The position numbers and the translations under genes are program-made. From assembly GCA_913020155.1 (NCBI GenBank), contig CAJWBA010000010.1, forward strand, positions 1 through 52,919: a DNA stretch of 52,919 nucleotides, written 5' to 3'. The notes under the pieces were generated by a model. The model was not told where the DNA came from and ran no database searches. It worked only from the letters and a program-made list of their open reading frames with translations. The stretch comes from an uncultured Flavobacteriales bacterium (GTDB lineage: Bacteria > Bacteroidota > Bacteroidia > Flavobacteriales > Flavobacteriaceae). The first letter of the stretch is position 1. Each line of letters begins with the position of its first letter. Below are positions 1 through 52,919 of the stretch, in pieces.

Positions 1-314
1 ATTTATCACACATTAGTTCTTTTATGTTAGGAAAAACTGTTCTTGAGAAAGAAGAAGATGAGAATAATATCTTTGATCTTGCTGGAAGCGGATTCGAATC
101 AACTGTTCGCTTAGCTAAAAGTTCCCCTGCAATGTGGACCCCTATTTTTGAACAGAATAAAGAAAATGTAATCGAAATTTTAGACGCATACATAAAAAAC
201 TTAGAGCACTTCAAAAGCTTGCTGGTCAATGATGACTATGAGGAATTGTTTCAGGAAATGAAAAACACCAATCAATTAACATCAATATTAAACGGAATTA
301 GTAAAATAAAATAA
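1..314 (+). CDS. tyrA: Prephenate dehydrogenase, C-terminal end (5' truncated by the window)
   Basis: The reading frame is open from base 3 and starts within LSHISSFMLGKTV, which matches the helical C-terminal dimerisation part of TyrA-type prephenate dehydrogenases. The ATG at 24 is internal, so only about the last 104 residues are present. The enzyme oxidatively decarboxylates prephenate to 4-hydroxyphenylpyruvate for tyrosine synthesis. One base separates its stop from the DAHP synthase/chorismate mutase gene, so both probably belong to one aromatic amino-acid operon whose upstream part lies outside the window. The N-terminal NAD-binding domain cannot be examined. The assignment rests on the C-terminal motif and on the neighbour. 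Confidence 0.8.
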   Translation, partial: LSHISSFMLGKTVLEKEEDENNIFDLAGSGFESTVRLAKSSPAMWTPIFEQNKENVIEILDAYIKNLEHFKSLLVNDDYEELFQEMKNTNQLTSILNGISKIK

Positions 315-315
315 A

Positions 316-1398
316 ATGGAAAATAAATCTAAGATGAGAGAATGGCTTGACGACTTTGGTCTTTCCCACCCATTTGTAATTGGAGGACCTTGTAGTGCAG
401 AGACAGAGGAACAAGTATTACAAATTGCTCATGAGTTAAAAGATTCAGACGTAACGGTTCTTCGTGCAGGAATATGGAAACCAAGAACCCGCCCAGGAAT
501 GTTTGAAGGCGTTGGAGCAATTGGTTTGAAGTGGTTACAAAAAGCTAAAGAAGAAACGGGTTTACTTACAGCTACAGAGGTTGCAAATAAAGATCATGTA
601 AAGTTGGCGATCGAACACGATGTGGATATTTTGTGGATTGGCGCTCGATCAACTGTAAGTCCTTTCATAATGCAAGAAATCGCAGATGCTCTAGAAGGAA
701 CCGATAAAATTGTACTGGTTAAAAATCCTGTTAATCCTGATCTGGCGCTTTGGCTCGGGGGAGTAGAACGTTTGTACACTGCTAATATCAAAAAACTTGG
801 TTTAATTCATAGAGGCTTTTCGTCATATGAAAAGACAAAATACCGAAATAATCCTGAATGGCAGATCGCAGTAGAAGCACAAAATAAATTTCCAGACCTT
901 CCTATGATATGTGACCCTTCTCACATTGCGGGTAAAAGAGATTTAATTTTTGATATTTGTCAAACAGCTTTAGATCTTAATTTTGATGGTTTGATGGTGG
1001 AATCACATTGGGATCCAGACAACGCTTGGAGCGATGCTGCTCAACAAGTTACACCAACAAGGTTAATTCAAATTATGAAAGATCTCAAAATCCGAAAGGA
1101 AAGCGATCAAGAAGAGGCTTACAACACTGCTCTAAATAATCTTCGTACTCAAATTGATATCTCAGACCAGACTATCCTTGATACTTTGGGAAAACGGATG
1201 TTGGTTGCAGAAGAAATAGGTTTGTTGAAGAAATCTAAGAACGTTGCAGTTCTTCAAAATAAACGATGGAATGAGATTCTAGGTAAAATGATTTTAGATG
1301 GAAAAGATCGAGGTTTGTCAGAAGAATTTATTTTGAAGATTTTCAAAGCAATCCACCAAGAATCAATAAACCATCAAGAGGAGGTTGTAAATGGATAA
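316..1398 (+). CDS. Bifunctional 3-deoxy-7-phosphoheptulonate synthase / chorismate mutase (type II)
   Basis: A 360-residue fusion. Residues 1 to about 260 are a class I DAHP synthase: GGPCSAET (23-30), KPRTRP (55-60) and DPSHIAGKRD mark the phosphoenolpyruvate, phosphate and metal sites. Residues from about 270 are an AroQ-type helical chorismate mutase. It therefore catalyses the first step of the shikimate pathway and the chorismate-to-prephenate step. This domain order is common in Bacteroidota, where the mutase domain can also serve allosteric control of the synthase. The ATG lies one base after the tyrA stop, and a rho-independent terminator follows at once, so this is the last gene of its operon. 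Function is well supported; I give no symbol because naming of the fusion varies. Confidence 0.93.
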   Translation: MENKSKMREWLDDFGLSHPFVIGGPCSAETEEQVLQIAHELKDSDVTVLRAGIWKPRTRPGMFEGVGAIGLKWLQKAKEETGLLTATEVANKDHVKLAIEHDVDILWIGARSTVSPFIMQEIADALEGTDKIVLVKNPVNPDLALWLGGVERLYTANIKKLGLIHRGFSSYEKTKYRNNPEWQIAVEAQNKFPDLPMICDPSHIAGKRDLIFDICQTALDLNFDGLMVESHWDPDNAWSDAAQQVTPTRLIQIMKDLKIRKESDQEEAYNTALNNLRTQIDISDQTILDTLGKRMLVAEEIGLLKKSKNVAVLQNKRWNEILGKMILDGKDRGLSEEFILKIFKAIHQESINHQEEVVNG

Positions 1399-1400
1399 AT

Positions 1401-1428
1401 AAAAAAGCCGGCATATGTTGGCTTTTTT
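1401..1428 (+). terminator. Rho-independent terminator of the tyrA/DAHP synthase operon
   Basis: AAAAAAGCC (1401-1409) pairs with GGCTTTTTT (1420-1428); extra G-U and C-G pairs inside shorten the loop to ATAT. The U tract lies directly after the stop codon of the preceding gene. Confidence 0.8.
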
Positions 1429-1644
1429 ATTTGTGGAATTACGTCTTTCAAAAGAATTTTAAAATAACGTAAATGAGTTACCATTTCTGAATGACAATAA
1501 TCAATAATGCGCTAATTACTTTTAGGGTTTGAATCCTTTTTTTTGGTCTTAGATGAATTTTTTTGTTTGTTGACGGCAGCAAATCACATGAGTAGATTTT
1601 TTACGATTTGGAACTCTGGACAATTAGTTAATGAAAATTTAAAT
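1429..1644. other. Intergenic stretch with no recognised feature
   Basis: The gap between the two facing genes is about 295 bases including both terminators. All frames between the two hairpins are broken by stops on both strands. I recognise no conserved peptide, RNA or repeat here. It could be an old gene remnant, but nothing supports a family. Confidence 0.5.
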
Positions 1645-1676
1645 AAACAAAAACCGACTTTTGCCGATTTTTGTTT
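1645..1676 (-). terminator. Rho-independent terminator of the aminotransferase/desaturase operon
   Basis: On the minus strand AAACAAAAA, then U-C-G-G-C, an AAAA loop, and the matching arm ending in UUUUUGUUU form a continuous stem that includes two G-U pairs. It lies 17 bases beyond the aminotransferase stop. The G-U pairs form only in the minus-strand transcript, which fixes the orientation. Confidence 0.7.
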
Positions 1677-1693
1677 AAAGAGTAGTTATGATT

Positions 1694-2878
1694 TTAAGAC
1701 AATACTCTTATAATACGTTTAACGGCCTCTTTAATGTTCTCTTCAGATGCGGCATAGGATATTCGAATACAATTCTCATTGCCAAAGGCTCCGCCAGTGA
1801 CGGTTGCAACATGTGCTTTTTCTAATAAAAACAATGCAAAGTCACTTGCATTATTTATGGTTGTCCCATCAATTGTTTTTCCAAAGTAAAAAGAAATATC
1901 TGGGAAAACATAGAAAGCGCCATCAGGTATGTTTAGTTTGAACCCTTTAATCTGGGATAATAATCCGATAACTAGGTTTTTACGATGACTAAATTCATCG
2001 ACCATGAATTGAATTCTACTTACCGGTTCTAAAAGTGCGGTAATGGTAGCCCGTTGTGCTATACAATTTGCTCCACTGGTTATTTGTCCTTGCATTTTGT
2101 TACAAGCCTTTGCAATCCACTCTGCACCTCCTATGTAACCAATTCTCCAACCCGTCATTGCAAAAGCTTTTGCAACACCATTTACTGTAATTGTACGATC
2201 ATACAATTCTGGAATTGCAGCAATACTAAAGTGTGGAATTCCGTAATTGATGTGTTCGTAAATCTCGTCAGATAGGATGTAAATATCTGGGTATTTTTCT
2301 AACACCTTACCCAAAGCTCTGTATTCCGCCTCAGTATAGATTGTTCCACTGGGGTTATTGGGTGAATTAAACATGATCAATTTTGTCTTCGGTGAAATAG
2401 CAGCTTCTAATTGTTTAGGAGTAATCTTGAAATCTGTTTCAATTGAAGAAGGAATGACGATTGATTTTGCTTCAGCCAAAGTTGCAATTGCTGAATAACT
2501 TACCCAATACGGTGCAGGGAGCAATACTTCATCTCCAGGATTGAGCAATATCATGCACAAATTTGCAATCGATTGCTTGGCTCCTGTAGAAACTACAATC
2601 TGTGAAGGTATGTAGTGAAGATTATTGTCACGTTTAAATTTTGTACAAACAGCATCCTTTAAATCAGCATATCCATCGACAGGTGAATAGGAGTTGTAGT
2701 TGTCGTTTACTGCTTGTATTGCAGCATTTTTGATGTACTCAGGAGTATTGAAATCAGGTTCTCCCAGGCTGAGTCCAATCACATCAATGCCATTTTTCTT
2801 TAGTTCGCGTGCTTTTGCAGCCATAGCTAAAGTTGCCGAAACAGGCAGGCTGTTAATTCTTTCCGATAATGCTTTCAT
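1694..2878 (-). CDS. Pyridoxal-phosphate aminotransferase, aspartate aminotransferase type
   Basis: A 394-residue class I/II fold-type I aminotransferase. The aspartate-aminotransferase-like N-terminus includes GLSLGEPDFNTPEYI; FNSPNNPSGT and SDEIYEHI match the substrate and PLP pocket, and the Schiff-base lysine is in NGVAKAFAMTGWRIGY. It most likely interconverts aspartate and oxaloacetate, with possible activity on aromatic or prephenate substrates, which would fit the aromatic genes that face it. It follows the desaturase gene by 13 bases on the same strand and ends at a terminator, so the two are probably co-transcribed. A second, divergent aminotransferase is at 20071-21264. Substrate specificity cannot be read from sequence. 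Confidence 0.88.
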   Translation of the reverse strand: MKALSERINSLPVSATLAMAAKARELKKNGIDVIGLSLGEPDFNTPEYIKNAAIQAVNDNYNSYSPVDGYADLKDAVCTKFKRDNNLHYIPSQIVVSTGAKQSIANLCMILLNPGDEVLLPAPYWVSYSAIATLAEAKSIVIPSSIETDFKITPKQLEAAISPKTKLIMFNSPNNPSGTIYTEAEYRALGKVLEKYPDIYILSDEIYEHINYGIPHFSIAAIPELYDRTITVNGVAKAFAMTGWRIGYIGGAEWIAKACNKMQGQITSGANCIAQRATITALLEPVSRIQFMVDEFSHRKNLVIGLLSQIKGFKLNIPDGAFYVFPDISFYFGKTIDGTTINNASDFALFLLEKAHVATVTGGAFGNENCIRISYAASEENIKEAVKRIIRVLS

Positions 2879-2891
2879 AACAGTAACGAGT

Positions 2892-3992
2892 TTAAGAAGG
2901 TTGAAGCCCCATTTGTTTTAGATATTTAAAATGCGAAAATAAGGCACTTCTGGTAGTTTTGTACTCGTTGTAGGGTAAATTAAATTCTTTTGCGGTTTTT
3001 TTTACAATTTTAGCAATATCTGTGTAATGTATGTGGCTAATATTTGGGAAAATGTGATGTTCTATTTGGTGATTTAAGCCTCCAGTAAACCAGTTCACAA
3101 ATTTATTTTTGGTTGAAAAATTAACTGTGGTAAGCAATTGGTGAATTGCCCATGTGTTTTTCATTGTACCAGTCTTTTTGTCAGGTAACGGCATTTGGGC
3201 ATCTTCGATGATGTGAGCCAATTGGAATACCAGACTCAAAATTAAACCCGCAACATAATGCATTAGGAAAAAGCCGATTAAAATTTTCCACCATGCTATC
3301 TCCAAAAACAACATTGGAATTACGATCCAAATCCCAAAATAGATCAACTTTGTTGAGATTAAAATAAACCACTGACGTAAGGGCTGAAGTGAGTTTCTAT
3401 AGGTCAATTTTCGTTTTATATATCGGTAGGTTTGTTGAAAGTCTGTAGTTAGAACCCAATTTAAAGTCAAGAGACCGTAGATAAATACAAAGTATAAATG
3501 TTGATATTTGTGGATCGATAACCATTCGCTGTGTTTTGAAAAACGAATGATTCGTCCGGCTTCAAGATCCTCATCATGTCCATGGATATTTGTATAGGTA
3601 TGATGCAGTATGTTGTGTTGAACTTTCCAATTGTGAACATTTCCAGCTAAAAAGTAAATACTAGCACCCATAAGTTTGTTAATCCATGGAATTTTTGAAA
3701 AAGACCCATGGTTTCCATCGTGCATAACGTTCATTCCAACGCCAGCAATACCAACACCCATGACCAAAGCAAGAGCTAGTTTTATCCAAGCGTTAAAATC
3801 CGTAAACAAGATTAAAAAGTATGGAGTTACAAACAGTGTAAACATAAACCCTGTTTTTGCATACAGTTTCCAGTTTCCTGTTTTAGGGGTATTTATTTTT
3901 TTGAAATGCTCGTTTACACGTTTGTTTAGAGTTATGAAGAATTTTTTTGGATCTTTTCTTGAAAATCGTAGTGGTTTTATTTCTCTAGACAT
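2892..3992 (-). CDS. Membrane acyl-CoA / fatty acid desaturase (linoleoyl-CoA desaturase-like)
   Basis: A 366-residue di-iron membrane desaturase with the three histidine boxes of the family: HDGNH (91-95), HNILHH (126-131) and HQIEHH (308-313). The QxxHH form of the third box is typical of front-end (delta-5/6-like) desaturases, but there is no fused cytochrome b5 domain. Hydrophobic segments near residues 48-90 and 205-260 fit two membrane hairpins. It should introduce a cis double bond into membrane acyl chains, useful for fluidity in cold water. It heads a two-gene minus-strand unit with the aminotransferase. Regiospecificity is inferred only from family resemblance. Confidence 0.88.
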   Translation of the reverse strand: MSREIKPLRFSRKDPKKFFITLNKRVNEHFKKINTPKTGNWKLYAKTGFMFTLFVTPYFLILFTDFNAWIKLALALVMGVGIAGVGMNVMHDGNHGSFSKIPWINKLMGASIYFLAGNVHNWKVQHNILHHTYTNIHGHDEDLEAGRIIRFSKHSEWLSIHKYQHLYFVFIYGLLTLNWVLTTDFQQTYRYIKRKLTYRNSLQPLRQWFILISTKLIYFGIWIVIPMLFLEIAWWKILIGFFLMHYVAGLILSLVFQLAHIIEDAQMPLPDKKTGTMKNTWAIHQLLTTVNFSTKNKFVNWFTGGLNHQIEHHIFPNISHIHYTDIAKIVKKTAKEFNLPYNEYKTTRSALFSHFKYLKQMGLQPS

Positions 3993-4007
3993 ACTTGGTC
4001 AATAAAT

Positions 4008-4040
4008 TTTGGGTTATTTCTTTAACTAATTCTATTTTTG
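4008..4040 (+). promoter_or_regulatory. Promoter of rsmG (TTTG-N21-TATTTTTG)
   Basis: TTTG at 4008-4011 and TATTTTTG at 4033-4040, spaced 21 bases, fit the Bacteroidota -33/-7 consensus. The -7 box covers the first possible TTG start (4038-4040), so translation should begin further downstream. Confidence 0.6.
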
Positions 4041-4055
4041 GAAAAAATTTATATT

Positions 4056-4673
4056 TTGAATATCGTTGATCATTACTTTCCAGGATTATCTCCCAGAAAA
4101 ACAAAGCAATTTAATCAATTGGATTCACTTTACAAGAATTGGAACGAGAAAATAAATGTGATTTCACGAAAAGATATTAACGAACTCTATGAAAGGCATG
4201 TACTTCACTCATTGAGTATTGCGCGTTTGATTGATTTCGCACCGGGCAGTCAAATTCTAGACGTTGGAACTGGTGGTGGATTTCCAGGTATTCCATTGGC
4301 AATTTTATTTCCTCAAGTAGATTTTTATTTAATTGATAGCATCGGAAAAAAAATTAAAGTGGTCCAAGAAATAAGTCAAGCTTTAGATTTGAGAAATGTA
4401 AAAGCACGACATCAAAGAGCTCAAGAATTTAAAAGATCAATTGATTTTGTGGTTAGTAGAGCAGTAACCCGAATGGATGTTTTTGTTCCTTGGATAAAAA
4501 AAAATATTAGTAAAAAGAGTAAACATAACTTACCCAATGGTATATTGTATTTGAAGGGAGGAGATTTGACTGAAGAACTAAAAAATTTTCCTAAAGCACA
4601 AATATTTGCTCTGTCTAATTTCTATGAAGAAGAATTTTTTGTAACAAAAAAAATTGTTCATATGCCCCTCTAA
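4056..4673 (+). CDS. rsmG: 16S rRNA (guanine527-N7)-methyltransferase RsmG
   Basis: This enzyme methylates G527 of 16S rRNA with S-adenosylmethionine. The Rossmann motif ILDVGTGGGFPGIPLAI and the downstream VSRAV motif are clear, and the protein ends normally. The frame has no ATG before the conserved N-terminus; an in-frame stop lies at 4023 and the only usual alternatives are TTG at 4038 or 4056. The promoter -7 box overlaps 4038, and starting at 4056 gives MNIVDHYFPGLS, which aligns with the usual start of the family (about 205 residues). I therefore choose TTG 4056. The gene is single and converges on apaG. Confidence 0.88.
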   Translation: MNIVDHYFPGLSPRKTKQFNQLDSLYKNWNEKINVISRKDINELYERHVLHSLSIARLIDFAPGSQILDVGTGGGFPGIPLAILFPQVDFYLIDSIGKKIKVVQEISQALDLRNVKARHQRAQEFKRSIDFVVSRAVTRMDVFVPWIKKNISKKSKHNLPNGILYLKGGDLTEELKNFPKAQIFALSNFYEEEFFVTKKIVHMPL

Positions 4674-4679
4674 GTTATT

Positions 4680-5066
4680 TTAATTTAAAGAAAAAGGGGT
4701 CTCCAGTTGAAAAACAGGAATTTCTAATCTAAATTCATTAGTAGAACTATGATTAATCATGGTGTAGTATCCTTTCATTGATCCAGTAAGAGAATTTAGG
4801 GTACAGCCAGATTCATATTGAACTACTTGCCCTGATTTAATTATGGGTTTTTTTCCAACTACTCCTAATCCCTCCACAATTTGAGGATGTTTACAACTTT
4901 CCTTAATTATCCAATGTCTTTTGATAAGTTGAACTGTCTCTTTGCTTTGGTTTTCAATGGTAATTAAATAACGAAAAGAATGATGGGGAATACTATTTTT
5001 TAAGAAACTCCCTTCATAACTTGTTTCTACCGAAACTCGAATCCCTTTTGTTACTTGTTGAATCAT
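4680..5066 (-). CDS. apaG: ApaG domain protein (Co2+/Mg2+ efflux-associated)
   Basis: A 128-residue protein made entirely of one ApaG/DUF525 domain, an immunoglobulin-like beta fold, with the family signatures FRYLITIENQS, RHWIIKES and GEGVVG-like VEGLGVVGKKPII. ApaG has been linked genetically to divalent cation (Co2+, Mg2+) handling and binds phosphate compounds in some species; its molecular role is unsettled. It lies 54 bases downstream of the T9SS plug gene on the same strand and converges on rsmG. Confidence 0.9.
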   Translation of the reverse strand: MIQQVTKGIRVSVETSYEGSFLKNSIPHHSFRYLITIENQSKETVQLIKRHWIIKESCKHPQIVEGLGVVGKKPIIKSGQVVQYESGCTLNSLTGSMKGYYTMINHSSTNEFRLEIPVFQLETPFSLN

Positions 5067-5120
5067 CTTAGGTTAGATTAACACTTAAATGCAATATAAT
5101 GATTATTAACAAAAAAAGTG

Positions 5121-6374
5121 TTAATTTTTTATACCAAAAGATGAAATTGTTTTTACTCCAATTAATGCATCATATTGATTTCCAATGTCCCAAACGTAAA
5201 GTAAAATTAAATATTGGTTTTCTGTGATAGCGTGGGTACCACTAATTTTATTTTTTTCCAATCCCTCTTCAGTTTTCCAGACATATTTATAGTTGTAAAA
5301 ACCTTGTTTTAAAATTAAGGTTGCTTCGAAAACCTCATAACTTGGATTGTAAATCATTTTGTATTTTTCAATCAATTCATAATTTGAAAATTTACCGTAA
5401 AGGAATATTTCCTCGTCTCTGAGGGTATACTGCTTTGCCAAGCTGAAGTGCACTTGAGTGTAATCGGCTTCCGTATTAGGATCTTCACCCAATACTGTGT
5501 TGATTACAAAATCGCCATTAATGTCTGGGTTAAAGGTATAGGGGTAATTAGCTCTTTCGGGGTCTGTAAATAAATATGTTTGAAAAAGTTCTTCCTGCTC
5601 AACGAAGCTAATACTCGGGTTTGTTACACGATTGTCTTTAGTGTCAAAACGAAAAAACTCATTTCCACCTTGAAATTGCGCGGGAAGATCATAACGGAAA
5701 TGTAATTCATTTCCTATGATGTATTGAGGTTTTGAAAGTTTCTTGGCACTATCCCATTGTTCGTTTTGAAGAAGAACGATTTTCAAATCTTTATTAGGGT
5801 TACGTATATTTACACCAATCAGTTTAACAGAAAATTGAACCGTTTGATGGGTTGAAAACTGATTGAGTTCTCTGCTTCTAAAAACACCAGCTTCAATTGT
5901 AGCAAGTCTCTCATAAATCAAAAATTTCCTTCGAAACATAAGTTCTTCATTCGAATCTAATACAGAAATCATGTAATTTCCTGATTTTAGAAATTGAGTA
6001 TTTTCATTGGGAAAGGTCAACTCATAATGAGTGTAGCGTTGAAGAGTCCCATAAGAACTTTTGTGGTTTGAAATTCTCTGATTATCAATACCCAATAGGT
6101 ACTCGTTTTTATACAAGCTTGAGGACTTCCAGTCGTGATCCAAGTATTCGATCACATAATAATAATCGTTATCTTCAGCTAAAAGATCGTCAAATTGAAG
6201 AGTGAAAGTTTCTTCTTTTGTAATCAGGGGAAATTGATGTTTGCCCGTTTCAGATTTAAAAGAAATACTTTTTAGAAAATCAACATTTGTTATTTCTTTC
6301 AAGACTTGAGTATGCCCCAAAAAGAATGAAAATAGGGTTAAAAAAAGAGCTGGATATGTCCTAAAGTCATTCAT
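5121..6374 (-). CDS. Type IX secretion system plug protein (DUF5103)
   Basis: A 417-residue secreted protein. A signal peptide (about residues 1-22, ending near GHTQ) is followed by several beta-rich modules, and the whole length matches the DUF5103 family. In Flavobacterium johnsoniae the DUF5103 protein is the periplasmic Plug that closes the lateral opening or pore of the SprA translocon of the type IX secretion system. No other T9SS gene is visible in this window, so the link to secretion comes from family knowledge. It is co-oriented with apaG and divergent from nqrA, separated by about 176 bases. Confidence 0.82.
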   Translation of the reverse strand: MNDFRTYPALFLTLFSFFLGHTQVLKEITNVDFLKSISFKSETGKHQFPLITKEETFTLQFDDLLAEDNDYYYVIEYLDHDWKSSSLYKNEYLLGIDNQRISNHKSSYGTLQRYTHYELTFPNENTQFLKSGNYMISVLDSNEELMFRRKFLIYERLATIEAGVFRSRELNQFSTHQTVQFSVKLIGVNIRNPNKDLKIVLLQNEQWDSAKKLSKPQYIIGNELHFRYDLPAQFQGGNEFFRFDTKDNRVTNPSISFVEQEELFQTYLFTDPERANYPYTFNPDINGDFVINTVLGEDPNTEADYTQVHFSLAKQYTLRDEEIFLYGKFSNYELIEKYKMIYNPSYEVFEATLILKQGFYNYKYVWKTEEGLEKNKISGTHAITENQYLILLYVWDIGNQYDALIGVKTISSFGIKN

Positions 6375-6385
6375 TCATTAAAGAT

Positions 6386-6419
6386 ACAACATTATGGATT
6401 AATTCATTTTTAATGTTGT
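6386..6419. promoter_or_regulatory. Inverted repeat in the plug/nqrA divergent region
   Basis: ACAACATTA (6386-6394) is repeated inverted at 6411-6419 with a 16-base spacer. It lies 12 bases upstream of the plug start codon and next to a minus-strand TATCTTTA (one mismatch from TAnnTTTG). It may be an operator or a 5' hairpin; there is no T tract for a terminator. Confidence 0.35.
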
Positions 6420-6512
6420 TGGTTTTGAACGCAGGTTAAACAATTTATTTAGAATGAGTATAAATAAAATAAATTCCCTTTACTTCCACTTTTACTAGTC
6501 TGTTTAAATTAG

Positions 6513-6520
6513 TAAATTTG
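6513..6520 (+). promoter_or_regulatory. -7 box of the nqr operon promoter
   Basis: TAAATTTG is an exact TAnnTTTG match ending 30 bases before the nqrA start codon. No clear TTTG box is seen at the usual distance upstream. Confidence 0.5.
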
Positions 6521-6550
6521 CATGATTTTTAGAATTTAAAAGTTCATTTC

Positions 6551-7906
6551 ATGTCCAAAGACATCCGTATCCCAAGAGGATCAAATTTAAACTTAGTTGG
6601 TGAAGCAAACAAGATTTTGGTCGAATTACCAAGACCCAAGACATTTGTACTTAATCCTGATGATTTTTTTAACATCACACCTAAACTAATTGTTAAAGAA
6701 GGTGAATCTGTAAAAAAAGGATCTCCTTTATTCTTTTCAAAACAAAACCCAAGAATTCATTTTGTTTCTCCTGTCTCTGGGGAAGTAACTTCAATTCTGA
6801 GAGGAGCTAAACGTAAAATTCTTCAAGTGCTTATCACTGCAGATGAATCAGAAGAGGCCATTACACATGATGTGTCTAATTTTGAAACTATGGACGCGGA
6901 GGCAATTAAAGAAGTTATTCTTAAAAGTGGAAGTTGGTCTTTCATAAAACAACGCCCTTACAACACAATAGCTCAGCCTGAAGATTCACCAAAATCAATT
7001 TTTATTTCAACTTATTCTACAGCACCACTAGATGTTGATTATGAATTTTTATTAAAAAATAATAAGCAAGATTTTCAAAAAGGAATTTCTGTCCTCAAAA
7101 AACTTACATCAGGTAATGTAAATTTAACCTTCGATGAATCGTTTAATGGCTTTTTTGGAGCCATCAAGGATGCTGAGTTAATTGGGGTTTCTGGGAAACA
7201 CCCAGCAGGTAATGTTGGAGTTCAAATCCATCGGATTGATCCGATCAACTACGGCGATAGAGTGTGGGTTATTGAACCAGAAGATGTAGTCAACCTTGGG
7301 ATTTTATTCTCCACAGGACAATTTTCTGCCCAACGTACTATTGCAATTGTTGGTTCTTCAGTTGCAAAGCCACAATATTACAAAACCAAAATTGGGGCTG
7401 CGTTGAAACCTTATTTAGAAGCGTCTGACATGAATCAAGAAGAAGAAGTTCGGGTGATCAATGGAGATTTGTTGAGCGGTACAACTACATCAGAAGATGG
7501 CTATGCAGGTTATTACAACAATTTAGTTTCCGTTATTCCAGAAGGGAATACATACCGTATGTTTGGATGGCTACCCTTTGTAGATAACCATATTCCAAGT
7601 ATTTCAAAAACCTCACTTTCTTGGTTGTTTGGATCAAAGAAAGCAAAAGTTACAACCAATCTTAATGGTGAAGAACGAGCATTAGTGGTTACAGGCGAAA
7701 TGGAAAAAGTTTTTCCAATGAATATATTTCCGATGCAACTTATCAAAGCCTGTATTTTAGAAGATATTGAAAGAATGGAAGCTCTTGGGATTTATGAAGT
7801 AGTTCCTGAAGACTTTGGATTGATAGATTATGCTTCGACTTCAAAAACAGAAGCACAAGATATCATAAAAAAAGGGATAGCGTTAATGATTAAAGAAGTA
7901 GGATAA
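6551..7906 (+). CDS. nqrA: Na+-translocating NADH:quinone reductase subunit A
   Basis: A 451-residue soluble subunit of the Na+-NQR complex, which oxidises NADH, reduces ubiquinone or menaquinone and exports Na+. NqrA sits on the cytoplasmic face and influences quinone binding. The start MSKDIRIPRGSNLNLVGEA and the inner segments GKHPAGNVGVQIHRIDPIN and GWLPFVDNHIPSISKT are characteristic, and the length is as expected. It is the first gene of a six-gene operon with 2-11 base gaps. The long gap upstream holds a TAAATTTG promoter box. Confidence 0.96.
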   Translation: MSKDIRIPRGSNLNLVGEANKILVELPRPKTFVLNPDDFFNITPKLIVKEGESVKKGSPLFFSKQNPRIHFVSPVSGEVTSILRGAKRKILQVLITADESEEAITHDVSNFETMDAEAIKEVILKSGSWSFIKQRPYNTIAQPEDSPKSIFISTYSTAPLDVDYEFLLKNNKQDFQKGISVLKKLTSGNVNLTFDESFNGFFGAIKDAELIGVSGKHPAGNVGVQIHRIDPINYGDRVWVIEPEDVVNLGILFSTGQFSAQRTIAIVGSSVAKPQYYKTKIGAALKPYLEASDMNQEEEVRVINGDLLSGTTTSEDGYAGYYNNLVSVIPEGNTYRMFGWLPFVDNHIPSISKTSLSWLFGSKKAKVTTNLNGEERALVVTGEMEKVFPMNIFPMQLIKACILEDIERMEALGIYEVVPEDFGLIDYASTSKTEAQDIIKKGIALMIKEVG

Positions 7907-7917
7907 AATTAATATAT

Positions 7918-9075
7918 ATGATTTTTTTAAGAAATAAAATTGACCAAATAAAAAAACCTTTTGCTAAAGGAGAAAAATGGGAGAAATTTGCCCCAGCTAT
8001 TAATGCATTTGAGACCTTTATGTTTGTACCCAATCATACAACTCAAAAAGGAGCTCACATCAGAGATGCAGTAGACTTAAAGCGAACTATGGTTACCGTA
8101 ATTATTGCACTTATCCCTGCACTGATCTATGGTATTTACAATACAGGATTTCAATATTACTCTCAAACTGGAGAAGTTTTTACTATTATGGATGCATTTA
8201 TTCATGGGTCGTACAAAATTGTTCCAATGATAATTGTATCCTACGTGGTTGGCTTGACCATAGAATTTATTTTTGCAATTTATCGAGGACACGAAGTAAA
8301 TGAAGGATACCTAGTAACGGGACTTTTAATACCAATGATTATGCCTGTTGATATTCCTTTGTGGATGGTTGGTATTTCAACTGCCTTTGCAGTTTTGATA
8401 GCAAAAGAAGCATTTGGAGGTACAGGTATGAATATTTTGAATCCAGCATTAACTGCTAGAGCTTTTGCCTTTTTCGCTTATCCAACATACATGTCTGGGA
8501 ACAAAGTTTGGGTCTCTGAGGCTTCAAATGTTGATGCTATTTCTGGCGAAACTATTCTTGGGTCTCTGGCAGCTGGGAATGATGTGAGTTATTCTATGAT
8601 GGAAATGTTCAATGGATCAATACCTGGTTCAATTGCTGAAACATCAGCACTATGGGTAGGAGTAGGAGCACTTATACTTATTCTTACAGGTGTTGGAAGC
8701 TGGCGTATCATGATAGGAGGAATTATAGGCGCTGCACTAATGGGATTGTTATTTAATCTTTGGGGAGCAAATGCTCTAATGAGTTTTCCGTGGATGAATC
8801 ATTTAGTAGTTGGTGGATTTGCCTTTGGTATCGTATTTATGGCTACTGATCCAGTATCTGCAGCACAGACCAATAAGGGAAAGTGGATTTATGGTGTATT
8901 GGTCGGTGTCTTTTGTATTCTTATTCGAGTATTCAACCCTGCTTATCCAGAAGGGGTAATGTTGGCAATTTTATTGATGAATGTATTTGCACCAACAATT
9001 GATCACTACGTGGTTGAAGCCAATATTTCAAAACGAAAAAAGCGTTGGTCATCAGCGCAACTTAAAACAGCTTAA
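7918..9075 (+). CDS. nqrB: Na+-translocating NADH:quinone reductase subunit B
   Basis: A 385-residue integral membrane subunit with about ten hydrophobic segments. It binds riboflavin and one covalent FMN and forms the central Na+ channel with NqrD and NqrE. The covalent FMN is carried by a threonine in an S-G-[AT]-T motif; here the matching position reads VDAISGET, with T212 as the acceptor and Glu where Ala is more usual. GGTGMNILNPALTARAF (167-183) is a conserved family segment. The apbE gene needed for flavinylation lies at the end of the cluster. Confidence 0.95.
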   Translation: MIFLRNKIDQIKKPFAKGEKWEKFAPAINAFETFMFVPNHTTQKGAHIRDAVDLKRTMVTVIIALIPALIYGIYNTGFQYYSQTGEVFTIMDAFIHGSYKIVPMIIVSYVVGLTIEFIFAIYRGHEVNEGYLVTGLLIPMIMPVDIPLWMVGISTAFAVLIAKEAFGGTGMNILNPALTARAFAFFAYPTYMSGNKVWVSEASNVDAISGETILGSLAAGNDVSYSMMEMFNGSIPGSIAETSALWVGVGALILILTGVGSWRIMIGGIIGAALMGLLFNLWGANALMSFPWMNHLVVGGFAFGIVFMATDPVSAAQTNKGKWIYGVLVGVFCILIRVFNPAYPEGVMLAILLMNVFAPTIDHYVVEANISKRKKRWSSAQLKTA

Positions 9076-9077
9076 TT

Positions 9078-9881
9078 ATGAACAGAGACAGTAATTCATA
9101 CACTTTTCTTTTTGCCACAATTATGGTATTTGTAGTGGCCTCTTCATTGGCTTTCACGGCAACATCACTCAAAGAAAAACAAAATGAAAATGTTCGTAAA
9201 GAACAAATGCAAAACATTCTTTCTACCATCGGAATCGACACTGATCGAGATGGAGCTGAAAAATTGTACAATGAATACATAAAGCAACAACTAGCATTAA
9301 CACTCAAGGGTGTTCCCGATGAGGATGTAAATGCTTTTAAAATTCAGTTAGGAACAGAGGTAAAAAAGCCTGTTGAGCAACAACGGTTTCCTTTGTATGT
9401 AGCTGAAGTAGAAGCTCACACTTTTTATATTGTCCCTTTACGTGGAGCAGGTCTGTGGGATGCTATTTGGGGTTACATAGCTTTAGAAAGTGATATGAAA
9501 ACGATTAAAGGGGCAGTTTTTGACCACAAAGGCGAAACAGCTGGATTGGGAGCAGAAATTACACAAAAGTGGTTTCAAGATCTCTTTGTTGGTGAAACCA
9601 TATTTGATGCTAATGGAGAACTTGTTGGGATTGTAGTTTCCAAAACCAACAATGACCCAAATGGTCTGGATAAAGACGACCACGAGGTTGATGCAATTTC
9701 TGGAGCAACAATAACTGGGGATGGTGTTACAGATATGATCTCGGAACGGTTAGCTCATTACAATCCATACTTTAAATTGACTCAAGCAACCCTGTCAAAA
9801 GAGTTAATAGAAGAAACTATTGAAGAAGTTCCAACACAAGAAGTAGTTGAAGAAACCAACACAATTGCTTACCAAAATTAA
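9078..9881 (+). CDS. nqrC: Na+-translocating NADH:quinone reductase subunit C
   Basis: A 267-residue subunit anchored by one N-terminal membrane segment (about 9-29), with a periplasmic FMN-binding domain. The flavinylation motif DAISGAT (205-211) gives T211 as the FMN-bearing residue, flanked by GLWDAIWGY and HKGETAGLG, both typical of NqrC. It receives electrons from NqrB in the membrane chain. After about residue 235 there is an acidic tail rich in Glu and Val that looks longer than in the core family. The gene starts 2 bases after nqrB and ends 4 bases before nqrD. Confidence 0.95.
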   Translation: MNRDSNSYTFLFATIMVFVVASSLAFTATSLKEKQNENVRKEQMQNILSTIGIDTDRDGAEKLYNEYIKQQLALTLKGVPDEDVNAFKIQLGTEVKKPVEQQRFPLYVAEVEAHTFYIVPLRGAGLWDAIWGYIALESDMKTIKGAVFDHKGETAGLGAEITQKWFQDLFVGETIFDANGELVGIVVSKTNNDPNGLDKDDHEVDAISGATITGDGVTDMISERLAHYNPYFKLTQATLSKELIEETIEEVPTQEVVEETNTIAYQN

Positions 9882-9885
9882 TTTC

Positions 9886-10578
9886 ATGAAGCAAAAAAAT
9901 ACACCTTCACAAAAACCAAGCTTATTTTTTGTCAATAAAGGTAAAGATGCTTTGTTTTCAAAAAAGAACAGAGCCCTGTTATCTGATCCAATGGATGATA
10001 ACAATCCAATTACAGTTCAGGTTTTAGGTATATGTTCTGCATTAGCGATTACCGTTCAACTCAAACCAGCCATCGTAATGAGCATCTCGGTTATTGTGGT
10101 TATGGCGGCTTCTAATGTCATTATTTCATTACTAAGAAATTTAATTCCAAATCGGATTCGAATCATTGTTCAATTAGTAGTAGTAGCTGCAATGGTAGTA
10201 TTGGTAGATCAAGTACTTAAAGCTTATGCTTATGATGTCTACAAGGAGCTATCCATTTTTATTGGACTGATCATAACCAATTGTATCGTAATGGGAAGAC
10301 TTGAAGCATTTGCTCTAGCCAATCGCCCTTGGGCATCATTTCTGGATGGAGTTGGTAATGCAGCAGGATATGGATTTATTTTAATTGTTGTGGCATTTTT
10401 CAGAGAATTACTAGGTTCAGGAAAACTATTTGGATATCAAGTAGTACCAGATGCACTTTATGAAATGGGGTATGAAAACAATGGTTTAATGCTCTTGTCA
10501 CCCATGGCATTGATTACTGTTGGGATCTTTATTTGGATTCAACGTTCTGGAAACCGAAAACTCATTGAAAAAAACTAA
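9886..10578 (+). CDS. nqrD: Na+-translocating NADH:quinone reductase subunit D
   Basis: A roughly 230-residue membrane subunit with six hydrophobic segments, homologous to NqrE and packed against it in inverted orientation. The hallmark SDPMDDNNPITVQVLGICSA appears near residue 40. Translation is set at ATG 9886, 4 bases after the nqrC stop; the frame also reaches a TTG at 9847, but that would add 13 unconserved residues inside nqrC. An unusual polar, Lys/Ser-rich N-terminal stretch of about 30 residues precedes the conserved start. Confidence 0.95.
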   Translation: MKQKNTPSQKPSLFFVNKGKDALFSKKNRALLSDPMDDNNPITVQVLGICSALAITVQLKPAIVMSISVIVVMAASNVIISLLRNLIPNRIRIIVQLVVVAAMVVLVDQVLKAYAYDVYKELSIFIGLIITNCIVMGRLEAFALANRPWASFLDGVGNAAGYGFILIVVAFFRELLGSGKLFGYQVVPDALYEMGYENNGLMLLSPMALITVGIFIWIQRSGNRKLIEKN

Positions 10579-10581
10579 ATC

Positions 10582-11199
10582 ATGGAATCATACATTAATT
10601 TATTTGTAAAAAGTATTTTCATTGAGAATATGATATTTGCCTATTTCTTAGGAATGTGTTCCTATTTGGCAGTTTCAAAAACAGTGAAAACAGCAGTTGG
10701 TTTAGGTTTTGCTGTAATATTTGTTTTATCAATTACGGTACCGATCAACTTTTTATTAGACACCTATTTACTTAAGCCAGGTGCATTAACTTGGCTAGGT
10801 TCAGAATACGCATCAATTGATCTCAGTTTTTTAAGCTTTATCATGTTCATCGCTGTTATTGCGTCAATGGTACAACTGGTCGAGATGATTGTAGAAAAAT
10901 TTGCTCCTGCGCTTTATGGAGCCCTGGGGATATTTTTACCCCTAATCGCAGTAAACTGTGCAATCTTGGGAGGATCACTGTTTATGCAACAAAAAGATTT
11001 TGGTGGAGTGCTCGAATCAGGAGTTTACGGATTTGGATCCGGAATAGGATGGTTTTTGGCAATTATTGCCATAGCTGCTATTCGAGAAAAAATAACCTAT
11101 TCAAACGTCCCAGCACCTCTTCGAGGTCTCGGAATCACCTTCATCATTACGGGTTTGATGGCAATTGGATTTATGAGTTTCATGGGTATTAAATTATAA
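10582..11199 (+). CDS. nqrE: Na+-translocating NADH:quinone reductase subunit E
   Basis: A 205-residue six-helix membrane protein beginning [20 protein letters not shown], with the paired family signatures [17 protein letters not shown] and [13 protein letters not shown]. The cysteines in GMCSY and VNCAI correspond to the residues that, in this family, hold an intramembrane iron centre together with NqrD. It is tightly packed after nqrD (3 bases) and before nqrF (8 bases). Confidence 0.95.
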
Positions 11200-11207
11200 A
11201 ATCATTT

Positions 11208-12503
11208 ATGGATTATACTATTATTTTAGCTAGTATTGTTGTTTTCTTATTAATCACATTTTTATTGGTAGGAATGTTGTTGGGTGCTAAAGCCAAACTA
11301 ATGCCGTCAGGTCCAGTTGACTTGATAATTAATGGTGAAAACAATATTGAAGTTTCTTCAGGGAGTACGTTGTTAACTACCCTAGGGAATAACAAAATAT
11401 TTTTGCCATCCGCTTGTGGTGGTGGAGGTACATGCATACAGTGTAAGTGTCAAATTATGGAAGGTGGAGGAGAAATCCTTCCTACTGAAAAACCACATTT
11501 TTCTCGTAAAGAAATTGCAGATGGATGGCGTTTAGGATGTCAAGTAAAGGTCAAAGAAAACATGGTAATCCAAGTTCCTGAAGAGGTCTTTGGAATAAAA
11601 AAATGGGAAGCAAACGTAGTTCGTAATTGGAATGTTGCTTCTTTCATCAAAGAATTTGTAGTTGAGTTACCCGAAGAAATGGATTACAAGGCTGGTGGAT
11701 ACATTCAGATTGAAATCCCAGAATGTGAGGTTAAATATTCTGATATTGACATTTCCGCTCACCCAGAGGAACACCCTGGAGAATCTGATAAGTTCAAAAT
11801 GGAATGGGATAATTTTAATTTGTGGCCTCTGACAATGAAAAACCCAGAGTCAGTGGAGCGAGCATATTCTATGGCTTCTTACCCTGCAGAAGGAAAAGAA
11901 GTAATGTTGAATGTACGTATTGCAACACCACCATGGGATCGAAATAAAAATGGATGGATGGATGTCAATCCCGGAATTGCCTCCTCATACATTTTCTCAA
12001 AAAAACCAGGAGAGAAAGTTACTATTTCTGGGCCTTTTGGTGAATTTTTCATCAACCCTTCAGAGTCTGAAATGCTTTATGTTGGAGGTGGTGCTGGGAT
12101 GGCACCAATGCGATCACACCTGTATGAACTTTTTAGAACTTTAAGAACTGGTCGTAAGGTTACGTTTTGGTATGGAGGACGTTCAAAGAGAGAACTTTTC
12201 TATTTAGAACATTTCCGTGCTCTTGAAAAAGATTTCCCTAATTTTAAATTTTATGTGGCTTTATCCGAACCTCTTGAAGAGGATAACTGGAAAGTTAAAG
12301 AAGGATTAGATGGAGAAGGTGATGGCTTTAGAGGCTTTGTTCACCAAGTAGTAATAGATAACTACTTATCAAAACATGAAGCTCCAGAGGATATCGAAGT
12401 ATACTTCTGTGGACCACCACTTATGAACCAAGCGGTAGAGCGGATGTCTGACGATTTTGGAATCCCACCTGAAAATGTTCGTTTTGACGATTTTGGAGGT
12501 TAA
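11208..12503 (+). CDS. nqrF: Na+-translocating NADH:quinone reductase subunit F
   Basis: The 431-residue electron-entry subunit. An N-terminal membrane helix (about 5-27) is followed by a ferredoxin domain with the 2Fe-2S ligands C70, C76, C79 and C111, then a ferredoxin-reductase-like FAD domain (RAYSMASYP) and an NADH domain (VGGGAGMAPMRSH, YFCGPPLMN). It takes hydride from NADH and passes electrons to the iron-sulfur centre and on to the membrane flavins. It is the last of the nqr genes before a strong terminator. Confidence 0.96.
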   Translation: MDYTIILASIVVFLLITFLLVGMLLGAKAKLMPSGPVDLIINGENNIEVSSGSTLLTTLGNNKIFLPSACGGGGTCIQCKCQIMEGGGEILPTEKPHFSRKEIADGWRLGCQVKVKENMVIQVPEEVFGIKKWEANVVRNWNVASFIKEFVVELPEEMDYKAGGYIQIEIPECEVKYSDIDISAHPEEHPGESDKFKMEWDNFNLWPLTMKNPESVERAYSMASYPAEGKEVMLNVRIATPPWDRNKNGWMDVNPGIASSYIFSKKPGEKVTISGPFGEFFINPSESEMLYVGGGAGMAPMRSHLYELFRTLRTGRKVTFWYGGRSKRELFYLEHFRALEKDFPNFKFYVALSEPLEEDNWKVKEGLDGEGDGFRGFVHQVVIDNYLSKHEAPEDIEVYFCGPPLMNQAVERMSDDFGIPPENVRFDDFGG

Positions 12504-12507
12504 TACT

Positions 12508-12544
12508 AAAAAAAAGGTTGTTCTCATGTGAGCAACCTTTTTTT
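12508..12544 (+). terminator. Rho-independent terminator after nqrF
   Basis: AAAAAAAAGGTTG (from 12508) pairs with CAACC and a run of T ending at 12544, with an inner CTC/GAG pairing. It lies 4 bases past the nqrF stop and 12 bases before the next start, so it may only partly separate the pump genes from the two downstream genes. Confidence 0.75.
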
Positions 12545-12556
12545 AAATGTAAATTT

Positions 12557-12916
12557 ATGACTGAACAAGAGCTACACAACTTAGCGATGGAAGTTGTTGG
12601 GAAAAGAATGGAAGAAGAAGGTTTTGAGTTTATGACCGTCAATTCAGAACTCAAAAAAGACCCTCAATTCGTTTGCCTAAAGGATAAAAAATTACACTTT
12701 GTAATTGTGCGTTCAGTTTCTTACCCCAACAATCCTTTAGAATATGATAAAGCCTTGATGGAAACAGTTCATTCTCATGCAGAGAAGTTCGAGGCTACAA
12801 CATATTATGCAGGAGTAGGGTTGGCTCACGCAGACAACTATGAACTGCCCTTGACCAAAAAAGATCCTTATGCAATTAATTTTCAAGGACTTCAAAAAAT
12901 AGAACCTCATGCGTAA
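12557..12916 (+). CDS. Conserved small protein of the nqr-apbE cluster (function unknown)
   Basis: A 119-residue soluble protein with no signal peptide, membrane segment or cofactor motif. The start is set at ATG 12557 (MTEQELHNLAMEVVGKRM), because the frame upstream runs through the terminator hairpin. Similar small proteins next to nqrF in Flavobacteriia are often labelled as NqrF subunits, but it has neither the 2Fe-2S nor the FAD domain, so that name is not justified. It overlaps apbE by 8 bases, which suggests coupled translation. A role in pump assembly or flavinylation is only a guess from position. Confidence 0.7.
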   Translation: MTEQELHNLAMEVVGKRMEEEGFEFMTVNSELKKDPQFVCLKDKKLHFVIVRSVSYPNNPLEYDKALMETVHSHAEKFEATTYYAGVGLAHADNYELPLTKKDPYAINFQGLQKIEPHA

Positions 12917-13895
12917 TCTTATTTTCTTATTTTTTTTTGTAGTTGGTTGCAAAGACAGTCAGCAGATAATAAAGCATCAAGGTTTCGCTTTGGGGACAAC
13001 ATATTCGGTTCAATATGGTGAAATCAATGTAAGTTCCGATCTGATTCAAATGGGAATAGATTCTCTGTTTACAGTCATCAACTCTTCCATGTCTACCTAC
13101 CTTCCCGATTCAGACATCTCTAGAATAAATAAAGGAGATTCATTGTTATCTGTAGATATTCATTTTAAAAGAGTTTTCGAAAAAAGTACTGAAGTATGGA
13201 ACAAGACAGAAGGTTATTTTGATCCCACAGTTGGATCCTGGGTAAATGCCTATGGCTTTGGTCCCCAAAATAAACCAGAAATACTTACCGATCAAAAGAA
13301 AGCTTTTTTACAGAGCATAACAGGTTGGGATAAAGTGAAATTGACTCCAGATGGCACTGTATTAAAAAACAATATTGCAACTTATCTCGATTTTAACGCG
13401 CTGGCAAAAGGGTACTCCGTTGACCTTTTGGCTAGTTATTTGGAACTTCAAGGCGCAACAGATTTTTTGATAGAAATTGGCGGCGAAATTGTTGCTCGAG
13501 GGAAAAACCCAAAATCGTCAACTCCTTGGCGAATTGCCATAGTTGACCCAAATCATAATGAGGAACGAAAATTGATTCAAACTTTAACTTTAAAAAATCA
13601 AGCAATTGCTACATCTGGAAATTATCGAAAATTTAAAATCGATGAGGTCACGGGTGAACGCCATGTCCATTCAATAAATCCTCTAAGGGGTACTGCTGTT
13701 AAATCAACTATTTTGAGTGCATCCGTAATTGCCTCAGATTGTTTGACAGCAGATGCATATGCCACTGCTTTGATGGTAATGCCATTAGATAAAAGTATCA
13801 AAATGATCGAGTCTATACCCAACACAGAAGCCTACTGGATTACCGCAACCCAAGACTCCATAAAGCAATATTTTTCTAAAGGATGGAAGAAGTAA
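12909..13895 (+). CDS. apbE: FAD:protein FMN transferase ApbE (lipoprotein)
   Basis: A 328-residue ApbE-family enzyme. Residues 1-14 form a lipoprotein signal with VVGC, giving acylated C14, so the enzyme is anchored on the periplasmic side. Family motifs include ALGTTYSVQY, SDISRIN, DFNALAKGYSVD and LIEIGGEIVARG. It moves FMN from FAD to the threonine of S-G-x-T motifs, and the targets NqrB (T212) and NqrC (T211) are encoded just upstream. Its start overlaps the preceding small gene and it converges on the methyltransferase with 1 base between them. Confidence 0.94.
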   Translation: MRNLIFLFFFVVGCKDSQQIIKHQGFALGTTYSVQYGEINVSSDLIQMGIDSLFTVINSSMSTYLPDSDISRINKGDSLLSVDIHFKRVFEKSTEVWNKTEGYFDPTVGSWVNAYGFGPQNKPEILTDQKKAFLQSITGWDKVKLTPDGTVLKNNIATYLDFNALAKGYSVDLLASYLELQGATDFLIEIGGEIVARGKNPKSSTPWRIAIVDPNHNEERKLIQTLTLKNQAIATSGNYRKFKIDEVTGERHVHSINPLRGTAVKSTILSASVIASDCLTADAYATALMVMPLDKSIKMIESIPNTEAYWITATQDSIKQYFSKGWKK

Positions 13896-13896
13896 T

Positions 13897-14652
13897 TTAA
13901 CTTTTTTTGACTACAGGTATCCGCTCATCTTTGGGCAATCCAAATTTTTCTTGTTCGTTTTCTGATAATGTATTTATAAAATCAACAGCAGTTGCCTCAA
14001 AACCTGTAGATATTAATCGATCATAATAATCTTTTCCATAAATTCTAACATGATCATATTGTCCAAAAATTTTTGCACGTTCTTTGGGATCCACGATGCT
14101 ATTTTCCTCAAATGTGGTATTTCTGTTTTTATCTAAAGGAACCTGAAGAATTGCTGTTCCTCCTGGTTTTAAAATCCTGTAAATTTCTTTTATTGCTTTT
14201 TCATCATTTGGAATATGTTCCAGAACATGATTGCAGAGTATTAAGTCATAGGTATTTGATTTAAAAGGGAGATCGCATAGATCAGCTTTCACATCTGCCA
14301 AGGGAGAAAAAAGATCGGTTGTTGTGTAATCCCAATGTGAAAAGGACTTGAATTTTTTGTAAAAAACCTGTTCGGGAGCTACGTGTAAAACTTTGATGGA
14401 ATCATCGAGAAAAGAAGTCTCTCGTTCTAAATAAAGCCACAAAAGACGATGTCGCTCCAGCGATAAGGTTCCGGGACAGAGTGCGTTCTTACGTAATTCT
14501 TGATATCCGTAGGGTAAAAATTTGCGGTAGCTGCTACCGTCAATGGGATCTGTAAAGCGATTACCAATGAAATAAAGTTTAATAAGTGGACGAAATAAGA
14601 TACTTAGTTGTATCAACCAAGTTCTGGGCACAAGATTGAGAATCAACTTCAT
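13897..14652 (-). CDS. Class I SAM-dependent methyltransferase
   Basis: A 251-residue protein with a Methyltransf_11-like core. The usual glycine-rich motif I is replaced by VLHVAPEQVF, followed by a D-[IL]-x(2)-LP motif (KADLCDLPFKS), DLILCNHVLEHIPND and LKPGGTAILQVPL. An N-terminal hydrophobic segment and the YRKFLPYGYQ and LCPG blocks suggest a subfamily acting at the membrane or on large substrates. Its start overlaps the map stop by 4 bases, so it is the last gene of the gpmI operon. The substrate is unknown. Confidence 0.82.
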   Translation of the reverse strand: MKLILNLVPRTWLIQLSILFRPLIKLYFIGNRFTDPIDGSSYRKFLPYGYQELRKNALCPGTLSLERHRLLWLYLERETSFLDDSIKVLHVAPEQVFYKKFKSFSHWDYTTTDLFSPLADVKADLCDLPFKSNTYDLILCNHVLEHIPNDEKAIKEIYRILKPGGTAILQVPLDKNRNTTFEENSIVDPKERAKIFGQYDHVRIYGKDYYDRLISTGFEATAVDFINTLSENEQEKFGLPKDERIPVVKKS

Positions 14653-15473
14653 AAAATCAAGGCTTCTTTTCGAAAGGGAGTCTCTTCATCACCCTCAATT
14701 CCGAGAGTTTCATAAATGTATTGAAAGGTAGAGAGCAGCTCGGGTTTTCCATCTATCAAAGCTACATCATGTTCAAAATGTGCACTAGGTAAACCGTCAG
14801 CAGTTAAAATAGTCCATCCATCATTAAGCTGTTTGATTCGGTGGGTTCCTCTGTTGATCATAGGTTCAATAGCCAGAACCATTCCATCTAAGAATTTTTT
14901 ACCACTTCCTCTTTTTCCATAATTGGGAACTTCTGGACCTTCGTGCATTTCTGTACCTAAACCATGTCCAATTAATTCTCGAACTACACCATAACCCTCA
15001 GCCTCTGCATGGTTTTGAATTGCAAAAGCAAGATCTCCAATGCGATTTCCATTTTTAAATTCGGCAATTCCTTTATACAAAGACTCTTTAGTAATGCGTA
15101 AAAGTTTTTCTGTTTTAGGATCAATTTCGCCTACTGCAAAGGTGTAGGCATGATCTCCATAAAAACCATTTTTGAGCGAGCCACAATCGATCGAAATAAT
15201 ATCTCCTTCTTGTAAAGGATTTTTATTTGGAATTCCATGCACTACTTGTGAATTTGGACTCATGCAAAGTGTATTGGGAAAATCATAGAGCCCTAAAAAC
15301 CCCGGAACTGCTCCATGATCTCTAATAAAATCCTCCGCTTTTGCATCCAATTCTAAACTACTTATTCCAGGTTTAATTTCACCAGCAAGCATTCCTAGTG
15401 TCATAGAAACAATCAATGCACTTTCTCGCATCAATTCAATTTCCTCTCTATTCTTTAGAACAATAGCACTCAT
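14649..15473 (-). CDS. map: Methionine aminopeptidase, type I
   Basis: A 274-residue metalloprotease that removes the initiator methionine from nascent proteins. The pita-bread fold residues are in place: SPNSQVVHGIPN, SIDCGSLKNGFYGDHA (two Asp metal ligands), GHGLGTEMHEGPEVPNYG (His ligand), AIEPMINRG (Glu ligand) and AHFEHDVALID (last Glu). There is no N-terminal zinc-finger extension, as in bacterial type Ia enzymes. It shares 4-base overlaps with both neighbours in the gpmI-thioredoxin-like-map-methyltransferase operon. Confidence 0.95.
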   Translation of the reverse strand: MSAIVLKNREEIELMRESALIVSMTLGMLAGEIKPGISSLELDAKAEDFIRDHGAVPGFLGLYDFPNTLCMSPNSQVVHGIPNKNPLQEGDIISIDCGSLKNGFYGDHAYTFAVGEIDPKTEKLLRITKESLYKGIAEFKNGNRIGDLAFAIQNHAEAEGYGVVRELIGHGLGTEMHEGPEVPNYGKRGSGKKFLDGMVLAIEPMINRGTHRIKQLNDGWTILTADGLPSAHFEHDVALIDGKPELLSTFQYIYETLGIEGDEETPFRKEALIL

Positions 15474-16033
15474 TTTGCATATGCGTTTTTGTAGCCATCA
15501 TCTTTCAAAATACTCAGCATATCCTGCTCCAAAGTTTCGATAGGAAATTCTACAATTCGATTCAATTCTTTATTGTACTTATAAAAAATTAAAGTGGGGA
15601 CATTTAAGAGCTCATATTTTTTTTCGAGACCAGTAGGTGTATCTTTATCCTCTGAAAGAGCAATGAGTTCCATATCCTCGATTGCAAATCCTGATTCTTT
15701 TAATATTTTAAACATTGGCGCAACTTCTCGTTGACTATCCTCGCACCAAGTTCCCAAAAGTAAAGTTATCTGAACATCTTTCAATAGAGATTTCAGTTCT
15801 TCAACTTGAGATGTATTTAACTTATAAAAATCATACTCCTTTTGATACCATGGTGAAAATAGTTTTAATTGGGCTAAGGTTATTTTTCCTAAAAGAATTT
15901 CTTCGCCTTCAAGTGTTAAACTTTTTAAGGAATTTGGAATTGTAACTTCAGTTGTTTTTTGTGCAGGTACCTTTTTCACTTCATCACAACTGATGAAAAG
16001 TACTAAAGTTAGGAATGTTAAAATTATTTTCAT
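15470..16033 (-). CDS. Thioredoxin-fold lipoprotein
   Basis: A 187-residue protein with a lipoprotein signal (MKIILTFLTLVLFISC; acylated C16) and a thioredoxin-like C-terminal half: ITLLLGTWCEDSQREVAPMF, then NVPTLIFYKYN containing the cis-proline. The usual CxxC is replaced by CEDS, so a single active-site thiol remains. It may act as a thiol reductase or peroxiredoxin-like protein on the periplasmic side, or have lost redox cycling. It overlaps gpmI and map by 4 bases on each side. Confidence 0.8.
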   Translation of the reverse strand: MKIILTFLTLVLFISCDEVKKVPAQKTTEVTIPNSLKSLTLEGEEILLGKITLAQLKLFSPWYQKEYDFYKLNTSQVEELKSLLKDVQITLLLGTWCEDSQREVAPMFKILKESGFAIEDMELIALSEDKDTPTGLEKKYELLNVPTLIFYKYNKELNRIVEFPIETLEQDMLSILKDDGYKNAYAK

Positions 16034-17550
16034 AGGAGTAATGATTTTTGTGTCATTGCCTCTGGCTGTTCAATGTCTATTAAATCAAGGATAGTAGGAG
16101 CTAAGTCTGCTAAAACACCAGAAGCTATTTTTTTCTTGTGATTATCTACTAAAATAATTGGAACCGGATTGGTTGTGTGAGCTGTATTTGGACTTCCATC
16201 AGGATTTATCATGGTTTCACAATTTCCATGATCAGCGATAACTAAAGTAGCGTAATCTTGAGTCAATGCAGCTTCGATAACCGCCTGAGTACAACTATCG
16301 ACGGTTTCACAGGCCTTAATCGCCGCATCAAGATCTCCAGTATGTCCCACCATATCTGGATTTGCAAAATTCAAACAAATAAAATCCGCAGTTTCTTTTT
16401 GAATCTCAGGAACGATTGCATCTCGAATTTCAAATGCACTCATTTCGGGTTGCAAATCATAAGTAGCTACTTTTGGGGAAGGGCAAAGAATACGCTCTTC
16501 TCCAGCAAAAGGTTCCTCTCTACCACCGTTAAAAAAGAAAGTAACGTGAGGATACTTTTCAGTTTCAGCAATTCGAATTTGGATTTTACCAGCCTTAGAC
16601 AAGGTTTCTCCCAAAGTATCTTTTAGATTCTCTTTGTCAAAAATAACATTTACATTTTTAAAAGAATTATCATAATTGGTGAGGGTGACATAATGTAAAT
16701 TTAATGGCTTCATTCCCTGATCTACAAATGCTTTTTGTGAAAGTGCCTGAGACAATTCACGTCCTCGATCAGTTCTAAAGTTGAAGAAAATCACTACATC
16801 ATCTTCTTCCAATGAAGCTAGGGCATTTCCCTCTTTATTTCTTGCAATCAAAGGAGCGATAAACTCGTCGGTTATGTTTTGATCATACGAATCTTGAATT
16901 GCATTGGCAAAGTCATTGACGGCAGTTCCCTTTCCACGAACAATAAGATCATATGCTTTTTGAACACGTTCCCATCGTTGATCCCTGTCCATAGCATAAT
17001 AACGCCCAATTACAGAAGCTATTTTCCCTGTAGTTTTGGACATAGTTTCTTCGATGTTTTTAATGAACTTTTTTCCGGACATTGGATCAACATCCCTACC
17101 ATCGGTAAAAGCATGCAGATAAACTTCATCCATTTTTTCTTCGGCTAAAATATCCAGTAAAGCAATAATGTGATTTAAGTGAGAATGAACACCTCCGTCA
17201 GAAATCAAACCCATCAAATGAATTTTTTTCTCATTAACCTTAGCATATGCAATGGCTTCTTTTAAAACGATTTCATCTTTTAGCGTATTGTTTTCAATTG
17301 CTAAATTGATTTTTGCCAAGTCTTGATACACGATACGACCAGCTCCAAGATTTACATGACCAACCTCGCTATTACCCATTTGTCCGTCTGGAAGTCCAAC
17401 ATGCATTCCGTCGGTTCGAAGACTGTTACTGGAGTAATTTTCATACAAACTATCGATAAAAGGAGTTTGTGCTTGATCGATAGCGGAAACCAAAGGGTTT
17501 GGAGATTTTCCCCAGCCATCGAGAATTATCAAAATTGCTTTTTGAGCCAT
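16030..17550 (-). CDS. gpmI: 2,3-bisphosphoglycerate-independent phosphoglycerate mutase
   Basis: A 506-residue Mn2+-dependent enzyme that interconverts 3- and 2-phosphoglycerate in glycolysis and gluconeogenesis. The alkaline-phosphatase-like metal site is clear: IILDGWG near the N-terminus, the phosphoserine S61 in GQMGNSEVGH, NFRTDRGRELSQ, NPDMVGHTGD and IADHGNCE. Length and ends are normal. It heads a four-gene minus-strand operon and is divergent from rsgA across 90 bases. CATATTTG, one base off the -7 consensus, is present on the minus strand upstream. Confidence 0.96.
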   Translation of the reverse strand: MAQKAILIILDGWGKSPNPLVSAIDQAQTPFIDSLYENYSSNSLRTDGMHVGLPDGQMGNSEVGHVNLGAGRIVYQDLAKINLAIENNTLKDEIVLKEAIAYAKVNEKKIHLMGLISDGGVHSHLNHIIALLDILAEEKMDEVYLHAFTDGRDVDPMSGKKFIKNIEETMSKTTGKIASVIGRYYAMDRDQRWERVQKAYDLIVRGKGTAVNDFANAIQDSYDQNITDEFIAPLIARNKEGNALASLEEDDVVIFFNFRTDRGRELSQALSQKAFVDQGMKPLNLHYVTLTNYDNSFKNVNVIFDKENLKDTLGETLSKAGKIQIRIAETEKYPHVTFFFNGGREEPFAGEERILCPSPKVATYDLQPEMSAFEIRDAIVPEIQKETADFICLNFANPDMVGHTGDLDAAIKACETVDSCTQAVIEAALTQDYATLVIADHGNCETMINPDGSPNTAHTTNPVPIILVDNHKKKIASGVLADLAPTILDLIDIEQPEAMTQKSLLL

Positions 17551-17590
17551 GAATTATTTTTCCATAAAGATAGCAAATATGTCAATGAAA

Positions 17591-17621
17591 TTGTCGCATA
17601 AAGATTTCTATCCTATCTTTA
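17591..17621 (+). promoter_or_regulatory. Probable rsgA promoter
   Basis: TTG at 17591-17593 and TATCTTTA at 17614-17621, 20 bases apart. The -7 box differs from TAnnTTTG only at the last base and ends 19 bases before the TTG start of rsgA. Confidence 0.4.
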
Positions 17622-17640
17622 AACTTTCTAAATTGTTAAA

Positions 17641-18570
17641 TTGAATAAAGGAATTGTTTATCGTTCAACAGGTAGTTGGTATCTTGTAAAAGATACTAGT
17701 GGAGAATTTTATTCATGCAGAATAAAAGGGAAGTTTAGAATACAAGGAATAAAGAGTACCAATCCCATTGCAGTTGGAGATAGAGTTGATTTTGAAGTAG
17801 AGAAACAAGTAGAATCACTAGGAATAATTACTGCAATTGAACCTCGTGATAACTACATTGTTAGAAAATCCGTGAATTTATCGAAACAAACCCATATTAT
17901 TGCATCCAATATTGATCAAGCTTTTTTATTGATTACTTTAAATAATCCACCAACGTTTGTTTCTTTTATTGATCGTTTTTTAATCACTTCCGAAGCATAC
18001 CAAATTCAAGCTATTTTATTGTTTAATAAAATGGATACGTATTCTGATGAAGAAAAACTAGAGATCAATTACATGCAAAGTATTTATAAAAAGATAGGAT
18101 ACACTTGTTATCAGATTTCAAGTTTTAAAAAAGAAGACGTAGACTTTGTTTCAAGATTAATGGAGGGCAAATCTTCGATGTTTTCGGGACATAGTGGCGT
18201 AGGTAAATCTACTTTAATTAATTCGATAGCTCCAAATTTAAACTTAAAAACAAAAATCATTTCTGAACAACATCAGCAAGGACAGCACACAACCACTTAT
18301 GCCGAAATGTTTGATTTGGATGGAAATACCAGAATAATAGATACTCCAGGGATCAAGGGTTTTGGAGTTGTTGATATGGAATCAGAAGAATTGGGGAATT
18401 ATTTCCCTGAATTTTTAAAAATAAAAAACTCTTGTAAATTTAATAATTGTCTTCATGTAGATGAACCTAAATGTGCGGTAAAAGATGGCGTTGAAAATAA
18501 AATGATTGCTGCATCTCGATATAAAAGTTATCTTCAACTCTTGGAGGAAGACACCCCCTACAGAAATTAA
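17641..18570 (+). CDS. rsgA: Ribosome small subunit-dependent GTPase A
   Basis: A 309-residue circularly permuted GTPase involved in late 30S subunit maturation. The order is an N-terminal OB fold, then NKMD (G4, 129-132), GHSGVGKS (P-loop, 183-190) and DTPG (G3, 234-237), and a C-terminal zinc site C265, C270, H272, C278. The start is TTG 17641; MNKGIVYRSTGSWYLV fits the family N-terminus and there is no ATG nearby. It is followed by dtd after 2 bases. These genes often lie beside the tyrA/DAHP synthase genes in Flavobacteriia, but here they are about 16 kb away. Confidence 0.95.
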   Translation: MNKGIVYRSTGSWYLVKDTSGEFYSCRIKGKFRIQGIKSTNPIAVGDRVDFEVEKQVESLGIITAIEPRDNYIVRKSVNLSKQTHIIASNIDQAFLLITLNNPPTFVSFIDRFLITSEAYQIQAILLFNKMDTYSDEEKLEINYMQSIYKKIGYTCYQISSFKKEDVDFVSRLMEGKSSMFSGHSGVGKSTLINSIAPNLNLKTKIISEQHQQGQHTTTYAEMFDLDGNTRIIDTPGIKGFGVVDMESEELGNYFPEFLKIKNSCKFNNCLHVDEPKCAVKDGVENKMIAASRYKSYLQLLEEDTPYRN

Positions 18571-18572
18571 AT

Positions 18573-19025
18573 ATGCGTGTAGTAATTCAAAGAGTAAAAA
18601 ATGCCAAAGTAGAGGTTATCAAAAAAAACGTTGGATCCATTAAACAAGGCTTGGTCGTTTTGTTGGGAATTGAAATGGCAGATACTATTGAAGATGTCAA
18701 TTGGATCGTCAAAAAAACAACACAACTTAGGATTTTCTCAGATTCAAATGGAATTATGAATCGTTCTCTTCTCGACAATAATGGAGAACTCCTTTTGGTC
18801 AGTCAGTTTACTTTAATGGCTGCTACTAAAAAAGGAAACCGACCTTCATACATACGTGCAGCAAAACATGAGCATGCAATTCCTTTGTATGAAGCTTTTA
18901 TCGTAGAAGCAGGAAAAGTTTTGAACAAACCCATAGCAACTGGAATTTTTGGTGAAGATATGCAGGTTTCATTGTGTAACGATGGACCAGTAACTCTACA
19001 ACTCGACTCTAAGAATAAGGAGTAA
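18573..19025 (+). CDS. dtd: D-aminoacyl-tRNA deacylase
   Basis: A 150-residue protein that hydrolyses D-amino acids, and Gly from tRNA-Ala, off mischarged tRNA. The family start MRVVIQRVKNAKVEV, the SQFTLMA motif holding the oxyanion-site residues, and the C-terminal NDGPVTLQLDSK motif are intact. It is co-transcribed with rsgA (2-base gap) and abuts the convergent murB gene. Confidence 0.95.
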   Translation: MRVVIQRVKNAKVEVIKKNVGSIKQGLVVLLGIEMADTIEDVNWIVKKTTQLRIFSDSNGIMNRSLLDNNGELLLVSQFTLMAATKKGNRPSYIRAAKHEHAIPLYEAFIVEAGKVLNKPIATGIFGEDMQVSLCNDGPVTLQLDSKNKE

Positions 19026-20033
19026 TTAATAGATATTTACCTCAATTTTTAAATCAATATTAAAGGTCTCTTTTACTTTTTTTTGAATTTCTTGTGATAA
19101 TTCTAGAATTTCTTGACCCGAGGCATTACCATAGTTTACCAGAACAAGTGCTTGACCTTTGTGAACACCAGCGTCACCTTTTTTGTATCCTTTGTATCCA
19201 AGAGATTCGATTAGCCATCCCGCCGGAATTTTGACATCAGAATTATTGGTTTTGTAAAACGGTATGTTGGGATATTTTTTTAGTAAGATTTTAAATTCTT
19301 CTTTTTTGATTATTGGATTTTTAAAGAAACTACCACTATTCCCAATAATTTTGGGATCTGGAAGTTTACGTTCTCGAATTGAAATCACTGCTTCAGAAAT
19401 GCTTTTTGGAGTTATAGCTTTACTTCCTAGTTCCTTTTGAATAGCTCCGTAACTTGTTTTGAGTTTATGTTTTTTTTTGGTTAATTGAAATTGAACAGAA
19501 GTGATCACATATTTTCCTTTCAGAGTTGTTTTGAAAATAGAAGTTCGGTAACCAAAAGCTACATCTTGAAGATTGAATTCACGTATTTCTGCAGATTCCA
19601 TATCCACAGCCTTACAGCTTACAAAATTGTTTTTTAATTCAACACCATAAGCACCAATGTTTTGAATAGGGGCTGTGCCGGTATTTCCAGGAATTAGCGA
19701 TAGGTTTTCCAAACCACCGTATCCTTGATCGATTGTCCAAACTACAAATTCATGCCAGTTCTCACCCGCCTGAACTTCTAGGACAACATAATCTTCATTT
19801 TCAACAACAACAGTAATTCCTCTTAGATCGATTTGAATGCATAGTCCCAATATGTTCTTGGTAAATAGTAAATTACTTCCACCTCCTAAAATGAACTTCT
19901 TTGTAAAACTTTTTTTCAAAAGTATCTCCTGAAGCTCTTCTTCCGTATTTACACGAGTGAAATACTCACTAAAACATTCTACACCAAAGGTGTTGTATGC
20001 TTTTATGGATTTATTTTCATCAATGGTTTTCAA
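19026..20033 (-). CDS. murB: UDP-N-acetylenolpyruvoylglucosamine reductase
   Basis: A 335-residue FAD enzyme that reduces UDP-GlcNAc-enolpyruvate to UDP-MurNAc for peptidoglycan synthesis. The start NTFGVE-like YNTFGVECFSEYF, FILGGGSNLLFT, GTAPIQNIGAYGVE and GNSGSFFKNP are conserved, and GYRTSIFK shows it is the type I enzyme. The final WLIESLGYKGYKKGDAGVH is normal. It lies 37 bases downstream of an aminotransferase gene on the same strand. Confidence 0.95.
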   Translation of the reverse strand: MKTIDENKSIKAYNTFGVECFSEYFTRVNTEEELQEILLKKSFTKKFILGGGSNLLFTKNILGLCIQIDLRGITVVVENEDYVVLEVQAGENWHEFVVWTIDQGYGGLENLSLIPGNTGTAPIQNIGAYGVELKNNFVSCKAVDMESAEIREFNLQDVAFGYRTSIFKTTLKGKYVITSVQFQLTKKKHKLKTSYGAIQKELGSKAITPKSISEAVISIRERKLPDPKIIGNSGSFFKNPIIKKEEFKILLKKYPNIPFYKTNNSDVKIPAGWLIESLGYKGYKKGDAGVHKGQALVLVNYGNASGQEILELSQEIQKKVKETFNIDLKIEVNIY

Positions 20034-20070
20034 TTGTGTTTTTTAGAATATGCAAGATAGAAAACTCAAT

Positions 20071-21264
20071 TCAATTGGAATAAGCCTTCAATGCTTTTTC
20101 TAAAATTGTAGCGGAACGTAACAACTTCTGTTGGTTGAGAACAAAACCGATTCGAATCTGTTTTTTCCCATACCCAGATGTAGAATAAAACCCAGCTGCA
20201 GGGGCAAGCATTATAGTTTCGTTTTGATAGGTAAAATCAGTTAACAACCATTTAGAAAATTCTTCTGCATCCTCAACGGGTAATTCCACAATACAGTAAA
20301 ATGCTCCCTTTGGATTGGATACCCGAACACCATCGATTTTTTCAAGGGCTTCAATTAGGGTTTTTTTTCGTGCCGAATATTCATTTTTTACTTGAATCAA
20401 ATATTCTGGATCAGAATTGATAGCGGCTTCACTGGCCATAAGAGCTAATGTAGCTGGTGATAAACGGAGGTGTGCAAATTTTAGAGCAGTTGCTATTAGA
20501 TTTTTATTTTTTGAAACCATACATCCCACTCGAGCTCCGCAAAGACTGTATCGCTTCGATACCGAATCTATCATAACTGCATGATCTTTCAACTTTTCAT
20601 ATTGTAAAACCGAGTAATGTTTGTTTACTTCATCATGAATAAATTCTCGATAAACTTCATCTACGATTAAAAAAATATTATACTTGAGGGCAAGATCTCC
20701 AAGCAATTCGATTTCCTCTTGTGAGTATAAATATCCAGTTGGGTTACTGGGGTTACAGATTAAAATCGCCTTAGTCTTTAAAGTTACTTTTTCTTCAATG
20801 GTTGAGATTGGAGGAAGGCAAAATTGATCATCAAATAAAGAAATTACAGGTTCAACTTTTACACTTGAAGCAGCTGCAAAACCATTGTAGTTAGCATAAA
20901 AAGGTTCTGGTATGATGATTTCATCACCTGCATCACAAATGCAATTTAGGGTAAATGCCACTGCTTCACTAGCACCAGTTGTAACAATAATATCTTTTGG
21001 AAGAACATCAATCTCATTTCTTTTGTAATAAGCACAAAGTGATTTCCTAAAACTTAACGAACCTTCAGAAGACTCATAAGGGAGTAGTTTTAGCTTGCTC
21101 TTACGAACTACATCAATAGAACCCTGTGGAGATGCAATATCGGGTTGTCCGATGTTGAGGTGAAATACATAAATCCCTTTGGACTCAGCTTCCGCAGCAA
21201 AAGAACTAAGTTTTCTGATGGGAGATTCTGGAAGGTTTCTTCCTTTATTGGATAAAACGGGCAT
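20071..21264 (-). CDS. Pyridoxal-phosphate-dependent aminotransferase, class I/II
   Basis: A 397-residue fold-type I aminotransferase distinct from the one at 1694-2878. The family start RNLPESPIRKLSSFAAEAESKG and NIGQPDIASP are typical of the aspartate/tyrosine/aromatic group. CNPSNPTGYLYS and VDEVYREFIHD form the cofactor pocket, and the lysine is in SVSKRYSLCGARVG. The amino donor and acceptor cannot be fixed from sequence. It probably shares a transcript with murB. The 160 bases upstream contain long A and T runs but no exact promoter box. Confidence 0.85.
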   Translation of the reverse strand: MPVLSNKGRNLPESPIRKLSSFAAEAESKGIYVFHLNIGQPDIASPQGSIDVVRKSKLKLLPYESSEGSLSFRKSLCAYYKRNEIDVLPKDIIVTTGASEAVAFTLNCICDAGDEIIIPEPFYANYNGFAAASSVKVEPVISLFDDQFCLPPISTIEEKVTLKTKAILICNPSNPTGYLYSQEEIELLGDLALKYNIFLIVDEVYREFIHDEVNKHYSVLQYEKLKDHAVMIDSVSKRYSLCGARVGCMVSKNKNLIATALKFAHLRLSPATLALMASEAAINSDPEYLIQVKNEYSARKKTLIEALEKIDGVRVSNPKGAFYCIVELPVEDAEEFSKWLLTDFTYQNETIMLAPAAGFYSTSGYGKKQIRIGFVLNQQKLLRSATILEKALKAYSN

Positions 21265-21426
21265 ATTGAAATTAAAAATTTTATAAATATCTAAAAAAAA
21301 AAAACATCATATTTATTGGAATGTTTTTTATTGTATTTAATGTGAATTCTGTTTTTTTTGGAGTACTTTTTTACGAATTAAATTAAAATTAAAATTAAAA
21401 TAGAATACGAAATTAATTGCCACACC

Positions 21427-22760
21427 ATGAAGTATTCTTTTTTTGTTGAAGTATTTATATTTTCTTTTTATTGCCCCTTTTATGCGTTTACACAATCCAG
21501 TATTTAGTTCCCTGAAGAGTAATAAAAAGAACTTTTTCTTTTGAATTAATCAATAACCTCATATTATTACCAGTTCAAATAAATGTGGTTTCCTTAAGTT
21601 TTTTAATAGATTATGGTGTTAATAAAACCATTTTATTTAACAACGATTTGATTTCTGTACATGATTTTGAAAACATAGCTTCAATTAATTTAAGGGGTTT
21701 TTTCGATGCAGCATCGATAAGCGCTTTCTGGGTAGAGTCAGATCTTTTCAAATTGATTGCATGAGCAGCGTAAATCGTGAAATATTATCACTGGAGGAAG
21801 AGAATTTTAAGTTTAGTAAACGAATGGGTGCTTAAATTGATGTTACTGTTGGTGCATCACTTTTCAAAGATTTTAAAATCACAGTTAATCATGTAACTAA
21901 ACTAATACGCACAGAACCTTGCATTAAATAGCTATTTCATTAAGGAAATAAAGTATTCTCTTCATCCAATTTAAAAACAAAAAATCCTTGGTTAATGGTT
22001 TTGTTGCTCAAGAGAATAAAGAGGTAATTGAAAGATTTTTTTAATTGATAGTGGCTCAATTGATGTACTTTGACTTTTTGATCAACATAAAAAAATTGTA
22101 AAAACATCTTCTTTTTCTCCCAACTTTTTGGGAATAGGAATCAATGGTGACGTATTTGGTGATCGTGGTAAAAATCCCTTCATTTCGATTGGGATCATTT
22201 AACTTGAAAAAAATAAAAGTTGCATATCCCGATAGTGTAAGTGGTTATTAAACATTAATTGATGGCAATCGAATTGGAAGTATTGGAGGCGAACTATTAA
22301 GACGTTTCAAAGTAACTTTTAATTATCCAAATAAGTAATTAATCTTAAAAAGAAATTCTAAAACATTTTGCCTTTTTATCACAATTTAAGTGGAATTGAA
22401 TTGCTATGTACATTCGAAAATTTAATCAAAGAAAAAATTAGTTTTGTAGCTGATGATCTTCATATAATCAAAGAGGAAAGACAGAATAACGGTGTTAAGA
22501 TATTTTTGATAGAAGTTTAACGCTTGCGATTTCAATCCATAATCGAAATATCAAATCTAGGAACAGGTTCTCTGGCAGAATCAACAGGTTTGAAAGTAGG
22601 AGATGTAATAGTTTCAATCAATGGTAAAAAGGCAATAGACTTAAAACTGCGGTATATGGCTCACTTATTGAAAAGGAAGCCTGGGATTAAAATAAATTTA
22701 GCAGTCATAATAAATGGAGTAAAACTTATTTACCTGTTTTTTTTAAAATCTTTGTTGTAA
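21427..22760 (+). pseudogene. Decayed aspartyl protease/PDZ protein gene
   Basis: Pieces of one protein family can be read across three frames in the correct order. A signal-peptide start (MKYSFFVEVFIFSFY) is stopped at 21505. The first retropepsin-like half follows (FELINNLILLPVQINVVSLS, then LIDYGVNKTILF, where the catalytic D-[ST]-G has become DYG near 21609). Next come SLFKDFKITVNHVTK, a second half with IDSGSID, INGDVFGDRGK and SIGGELLRRFKVTFNY, and a C-terminal PDZ domain whose last 78 residues (22524-22760) are still open. At least five stops and several frameshifts interrupt it. Intact flavobacterial homologues are secreted PDZ-containing aspartyl protease family proteins of about 440 residues, matching the span. 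Confidence 0.8.
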
Positions 22761-22763
22761 ATA

Positions 22764-23141
22764 CTAATGAACAACTCCTTTAATTTTTAAAGAGACAATG
22801 GGAGTTTCTGTAGAATTTGAATTTACCGTAATTGTTTTACGAATTGGACCCAATCTGTTGGTATCATACTTAACTTGTATTTTCCCAGTTTTCCCTGGCG
22901 CAATTGGAGCCTCTGGCTTTTTAGGAATAGTACAGCCACAAGAAGAGTAAACTTTGGTTATTTCGAGGGGCTTATTACCTGTGTTAACAAAATTAAAAAC
23001 ACGTATTCCATCACTGCCTCTAGGGATTTCTCCATAATCAACAACACTGTTTTCAAACTCAATTTTTGGCCCATTGGTTTGAGCAAAGCTTCCAAAATTG
23101 AACGCTAAAAAAAAACTGAAAGCGGTAATTAAATTTTTCAT
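22764..23141 (-). CDS. DUF1573 domain secreted protein
   Basis: A 125-residue protein with a signal peptide (MKNLITAFSFFLAFNFGSFAQ) followed by one ASH/immunoglobulin-like DUF1573 domain; VDYGEIPRGSDGIRVFNFVN, ITKVYSSCGCTIP and PIAPGKTGKIQVKYDT are the family signatures. Such periplasmic or exported domains are numerous in Bacteroidota, and their role is unknown. The start is set at ATG 23141 because the frame upstream lacks signal-peptide character. The end is 3 bases from the end of the converging pseudogene. Confidence 0.88.
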   Translation of the reverse strand: MKNLITAFSFFLAFNFGSFAQTNGPKIEFENSVVDYGEIPRGSDGIRVFNFVNTGNKPLEITKVYSSCGCTIPKKPEAPIAPGKTGKIQVKYDTNRLGPIRKTITVNSNSTETPIVSLKIKGVVH

Positions 23142-23217
23142 AAGCTTTTGATTTGTCAATGCAATATACATAATTTTAGTTCACAGAAAAAAGCAAGACA
23201 AAAGTGATCTGATTCCT

Positions 23218-23247
23218 TTTGTAATCCCTTTAAGAAAATTACTTTTG
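23218..23247 (+). promoter_or_regulatory. Promoter of valS (TTTG-N18-TACTTTTG)
   Basis: TTTG at 23218-23221 and TACTTTTG at 23240-23247 match both Bacteroidota promoter boxes exactly. The -7 box ends 27 bases before ATG 23275 and covers the alternative TTG at 23245, which excludes that start. Confidence 0.65.
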
Positions 23248-23274
23248 TTACTGATAACAATAATCAGATCAATT

Positions 23275-25905
23275 ATGTCGATTTCCTCGAAATTTGAAGC
23301 CGCAACTGTCGAAAAGAAATGGTACGACTACTGGCTTAGAAATAAATATTTTGCATCTACTCCAGACGAAAGTCCTTCATATTCAATAGTGATACCACCT
23401 CCAAATGTAACAGGTGTACTCCACATGGGACATATGTTGAATGTTTCTTTGCAAGACATTTTGATTCGAAGAGCACGAATGCAGGGTTTTAATGCCTGTT
23501 GGGTTCCGGGTACCGATCATGCATCGATTGCAACAGAGGCCAAGGTCGTAGCTCGATTGAAGGAACAGGGAATTACCAAAAATGATTTAACTCGAGAAGA
23601 GTTTCTGAAACACTCTTGGGACTGGACAGAAGAATATGGAGGAGTAATTTTAAACCAACTTCAAAAACTAGGGGCTTCTTGTGATTGGGACAGAACCAAG
23701 TTTACCCTTGATGATGAAATGTCAGAATCTGTAATTCAAGTGTTTGTTGACCTATTCAATAAAGGATTGATTTACAAGGGGTACCGCATGGTTAATTGGG
23801 ATCCAGAAGCTCAAACAACCTTATCTGATGAAGAAGTTGTTTATGAAGAAAAAGCAGGGTTTTTATATCATATTGCCTATGAAGTAGAGGGTATTGAAAA
23901 ACCCTTAATAGTAGCTACAACTCGTCCTGAAACTATTTTTGGAGATACAGCAATTTGCATTCATCCGGAAGATGAGCGTTTTGTTCACTTGAAAGAGAAA
24001 AAGGCAAAAGTCCCAATAGCCAATCGCTGGATACCAATTATCGAAGATGATTATGTTGAAATAGAATTTGGAACGGGTTGTTTAAAGGTAACCCCAGCAC
24101 ATGATTTAAATGATAAGAGTTTGGGAGAAAAACACGGGTTAGATATTATTGATATTTTTAATTCAGATGCTACCCTAAATTCCCATGGGCTTCATTATGA
24201 GGCTATGGATCGATTTGAAGTTCGAAAAGCTGTCTCAAAAGAATTAGAAGATTTAGGCGCACTGGTTAAAAAAGAAGATTATCTCCACAAAGTAGGAGCT
24301 TCTGAACGAACCAAAGTAGTTATCGAACCACGTTTATCTGACCAGTGGTTCTTAAAAATGGAGGAACTTGCTAAACCAGCAATCAAAGCCGTACTTGAAT
24401 CTGATGATGTTACTTTGGTTCCGTCCAAATTCAAGAATACCTATCGGCATTGGATGGAAAATATTCGAGATTGGAACATATCCCGACAATTATGGTGGGG
24501 TCAACAAATACCAGCTTATTATTACAGCAATAATCCAGATGATTTTGTAGTGGCTACTTCAATTGGGGAAGCATTAGAAATGGCAAAGTTAAAATCAGGA
24601 AATAAAAATTTAAAAGCCTGTGATCTTCGCCAAGATAATGATGTTTTGGATACTTGGTTCTCCTCTTGGTTGTGGCCAATTTCTGTTTTTGATGGAATCC
24701 GTAACCCCGATAATAAAGAGATAAACTATTATTATCCAACCAAAGATCTGGTAACGGGACCGGACATATTGTTTTTCTGGGTTGCCCGTATGATAATTTC
24801 GGGATATGAATACCGCAAAGAACAACCTTTTTCGAAAGTTTATTTAACAGGACTTGTTCGAGACAAGCAAGGCAGAAAAATGTCTAAACAATTAGGTAAT
24901 TCTCCAGATGCCCTCAAACTAATAGAGGATTTTGGTGCTGATGCTGTTCGTGTTGGATTATTGTTTAGTTCAGCAGCTGGAAATGATTTGTTGTTTGACG
25001 AAAGCTTGTGTCAACAAGGAAAAAGTTTTGCGAATAAAATATGGAATGCGTATCGTCTAATTGACGGTTGGGAGGTTGATGAAAACAGAAACCAATTCAC
25101 AGTAAATCAAGAAGCACTTCAATGGTACGGTCATAGATTTCATCAAACTTTAGAAACAATCAACGATCATTTTGATAAATACCGTTTATCAGATGCTTTG
25201 ATGACTTCTTACAAACTTATTTGGGATGATTTTTGTTCTTGGTTGTTGGAAGCAATAAAACCAGCCTATGGAGATCCAATTGATGGGAAAACCCTTCGCG
25301 AAATTCGCACTTTATTTGAACAGAATTTAAAGCTATTACACCCATTCATGCCTTTTCTTACGGAAGAACTTTGGCAAGATTTGGCTGATCGATCCCAAAA
25401 CGAGGCATTGATTATAAGTGATTGGCCAGAATTTAAATCGTTTGATTTAGAAATTATCAATCGTTTTGATAAAGCAAAGTCGGTAATTGGTGGAATCCGA
25501 AATTTTAGAAAAGAAAAACAAATCGGATTTAAGGAAGCATTGACACTTCAGGTAATCGGCTTTTCAGAAGAAATTCCTTTTGAATCTCTGGTTCAGAAAA
25601 TGGGACGGCTTGCTCGAGTAGATTATCTAGAATCATCATCTGAAAAAGCAGGGGGGGCTTTTCGTGCAAATGGCTTAGAATTTTTTATTCCTCTTGAAGG
25701 TAAAGTAGATATTGAAAAAGAGCGACAAAAACTGGATGAAGAACTTAAATACCTCAACGGTTTTTTAGTTTCTGTTCAAAAGAAATTAGCTAACGAGCGT
25801 TTTGTCACTAATGCACCAGAACAAGTACTTGCTAATGAGCGGAAAAAAGAAACAGATGCTTTAGAAAAAATAGAAGTTTTGCAGAAAGGCTTGGCTGCTT
25901 TGTAA
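23275..25905 (+). CDS. valS: Valyl-tRNA synthetase
   Basis: An 876-residue class Ia aminoacyl-tRNA synthetase that charges tRNA-Val. It has the HIGH motif as HMGH in PPNVTGVLHMGHML, an editing domain with TTRPETIFGDTA, the KMSKS motif as KMSKQ in GRKMSKQLGNSPD, an anticodon-binding domain and a C-terminal coiled coil (about the last 65 residues). ATG 23275 gives MSISSKFEAATVEKKWYDYW, the expected start. No T-box or other leader structure is visible. It converges on psd. Confidence 0.96.
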   Translation: MSISSKFEAATVEKKWYDYWLRNKYFASTPDESPSYSIVIPPPNVTGVLHMGHMLNVSLQDILIRRARMQGFNACWVPGTDHASIATEAKVVARLKEQGITKNDLTREEFLKHSWDWTEEYGGVILNQLQKLGASCDWDRTKFTLDDEMSESVIQVFVDLFNKGLIYKGYRMVNWDPEAQTTLSDEEVVYEEKAGFLYHIAYEVEGIEKPLIVATTRPETIFGDTAICIHPEDERFVHLKEKKAKVPIANRWIPIIEDDYVEIEFGTGCLKVTPAHDLNDKSLGEKHGLDIIDIFNSDATLNSHGLHYEAMDRFEVRKAVSKELEDLGALVKKEDYLHKVGASERTKVVIEPRLSDQWFLKMEELAKPAIKAVLESDDVTLVPSKFKNTYRHWMENIRDWNISRQLWWGQQIPAYYYSNNPDDFVVATSIGEALEMAKLKSGNKNLKACDLRQDNDVLDTWFSSWLWPISVFDGIRNPDNKEINYYYPTKDLVTGPDILFFWVARMIISGYEYRKEQPFSKVYLTGLVRDKQGRKMSKQLGNSPDALKLIEDFGADAVRVGLLFSSAAGNDLLFDESLCQQGKSFANKIWNAYRLIDGWEVDENRNQFTVNQEALQWYGHRFHQTLETINDHFDKYRLSDALMTSYKLIWDDFCSWLLEAIKPAYGDPIDGKTLREIRTLFEQNLKLLHPFMPFLTEELWQDLADRSQNEALIISDWPEFKSFDLEIINRFDKAKSVIGGIRNFRKEKQIGFKEALTLQVIGFSEEIPFESLVQKMGRLARVDYLESSSEKAGGAFRANGLEFFIPLEGKVDIEKERQKLDEELKYLNGFLVSVQKKLANERFVTNAPEQVLANERKKETDALEKIEVLQKGLAAL

Positions 25906-25913
25906 AGAGTAAA

Positions 25914-26564
25914 TTATTTTTTAGCGATACAATCGATTCCGCCTTTTACAATTTGATTCAACTCCACGTCTACCTTAGTGCCAATGGAAAAGTATAGATC
26001 TACTCGCGAACCAAATTTGATGAATCCAGCGTCGGCTCCTTGAATTACTTCTTGACCTTTTTTCGCATAATTCACAATTCTTCTTGCCAGCGCACCAGCA
26101 ATTTGACGGTAAAGGACTTCTCCAAAAGGCTTATTTTCAACAACAACTGTTGTTCGTTCATTTTCTTCAGAGGCTTTTGGGTGCCATGCAACAAGATATT
26201 TTCCCGGATGATATTTGCTGAACAAAACTTTTCCGCTCATGCAATACCGTGTTACATGAACATTTATTGGTGACATAAATATTGACACCATCAAACGCTG
26301 GTCTTTAAAGTATTCTTTTTCATATACCTCTTCAATCACAACTACTTTCCCATCAACTGGGGCGATTATGTGATCTAGGTTTATGATTGTATTTCGTTTT
26401 GGATTTCTAAAAAACTGTAAAACCAGTACTAGTAAACCAAAAGCAAGTATTTGGAGGGCTAATTTTAACCAAAAAATTGGAATAAAGTAATCTGCACCAA
26501 GTGTAATTCCAGCTGTAAAAATAAATGTAAAAACAATGATTAAGTGTCCTTCTTTATGAAACAT
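25914..26564 (-). CDS. psd: Phosphatidylserine decarboxylase, archaeal-type
   Basis: A 216-residue short-form proenzyme that makes phosphatidylethanolamine. Two hydrophobic segments (about 8-27 and 30-50) anchor it. APVDGKVV and MSPINVHVTRY are conserved, and self-cleavage to form the pyruvoyl group is expected between G185 and S186 in KFGSRVDLY. It starts 1 base after the cdsA stop, so phosphatidate activation and PE formation are encoded together at the end of the ftsH operon. Confidence 0.93.
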   Translation of the reverse strand: MFHKEGHLIIVFTFIFTAGITLGADYFIPIFWLKLALQILAFGLLVLVLQFFRNPKRNTIINLDHIIAPVDGKVVVIEEVYEKEYFKDQRLMVSIFMSPINVHVTRYCMSGKVLFSKYHPGKYLVAWHPKASEENERTTVVVENKPFGEVLYRQIAGALARRIVNYAKKGQEVIQGADAGFIKFGSRVDLYFSIGTKVDVELNQIVKGGIDCIAKK

Positions 26565-26565
26565 C

Positions 26566-27357
26566 TTATATGAATTTTAAAAGTAAATAATAATAGGGTG
26601 CAACAAAGATAACACTATCCATGCGATCATAAAACCCTCCGTGTCCTGGAATTAGACTTCCACTATCTTTTACCTTGGCAATTCTCTTGAAATAAGATTG
26701 AATAAAATCACCTAGAGTAGCTAACATTGGAACTATAATGGCAAACACAATCCATAATTCATTTTCAAAAAGGTTTAACTTTTTTTCAATGAAATATATA
26801 AATAAAACAGTAGCTATCATACCTCCAGAGAATCCTTCCCACGATTTTTTTGGGGATATGCTTGGGAGTAATTTATGTTTTCCAAATTTTGAACCAAAGA
26901 GATATGCGAATGAATTGTTTGCCCAAATTGATAAGTAGAGTAATGCGAGTAGCCATGGAGAATAAATTAACTCTTCGTAGGCCGATCGACAAATGAAATA
27001 GGAGGAAAAAACTAAATATCCAATACTAAGAATGAGTTTTATTGGATAGCTGTAGTTTATTTTTTTTGAAGAAAAGAGAACTATGATGAGAACTGTATTA
27101 AGAATCAATGCAGTGTAGAGCATTATGTCCTCCGTTTGATTTGTTATCAGTCCAAATAAGGCACCCCCCATTGAAAGTGCCAGGGCAAAAAAAGGGATAA
27201 TACTTTTGAATTGAATTAATCGTTGGAATTCCCACAAAGCTAATCCAGAAAAAATAAAAATAATTGCTGTCAATGCATAGGGAGAAAAGAATATTGCTCC
27301 TATCAATGATGCTGAATAAAGGGATCCAGAGATAGCACGAATTTTAATGTCTTTCAT
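26566..27357 (-). CDS. cdsA: Phosphatidate cytidylyltransferase
   Basis: A 263-residue integral membrane enzyme with about seven or eight helices that makes CDP-diacylglycerol from phosphatidate and CTP. The family signature is split between KKSWEGFSGG and the C-terminal SLIPGHGGFYDRMDSVIFVAP. It abuts the LUD gene with no gap and is followed by psd after 1 base, suggesting strong translational coupling. Confidence 0.95.
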   Translation of the reverse strand: MKDIKIRAISGSLYSASLIGAIFFSPYALTAIIFIFSGLALWEFQRLIQFKSIIPFFALALSMGGALFGLITNQTEDIMLYTALILNTVLIIVLFSSKKINYSYPIKLILSIGYLVFSSYFICRSAYEELIYSPWLLALLYLSIWANNSFAYLFGSKFGKHKLLPSISPKKSWEGFSGGMIATVLFIYFIEKKLNLFENELWIVFAIIVPMLATLGDFIQSYFKRIAKVKDSGSLIPGHGGFYDRMDSVIFVAPYYYLLLKFI

Positions 27358-27951
27358 TTAGGAGTCTTCTTGAACAAGTAAATATAAGTTTTTTGTGCTA
27401 CTTCCATAAGAAAGAAAGTTTTCTTCCTTATTTGGATCGAAGGCATTGAGTGTAGTAATATTCGAGGGTAGATCTTCTTTGTATCGGGTATTTATTAATG
27501 ACATTGCTTCACTAACGTCTTCAATAAATTGAGCTGAACTTGCTAGAACAATTAAATTTTCGGGAAGTTCATTTAATTTCAAGTCTTTTATTTGATGGCT
27601 ACAAATCAATATGGCTCCCTTATTTGCAATTAAATATTCGCAACCTAAAATCTGTGTAACAGCAATTTTATTTTCAGAAGACTCTTGATTTAGATTGAGT
27701 TTAAAAAAATTATTTAGGCTTTTTGAATCACTTTTTAAATCTAAACTTCCCCATCCGTTTTCAGCTAATATTTGGTGGAAGTGCTTTAAAGTATCGTTTC
27801 TATTTTCACTGAAAATAAATTTACCACCTTTCTCAGTAAATTTTTTGGCGAATTCTATTTCTATAGGATCTTTTTTGGGAGACAAGTAGGGGCTGTCTTC
27901 TTTAATTGTTTCTTTTTTTTTTTTTCCGAAAATGTTTTTAAAGAGATTCAC
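27358..27951 (-). CDS. LUD domain protein (LutC/YkgG-like)
   Basis: A 197-residue protein. After a Lys-rich N-terminus (FGKKKKETIKED) comes a divergent LUD domain recognisable from CEYLIANKGAILICSHQ and NLIVLASSAQFIEDVSEAM, similar to the lactate-utilisation LutC family and to 5-formyltetrahydrofolate cyclo-ligase-like folds. It lies between ftsH and cdsA, an arrangement I recall from other Flavobacteriia. No lutA or lutB genes are here, so a role in lactate oxidation is doubtful, and its function in this operon is unknown. Confidence 0.75.
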   Translation of the reverse strand: MNLFKNIFGKKKKETIKEDSPYLSPKKDPIEIEFAKKFTEKGGKFIFSENRNDTLKHFHQILAENGWGSLDLKSDSKSLNNFFKLNLNQESSENKIAVTQILGCEYLIANKGAILICSHQIKDLKLNELPENLIVLASSAQFIEDVSEAMSLINTRYKEDLPSNITTLNAFDPNKEENFLSYGSSTKNLYLLVQEDS

Positions 27952-27959
27952 AAAAAAAG

Positions 27960-29903
27960 TTATTCAGTTGCTGTTTTTTTCTCATCCACAATTACTTCTT
28001 GATCAAAGGGTCTTTTCCCAAGAATATTCAAAAGGTCATCTTTGAATAAAACTTCTTTCTCTAGAAGACGTTCCGCAAGTTTCGTTAGCTTTTCGATATT
28101 ATCGGCAACAAGTTTACAAGCTCTTTCATATTGACCTTCAATCAATATGGATATCTCTTTATCAATTTTTTGCGCTGTGTCTTCAGAATAGGGTTTGGAA
28201 AAGCTGTAATCGGATTGACCACTGGAGTCGTAATAGGTAAGGTTTCCAATTTTATCGTTGAGTCCATAGATGGTTACCATAGCCTTTGCTTGACGGGTTA
28301 CTTTTTCTAAATCGCTAAGAGCTCCTGTAGAAATTTTGTCAAAAACCATTTTTTCTGCTGCACGACCTCCAAGGGTTGCACACATTTCATCAAGCATTTG
28401 CTCAGTTCTTACAATCATACGCTCTTCTGGAAGGTACCATGCAGCTCCTAAAGATTGTCCTCGAGGCACAATAGTTACCTTTACCAAAGGTGCAGCATGT
28501 TCAAGTAACCAGCTTACCATAGCATGTCCTGCTTCGTGAAATGCAATGGTTTTTTTCTCCGCTGGAGTAATGATTTTATTTTTCTTCTCTAGACCTCCTA
28601 CAATTCGATCAACTGCATCTAAAAAGTCTTGTTTTCCTACTGACTTTTTGTTTTTTCGGGCTGCAATTAATGCAGCTTCGTTACAAACATTTGCAATATC
28701 AGCTCCAGAGAAACCAGGAGTTTGTTTGGATAAGAAATCGATATCTAACGTTTTGATTGTTTTTAGAGGTGCAATATGTACAGAAAAAATTTGTTTACGC
28801 TCTCTGACGTCTGGAAGATCAACATAGATTTGTCGGTCAAAACGACCAGCTCGCATTAATGCTTTATCCAGGACATCAGCGCGGTTTGTTGCAGCTAAAA
28901 CAATTACATTGGTATTGGTTCCAAAACCATCCATTTCAGTTAATAATTGATTCAACGTATTTTCACGTTCATCATTAGAACCTGTCATATTACTTTTCCC
29001 ACGTGCTCTACCAATGGCATCAATTTCATCAATAAAAATAATGGCAGGGGATTTTTCTTTAGCTTGTTTGAAAAGATCTCTAACCCTAGATGCACCTACT
29101 CCCACAAACATTTCTACAAAATCAGATCCTGATAAGGAAAAGAAAGGAACTTTTGCTTCTCCCGCTACAGCTTTAGCTAGTAAGGTTTTACCAGTTCCTG
29201 GTTGTCCTACAAGAAGTGCTCCTTTAGGAATTTTACCACCCAGTTTGGTGTATTTCATAGGGTTTTTGAGAAAATCAACAATTTCTTGAACCTCTTCTTT
29301 GGCTCCTTCGAGTCCAGCAACATCTTTGAAGGTTGTTTTGACATCTGCTTTCTCATCAAAAAGCTTTGCTTTAGATTTCCCAATATTAAAAATTTGACTT
29401 CCTCCGGCACCGCCACCACCACCTGACATTTTTCTCATCAAGAAAATCCATATTCCTATGATTACTATTATGGGTAGGAAGCTCAGTAAAACATCAAGCC
29501 ACTTATTTTCAATTGTAGTAAAATCGTATTTGAAAACAACACCATTGGATTCTGCTTTTTCTAATTTTCGTTGAAACAATTCTAGGTTTCCTACTTCAAA
29601 TTGATAGTGAGGTCCTTTGATATTCTCTTGGCCTAAAATGTTTTTGGTTTTAACAGCAGCATGAATCGATTTCTCTAATGCAGATTGTGTTAATGAAACT
29701 TTCGCAAGATTTTTGTTGTAAACAACAACATTAATAACATCTCCATCGTTTAGGAAACGTTCAAATTCAGATATATTTGTCTTCTTTAGTGAATGTGAAC
29801 TTCCATCACCAAAAATACTCAGTCCCAAAAGTAGAATGATTACGATTCCATAAATCCAGTAAGTATTGAATTTTGGTTTTTTTGGTACGTTTTCATTTGC
29901 CAT
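27960..29903 (-). CDS. ftsH: ATP-dependent zinc metalloprotease FtsH
   Basis: A 647-residue membrane AAA+ protease that degrades misfolded and regulatory membrane proteins. Two membrane segments (about 15-31 and 138-156) enclose the periplasmic domain. A glycine-rich linker leads to the ATPase with Walker A GQPGTGKT (233-240), Walker B IIFIDEID (288-295) and the zinc protease motif HEAGH (456-460). Full length, with a normal C-terminus. It lies 7 bases after rsfS on the same strand and is followed by LUD, cdsA and psd. Confidence 0.97.
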
Positions 29904-29910
29904 AATTTTT

Positions 29911-30282
29911 TTATTGATTTGAAGCGATTAAAGTTGTTTTTGCATCACCCCAGAGTTCTTCAATATTGTAATATTCTCTAATCTGTTTTTGAAATACATG
30001 AACAACAACGTCTATATAGTCCATCAAGACCCATTCTCCATTGTCTTGTCCTTCTGTATGATAAGGTTTTTCGTGTAATACTTTGCTTACTGTTTTTTGA
30101 ACTGATCCAATGATTGCAGATACATGTGTATTTGATGTTCCTGAACAAATAATGAAATAATCACAAACTGTATTTTCTATGTTTCTCAAATCGAGTAGAT
30201 TGACTTCTAAACCTTTAACCTGGTCTATTCCTAGGATTATCTGTGTGATAAGATTATCAGCAGCATTGGAAGCTTTTGTCAT
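29911..30282 (-). CDS. rsfS: Ribosomal silencing factor RsfS
   Basis: A 123-residue RsfS/Iojap (DUF143) protein, which binds bL14 on the large subunit and blocks subunit joining in starvation. The family core is visible in IENTVCDYFIICSGTSNTHV and GEWVLMDYIDVVVHVF, followed by REYYNIEELWGDA. It is the first gene of the rsfS-ftsH-LUD-cdsA-psd unit and is divergent from birA. Confidence 0.94.
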   Translation of the reverse strand: MTKASNAADNLITQIILGIDQVKGLEVNLLDLRNIENTVCDYFIICSGTSNTHVSAIIGSVQKTVSKVLHEKPYHTEGQDNGEWVLMDYIDVVVHVFQKQIREYYNIEELWGDAKTTLIASNQ

Positions 30283-30301
30283 TAAGTTTTTTTCTTTAAT
30301 A

Positions 30302-30309
30302 CAAATTTA
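30302..30309 (-). promoter_or_regulatory. -7 box of the rsfS-ftsH operon
   Basis: On the minus strand the box reads TAAATTTG, an exact TAnnTTTG match, ending 19 bases before the rsfS start. No matching TTG box is seen upstream, so the support is the -7 element only. Confidence 0.4.
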
Positions 30310-30317
30310 TTATATTA

Positions 30318-31076
30318 ATGGGAGAAGAAAGTATTTTTAATATGCATTATTTTAATTTAATCAAAATTGATGCCACGGATTCAACGAATTCTTGGATGAA
30401 AAAACGTTATTCCACAAATAAAAGCTCTGATGGTGATGTTGTTTGGGCACAAACTCAGAAGATTGGAAGGGGACAAGGCAATTCTGTTTGGGTGTCAGAA
30501 AAAGGTAAAAATCTAACGTTCAGTATCTATAAGGAGTTTAGTGGCTTTTCAATTAAGAATCCTTTTTTATTGAGTACCATCGTTTCTCTGGCAGTTGAGG
30601 CTACCTTGAATTTTTTTAGGATTCCTAAAGTACGAGTAAAATGGCCAAACGACATTATGTCAGGTGACAAAAAGATTTGTGGAATTTTGATTGAAAACAT
30701 ATTTAAAATATCTACTCTTCATGCAAGCATAATTGGAGTAGGACTCAATGTAAATCAAAATCATTTTGAAAACCTTTTTCAAGCGAGCTCCATGTCCCAA
30801 ATTTCGGGGTTGTTATATGACTTAGATGAGGTTATGAATTGTTTTCTTAATCAATTAAATCAAAAATTTGAACTTTTAAATCAACCACAAGAACAAATAA
30901 TAGAAATTTATGAAACCTCACTTTATCGAAGAAATAAACCTAGCACTTTTGAATCAAAAAGTTCTATGTTTTCTGGAGTTATCAAGGGGGTAACCTCTCA
31001 GGGGTTATTGAAAGTCGAACAAGAAGATCATAAAATTTATTCTTATAATTTGAAACAAATTAAATTAAAAAATTAA
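30318..31076 (+). CDS. birA: Biotin--[acetyl-CoA-carboxylase] ligase
   Basis: A biotin protein ligase without the N-terminal DNA-binding domain of E. coli BirA, so it attaches biotin but should not act as a repressor. DATDSTNSWMKK, the biotin-binding loop QKIGRGQGNSVWVSEKGKNLTFS, RVKWPNDIM and KICGILIE are the catalytic landmarks. The start is either ATG 30318 (252 residues) or ATG 30342, which gives MHYFNLIKIDATDSTN and fits the family better; I list the longer form. It converges on pyrE with a 4-base overlap. Confidence 0.92.
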   Translation: MGEESIFNMHYFNLIKIDATDSTNSWMKKRYSTNKSSDGDVVWAQTQKIGRGQGNSVWVSEKGKNLTFSIYKEFSGFSIKNPFLLSTIVSLAVEATLNFFRIPKVRVKWPNDIMSGDKKICGILIENIFKISTLHASIIGVGLNVNQNHFENLFQASSMSQISGLLYDLDEVMNCFLNQLNQKFELLNQPQEQIIEIYETSLYRRNKPSTFESKSSMFSGVIKGVTSQGLLKVEQEDHKIYSYNLKQIKLKN

Positions 31077-31714
31077 GGGCTCCATCCTGAAGGGTCTTTT
31101 CTCCAATTGACAAGAGTGTCTTGTTCACTTTTTTCTATTATTTTATTTTCTTTAGCGTGTTCAATCAGGTGATCATAGTTACTTAAAGTATGAAGTTGAA
31201 CTCCAGCTTTTTCAAAATTATGATCGGCAAGATTAAATCCGTATGAAAACAAAGCAATCATTCCCAAAACTTCAATACCCTCTGCTTTAATTGCGGCTAC
31301 TGCATTCAAACTACTCATGCCCGTACTTATCAGATCTTCAATAACTACAACAGCTTGCCCTTCTTGTACAATCCCTTCAATTTGATTTTTGCGACCGTGT
31401 TTTTTGGGTTCTGGACGAACATACACAAACGGTAAGTCTAGTTTTTGAGCAACCAGCGCTCCAATACCAATTGCACCAGTAGCTACTCCTGCAATGTTTA
31501 CATCAGTACCATACAAAGACTTAACTTGCTTGGCTATAGCATCCGCCAGAAAATCTCTAATCTTTGGGTATGATAGCGTTAAGCGATTGTCACAATAGAT
31601 TGGAGACTTCCATCCACTTGCCCAGGTAAAGGGATTTTTTGGTTCCAATTTTATTGCATTAATTTGTAGTAAATGAGCAGCTGTTTTGTAGGCTATTTGT
31701 TTGTTGTAAATCAT
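31073..31714 (-). CDS. pyrE: Orotate phosphoribosyltransferase
   Basis: A 213-residue enzyme converting orotate and PRPP to OMP in pyrimidine synthesis. FTWASGWKSPIYCDNR at the N-terminus, the catalytic-loop region and the PRPP motif VVVIEDLISTGMSS are present. ATG 31714 gives MIYNKQIAYKTAAHLLQINA, which matches the conserved start. Only 6 bases separate this start codon from that of the divergent NUDIX gene, and the predicted -7 box ends 3 bases before the ATG, so the mRNA is probably leaderless or nearly so. Confidence 0.94.
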   Translation of the reverse strand: MIYNKQIAYKTAAHLLQINAIKLEPKNPFTWASGWKSPIYCDNRLTLSYPKIRDFLADAIAKQVKSLYGTDVNIAGVATGAIGIGALVAQKLDLPFVYVRPEPKKHGRKNQIEGIVQEGQAVVVIEDLISTGMSSLNAVAAIKAEGIEVLGMIALFSYGFNLADHNFEKAGVQLHTLSNYDHLIEHAKENKIIEKSEQDTLVNWRKDPSGWSP

Positions 31715-31717
31715 ACA

Positions 31718-31725
31718 CAAATGTA
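31718..31725 (-). promoter_or_regulatory. -7 box for pyrE overlapping the NUDIX start codon
   Basis: On the minus strand this reads TACATTTG, an exact TAnnTTTG match. It lies 3 bases before the pyrE ATG and covers the ATG (31721-31723) of the divergent gene. A TTG lies 23 bases upstream of it, at the far edge of the usual spacing. Confidence 0.45.
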
Positions 31726-32314
31726 TAAAGTATTTTTCAATCAAAAACCAATTTTCTTAATAACTGAATTGGTTCCTCAAACTAATGAAATTCCAGTTTT
31801 TTTCATCAAATTTTCATCACCTGAGGGTATTGTAAAAGCCCTGAAGGTTAAAAAAATAAAATCCCTGTATTTGTACCATCCATCTGAAGATAAACTATGG
31901 ATGCATTTTTTAAAATATTTTCCAGTTGTTGAAGCTGCTGGGGGTCTTGTTCGAAATCAAAATCAAGGTTTATTGTTTATTTATAGAAATAATAAATGGG
32001 ACTTACCCAAAGGGAGAATAGAAAAAAATGAGTCTGTTAAACTTGCAGCAATAAGAGAGGTAGAGGAGGAAACAGGAGTTGATGGTTTAGAAATTATTAG
32101 ACCTTTAATCAACACCTTACATATTTTCAGTAGAAATGGAAAGTATAAACTAAAAAAAACGTTTTGGTTTGAAATGAAGACATCCTCACAAAAAGATTTA
32201 ATTCCTCAAACAAAAGAGGGCATAGAGCAAGCGGTTTGGATAAGTGAGTTAGAAATTCCTGAAAAGTTTGAGAATGCCTATGAGAACATCAAGTTAGTTT
32301 ATCAAAACCTTTAA
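31721..32314 (+). CDS. NUDIX hydrolase
   Basis: A 197-residue protein. About 65 N-terminal residues of unknown fold are followed by a NUDIX domain starting VVEAAGGLVRNQNQGLLFI. The Nudix box is present as GRIEKNESVKLAAIREVEEE, with the metal-binding REVEEE. Members hydrolyse nucleoside diphosphates linked to other groups; the substrate is not predictable. ATG 31721 (MYKVFFNQKPIFLI) is chosen because further upstream the frame lies inside pyrE. It overlaps coaD by 4 bases, tail to tail. Confidence 0.88.
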   Translation: MYKVFFNQKPIFLITELVPQTNEIPVFFIKFSSPEGIVKALKVKKIKSLYLYHPSEDKLWMHFLKYFPVVEAAGGLVRNQNQGLLFIYRNNKWDLPKGRIEKNESVKLAAIREVEEETGVDGLEIIRPLINTLHIFSRNGKYKLKKTFWFEMKTSSQKDLIPQTKEGIEQAVWISELEIPEKFENAYENIKLVYQNL

Positions 32315-32766
32315 GATTGGACTACAGACTTAGGAACAAGGTGTCTATAGCTTCCTTGATTATGAATTACATCACGAACAATACTGCTACTGATAAAAGA
32401 AGTTTCTGTTGAAGTTAATAAGAAAATGGTTTCAATTTTTGAAAGGCTTCGATTTGTATGTGCTATTGCTTTTTCAAATTCAAAGTCTGCTGGGTTTCTC
32501 AGCCCTCTCAAAATAAAGGAAGCGTCAATATTTCGGCAAAAATCTACTGTCAGTCCCTTGTAGATTTGAACAGATACACCACTTTTATTCTCAAAGGTTT
32601 TTTCGATAAAACGTTTGCGATCTTCTAAAGAAAACATGTATTTTTTGTTTGAATTAATTCCAATTGCGATAACTATTTCGTCAAATAAAGGAATTGCTCG
32701 TTGAATAATATCAACGTGTCCTCTGGTAATAGGATCAAACGAGCCTGGAAAAATTGCTTTCTTCAT
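32311..32766 (-). CDS. coaD: Pantetheine-phosphate adenylyltransferase
   Basis: A 151-residue nucleotidyltransferase that makes dephospho-CoA from 4'-phosphopantetheine and ATP. The N-terminal GSFDPITRGHVDII contains the T/HxGH motif, and RGLRNPADFEFE and TSFISSSIVRDV (the ISSS signature) are intact. It lies 4 bases downstream of ddl on the same strand. Confidence 0.96.
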   Translation of the reverse strand: MKKAIFPGSFDPITRGHVDIIQRAIPLFDEIVIAIGINSNKKYMFSLEDRKRFIEKTFENKSGVSVQIYKGLTVDFCRNIDASFILRGLRNPADFEFEKAIAHTNRSLSKIETIFLLTSTETSFISSSIVRDVIHNQGSYRHLVPKSVVQS

Positions 32767-32770
32767 AATC

Positions 32771-33760
32771 CTAAAGATATTCTTTTTTTTTCATTGTTTC
32801 GGAAATGAGTTCTTCGAGGAAGTCTGTTAATGAAATCCCGCTGGCTTTCAATTGTTGTGGAATCAAACTTTCTAGAGTCATTCCGGGAATTGTATTGATT
32901 TCGAGCAGGTGGGGGGTTCCATTTTCAAAAATAAATTCACTTCGAACTACTCCTTCGAGTCCCATTTGTTTGTAAATTTTTGTAGATAAATCGATTAAAG
33001 CTTCTTTCCAAACTTCAGGAATTTTAGCAGGAGTTATCTCTTGAGATTTTCCTTTATATTTTGCCTGGTAGTCAAAAAAGTCATTTTCACTGATGATTTC
33101 TGTGATGGGTAGCACATGTATTTTATTTTTCCATTTGTATACTCCAACACTAACCTCCCTTCCTTCTAAGGCAGTTTCAATGAGTAACTGGTTGTCTTCT
33201 TCAAATGCTTTTTGAATAGCAGTAGGAAGTTCTTCTGGAGTGTAAACTTTGTAAACTCCAAAACTACTTCCAGCTCTGTTCGCTTTAACAAAACAAGGAA
33301 ATCCAACTGCCTTTTCGATTTTTTCAATTGTAAAGTCATCTCCTTGATCTAAAGTAAAAAAACGAGCAGTGGGTATTTTATTTGAGCGAGCAACTGCTAA
33401 GCAATCTCTTTTATTGTGGGTTAGTGCAGCGACATAGCTGGAGCAGCTTGTTTGAGGTATTTTTAGTAATTCCAACATTCCGGTAAGCTGTCCGTTTTCT
33501 CCTGGAGCACCGTGAATCATGTTTACAATTACATCAAAAACTATCGATACTCCTTCTTTTATAAAAGAAAAATCTTCTCTATTAAGCTTGTAAATTTTTC
33601 CTGAGACATCCGAAACCGACCATTCGTTTTTTGTAATATGTATTTTGTAGACTTCAAATGGACTCGTTTGGAGTGCACTGAAAACGGCATCACCACTTTT
33701 TTTGGAAATATTATATTCTGAAGTAAATCCACCCCAGGCTACACCAACCACTGCACTCAT
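32771..33760 (-). CDS. ddl: D-alanine--D-alanine ligase
   Basis: A 329-residue ATP-grasp enzyme that joins two D-alanines for peptidoglycan. Landmarks are VGVAWGGFTSEYNIS, HGAPGENGQLTGMLELL, the omega-loop equivalent around YQAKYKGKSQEITPAKIP, and SEFIFENGTPHLLEINTIPGMT with the metal-binding Asn and Glu. Divergent from the PASTA-domain gene and first in a ddl-coaD pair. In many Bacteroidota ddl sits beside PASTA and rluD genes, as here. Confidence 0.95.
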   Translation of the reverse strand: MSAVVGVAWGGFTSEYNISKKSGDAVFSALQTSPFEVYKIHITKNEWSVSDVSGKIYKLNREDFSFIKEGVSIVFDVIVNMIHGAPGENGQLTGMLELLKIPQTSCSSYVAALTHNKRDCLAVARSNKIPTARFFTLDQGDDFTIEKIEKAVGFPCFVKANRAGSSFGVYKVYTPEELPTAIQKAFEEDNQLLIETALEGREVSVGVYKWKNKIHVLPITEIISENDFFDYQAKYKGKSQEITPAKIPEVWKEALIDLSTKIYKQMGLEGVVRSEFIFENGTPHLLEINTIPGMTLESLIPQQLKASGISLTDFLEELISETMKKKEYL

Positions 33761-33877
33761 TTTTTTAAAATTAAAAAGATTTAAAAATTAAACTTTAAAC
33801 GTTACTTAAGTAAAGGTAATTGTTTTCCATCGTTTCAAAACAAGTCGGATTTATTATATTTACTTGATATTAAAATT

Positions 33878-34432
33878 ATGATAAATTTCTTGCGTTTCTT
33901 TTTGAGTAAACTATTTGTAAAGCAACTGCTTTGGGCTTTGCTTCTCATTATGTTATTTGTAGGCCTTAGCTTTTATGGATTAAACAAGTTAACGCAACAC
34001 GGAGAAAACATTCAAGTTCCCGATTTAGAGGCACTTGATGTTGAAACTATTGCTTCGGTTTTAGATCAACATGAATTGCGTTTTGAAGTTTTGGATTCTA
34101 CAAAATTTAATCCTTCATACCCCGCTTTTGCTGTAATTGAACAGTTTCCTTTAGCTGGATCTGATGTCAAAAAGGGAAGAAAAATATATTTAACAATCAA
34201 TCCGTCGGGTTACAGAAAATTGAGTGTACCTGATGTGATACAAATCACTAAAAGAAACGCTGAAACCAGACTTACTGCTGTAGGGTTTGAGTTGGGTGAG
34301 ATTACTTACCGCAACAACATAGGAAAGGATATGGTTCTTGAAATTCGCTATCAAGGCAAATCAATTGAGCCGGGAACTATTTTGCCTAAAACATCAAAAA
34401 TTGACTTAGTATTGGGGAATGGAAAACGATAA
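33878..34432 (+). CDS. PASTA domain membrane protein
   Basis: A 184-residue protein with one N-terminal membrane helix (about 14-34) and two extracytoplasmic PASTA domains, near 44-110 (VPDLEALDVETIASVLDQ) and 113-183 (VPDVIQITKRNAETRL). PASTA domains bind peptidoglycan or related ligands; here there is no kinase or penicillin-binding domain attached. Its end overlaps rluD by 14 bases and it is divergent from ddl, which suggests a link to the cell wall. A near-consensus -7 box (TATATTTA) precedes it. Confidence 0.87.
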   Translation: MINFLRFFLSKLFVKQLLWALLLIMLFVGLSFYGLNKLTQHGENIQVPDLEALDVETIASVLDQHELRFEVLDSTKFNPSYPAFAVIEQFPLAGSDVKKGRKIYLTINPSGYRKLSVPDVIQITKRNAETRLTAVGFELGEITYRNNIGKDMVLEIRYQGKSIEPGTILPKTSKIDLVLGNGKR

Positions 34433-35453
34433 TTTAGAGCCTGAATTTCAAGAGGAACAAGTACTTCACGAACATTTTTCTTTTTCTGCCGATCCCGGTC
34501 AAGAACCCTTAAGAATAGACAAATATTTGATGAATCGGGTTGAAAATGCTACCCGTAACAAAATTCAAAAGGCAGCTAAAGAGGGAAGTATCTTTGTGAA
34601 TGATGCAGTCGTAAAGTCCAACTACAAAGTAAAAGGGGGGGATACTGTACGCGTATTTTTTGGACATCCTCCCCCAGAGAATTTACTGGTAGGTGAGGAT
34701 CTTCCCCTTAATATTTTGTTCGAAGACGATAGTTTAATATTGGTTAACAAAGCAGCAGGAATGGTTGTCCATCCCGGTCACGGAAACTATTCAGGCACTT
34801 TGATAAATGCCTTGATGTTTCATTTCGAAAATTTACCCAAAAACGAGCAACATCGTCCGGGTCTTGTTCATCGAATAGACAAAGACACTTCGGGTCTTTT
34901 GGTAATTGCAAAAACAGAGACTGTAATGACTCATCTTTCTAAACAATTTTTTGATAAAAGCTCCAAACGAAAATATCGTGCTTTGGTTTGGGGGGATGTT
35001 AAAGAAGATAGTGGAACAATAGAGGGTAATATTGGACGTCATCCAAAGAATCGTTTGCAAATGACTGTTTTTGACGACGATGAAGCGGGAAAACCTGCAA
35101 TTACCCATTTCAAAGTTTTGGAACGTTTGGGATATGTTACTTTTTTAGAATGTGAATTGGAAACGGGTCGTACTCATCAAATACGAGCCCATATGAAACA
35201 CATTGGGCATACGCTTTTTAACGATGAACGCTATGGAGGCGACGCTATTTTAAAGGGAACCAGCTTCACAAAATACAAACAATTTGTAGACAATTGCTTC
35301 AAGCTTATTCCCAGACAAGCCCTACATGCAAAAACCTTAGGTTTTGAACACCCCAAAACTGGGAAGTGGATGGAATTTGATTCCGATATACCAAGCGATA
35401 TGAAAAACGCACTGGATAAGTGGAGGCAATACGCCGTACATAAAAATTTGTAA
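34419..35453 (+). CDS. RluA-family 23S rRNA pseudouridine synthase
   Basis: A 344-residue enzyme with an N-terminal S4 RNA-binding domain (about 31-90) and an RluA/RluD catalytic domain; the catalytic aspartate is D154 in GLVHRIDKDTSGLL, followed by RKYRALVWG and ELETGRTHQIRAHM. It most resembles RluD, which modifies helix 69 of 23S rRNA, but paralogues are common so I leave the symbol empty. It begins inside the PASTA gene, with a 14-base overlap in another frame. Confidence 0.9.
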   Translation: MENDNLEPEFQEEQVLHEHFSFSADPGQEPLRIDKYLMNRVENATRNKIQKAAKEGSIFVNDAVVKSNYKVKGGDTVRVFFGHPPPENLLVGEDLPLNILFEDDSLILVNKAAGMVVHPGHGNYSGTLINALMFHFENLPKNEQHRPGLVHRIDKDTSGLLVIAKTETVMTHLSKQFFDKSSKRKYRALVWGDVKEDSGTIEGNIGRHPKNRLQMTVFDDDEAGKPAITHFKVLERLGYVTFLECELETGRTHQIRAHMKHIGHTLFNDERYGGDAILKGTSFTKYKQFVDNCFKLIPRQALHAKTLGFEHPKTGKWMEFDSDIPSDMKNALDKWRQYAVHKNL

Positions 35454-35483
35454 TGTGGGTATAAGATGTTAAAATCCAGTTGA

Positions 35484-35515
35484 TTTGTGATTTTCGACTA
35501 ACCCGCTTATTTTTG
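35484..35515 (+). promoter_or_regulatory. Promoter of yaaA (TTTG-N20-TATTTTTG)
   Basis: TTTG at 35484-35487 and TATTTTTG at 35508-35515 match both boxes exactly with a 20-base spacer. The -7 box ends 17 bases before the start codon. Confidence 0.6.
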
Positions 35516-35532
35516 AATAAAATAAATGTTTT

Positions 35533-36294
35533 ATGAAAATGATTATTTCTCCTGCAAAGTCTCTGAATTTAGAAAAAAAATTACCAACATCAACGTTTAC
35601 ACTCCCTCTGTTTTTGGATGAAGCTGAGCGTATCAATAAACTATTGAAGAAAAAATCAGTAAAAAGTTTGGGTAAACTTATGGGGATTTCTGAAAACCTA
35701 TCTAAATTGAGTTGGGACAGAAACCAAGTCTTTGAATTGCCCTTTACAAATCAAAACGCACGACCTGCTGTTTATACTTTTGATGGTGATGTTTACACAG
35801 GTTTAGATGTTTACAGCCTTGCATCAGATAAAATAGAACATCTTCAAAGCCAACTCCGAATTTTATCTGGTTTGTTCGGTTTACTCAAACCTTTGGATTT
35901 GATTCAGGCTTACCGCTTGGAGATGGGAACAAAATTCGCGGTTGGTACTAAAAAAAATCTCCCTGACTTTTGGAAACAAAAGGTTACAAAAATTTTGAAT
36001 GAAGAAATGGGAAAAAACGAGAATCTGATCAACCTAGCAAGTAATGAATACTTTAATGCAATCGATACTAAATCATTAAATGCTGAAATAATTACCCCAC
36101 AGTTCAAAGATTTTAAAAACGGAAAACTCAAAATGATTTCTTTTTTCGCCAAAAAAGCTCGGGGTATGATGGTGCGTTATGTTATTGACAATGAATGTAA
36201 TAATAAGTCGGATATCTTAGGCTTTAATACCGATGGATATCAATACAGCGAGGAGTACACCTTGAATGAAAATCAGCCTGTTTTTATTCGTTAA
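35533..36294 (+). CDS. yaaA: Peroxide stress protein YaaA
   Basis: A 253-residue UPF0246/DUF328 protein. The start MKMIISPAKSLN, RPAVYTFDGDVYTGLD, LSGLFGLLKPLDLIQAYRLEMGT and the final FFAKKARGMMVRYVI are conserved through the family. In E. coli YaaA reduces free iron and DNA damage during peroxide stress. It is a single gene with its own promoter. The region after it holds only a decayed gene, and no terminator is obvious. Confidence 0.93.
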   Translation: MKMIISPAKSLNLEKKLPTSTFTLPLFLDEAERINKLLKKKSVKSLGKLMGISENLSKLSWDRNQVFELPFTNQNARPAVYTFDGDVYTGLDVYSLASDKIEHLQSQLRILSGLFGLLKPLDLIQAYRLEMGTKFAVGTKKNLPDFWKQKVTKILNEEMGKNENLINLASNEYFNAIDTKSLNAEIITPQFKDFKNGKLKMISFFAKKARGMMVRYVIDNECNNKSDILGFNTDGYQYSEEYTLNENQPVFIR

Positions 36295-36429
36295 AAAGAT
36301 TAGTTTTTCTCAAGCTGACCGAATCCTTCTAACACTTATTGTGATCAGTAAGTTGTTTTTTTATCTCCTTTTCCCATAAGTATTTGATTTACTTTCCTCT
36401 AAAATATTTATTTTATAATAAAAGTAAAT

Positions 36430-37090
36430 ATGTGGTTTCATAAACATCCTTATCTTCCCTAAATTCCCGAAACTGCTGCTCGTTTGATTACAGGAACATA
36501 CCCCTCCACGTTTTTCTAATGGTGAATTGAACGATCAGGATGACGATTTTTGTTATAGGATTAGCAACGGGATGCTTTGGAAGATATCGTATCACTTGTA
36601 CGATTTATAATTAGTATTTGAAAACACTCACTTTGCCATAGAACAATGAAAAGCCTTTTTGAAACGTGAGCGGTTTGGAATTTGTGACATTGTAGGAGGA
36701 GCTTATCGTGACAAAATTGATGCCTCGGACATAGGAATGCAAGGTGTTCAGTCTCGAAATATTCTTTCTATTTTGGAACAAAACTCATAAGTTGAGACAC
36801 TAATTTTTACGGGAGGGAATAGTAAGAACGGGACGAAGAATTTTTTTCGTAAAATTTTAAAAAGTTTAAAGATTCCTTTCAATTGTCTAGACGATAATGT
36901 CCCCAGAGTGCATCAGTTTAATTGGGCCTGGAGAAACATAAAAACACACAACCTAACCGCACCTTCTGGTACTGCTAATCCTGCTATTCGTGGTATGAAA
37001 GAATACAAGGAGGCAAAACAACGCAATCCGAAATACAAAACTCTAGATTTTCGAGTGCAGCAATATGGGAATGTTTTTTTAACTTACTAG
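36430..37090 (+). pseudogene. Decayed uracil-DNA glycosylase family gene
   Basis: The peptide can be followed in order with frame changes: MWFHKHPYLP then a stop at 36460, an in-frame run to ARLI, PPPRFSNGELNDQDDDFCYR, NGMLWKI, FGICDIVGGAYRDKIDASD, TLIFTGGNSKNG and, in an open 60-codon tail (36908-37090), LTAPSGTANPAI and FRVQQYGN. This matches flavobacterial proteins of about 215 residues in the uracil-DNA glycosylase superfamily (KHPYKP...PPPRFS...LTAPSG). At least four stops and two or more frameshifts break it. The start codon and upstream A/T-rich region remain, so it may still be transcribed but cannot yield the full protein. Confidence 0.8.
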
Positions 37091-37137
37091 TAGTATTATC
37101 TAAATAGGACATGTAAACAAAATAACTAAAAAAACTA

Positions 37138-37899
37138 CTACCTAATCTCCGCAACAAAGTCGTGAATTTGATCGACTCCTTTTTCTTTTAAAAATTTAAT
37201 GAATGCAGAACCGATTATTGCGCCTTTGGAGTGGGTAGTGACGGCGGTGTAGGTCTCAGCATTACTGATTCCAAAACCAACAACTGTTGGGGTGTTGAGG
37301 TTCATGTTGGCAATACGTTCAAAATATGAGGTTTGTGAAGCTCCAAAGGTACTTTGGGCACCTGTAACTGCTGCGCTCGAAACCATGTAAATGAAACCAT
37401 TCGATACCCGATCGATGAAGCGGATTCGTTCCTTGGGGGTTTGGGGGGTTATCAAAAACATATTGTAGAGTCCGTGTTGGTCGAACAGGTTTTTGTATTG
37501 CTCGTGATACACATCTACGGGCAAATCGGGAATGATGAGACCATCGATTCCGATGGCTTCACAGCGTTGGCAAAACTTTTCAATTCCGTATTGCATCATG
37601 GGATTGAAATACCCCATAAGTACTAGGGGAATATCGATGTGTTCCCGAATCCCTTCCAATTGATTAAAGAGTTTTTCTGTGGTCATTCCGTTGCGTAAAG
37701 CCTGAGTAGAGCTTTCTTGTATTGTAGGTCCATCTGCAAGGGGATCCGAAAAAGGGAGCCCTATTTCCACCATATCAACCCCAGCAGCTTGAAGGTTTTT
37801 GAGAATGGGAACGGTATCTTCCAGATTTGGATATCCTGCTGAAAAATAAAGGGATAATAGTTTTTTGTCTTCTTGGAATTTTTGGTCAATTCTATTCAT
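37138..37899 (-). CDS. trpA: Tryptophan synthase alpha chain
   Basis: A 253-residue TIM barrel that cleaves indole-3-glycerol phosphate to indole, which is channelled to TrpB. The catalytic residues are E46 and D56 in VEIGLPFSDPLADGPTIQ, with GFIYMVSSAAVTG and VVGFGISNA as phosphate-loop markers. It is the last gene of trpEGDCFBA; its start adjoins the trpB stop with a shared base. The end is 48 bases from the decayed glycosylase gene that faces it. Confidence 0.96.
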   Translation of the reverse strand: MNRIDQKFQEDKKLLSLYFSAGYPNLEDTVPILKNLQAAGVDMVEIGLPFSDPLADGPTIQESSTQALRNGMTTEKLFNQLEGIREHIDIPLVLMGYFNPMMQYGIEKFCQRCEAIGIDGLIIPDLPVDVYHEQYKNLFDQHGLYNMFLITPQTPKERIRFIDRVSNGFIYMVSSAAVTGAQSTFGASQTSYFERIANMNLNTPTVVGFGISNAETYTAVTTHSKGAIIGSAFIKFLKEKGVDQIHDFVAEIR

Positions 37900-39080
37900 T
37901 ACAACTTAAAATAATCTATGTAGGTTTCTAAATCTTTATCTCCACGTCCAGAGCAATTAAAAACAACAACTTCGTCTGTTTTGAATTTTCGAACATCAAG
38001 AACTGCAAAAGCATGGGCTGTTTCTATGGCGGGAATAATACCTTCCATCTGGGAGAGTTTAAGTCCCCAGTCCATTGCTTCTTGGTCGGGAACAGAGATA
38101 AATTCAGCGCGTTTGGTTCTAAACAAATGTGCATGCATGGGTCCAACACCAGGGTAGTCGAGCCCAGCAGAAATGGAATAAGGTTCTGAAATTTGTCCAT
38201 CATCTGTTTGCATCAACAGGGTTTTACTTCCATGAATGATGCCCTCTTTTCCCAAAACAGATGTAGCGGCACTTTCTCCAGTATCAATTCCTTTTCCGGC
38301 AGCTTCAACAGCAATGATATTGACACGTTTGTCATTCAAGTAGTGGTAATACAAACCTGCAGCATTACTACCGCCACCAACACAAGCAATCACGTGATCG
38401 GGATAATCCCTCCCTTCTGTTTCTAGCAATTGATTTTTGACTTCTTCACTTATGACGGACTGAAAACGAGCTACCATATCCGGGTAGGGGTGTGGCCCTA
38501 CAACCGATCCAATGATGTAGTGCGTATCAATAGGGTTGTTTATCCAGTCTCGGATCGCCTCGTTGGTTGCGTCTTTTAGGGTTTTACTTCCCGATAAGGC
38601 TGGACGGACATTTGCCCCTAATATTTTCATTCTAGCTACATTGGGGGCTTGACGCTTGATGTCCAGCTCACCCATGTAAATAACACACTCAATTCCCATC
38701 AAAGCACAAACTGTTGCAGTTGCAACTCCGTGTTGACCTGCTCCAGTTTCAGCAATTATTCTATTTTTACCCAAGCGTTTAGCCAATAGGATTTGACCGA
38801 TGGTGTTGTTTACTTTGTGGGCACCCGTATGACACAAATCTTCTCGTTTGAGATAAATTTTAGTATTGTATTTTCCGGACAATCGTTTTGCAAAATAAAG
38901 GGGAGTTGGGCGACCTACATAATCTTTCAGCAAGTTGTTGAACTCCTCCTTAAATTTAGGTTCTGATGAAATCTTCAAATAATTCTCTCGCAGTTCTGCT
39001 ACATTAGGGTAAAGCATTTCGGGAATGAATGCACCCCCAAAATCACCGTAATATCCTTTTTCATTTACATTAAAATTCAT
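37899..39080 (-). CDS. trpB: Tryptophan synthase beta chain
   Basis: A 393-residue PLP enzyme that joins indole and serine. The Schiff-base lysine is K89 in [19 protein letters not shown] and the phosphate-binding [10 protein letters not shown] follow, and the C-terminal CSGRGDKD is normal. It is the standard TrpB1 type, paired with TrpA. It overlaps the end of trpF by 11 bases, so translation is likely coupled. Confidence 0.97.
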
Positions 39081-39687
39081 TCAACTCGCTTTTAAATTGC
39101 TTTAATTCGTTAACTTTTTTTATGCCCGGAGCACTTTCAAATTTACTGTTTACATCAATTGCATAAAGGGGTAAATTTGTTTTTAATAATTTTTTAAGAT
39201 CTTCAACGTTTTCGATCCCAATTCCTCCACTAAGGAAAAAAGGTTTTTTTGAGGGATAGGTTTTTAGTATGGACCAATCAAAGCAGTATCCATTTCCACC
39301 CGGGAGTTCTCCTTTGGTATCAAAAAGGAAAAAGTCACAACAGTTTTCATAAGCCTCCAATTCAGAAAAGTCAAAATCATCTTGAATACTGAATGCTTTG
39401 ATTACTTCAACTTCCAAAGACTGAATATGTTTGCAGTACGCAGAAGTTTCATTTCCGTGTAATTGAACAGCGTGGAGTTGATGTTCTTTGATGATTGTTT
39501 CGATGTAGTCAAGTGTTGCATCAACAAATACCCCCGTTTTTTTAATTTCTTCAGCCAATGAAGGGGTACTCTGTTTTACGTAACGAGAAGAAGATACCCA
39601 AAAAATAAATCCCAGATAATCGGGAGCTAAAGCAGCTATGGCCTCAATATTTTTGGGTTCACGCATGCCGCAAATTTTAAGCTTCAT
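39070..39687 (-). CDS. trpF: Phosphoribosylanthranilate isomerase
   Basis: A 205-residue TIM barrel that isomerises phosphoribosylanthranilate. [10 protein letters not shown] with the catalytic cysteine, [27 protein letters not shown] with the catalytic aspartate and FLSGGIG are present. ATG 39687 gives MKLKICGM; the frame also has a TTG two codons earlier. It is separate from trpC, unlike the E. coli fusion, and overlaps trpC by 11 bases and trpB by 11 bases. Confidence 0.95.
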
Positions 39688-40468
39688 AATCAATGGTTTT
39701 TATGAATTCAACTGCACTCTTACCGGGATCATCCGTTTTCATAAAGTTTTCGCCAATCAAAAATCCTTGGTAACCGTAATTTTTAAGATCCTTTATGGAT
39801 TCTGTTGTACTGATTCCACTCTCAGAAACTTTTACAAAGTCTGAGGGAATCATCTCGGCTAATTTTCTACTGGTATTCAGATCTACTTCAAAGGTTTTTA
39901 GGTTTCTATTGTTCACACCCAACAAATCTAAAGAGGGCATTATTGACTTTTCGATTTCTTCTAAACTATGAACTTCCAACAAAACTTCTAACCCAAGAGA
40001 CTGTGCAAAAGCAGAAAGCATTTCAATTTCTTTTCTAGAAAGCACTGCGGCAATGAGTAAAATTAAATCAGCTCCGTGTGCCTTAGCTTCTAGAAGTTGA
40101 TATTCGTCTATAATAAATTCTTTCCTCAACAAAGGCAGCTTGGTTGTTGCTCGAGCCAAGGTCAGATCTTCGAGAGATCCTCCAAAATACTTTCCATCGG
40201 TCAATACAGACATTCCAGAAACTCCGGCGGCTTCATATCCTTTTGCAACATCAATTAACGATAAAGAGCTGTTAATGTTTTGTTTAGATGGGGAACGTCT
40301 TTTGTGTTCGGCAATAATTCCTGAGGTACTGGATTGTAAAGAAGAAGTAATGGAATAGGTATCGCTTTCGAAAAGGGGTGATTTTTCCCAGTAATGGACG
40401 GGGAAAAGTTTTTTTCTCAGATCAACTTCAACTTTCTTGTCTGCTATGATTTTATCTAAGATAGTCAT
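39677..40468 (-). CDS. trpC: Indole-3-glycerol phosphate synthase
   Basis: A 263-residue TIM barrel that closes the indole ring. IIAEHKRRSPSKQNIN, SVLTDGKYFGG, PLLRKEFIIDEYQL, LLEVHSLEE, LGVNNRNLKTFEVD and VSESGIST form the active site. It shares one base with the trpD stop and overlaps trpF, so the operon is read without gaps here. Confidence 0.96.
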   Translation of the reverse strand: MTILDKIIADKKVEVDLRKKLFPVHYWEKSPLFESDTYSITSSLQSSTSGIIAEHKRRSPSKQNINSSLSLIDVAKGYEAAGVSGMSVLTDGKYFGGSLEDLTLARATTKLPLLRKEFIIDEYQLLEAKAHGADLILLIAAVLSRKEIEMLSAFAQSLGLEVLLEVHSLEEIEKSIMPSLDLLGVNNRNLKTFEVDLNTSRKLAEMIPSDFVKVSESGISTTESIKDLKNYGYQGFLIGENFMKTDDPGKSAVEFIKTIDYEA

Positions 40469-41460
40469 TATTTACTTAGTTTTTGAAGGTTCTTTAATGC
40501 TTCAAATGCTTTGCCAGAAAGAAGCGATTCTTTCGCTTTTTCAAAACCGTCTTTTGGAGTTGATTGTAACGCTGTGGCAATAGCCATCCCTGCATTGGCA
40601 CAAATTACATTGGTTTGGGCTTTTGTTCCTTTGTTTTGAATTACATTCATAAAAATCTCAGCAGAAGATACCACGTTTTCCCCTCCACTGATTTCATCAG
40701 GACGAACTGGTTTTACTCCAAAATCAGCAGGAGTTAATATTTGTTCACGATGATTACTGAATGCTTTTGTTGGCCCCGTCAGTGATATTTCATCATATCC
40801 TTCTAAGGCATACAATACGGTAAAATTTTGATCTGTTTTTTGAAACAGGTAATGGTAAAGTCGAGCTAATTCTAAATTGAAAACACCCGTCAATTGATTT
40901 TTCGGGAAGGAGGGATTTACCAGAGGCCCCAGCATATTAAAAAAAGTTTTTATTTCTAAATCTTTTCGAACAGGAGCAACTTTTTTCATTGCTGGATGAA
41001 AAAGTGGAGCATGTAAAACACAAATTCCTGCCAGATCAACACAGCGTTTCAAAAAATCTTCTTCATTTGAAAAACGGATTCCCAAAAACTCCAAAACATT
41101 GCTCGACCCACAACCAGAAGAGACCCCGTAATTTCCGTGTTTAGCTACTTTTATGCCAGCGCCCGCAGTAACAAAAGAAGAGAGCGTTGAAATGTTAAAC
41201 GTATCTTTTCCATCTCCTCCAGTACCACACAAGTCAACGGTTTCAAATTCACTCAAATCAATAGCAATGCACAGTTCTAACAATGCAGATCTAAAACCTT
41301 CAAGTTCCTCCAAACCAATGCTCCGCATCATGAACACTGTCAGGAAAGAAGCGATTTGACTGCTATTGTATTTTCCGTCCGCAATGTTGATGATCATCTG
41401 TCGTGCCTCTTCTTTTGAAAGTTGCTCGTGTTTGATTAATCTATTCAATACTGATTTCAT
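40468..41460 (-). CDS. trpD: Anthranilate phosphoribosyltransferase
   Basis: A 330-residue enzyme that adds phosphoribose from PRPP to anthranilate. The glycine-rich PRPP loop is VDLCGTGGDGKDTFNIST, with KHGNYGVSSGCGSSNVLE and RKDLEIKTFFNMLGPLVNP; in the last, the usual arginine of the R-T-[IL]-F-N segment is replaced by K-T-F-F-N. It lies 4 bases after trpG. Not fused to the glutamine amidotransferase. Confidence 0.96.
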   Translation of the reverse strand: MKSVLNRLIKHEQLSKEEARQMIINIADGKYNSSQIASFLTVFMMRSIGLEELEGFRSALLELCIAIDLSEFETVDLCGTGGDGKDTFNISTLSSFVTAGAGIKVAKHGNYGVSSGCGSSNVLEFLGIRFSNEEDFLKRCVDLAGICVLHAPLFHPAMKKVAPVRKDLEIKTFFNMLGPLVNPSFPKNQLTGVFNLELARLYHYLFQKTDQNFTVLYALEGYDEISLTGPTKAFSNHREQILTPADFGVKPVRPDEISGGENVVSSAEIFMNVIQNKGTKAQTNVICANAGMAIATALQSTPKDGFEKAKESLLSGKAFEALKNLQKLSK

Positions 41461-41464
41461 AAGA

Positions 41465-42028
41465 TTATGAATTTATCCAGTTTTCAATTATTTTTTTTCC
41501 GTGTGGGGTTAGTACAGATTCAGGGTGATATTGAACAGCACTTACGTTGTAGGTTTTATGGCGTAAAGACATTAACTGTCCTTCCGAATCAAAAGATGTT
41601 GGGATCAATACTTCGGGCAAAGGTAGGTCCACAACCCATGAGTGATAACGACCTACTTCAAAACTCTCCGGAATTCCTTCGAAAAGTGGATCTTCTTTTG
41701 AAACACTAACTGGGGTTGCAATACCGTGATAAACTTTATCTAGATTTTTTAATTTCGCTCCAAAAACTTCTCCTATGGCTTGTTGTCCCAAGCAGACTCC
41801 AAGGATGTTTTTGGAAGGTGCATAGCGTTCTATTGCCGCTTTTAGCAAACCAGATTCTTCTGGAATTCCTGGACCTGGTGAAAGAAGGATGTATTCAAAA
41901 CTTTCTAGTTGATCTAGATCAAATTGATCATTGCGTTTGACGGTTACTTCACATTCTAGTTCTTCTAGGTAATGAACCAAATTGTATGTAAACGAGTCGT
42001 AATTGTCGATGACGAATATTTTTCTCAT
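41465..42028 (-). CDS. trpG: Anthranilate synthase component II (glutamine amidotransferase)
   Basis: A 187-residue class I glutaminase that feeds ammonia to TrpE. DNYDSFTYNLVHYL, LSPGPGIPEESG, the nucleophile C79 in GVCLGQQAIGE, and VQYHPESVLTPHG with the catalytic His and Glu are intact. It follows trpE by 1 base. It could also serve PabB, but no pabB is in the window. Confidence 0.95.
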   Translation of the reverse strand: MRKIFVIDNYDSFTYNLVHYLEELECEVTVKRNDQFDLDQLESFEYILLSPGPGIPEESGLLKAAIERYAPSKNILGVCLGQQAIGEVFGAKLKNLDKVYHGIATPVSVSKEDPLFEGIPESFEVGRYHSWVVDLPLPEVLIPTSFDSEGQLMSLRHKTYNVSAVQYHPESVLTPHGKKIIENWINS

Positions 42029-42029
42029 A

Positions 42030-43430
42030 TTAAATTTTTTCGGCTAAGGATAGTGCTTTATCCAAAGCACCTAATTTATTGTAAACTTCTTGAAGTTCTT
42101 TTTCGGGTACAGAATCGGCAACAATTCCTGCCCCTGCTTGGTAATGTAACTCTCGATTTTTTGATAAGAAAGAGCGAATAATTATTGCATGATTAAAATT
42201 CCCATTGAAATCCATGTAACCAATAGCACCTCCGTAAAAATTTCTTTTTGTTTTTTCATAGCGATCAATCAGTTTTAGGGCACTGTGCTTGGGAGCTCCG
42301 CTCAAAGTTCCTGCTGGAAAAGTATCAGCAACCACCTGAAAGGTTTTGGCGTTTTTTTTCATGGTACAAGTAACTTTGGAAACCAAGTGAATTACATGAG
42401 AGAAAAATTGAATTTCTCTGTTTCTTTCTACCACTACATTGGATCCGTTTCGACTTAAATCATTTCGAGCTAGATCAACAAGCATTACGTGTTCGCTGTT
42501 TTCTTTTGGGTCTTTTGCAAGCTCTAGAGCAGCTAGCTTGTCTTGTTCATCATTTCCTGTGCGTCTAAAAGTCCCGGCAATAGGGTGAATTTCTGCCTTC
42601 CCTTGATCTATGATAATTTGAGCTTCGGGAGAACTCCCAAAAATTTTAAAATCTCCGTAGTCAAAAAAGAAAAGATAAGGAGAAGGATTGATGGATCGTA
42701 AGGTTCGATAAACATTGAACTCATCTCCTTTGAATTTTTGTGAAAAACGTCGCGAGAGAACCAATTGAAAAACATCACCACGAAAACAATGTTGTTTTCC
42801 TTTATCCACAAAATCAAGAAATTCTTCGTCCGTTAAATTCGATGTCTTAGAGCCTCTTTTTTCAAAAGAAAAACGAGTGCTGTTTTTTGCTTGAACAAGT
42901 TGTTCAATTTCTTTTAGATTGTGATCTCCTTTGTAAAGATGAGAAAACAAATGTGCCTCATGGTTGAACAAGCTTATTGCAATTATGTTTTGATACACGG
43001 CATAAAATATTTCGGGTATGTCGAGCCCTTCTTTTTTTGGATTGAGTGCCAGATTTTCAAAGTGTTCAACAGCATCGTGGGCGATGTATCCAAAAATTCC
43101 GTTGCTGATAAACTTAAAAGGAAAGTCTTCACTTCTGAACTGCTGCGAAAATTGATCTAAGCGTTCCGGGATGTTTGTGTTTTCATCCAAGCTTTCAACC
43201 AAAACCTTCCCATCGGGATAATGAATGGTGAGTTGTTTATTTTTTAGTGCTATAGAAGCGATGGGATTACAGCAGATGTATGAATAGTTTTTGTTGTTTG
43301 CATCATATTCACTACTCTCCAGGAGTAAACTGTGTGGAAAAACATCCCTAATTTTTAGGTATGCACTAACTGGAGTAAGGGTATCTGCTAAAATTTTTTT
43401 ATGTTGGGAATGCAATTTAAATGTTTCCAT
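42030..43430 (-). CDS. trpE: Anthranilate synthase component I
   Basis: A 466-residue chorismate-utilising enzyme, first in the operon. The N-terminal SLLLESSEY contains the LLES motif that binds feedback tryptophan, and the catalytic part shows GDVFQLVLSRRF, GSSPEAQIII, HPIAGTFRRTG, LVDLARNDLSRNG, FPAGTLSGAPKHSALKLID and YQAGAGIVADSVPE. The ATG is 12 bases beyond a strong terminator stem, so the gene lies under transcription attenuation as well as likely feedback inhibition. Confidence 0.96.
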   Translation of the reverse strand: METFKLHSQHKKILADTLTPVSAYLKIRDVFPHSLLLESSEYDANNKNYSYICCNPIASIALKNKQLTIHYPDGKVLVESLDENTNIPERLDQFSQQFRSEDFPFKFISNGIFGYIAHDAVEHFENLALNPKKEGLDIPEIFYAVYQNIIAISLFNHEAHLFSHLYKGDHNLKEIEQLVQAKNSTRFSFEKRGSKTSNLTDEEFLDFVDKGKQHCFRGDVFQLVLSRRFSQKFKGDEFNVYRTLRSINPSPYLFFFDYGDFKIFGSSPEAQIIIDQGKAEIHPIAGTFRRTGNDEQDKLAALELAKDPKENSEHVMLVDLARNDLSRNGSNVVVERNREIQFFSHVIHLVSKVTCTMKKNAKTFQVVADTFPAGTLSGAPKHSALKLIDRYEKTKRNFYGGAIGYMDFNGNFNHAIIIRSFLSKNRELHYQAGAGIVADSVPEKELQEVYNKLGALDKALSLAEKI

Positions 43431-43442
43431 AGTTCTAAAATT

Positions 43443-43475
43443 AAAAAAGGCTTGTCGTCATGACAAGCCTTTTTT
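43443..43475 (-). terminator. trp attenuator terminator hairpin
   Basis: In the minus-strand transcript AAAAAAGGCTTGTC (43475-43462), loop ATGAC and GACAAGCCTTTTTT (43456-43443) form a perfect 14-bp stem ending in a U tract. It lies between the trp promoter and trpE, 12 bases before the trpE start. Upstream (43522-43489) a second hairpin forms: GGTG/CACC outer pairs and the perfect CGAATAA/TTATTCG inner stem. Its 5' arm holds the tandem Trp codons of the leader ORF. A candidate antiterminator pairing (43497-43488 with 43470-43457) has about eight pairs with gaps and is weak. The stem is symmetric, but no plus-strand gene ends here. Confidence 0.8.
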
Positions 43476-43508
43476 ATGTTGAAATAGAGGTGATCACGAA
43501 TAATTGAT

Positions 43509-43550
43509 TTATTCGTTCCACCATACTTTTATATTTGTAAGAAATTTCAT
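43509..43550 (-). CDS. trpL: trp operon leader peptide (13 residues, tandem Trp)
   Basis: The ORF reads MKFLTNIKVWWNE followed by TAA. Two adjacent TGG codons (43523-43518) lie four codons before the stop. It sits between an exact-consensus promoter and a terminator hairpin just before trpE. This is the expected layout for ribosome-mediated attenuation: when charged tRNA-Trp is scarce, the ribosome stalls on the Trp codons and disturbs the first hairpin. The ATG is only 5 bases after the -7 box, so the transcript probably starts at or next to the A of the ATG and the peptide would be made from a leaderless mRNA. Too short for standard gene callers; support is positional and by codon content. 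Confidence 0.72.
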   Translation of the reverse strand: MKFLTNIKVWWNE

Positions 43551-43555
43551 TTATT

Positions 43556-43588
43556 CAAAGATAGATGAAAATAAATTTTTATTACAAA
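43556..43588 (-). promoter_or_regulatory. trp operon promoter (TTTG-N21-TATCTTTG)
   Basis: On the minus strand TTTG (43588-43585) and TATCTTTG (43563-43556) match both Bacteroidota boxes exactly with a 21-base spacer. It lies 11 bases after the stop of the CDGSH mini-gene. Transcription should start near 43551-43548. Confidence 0.65.
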
Positions 43589-43599
43589 ATAATTTGAAA

Positions 43600-43683
43600 T
43601 TATTTGTTGACGTGAGACCCATCACAATATCCGTCAGGATTTTGAGTATTTCCACATCCACATTTTGGTCTGTTGATTCGCAT
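43600..43683 (-). CDS. Minimal CDGSH-type iron-sulfur protein (27 residues)
   Basis: A 27-codon ORF that starts 4 bases after the yceI stop codon. Its core reads CGCGNTQNPDGYCDGSH, that is C-x-C-x(9)-C-D-G-S-H, the 2Fe-2S ligand set (three Cys, one His) of CDGSH/mitoNEET proteins, with one residue more than usual between the second and third cysteines. The rest is a short basic N-terminus and VNK at the end. The classic fold has about 40 residues and dimerises; a 27-residue form would hold little beyond the cluster-binding loop. The perfect motif, the start codon and its position after yceI make chance unlikely. The function is unknown, perhaps redox sensing or electron transfer. Confidence 0.7.
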   Translation of the reverse strand: MRINRPKCGCGNTQNPDGYCDGSHVNK

Positions 43684-43687
43684 AAGA

Positions 43688-44257
43688 TTATAGTTTTAAG
43701 GTTACATCTAATTCAAAATCATCATAAATCATTTTATTACCTAAATTGTCAAAAAATGATTTGGAACCGTAACGAATGTCATAAAGGGAACGATTGATAA
43801 TCACTTTGGCAGTTGCCGTTTGATCATTTATTTGAAAATCAAAGGTTGCTGGATTCGTTTTTCCTTTGATTGTAAAATCTCCAGTTACGGTGTAAAGTCC
43901 ATTTCCTTTCGTTTTTATGTCTGTAAAAGTCAATGAAGCTTGAGGATGCTCGGCAACACCAAAGAAATCGTCAGACTTTAAGTGTCCTTCTAGTTTTCCT
44001 TTGTATTCCCCTTCAAGGTCAGCACAGTTGATAGAATTCATGTCAACAACAAAAGAACCTCCAGTTAAAACTCTATTATCCATAGTTAAATAACCAGAAG
44101 AAATATTAATATTTCCATCATGCTGTCCCGTTACTTTTTTGCCTAACCAATGGATTGAACTTTCAGTTAAATTGATTACTTTTTTTTGTGCTTCTGCATT
44201 CTGAAAATTAAAAAGGATCGCAGTTAATAAAAATAAGAATGTAATTGTTTTTTTCAT
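43688..44257 (-). CDS. YceI family periplasmic protein
   Basis: A 189-residue protein with a signal peptide (MKKTITFLFLLTAILFNFQNAEA) and a YceI lipocalin-like domain: SSIHWLGKKVTGQHDGNI, SGGSF-like LTGGSFVVDMNSI, HLKSDDFFGVAEHPQASLTF and GDFTIKGKTNPATFDF. Homologues bind polyisoprenoid lipids and are often induced by stress. It lies 38 bases downstream of marR on the same strand and just upstream of the CDGSH mini-gene, so the three are probably one transcript repressed by MarR. Confidence 0.9.
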   Translation of the reverse strand: MKKTITFLFLLTAILFNFQNAEAQKKVINLTESSIHWLGKKVTGQHDGNINISSGYLTMDNRVLTGGSFVVDMNSINCADLEGEYKGKLEGHLKSDDFFGVAEHPQASLTFTDIKTKGNGLYTVTGDFTIKGKTNPATFDFQINDQTATAKVIINRSLYDIRYGSKSFFDNLGNKMIYDDFELDVTLKL

Positions 44258-44295
44258 TTGTTTTGATTGTTTAAGGTTAATTTTTATTCATTTTA

Positions 44296-44721
44296 CTAAG
44301 AAGTTTTTATTTTAGAAAGAATTCGAATTAATTCTTTTTTTTCTTCAAGATTTAGGTTTTCTAGGATAAAACTTTCTTTGTTATCTAGTTTATTGTCAAT
44401 TGATTCTAACAGATTAAGTCCACTATTGGCTATGTAAATTTCGATTTTACGACGGTTGTTTTCGCAAATGTTTCTTTCTACAAATCCTTTCTGAATCAGT
44501 TTATCAATCAATCGAGTGGTATTACTCATTTTATGGATCATACGTTCTTGTACTGTCGATAGATTCGCTGGTTTTCCTTTCTGACCCCTAAGAATACGTA
44601 GAACATTGAATTGAGGTAATGACAAATGAAATTTTTTTAATAGTGTGGATAACATATCATTGATTTTGTATCCGCTAGTTAGGATACTAATTACCGTATC
44701 TCGAGTCGTTTCTTGTCCCAT
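44296..44721 (-). CDS. MarR family transcriptional regulator
   Basis: A 141-residue winged-helix repressor. LSLPQFNVLRILRGQKGKP is helix 2-3, LSTVQERMIHKMSNTTRLIDKL the recognition helix-turn-helix, and GFVERNICENNRRKIEIYIA the wing with its D/N-x-R-R element. The N- and C-terminal helices form the dimer. A palindrome over its own -7 box suggests autorepression. Ligand unknown. Downstream yceI and the CDGSH ORF are its likely targets. Confidence 0.9.
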   Translation of the reverse strand: MGQETTRDTVISILTSGYKINDMLSTLLKKFHLSLPQFNVLRILRGQKGKPANLSTVQERMIHKMSNTTRLIDKLIQKGFVERNICENNRRKIEIYIANSGLNLLESIDNKLDNKESFILENLNLEEKKELIRILSKIKTS

Positions 44722-44737
44722 TTGTTGTAGTTACAAT

Positions 44738-44778
44738 ATTTGTATGTACAAATTTATTAAAAATATTGAATCTACCAA
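44738..44778 (-). promoter_or_regulatory. marR promoter with overlapping MarR operator palindrome
   Basis: Promoter on the minus strand: TTG (44778-44776), 19-base spacer, TAAATTTG (44756-44749), both exact. The perfect inverted repeat ATTTGTA-TG-TACAAAT (44738-44753) overlaps the -7 box and the likely start point and has the 16-bp size of MarR operators. It is 16 bases from the marR start codon. Confidence 0.6.
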
Positions 44779-44799
44779 TTATTTTTAAAATAAAAACAT

Positions 44800-44830
44800 T
44801 TTGATGATAGTTTAAATCCAATTACATTTG
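44800..44830 (+). promoter_or_regulatory. Promoter of the rhodanese gene (TTTG-N19-TACATTTG)
   Basis: TTTG at 44800-44803 and TACATTTG at 44823-44830 match both boxes exactly. The -7 box ends 16 bases before the start codon. It diverges from the marR promoter. Confidence 0.6.
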
Positions 44831-44846
44831 ATCAAAACAGACTCGC

Positions 44847-45158
44847 ATGATTAATTTAAATCAAAAAGAATGGGTTGCTTTAATAAAAGACACAGAAGGT
44901 TCAGTTCTTTTGGATGTCCGAACAGAAGAGGAATTTGAATCAGGCTACATTAAAGGCGCTCAATTGATGAATATTCAAGAGCCTCATGAATTTATGGCTA
45001 CTGCTCAAGCACTGGATAAAAGTAAATCGTACTTTATTTATTGTCGTTCTGGAGCTCGAAGTGGTCAAGCATGTCAGCTACTAAGCCAAGTGGGAGTCAA
45101 AGCTGCTTACAATCTAGACGGAGGAATTTTAGCGTGGGAAGGTGATGTAATTTCCTAA
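44847..45158 (+). CDS. Rhodanese-like domain protein (single domain)
   Basis: A 103-residue rhodanese fold: LLDVRTEEEFESGYIKGA, then the active-site cysteine C66 in FIYCRSGARSGQA, and NLDGGILAWEG at the end, as in PspE/GlpE-like sulfurtransferases. There is no signal peptide, so it is cytoplasmic and probably carries persulfide sulfur. It has its own exact promoter and is divergent from marR. Confidence 0.92.
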   Translation: MINLNQKEWVALIKDTEGSVLLDVRTEEEFESGYIKGAQLMNIQEPHEFMATAQALDKSKSYFIYCRSGARSGQACQLLSQVGVKAAYNLDGGILAWEGDVIS

Positions 45159-45295
45159 ATTAATTTCTTGTCACTTATGTGCCCCAAGCTCTAGATTCAC
45201 AAATTTTATTTCAGTTAAAAAATAAATTATTGCGATTTAAAAAAATGTTTAGATTGCAACACTAGATAATATATTAAAGGAGCAAGACAATAAAT

Positions 45296-45514
45296 ATGGA
45301 TAAAATAAGACATTGGTTCGAAAAGTATGGTTTTGAGGTGAGTAATCGCTTGGCAGATCGTCTGGGGATGAAAGTTAAAAACGTGCGTTTGTTTTTTATC
45401 TATGCCTCTTTCGCCACTTTCGGTGGTTTTTTTGGACTTTATTTGACTTTGGCTTTTTGGATGAAATTGAAAGATATGATTTACTCCAAAAGGACATCAG
45501 TTTTTGATTTGTAG
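45296..45514 (+). CDS. PspC domain small membrane protein
   Basis: A 72-residue protein with a PspC-type core: GFEVSNRLADRLGMKVKNVRLFFIYASF followed by one hydrophobic segment (about 38-60) and a basic end. PspC in E. coli is a membrane sensor of phage-shock stress; stand-alone copies in Flavobacteriia are of unknown role and the annotation as a regulator is weak. AAAGGAG lies 13 bases before the ATG, rather far for a Shine-Dalgarno. No exact promoter box was found. Confidence 0.8.
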   Translation: MDKIRHWFEKYGFEVSNRLADRLGMKVKNVRLFFIYASFATFGGFFGLYLTLAFWMKLKDMIYSKRTSVFDL

Positions 45515-45672
45515 TTACCTCAACTCAATGTTCAGAAACCCAATTATTAAATTGAAAAATGTAATAAAATTTCACACATTGTTAATTTGTGAAAGTTCCA
45601 GAGATGAAACCATAAAATTTTCTTGATTTAAAAAATTCATTTTAGTTCGTGTTTTTCAAAATCAGTACCCCA

Positions 45673-45724
45673 TAAATTTGTTATGTTAAGGAATTTTTAG
45701 ATATTAGACTCTTATCTAAAAATT
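45673..45724 (+). promoter_or_regulatory. Symporter -7 box followed by a perfect 12-bp hairpin in the 5' leader
   Basis: TAAATTTG (45673-45680) is an exact -7 match. Next, AATTTTTAGATA (45692-45703) and TATCTAAAAATT (45713-45724) form a perfect 12-bp inverted repeat with a 9-base loop, ending 14 bases before the start codon. In RNA it would sit almost at the 5' end; as DNA it could be an operator. There is no T tract beyond it, so it is not a typical terminator. Confidence 0.5.
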
Positions 45725-45738
45725 GATAATTATTCTTT

Positions 45739-47349
45739 ATGGAACCTGTAACAACAAAACCTAAACTTCTTACAACACTTTTATTTCTCTTTTATTCTCC
45801 TTTAATCTTTGCTCAAGAAAAAGGACTGGACGAGCAAATTAATGAAGCATTTACCCCAATAGCCAACTGGTGGGAAGATTTAGTTCTGCATAATTTTCCT
45901 GGAACAGAAATTCCAACAATTATTTTTTTGTTGGTTGGAGGAGCTTTGTTTTTTACCATTTATTTTGGTTTTATAAACATCAGAAAATTTCCTATGGCAA
46001 TAAATACGGTCCGTGGTAAATATGATTCTATTGATCAACACAGTGCAGAAAATTCTGATTTCGCTCTTGATGGTGATATAAAAAACACTATTACTGATGA
46101 AAGTGAAGACGGAGAGGTTAGCCACTTTCAGGCATTAGCTACAGCTGTATCGGGAACGGTTGGGAATGGAAACATAGCAGGTGTAGCTCTAGCAATTGCA
46201 GTTGGTGGCCCTGGTGCTACTTTTTGGATGATCCTTTGTGGTCTGATTGGTATGTCTACAAAGTTTGTTGAATGCACCTTGGGAGTAAAATACAGAGATA
46301 TTGGTGAAGATGGAACCGTTTACGGGGGTCCAATGTATTATTTGACCAGAGGATTAGAAGAAAAAGGTTTTGCAAAATTAGGGAAGTTTTTAGCTGTAGT
46401 TTTTGCACTTCTTTGTATTGGTGCTTCTTTTGGAGGTGGAAATGCGGCTCAGTCGAATCAAGCTGCTATGCAACTCGTTGATTCTTTTGGAATGACAGGT
46501 GGAAATTCTAGAACTATTATTGGTGTAATTATGATGGTTATTGTTGGGGTAATAATCATAGGAGGAATAAAAAGGATTGCCTCAGTTACCGAAAAAGTAG
46601 TACCCTTTATGGCACTCATGTACATCATTGCCTGTATTTACATAATCTTGATCAATTTCTCATCTATTGATGATGCTTTTGGTATGATATTTTCACAAGC
46701 ATTCAATCCCCAAGCTGGACTTGGTGGTCTTTTGGGTGTATTGATTACTGGATTTAGGCGAGCAGCATTTTCTAATGAGGCAGGAGCTGGTTCTGCATCC
46801 ATTGCACATTCAGCAGTAAAAACAAAATACGCAGCTTCTGAAGGTCTAGTAGCACTTTTAGAACCTTTTATTGATACCGTTGTTATCTGTACTATGACTG
46901 CCTTGGTAATCATCATATTTAATGGAGACAGTACTGTTTTTAACTATGGAGGAGAGGGAGGTAAGGTTCTTATCGACGGACTCGAAGTAGAAGGTGCTGG
47001 AATTACCGCAGCAGCTTTTGCAAAATATATTTCATTTTCTGGACCTTTCTTAACTATTGCCGTAGTTTTATTTGCCGTGTCAACCATGATTTCATGGTCT
47101 TATTATGGTCTACAGTCTTGGATGTTTGTTTTTGGGAAAAGTAAAATTTCAGATTTAACATACAAGTCTTTATTTTTAATTTTTATTGTGATCGGTGCTG
47201 CTGGAGATATGTCCTCTGTATGGGCATTTTCCGACGCTATGATACTTGCATTGGTATTTCCAAATATGATAGGACTGTTGATTCTTTTCCCCAAAGTGAA
47301 GGAAGAGTTGAATCGATATTTAAAAGCTACAGAAAGCATTACCAGTTAA
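45739..47349 (+). CDS. Alanine/glycine:cation symporter family protein (AGCS)
   Basis: A 536-residue transporter with about ten to eleven membrane helices. GTVGNGNIAGVALAIAVGGPGATFWM and GFRRAAFSNEAGAGSASIAHSA are the AGCS signatures, including the conserved asparagines and glycines of the Na+ and substrate sites. It takes up small amino acids with Na+, and the gradient would be supplied by the Na+-NQR encoded at 6.5-12.5 kb. A hydrophobic, signal-like N-terminus and a charged insert near residues 95-130 are additions to the core. The substrate is inferred from the family. Confidence 0.92.
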   Translation: MEPVTTKPKLLTTLLFLFYSPLIFAQEKGLDEQINEAFTPIANWWEDLVLHNFPGTEIPTIIFLLVGGALFFTIYFGFINIRKFPMAINTVRGKYDSIDQHSAENSDFALDGDIKNTITDESEDGEVSHFQALATAVSGTVGNGNIAGVALAIAVGGPGATFWMILCGLIGMSTKFVECTLGVKYRDIGEDGTVYGGPMYYLTRGLEEKGFAKLGKFLAVVFALLCIGASFGGGNAAQSNQAAMQLVDSFGMTGGNSRTIIGVIMMVIVGVIIIGGIKRIASVTEKVVPFMALMYIIACIYIILINFSSIDDAFGMIFSQAFNPQAGLGGLLGVLITGFRRAAFSNEAGAGSASIAHSAVKTKYAASEGLVALLEPFIDTVVICTMTALVIIIFNGDSTVFNYGGEGGKVLIDGLEVEGAGITAAAFAKYISFSGPFLTIAVVLFAVSTMISWSYYGLQSWMFVFGKSKISDLTYKSLFLIFIVIGAAGDMSSVWAFSDAMILALVFPNMIGLLILFPKVKEELNRYLKATESITS

Positions 47350-47358
47350 ATTTTTTTG

Positions 47359-47940
47359 ATGTTCAAAAAAAGATGATTCATTTTTAATTCTTTTCGAAAA
47401 CAATGGGTTGTCCTTTTTTTTATCGATGCTAATTATCGATTTTCAGTTTATTAAGAATATAGATTTCCCAGCAAAATCGAATTCATATCGTAAATTTCGA
47501 TTCTGCTTTATAAAGTTATATCGATTTTCTAAAGTAAATCGATCAGAAAGAAGTTATTTATCATTTTAATCCAAATTATATTTTTTTCCTAAAGGAAACC
47601 AGCTTGAACTTTCAGAAGAGCAAATCAAAAAAATCCTTCAGTATCGGGAGTTGGAAAAATTTATTAATTCAACTCTGCGAATTTTACAGATTAGACTCTT
47701 TGGTTGCTAAGAGAATTTTTGAATAATTCAATATCCAAATTCCAATAAATCGGATAAAGAAGAAAATTAACAAAACTTATTTAGAAGAGCTTCAAGCGAT
47801 CCCATATTTATGATATTAGGAGGCAAAAAAAATTATACGGATTCGAACCAGAAAACCGAATTTAAGTTTTAAAAGAATTCTTTTTTGAGATGGATTTTGA
47901 TTCCTTGAAAATTGAAAGATTAACCATATATTTGTATTAA
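47359..47940 (+). pseudogene. Decayed helix-hairpin-helix (ComEA-like) protein gene
   Basis: Peptide pieces appear in the right order over three frames: a start near MFKKR (stop at the sixth codon), FNSFRKQWVVLFF and FLSMLIIDFQ as a membrane anchor, FNPNYIF (47565), KGNQLELSEEQIKKILQYRE and LEKFINST, then LDSLVAKRI-like, TYLEELQAI, KKLYGFEPENRI and a final open run EFFFEMDFDSLKIERLTIYL ending at a TAA at 47938-47940. Intact flavobacterial helix-hairpin-helix proteins of about 290 residues have the same N-terminal anchor and FNPN block; this remnant is much shorter and has lost the repeated HhH modules. The neighbouring acyl-CoA dehydrogenase promoter lies in its last codons. Confidence 0.65.
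47905..47934 (+). promoter_or_regulatory. Promoter of the acyl-CoA dehydrogenase gene (TTG-N19-TATATTTG)
   Basis: TTG at 47905-47907 and TATATTTG at 47927-47934, 19 bases apart. The -7 box ends 15 bases before the start codon, implying a very short leader. Confidence 0.6.
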
Positions 47941-47949
47941 ATATTATTT

Positions 47950-49107
47950 ATGAATCCAACTACCTTTTCACACGAAACCTTAGGAACTTTAGATTTGATT
48001 GCAGAGTCGGCAAGGGATTTCGCGCATCAATACATAAAGCCATATGTTCGAGAGTGGGATGAAGCACAACACTTTCCTCTTGATCTTATGCGAAAAGCAG
48101 GTGAGTTAGGTTTTCTTGGAGTTTTAATTCCAGAAGAATACGGAGGTTCAGGTTTGGGTTACCATGAATACATAGCGGTAATAGAACAAATTTCAATTGT
48201 AGATCCCTCCATTGGTTTATCGATAGCTGCACACAATTCACTTTGCACAAATCACATTTATCTTTTTGGAAATGAAACCCAGCGTTCAAAATGGTTACCC
48301 AAATTATGTTCAGGAGAATTTATTGGAGCATGGGGGCTAACTGAGCACAATACAGGTTCTGATGCAAAAGAAATGAATACTACTTCAAGAAAACAAGGAA
48401 ATTCTTGGGTATTGAATGGAACAAAAAACTTCATTACCCACGGTAAAAGTGGTCATATTGCTGTGGTAATTGCTCGAAACGGAGAAAAAGGGGAAAGCAG
48501 AGGAATGACTGCTTTTGTTGTAGAGCGCTCTAGTCCTGGATTTGGTTATGGAAAAAAAGAAGATAAATTAGGAATGCGTGCCTCAGAAACAGCAGAAATG
48601 ATTTTTGATAATTGTATTATTCCTGATGAAAATAGACTTGGAGAAGTAGGAGAAGGTTTTATACAATCCATGAAAATATTGGATGGTGGTCGAATATCTA
48701 TTGGAGCCCTTTCCTTGGGTGTTGCAAAAGGTGCATATGAAGCCTCTCTTCAGTATTCAAAAGAAAGAAAACAGTTTGGAAAGCCCATCAGTTCTTTTCA
48801 AGGGATTTCCTTCAAACTTGCAGAAATTGCTACACAAATTGAAGCTTCAGAGTTACTCTTACACAAAGCGGCTTCTGATAAGATAAAAGGTAAAAACATC
48901 ACGAAAATTGGAGCTATGGCAAAGATGTACGCTTCCGAAGTTTGTGTAAAAGTTGCCAGTGAAGCCGTCCAGATACATGGAGGATATGGATTTACTAAAG
49001 ATTTTCCAGTAGAAAAGTTTTATCGCGATTCAAAACTCTGCACAATAGGAGAAGGAACTACAGAAATCCAAAAAATTGTAATTTCCAGAGAACTCCTCAG
49101 AGATTAA
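47950..49107 (+). CDS. Acyl-CoA dehydrogenase
   Basis: A 385-residue FAD enzyme of the short/medium-chain type that oxidises acyl-CoA to enoyl-CoA. GAWGLTEHNTGSDA and WVLNGTKNFITHG form the flavin and substrate site, RKQFGKPISSFQGISFKLAE and AVQIHGGYGFTKDFPVEKFYRD follow, and the catalytic base is E368 in IGEGTTEIQ. The position of that glutamate matches butyryl-CoA-type rather than isovaleryl- or long-chain-type enzymes. It is a single gene with its own promoter and lies just before rpsU. Confidence 0.93.
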   Translation: MNPTTFSHETLGTLDLIAESARDFAHQYIKPYVREWDEAQHFPLDLMRKAGELGFLGVLIPEEYGGSGLGYHEYIAVIEQISIVDPSIGLSIAAHNSLCTNHIYLFGNETQRSKWLPKLCSGEFIGAWGLTEHNTGSDAKEMNTTSRKQGNSWVLNGTKNFITHGKSGHIAVVIARNGEKGESRGMTAFVVERSSPGFGYGKKEDKLGMRASETAEMIFDNCIIPDENRLGEVGEGFIQSMKILDGGRISIGALSLGVAKGAYEASLQYSKERKQFGKPISSFQGISFKLAEIATQIEASELLLHKAASDKIKGKNITKIGAMAKMYASEVCVKVASEAVQIHGGYGFTKDFPVEKFYRDSKLCTIGEGTTEIQKIVISRELLRD

Positions 49108-49118
49108 ATTAATAAAAG

Positions 49119-49149
49119 TTAGATATATCTAAAAGGTTATCTATATTTG
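49119..49149 (+). promoter_or_regulatory. rpsU promoter with palindrome
   Basis: TATATTTG (49142-49149) is an exact -7 box. The perfect palindrome TTAGATATATCTAA (49119-49132) lies where the -33 region should be, and no separate TTTG is seen. It could be an operator; the half-site TTAGATA/TATCTAA also appears in the symporter leader repeat. Confidence 0.45.
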
Positions 49150-49165
49150 TGACTTATTTTGACGA

Positions 49166-49174
49166 AAGGAGGTG
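49166..49174 (+). promoter_or_regulatory. Strong Shine-Dalgarno of rpsU
   Basis: AAGGAGGTG with 7 bases before ATG 49182 is a near-perfect complement of the 16S rRNA 3' end. It fixes the rpsU start and is the only strong and well-spaced such site noticed at a gene start in the window. Confidence 0.85.
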
Positions 49175-49181
49175 CATTATT

Positions 49182-49376
49182 ATGTTAATCATACCAATTA
49201 AAGAAGGAGAAAATATCGATAGAGCGTTAAAGCGCTTTAAGCGAAAGTTTGATAAAACTGGCGGAATGCGACAGTTACGTTCGCGCAAGCAGTTTGCAAA
49301 ACCTTCTGTAAAAAACAGAGTAAAAATTCAAAAAGCACAATACATCCAGAAACTTAGAGACGCCGAAAGCATCTAA
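49182..49376 (+). CDS. rpsU: Small ribosomal subunit protein bS21
   Basis: A 64-residue basic protein, MLIIPIKEGENIDRALKRFK onward, with the RALKRFKRKFDKTGG core of bS21. It binds the 30S platform. In Bacteroidota bS21, bS18 and bS6 hide the anti-Shine-Dalgarno of 16S rRNA, which explains why most genes here lack a Shine-Dalgarno; rpsU itself keeps one so that ribosomes lacking bS21 can read it, an autoregulation shown in Flavobacterium johnsoniae. The site at 49166-49174 shows the same arrangement. The start is ATG 49182. Confidence 0.95.
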   Translation: MLIIPIKEGENIDRALKRFKRKFDKTGGMRQLRSRKQFAKPSVKNRVKIQKAQYIQKLRDAESI

Positions 49377-49397
49377 CTAAAATGTTGCTAAAAAAAT

Positions 49398-49441
49398 AAA
49401 CGTTGTTGTTCAAAGTTTTTTAACTTTGAGTAATAACGTTT
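49398..49441 (+). terminator. Long hairpin between rpsU and the recombinase gene
   Basis: Arms 49398-49417 and 49422-49441 form a 20-bp stem around a TTTT loop: the inner part CAAAGTT/AACTTTG is perfect, the outer AAACGTT/AACGTTT is perfect, and a few G-U pairs join them. It ends 4 bases before the next ATG with a short TTTCTTT run. It probably ends the rpsU transcript; it could also cover the start region of the recombinase gene in read-through RNA. Confidence 0.6.
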
Positions 49442-49445
49442 CTTT

Positions 49446-50339
49446 ATGTCCATATCTCAGTATATCGATTACATAACTCTTGAAAGAAATTATTCGATTC
49501 ATACTCAAAACACCTATTCCTCTGACTTAAAAAATTTTCAACTATTTTGTTCAGACAATTTTGAAGATCAGGATATCAATCATGTCTCTTATGCTATAAT
49601 CCGTTCTTGGATTGTCAGTTTGGTAGAACAGGGTTTGAGTAACCGAACAGTAAACAGAAAGATTTCGGTATTGCGGTCTTATTACAATTTTTTATTGCGT
49701 TTAGAAATCATCAGTGTTTCTCCCTTACAAAAACACCTTGCCTTAAAAGAAAAAAAGAAAGTACAAATACCGTTTTCGGAAAATGAAATGAAACTTTTAT
49801 TTGAAGGGGACCATTTTGAAGACAGTTACAAGGGGATTTTGCAAAAAACAATTATTGAACTTTTGTATTCTACAGGTATGAGGAGAGCAGAACTGATAGC
49901 ACTAAAAAGCAGTGATATATCCTTCAGCTCAAAAACCATTTGTGTACTTGGCAAACGAAACAAAGAACGTTTGATACCTCTTTTGAGTAGCCTTGAAAAT
50001 ACACTAAAAAAATACATGCATTTTACCAATGAGCATGAAAATTATATTAAAAAAAGTTTTTTTTTACAATCAGAAAAGGGCAACAAAGTATCGGAGAATT
50101 TTGTTTACAAAACAGTAAATAACTATATTAGTCTAGTATCCACAAAGGTAAAAAGGAGTCCGCATATGCTTCGTCACAGCTTTGCTACTCATTTGCTGAA
50201 TCAAGGAGCAAATTTAAATGCGGTTAAAGAATTATTAGGGCATACCTCCCTAGCATCCACTCAAATATACACGCATACCAGTATTGAGAAGATGAAAAAG
50301 GTTTATGCAAAAGCCCATCCTAGGGGAACCGAAAAATAG
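49446..50339 (+). CDS. Tyrosine recombinase XerC/XerD
   Basis: A 297-residue site-specific recombinase with an N-terminal SAM-like DNA-binding domain (1-90) and a catalytic domain. The catalytic set is complete: R146 (TGMRRAEL), K170 (LGKRNKER), H240 and R243 (HMLRHSF), H266 (LGHTSLAST) and nucleophile Y275 (QIYTH). Xer recombinases resolve chromosome dimers at dif. Its place after rpsU and before hpf matches the housekeeping xer gene of Flavobacteriia rather than a phage integrase, and no att sites are seen. XerC and XerD cannot be separated by sight. Confidence 0.93.
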   Translation: MSISQYIDYITLERNYSIHTQNTYSSDLKNFQLFCSDNFEDQDINHVSYAIIRSWIVSLVEQGLSNRTVNRKISVLRSYYNFLLRLEIISVSPLQKHLALKEKKKVQIPFSENEMKLLFEGDHFEDSYKGILQKTIIELLYSTGMRRAELIALKSSDISFSSKTICVLGKRNKERLIPLLSSLENTLKKYMHFTNEHENYIKKSFFLQSEKGNKVSENFVYKTVNNYISLVSTKVKRSPHMLRHSFATHLLNQGANLNAVKELLGHTSLASTQIYTHTSIEKMKKVYAKAHPRGTEK

Positions 50340-50362
50340 TATTTAACATAAAATCTCGTATT

Positions 50363-50656
50363 ATGACAATTGACATTCAATCCATCAACTTTTCAGCCGA
50401 CGCCAAATTAGTTAACTTTGCTAAAAGGCGAATTGAAAAATTAGAACAGTTTTACGATAAGATTTTAAGTGCTGACGTTACTTTTAAAGTAGAAAATGCT
50501 TCAAATAGAATCAACAAGTTTGCCGAGATTAAATTAAGGATTTTTGGGGATGATGTTGTTGTCAAAAAAACATGTAAAACCTTTGAAGAGGCAATTGATT
50601 TGAATGTTAGAGCTGCTGAACGTATTTTGAAAAAGCACAAAGAAATAGTTCGATAG
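50363..50656 (+). CDS. hpf: Ribosome hibernation promoting factor, short form (HPF/RaiA family)
   Basis: A 97-residue protein covering one sigma-54 modulation/HPF domain: MTIDIQSINFSADAKLVNFA, KLEQFYDKILSADVTFKVE and the basic DLNVRAAERILKKHKE helix. It lacks the C-terminal dimerisation domain of long HPF, so it acts like short HPF or RaiA, binding the decoding site of idle ribosomes. It follows the recombinase by 23 bases and is probably co-transcribed. Confidence 0.92.
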   Translation: MTIDIQSINFSADAKLVNFAKRRIEKLEQFYDKILSADVTFKVENASNRINKFAEIKLRIFGDDVVVKKTCKTFEEAIDLNVRAAERILKKHKEIVR

Positions 50657-50727
50657 TGAAGAGGCTATCATCAAATCCATTCAAAAAAAATATATCATTT
50701 TCCTGCCATATTTAATACTCGTATGCA

Positions 50728-51645
50728 ATGAAATTAGTTATTCAATGTTTTTTTTTATTTCTTTCACTTTTGGTCAATTCACAAAATCTGGCTCAAAAAC
50801 TTGGTTATGCCCCCGACAGTAAATTACTGATTATTCATGCTGATGACATCGGTGTTGCACAAGGGGTAAATAGTGCTAGCTTTTCCGCATTCCAAAAAGG
50901 AACAATTAACTCTGGAAGTGTTATGGTTCCCTGCCCTTGGTTTTTGGAAGTTGCTCAATTTGCTCAAAGGAACCCTAATTATGATTTAGGGTTACATCTA
51001 ACTTTAACAGCAGAATGGAAAAATTACAAATGGGATGGTATTTCATCATCAAACGAAATTTCATCCTTATTAAATGAAAAAGGACATTTTTATCCTACCA
51101 CAGAAGAGGTAAAAGTCAACGCAACTTATGAGGATGTTAAAAAAGAATTACGGGCACAAGTGAATTATGCAAAGAATTTTGGATTCGAACCCACACATTT
51201 GGATACACATATGGGGGCTGTTTTGGTGCGGAAAGACTTCACGAAAGCTTATTTTGAGGTAGGTGAAGAATTTCTACTTCCTGTTCTTGCTCCGATTGCT
51301 TTTGAAGAACTCATAGATTTGGATGGAATCGATGAATCTAAAATTGTTTGGGTTGAAAGAATATATCAAAAATCAGATGACACTCCGATTGATAGAGAAA
51401 ACTGGGATGTTTTTTACACCAATGCCATAAAAAATATTCAACCCGGATTAAATGTTCTTTTGGTTCACTTAGGGGATGATACCCCAGAACTTCAGCAAAT
51501 GATGATTGATCATCCCGGGTGGGGAGTAAAATGGAGATCTCTAGATTCAGAAATCTTGGAGAGTAGTGGCTTTAAAGAATTATTGAAGAAAGAAAACATT
51601 CAACTTGTACAATGGAACCAGATTAAGAAAGTGATCTATCCTTAG
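50728..51645 (+). CDS. YdjC/ChbG-family polysaccharide deacetylase, secreted
   Basis: A 305-residue protein with a signal peptide (MKLVIQCFFLFLSLLVNSQ) and a YdjC/ChbG TIM-barrel-like fold. The metal ligands are in LLIIHADDIGVAQGVN (Asp), DLGLHLTLTAEW (His) and THLDTHMGAVL (His). Relatives deacetylate chito-oligosaccharides or similar N-acetylated sugars; an exported form suggests action on environmental or wall glycans. It separates hpf from the tRNA-Thr gene together with the Bax-inhibitor gene, and no sugar transporter is nearby. Confidence 0.87.
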   Translation: MKLVIQCFFLFLSLLVNSQNLAQKLGYAPDSKLLIIHADDIGVAQGVNSASFSAFQKGTINSGSVMVPCPWFLEVAQFAQRNPNYDLGLHLTLTAEWKNYKWDGISSSNEISSLLNEKGHFYPTTEEVKVNATYEDVKKELRAQVNYAKNFGFEPTHLDTHMGAVLVRKDFTKAYFEVGEEFLLPVLAPIAFEELIDLDGIDESKIVWVERIYQKSDDTPIDRENWDVFYTNAIKNIQPGLNVLLVHLGDDTPELQQMMIDHPGWGVKWRSLDSEILESSGFKELLKKENIQLVQWNQIKKVIYP

Positions 51646-51703
51646 GTAAATTATTCAATCTCAGTTATTCCCTGTCGAAGTAATTTTTTACGTTTTTTTG
51701 GGA

Positions 51704-52441
51704 TTATTTTCTTGAATTGAGTTTTGCGAGTAATCTGAGTATTTCTAAATAAAGCCAAATTAAGGTTACCAATAAACCAAATGCTCCATACCACTCCATG
51801 TATTTTGGAGCACCTTTTTCAGCACCCTCCTCAATAAAATCAAAATCTAGCACTAAATTCAACGCAGCAATCACAACAACGACTAGACTAAAACCTACAC
51901 TCATCAAAGACGCGTTTTCAATATTCATAATACCCATTCCTGAGCCAAAAAAGCCGATTATAAAATTGATCAAATAGACAATTGCAATCCCGCCTGTAGC
52001 GGCAACAATTCCTAGCTTGAAATTTTCAGTCGGTTTTATTAAGCCAGAACGATAAGCCATTAGTAAAGTGAGAAGTATTCCAATGGTTAAAAAAACAGCA
52101 TTGCTAACAATCCCTTCATACATGCTATTGTATATAAAAGAAATTCCTCCAAGTAAACCGCCCTCCAATACCGCATAAATAGGAACCGTAATAGCTGACC
52201 ACTCCTTCTTGAATATAGTAATAAGTGCTACAATAAAACCTCCGATTGCACAGCTAACTAAAAGAATTGAATTCATCACGTCAAAGGTTAAATAACCTGT
52301 GCCTACAAGTAAAAAAAGACAAATTGCAGTTTTGTTAACCGTTCCCTCAATGGTCATTGTTCCGGTAACATTTACTGCACTGCTAAAAGTACTTTTTGAT
52401 AAAACTGGGTTTCCAGATCGTAAAGAAAGGTGTTTGCTCAT
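51704..52441 (-). CDS. Bax inhibitor-1/YccA family membrane protein
   Basis: A 245-residue protein with seven hydrophobic segments, the BI-1-like YccA subfamily: SGNPVLSKSTF near the N-terminus, GTMTIEGTVNKTAI, then FIYNSMYEGIV, and LNLVLDFDFIEEGAEKGAPKYMEWY at the end, the last being a family signature. Members act as pH-sensitive Ca2+ leak channels or modulate FtsH in E. coli (YccA). The start is ATG 52441; the 15 codons further upstream look unlike the family. It converges on the deacetylase gene. Confidence 0.9.
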   Translation of the reverse strand: MSKHLSLRSGNPVLSKSTFSSAVNVTGTMTIEGTVNKTAICLFLLVGTGYLTFDVMNSILLVSCAIGGFIVALITIFKKEWSAITVPIYAVLEGGLLGGISFIYNSMYEGIVSNAVFLTIGILLTLLMAYRSGLIKPTENFKLGIVAATGGIAIVYLINFIIGFFGSGMGIMNIENASLMSVGFSLVVVVIAALNLVLDFDFIEEGAEKGAPKYMEWYGAFGLLVTLIWLYLEILRLLAKLNSRK

Positions 52442-52865
52442 TTTATGTATTTTGAAGTAAAAGGCATTAATAAAAACAGATAACAAGATAAGCTATTGTT
52501 TTCAAAAAGGAAAAATTATTTATAAATCTGCTCCTTTAAATACAAGATAAATTATTTTATGCTCAACGATTTTTTAGAAAATAATTTTTCATTAAAATCA
52601 AAGACAAAATTTACAATAATCTCTAAATGGGGGAGTCAAATGAGGTGACTTCTAACCCAAACAAACAATTAGATTTTACCAACCTTTAATATTCTTACAT
52701 TATTTTCATATGAATGCTTTTTTTTAAGTGAAATCCTTTTATATTTGCACTCAGTTTGTCAGAAAACTGAAGCTAGTACTTCAAGAGACATTCTTATTTT
52801 AATGATAATTAACAAAAAAATAAACAGTAAATTCTTGTTTCTGGAAGTCAAGAAAAAAGTCAAAC
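52442..52865. other. Intergenic region with tRNA promoter box
   Basis: No protein family is recognised. TATATTTG (52740-52747) is an exact plus-strand -7 box, followed by CAGTTT/AAACTG pairing; transcription from it would give a leader of about 110 bases before the tRNA. A 29-codon open frame at 52559-52648 has no support. The promoter of the Bax-inhibitor gene must also lie here, but no exact box was found. Confidence 0.45.
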
Positions 52866-52919
52866 GCCGATGTAGCTCAGCTGGCTAGAGCAGCTGATTT
52901 GTAATCAGCAGGTCGTGGG
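52866..52919 (+). tRNA. tRNA-Thr (anticodon TGT), 3' end cut by the window
   Basis: GCCGATG begins the acceptor arm, TAGCTCAGCTGGCTAGAGC is the D arm, and GCTGA-TTTGTAA-TCAGC is the anticodon stem-loop with TGT at positions 34-36, reading ACN threonine codons. The variable loop and the start of the T arm (GGTCGTGGG) follow before the window ends. In Flavobacteriia this tRNA usually opens a tRNA cluster leading to tuf, which may continue beyond. Confidence 0.92.

Follow-up and report, generated by a model that had tools for sequence, protein, structure and literature searches.

A predicted four-segment transcription attenuator ahead of the trp operon in a member of the Flavobacteriaceae

The trpL attenuator of Escherichia coli consists of a short open reading frame (ORF) with tandem Trp codons, four RNA segments (1-4) and a terminator ahead of trpE. 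The window analysed here, a stretch of 52,919 nucleotides from an uncultured member of the Flavobacteriaceae, shares with trpL the short tandem-Trp ORF, a predicted set of segments 1-4 and the terminator before trpE, in a phylum that, according to passages of one study, is without Shine-Dalgarno sequences, unlike E. coli (PMC6847099). The locus raises the question of whether its leader operates as a ribosome-mediated attenuator and, if so, which part of the RNA serves as the antiterminator. The observation behind the original prediction is confirmed, and the sequence comparisons support its attenuator interpretation as largely right: the leader very probably attenuates transcription of the trp operon by means of the ribosome and four RNA segments.

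Operon, leader peptide and promoter

Read on the minus strand, the order of elements is TTTG, TATCTTTG, the ORF MKFLTNIKVWWNE, hairpin 1, the terminator and trpE. The operon that follows on the same strand is a complete trpEGDCFBA, five genes of which pass the curated NCBIfam cut-off: trpG (41465..42028; TIGR00566), trpD (40468..41460; TIGR01245), trpC (39677..40468; NF001377), trpB (37899..39080; TIGR00263) and trpA (37138..37899; TIGR00262). The remaining two are best matched by the expected families yet fall below the cut-offs, namely trpE (42030..43430; TIGR00564, 421 bits against 517.7) and trpF (39070..39693; NF002295, 157 bits against 216). The nearest named TrpE, at 95% identity, is that of Candidatus Arcticimaribacter sp. 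SAT226, which marks the source as a marine flavobacterium.

The leader ORF (43509..43550, minus strand), defined from the sequence and a genus alignment, runs from ATG to TAA with its tandem TGG TGG at 43523-43518. The 13-codon tandem-Trp leader that had been claimed is thus present as MKFLTNIKVWWNE ahead of the complete operon. A short translated ORF with tandem Trp codons ahead of the operon is characteristic of trpL-type leaders; the ORF here, which is predicted to be translated, has this form and is conserved. All 14 aligned genus members have a 13-codon ORF that ends in WW plus two residues, each with two Trp in its 13 codons. When the 200 bases upstream of the window's trpE were shuffled with dinucleotides kept, a WW ORF arose in only 7 of 2000 cases.

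Wider sampling drew on two sets of trpE upstream regions. The first began as 107 loci and was reduced to 97 distinct regions (96 besides the window) after two contig-end cuts and eight duplicates were dropped; the second held 88 regions, made up of 28 loci and 60 stretches picked for spread among the matches listed. One region is present in both sets (L043 and L108), and no TrpE match was found in 36 of the 247 genomes of the phylum search. A WW ORF lies within 200 nt upstream of trpE in 149 of the 185 sampled regions, as compared with a shuffle mean of 0.8, and the reverse strand of the same 185 regions holds none within that distance. By script, 156 regions have both a WW ORF and a terminator, five have the ORF without a terminator and 24 are without a WW ORF. 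Among the 142 rows beyond the aligned genus, the number of adjacent Trp residues is three in 123, two in 18 and four in one. The original prediction had proposed that trpE upstream regions of relatives be searched for a short ORF with Trp codons; WW is kept in 14/14 genus members and, within 300 nt of trpE, in 87/97 distinct same-order regions. Nine of the ten remaining same-order regions have a WWW leader that starts 316-640 nt upstream (L044, L045, L053, L056, L058, L074, L085, L088 and L096), and the last, L020, is one of two pieces in which a split trpE was matched; the leader lies with the other piece, L027.

Several of these loci have features of their own. A 94-aa ORF, which we take to be GIY-YIG-like, lies between attenuator and trpE in L074 (1174-1458), and ORF ends similar to it occur in L044, L045, L085, L088 and L096. 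The split trpE belongs to genome G014, where it was matched in two pieces (L020 and L027), one with two in-frame TGA codons; the gene is either broken or misassembled, and the leader of L027 looks intact. Spaced Trp codons (W-A-W-F-W-F) were seen by eye in L168, which the WW rule misses.

The promoter claimed for the leader is borne out as one of the Bacteroidota type. The -7 box TATCTTTG (43556..43563, minus strand) fits the Bacteroidota sigma-A consensus TAnnTTTG, and a possible -33 element, TTTG (43585..43588, minus strand), is located 21 nt farther upstream. A generic sigma-70 scan did not report the promoter of the trp leader, which is of the Bacteroidota type. Passages on mapped starts in Flavobacterium psychrophilum place the TAnnTTTG box at -12 to -5 (PMC9723704), and passages on Flavobacterium johnsoniae give 4-5 nt between box and transcript start and describe the -33 element as weak (PMC6847099). 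Judged from such promoter spacing, the window's transcript is predicted to begin 0-2 nt ahead of the leader AUG; the two rules together put it at 0-1 nt, and the F. psychrophilum rule by itself gives position 43551, 1 nt upstream of the AUG.

By the same rule, the predicted start falls 0-2 nt before the AUG in 21/21 near relatives, the window included. The 81 other rows labelled Flavobacteriaceae divide into 43 at 0-2 nt, six at 3-5 nt, 31 at 12-17 nt and one with an impossible value, a tally in which the same-family loci L024 and L025 are counted as "other". TAnnTTTG was found in 27 of the 54 remaining rows, ten at 0-2 nt and the others scattered from 3 to 36. These values take the last TAnnTTTG before the last in-frame leader ATG, and some matches may be due to chance. 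Leaderless mRNAs are rare in F. psychrophilum, at 5.5% of mapped mRNAs in the passages concerned (PMC9723704), and 5'UTRs shorter than 10 nt amount to ~3.7% in Bacteroides thetaiotaomicron. Just upstream of the promoter, a 27-codon ORF containing CGCGNTQNPDGYCDGSH is found at 43600-43683 (minus strand); it presumably resembles CDGSH iron-sulfur proteins, and an NCBIfam search with its 26 post-start residues returned no match.

Alternative structures of the leader RNA

Folding of the 121-nt leader gives an energy of -34.9 kcal/mol (z -7.6), and 0/200 shuffles came as low. Its first element is the predicted protector hairpin 1, composed of segments 1:2 (43489..43522, minus strand). The 5' arm includes the stop codon and most of the tandem Trp codons, taking in the whole of the second TGG but just two bases of the one before it. 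The hairpin core CGAATA:TATTCG is paired in 14/14 genus members, save one pair in L005.

The predicted intrinsic terminator, segments 3:4 with a U tract (43442..43476, minus strand), has the loop AUGAC, and 11 bases separate its stem from the trpE ATG. It had been described as a 14-bp stem; the fold gives 15 pairs. Sequence and fold thus place a predicted intrinsic terminator between leader and trpE, as in trpL-type attenuators, and a generic terminator scan did not report one at 43476-43442. Of 19 genus genomes, 14 contain the terminator core pattern GGCTTGTCATSACGACARGCC, each a single time, and it is therefore not a general terminator. Within the loop, the column of position 43459 is conserved in 13/14 genus members, though loops as such need no conservation.

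An explanation for this conservation may lie in the antiterminator. In the family, a segment that directly follows the Trp codons, UCGUGA, pairs with the loop and arm of the terminator (UCACGA). The corresponding strands in the window are segment 2 (UCGUGAU plus CC; 43489..43499, minus strand), delimited by duplex, folds and alignment, and segment 3, the terminator 5' arm and loop (43458..43469, minus strand), from duplex and masked fold. Both CGTGA after the Trp codons and TCACGA in the terminator are present in 92/106 family rows, with family assumed for named records and otherwise taken from genome searches. The antiterminator strand often overlaps the leader's own stop codon in Flavobacteriaceae: the TGA of CGTGA is that stop in 70/106 family rows, whereas in the window's genus the stop codon comes before segment 2. 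In L018, a double change replaces T-A by C-G in the CGTGA:TCACGA pairing.

The 2:3 pairing also emerges from tests on 53 Bacteroidota leaders, chosen out of the 156 rows by a script that required dissimilar sequences and distinct terminators. The 45-nt stretch that follows the Trp codons was paired with terminators; with its own terminator the best duplex averaged -16.3 kcal/mol, with swapped ones -11.7 kcal/mol, and 0/20,000 permutations reached the own-pair mean. The own duplex is better than the row and column means in 45/53 leaders, and the own terminator ranks first of 53 in only eight. Composition could favour own pairs, and the leaders were therefore also shuffled with dinucleotides kept, whereupon 0/300 shuffle sets reached the own mean. 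Singly, 26/53 leaders have a 2:3 pairing at p <= 0.05 and 27/53 do not; clear examples pair over 13 bases (L181, L166) or 10 (L165). The protector 1:2 could be treated in the same way for 50 of these leaders, three being dropped for upstream strands that are too short. Again 0/300 shuffle sets reached the own mean, with 11/50 at p <= 0.05 singly and 39/50 not significant alone. The 2:3 and 1:2 pairings, proposed to be mutually exclusive, are significant as sets (53 and 50 leaders); the window's own 2:3 is weak. In L005, one pair of both is broken.

The original prediction had found no strong antiterminator, which stands for the window and fails for most of its genus relatives. Its suggestion that a stalled ribosome might act on the first hairpin only is a guess that is not needed, because the relatives have a conserved, covarying antiterminator. 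Free, unmasked transcripts of L002 and L003 that end in the terminator loop fold as the antiterminator, and the protector is therefore not favoured at that length. In full-length folds of six leaders the terminator is always more stable than the antiterminator; antitermination must therefore be kinetic. The terminator-antiterminator decision of the textbook attenuation model is likewise kinetic.

From parts read directly in the sequence, and conserved among relatives, we infer the start site, ribosome stalling, termination and dependence on Trp in the following cycle. Transcription would begin roughly one base upstream of the leader AUG. As long as charged tRNA-Trp is ample, the ribosome would pass WW and terminate at the UAA, leaving the protector 1:2 to hold segment 2; the terminator 3:4 would then form, and transcription would stop ahead of trpE. 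With Trp-tRNA short, the ribosome would stall on WW and, by covering the 5' arm of hairpin 1, free segment 2. The latter would pair with segment 3, in the 5' arm and loop of the terminator, so that polymerase would read on into trpEGDCFBA.

The window's variant and rival explanations

It is because of base 43459 (minus strand) that the window is without a strong antiterminator, unlike most of its genus relatives. The window has G in place of C at this position, where both the 13/13 other aligned genus genomes and the 13/13 others matched by GGCTTGTCATSACGACARGCC have C, and the G breaks the usual UCGUGA:UCACGA pairing. Simple loss of the antiterminator from the window, considered at first, was rejected because duplex folding revealed a shifted pairing, of UCGUGAU with GUCAUGA and of CC with GG. 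The resulting 2:3 duplex has -8.4 kcal/mol, weaker than those of L002, L003, L006, L008, L011 and L027 (-11.5 to -13.1 kcal/mol) and stronger than that of L005 (-7.1 kcal/mol); alone, it is not significant against dinucleotide-keeping shuffles (p 0.18). A stalled ribosome was mimicked by masking the 5' part of a transcript that ended in the terminator loop. Under these conditions the window forms the antiterminator at -6.5 kcal/mol, and its relatives at -8.3 (L002), -9.3 (L003), -10.0 (L008), -10.4 (L083) and -5.0 (L005). Without the mask, at equal length, the window's RNA instead adopts hairpin 1, at -13.5 kcal/mol. Because its 2:3 pairing is weakened and shifted, read-through in the window may be lower than in most relatives.

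These values invite the harsher reading that the window's copy is a weakened, nearly locked-off attenuator that terminates mostly at any level of Trp, which we regard as possible yet rather unlikely. The G at 43459 and a CACC that lengthens hairpin 1 would both favour termination, the window is the sole departure at that position among 14 aligned and 14 pattern-matched genus genomes, its masked fold is the weaker one beside L002, L003 and L008, and its free transcript folds as hairpin 1 where those of L002 and L003 fold as the antiterminator. Set against this, the shifted pairing UCGUGAU:GUCAUGA with CC:GG survives, and L005, with a masked fold even weaker than the window's, looks intact in other respects. 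An assembly error could also account for the base itself, in a genome that is 80% complete and in 45 contigs.

That the leader is instead an ordinary intrinsic terminator accompanied by a chance ORF, with regulation by the promoter only, would suit a terminator directly before trpE; it is very improbable given that WW ORFs precede trpE in the sampled regions far beyond their chance frequency and that the 2:3 and 1:2 pairings exceed the swapped or shuffled controls. Sensing of Trp by some other leader device, such as a T-box, a Trp riboswitch or a TRAP-like protein, appears even less probable: nothing was found in its favour, an Rfam search of 42800-44200 that admitted E values up to 1 yielded no T-box or Trp riboswitch, and the conserved element is the WW ORF. 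A ribosome-mediated attenuator remains the preferred reading.

Relation to known leaders and reach across Bacteroidota

As a class, such a leader has been described before (RF01692; PMC2864571, PMC6414381). A table of the 2010 paper lists the Bacteroid-trp motif for Bacteroidetes (Weinberg 2010, PMC2864571), and in 2019 the motif was noted upstream of trp in F. psychrophilum (PMC6414381). For the latter organism, passages of a further paper, on structured 5' regions of amino acid operons, report strong clues that leader peptides attenuate these operons; the words trp and tryptophan are absent from its main text, and the passages give no structure (PMC9723704). RF01692 and the window share the phylum, the place before trp genes, UGGUGG and AAAAAAGGCUUGUC, and the site has the location expected of RF01692, directly ahead of genes for tryptophan biosynthesis in a member of the Bacteroidota. 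Compared with RF01692, the window's genus has two Trp in 13 codons, and the RF01692 consensus structure, which stops within the terminator, shows no antiterminator, whereas the relatives studied here have one. Unlike E. coli trpL, the window has a Bacteroidota-type promoter box and a predicted 5'UTR of ~1 nt, and the Flavobacteriaceae antiterminator uses the terminator loop and the start of the 3' arm besides the 5' arm.

The best Rfam match of the site is RF01692 (43462-43570), at 41.8 bits against a cut-off of 49; the site is therefore the nearest relative of RF01692, and not a member by Rfam's rule. The model passes its cut-off in 0/19 genus genomes (16/19 match at E <= 0.5), and in the window's own genome nothing reached E <= 0.001, the site having E 0.00112. 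Across the phylum, it passes in 24/247 genomes and reaches E <= 0.001 in 26, all in the window's family except one (G275), in a search whose stricter filters lose weak matches. Among 14 control genomes the cut-off is passed in one, Bacteroides ihuae, and Lactococcus lactis gave a weak match at E <= 0.5. Rfam matches to STnc370, Atu_C9 and others were below their cut-offs, mostly overlapped the symmetric terminator and were taken as chance. The G275 locus (L157) is without a leader directly before trpE; another gene is probably first in its trp operon, because the RF01692 match lies ~1.25 kb farther upstream.

Of 63 genomes outside the family, sampled among the matches listed, 49 have a leader ORF with WW ahead of trpE, and 45 of those 49 leaders have a script-found terminator. 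Judged from these sequences, the attenuator architecture is phylum-wide as far as sampled and the RF01692 model is narrow. Whether a single phylum-wide class of trp attenuator exists, with an antiterminator strand past the Trp codons and, in many lineages, a leader mRNA that starts at the AUG, is a proposition with roughly even prospects. Members of such a class outside the window's family would mostly escape the present Rfam model. If the proposition is true, ribosomes would load on the emerging 5' end and so couple translation to transcription without Shine-Dalgarno sequences.

The kind of device is known; in the present case its antiterminator is seen more clearly, its mRNA may start without a leader of its own, and the window has a one-base variant. 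An explicit antiterminator with comparative support is now given for a Bacteroidota trp leader, and the switch is indicated well beyond the range in which RF01692 detects it. Should the leaderless start be real, the leader would provide a compact natural test of ribosome-polymerase coupling in Bacteroidota, for which the single-base change of the window would be a ready natural variant.
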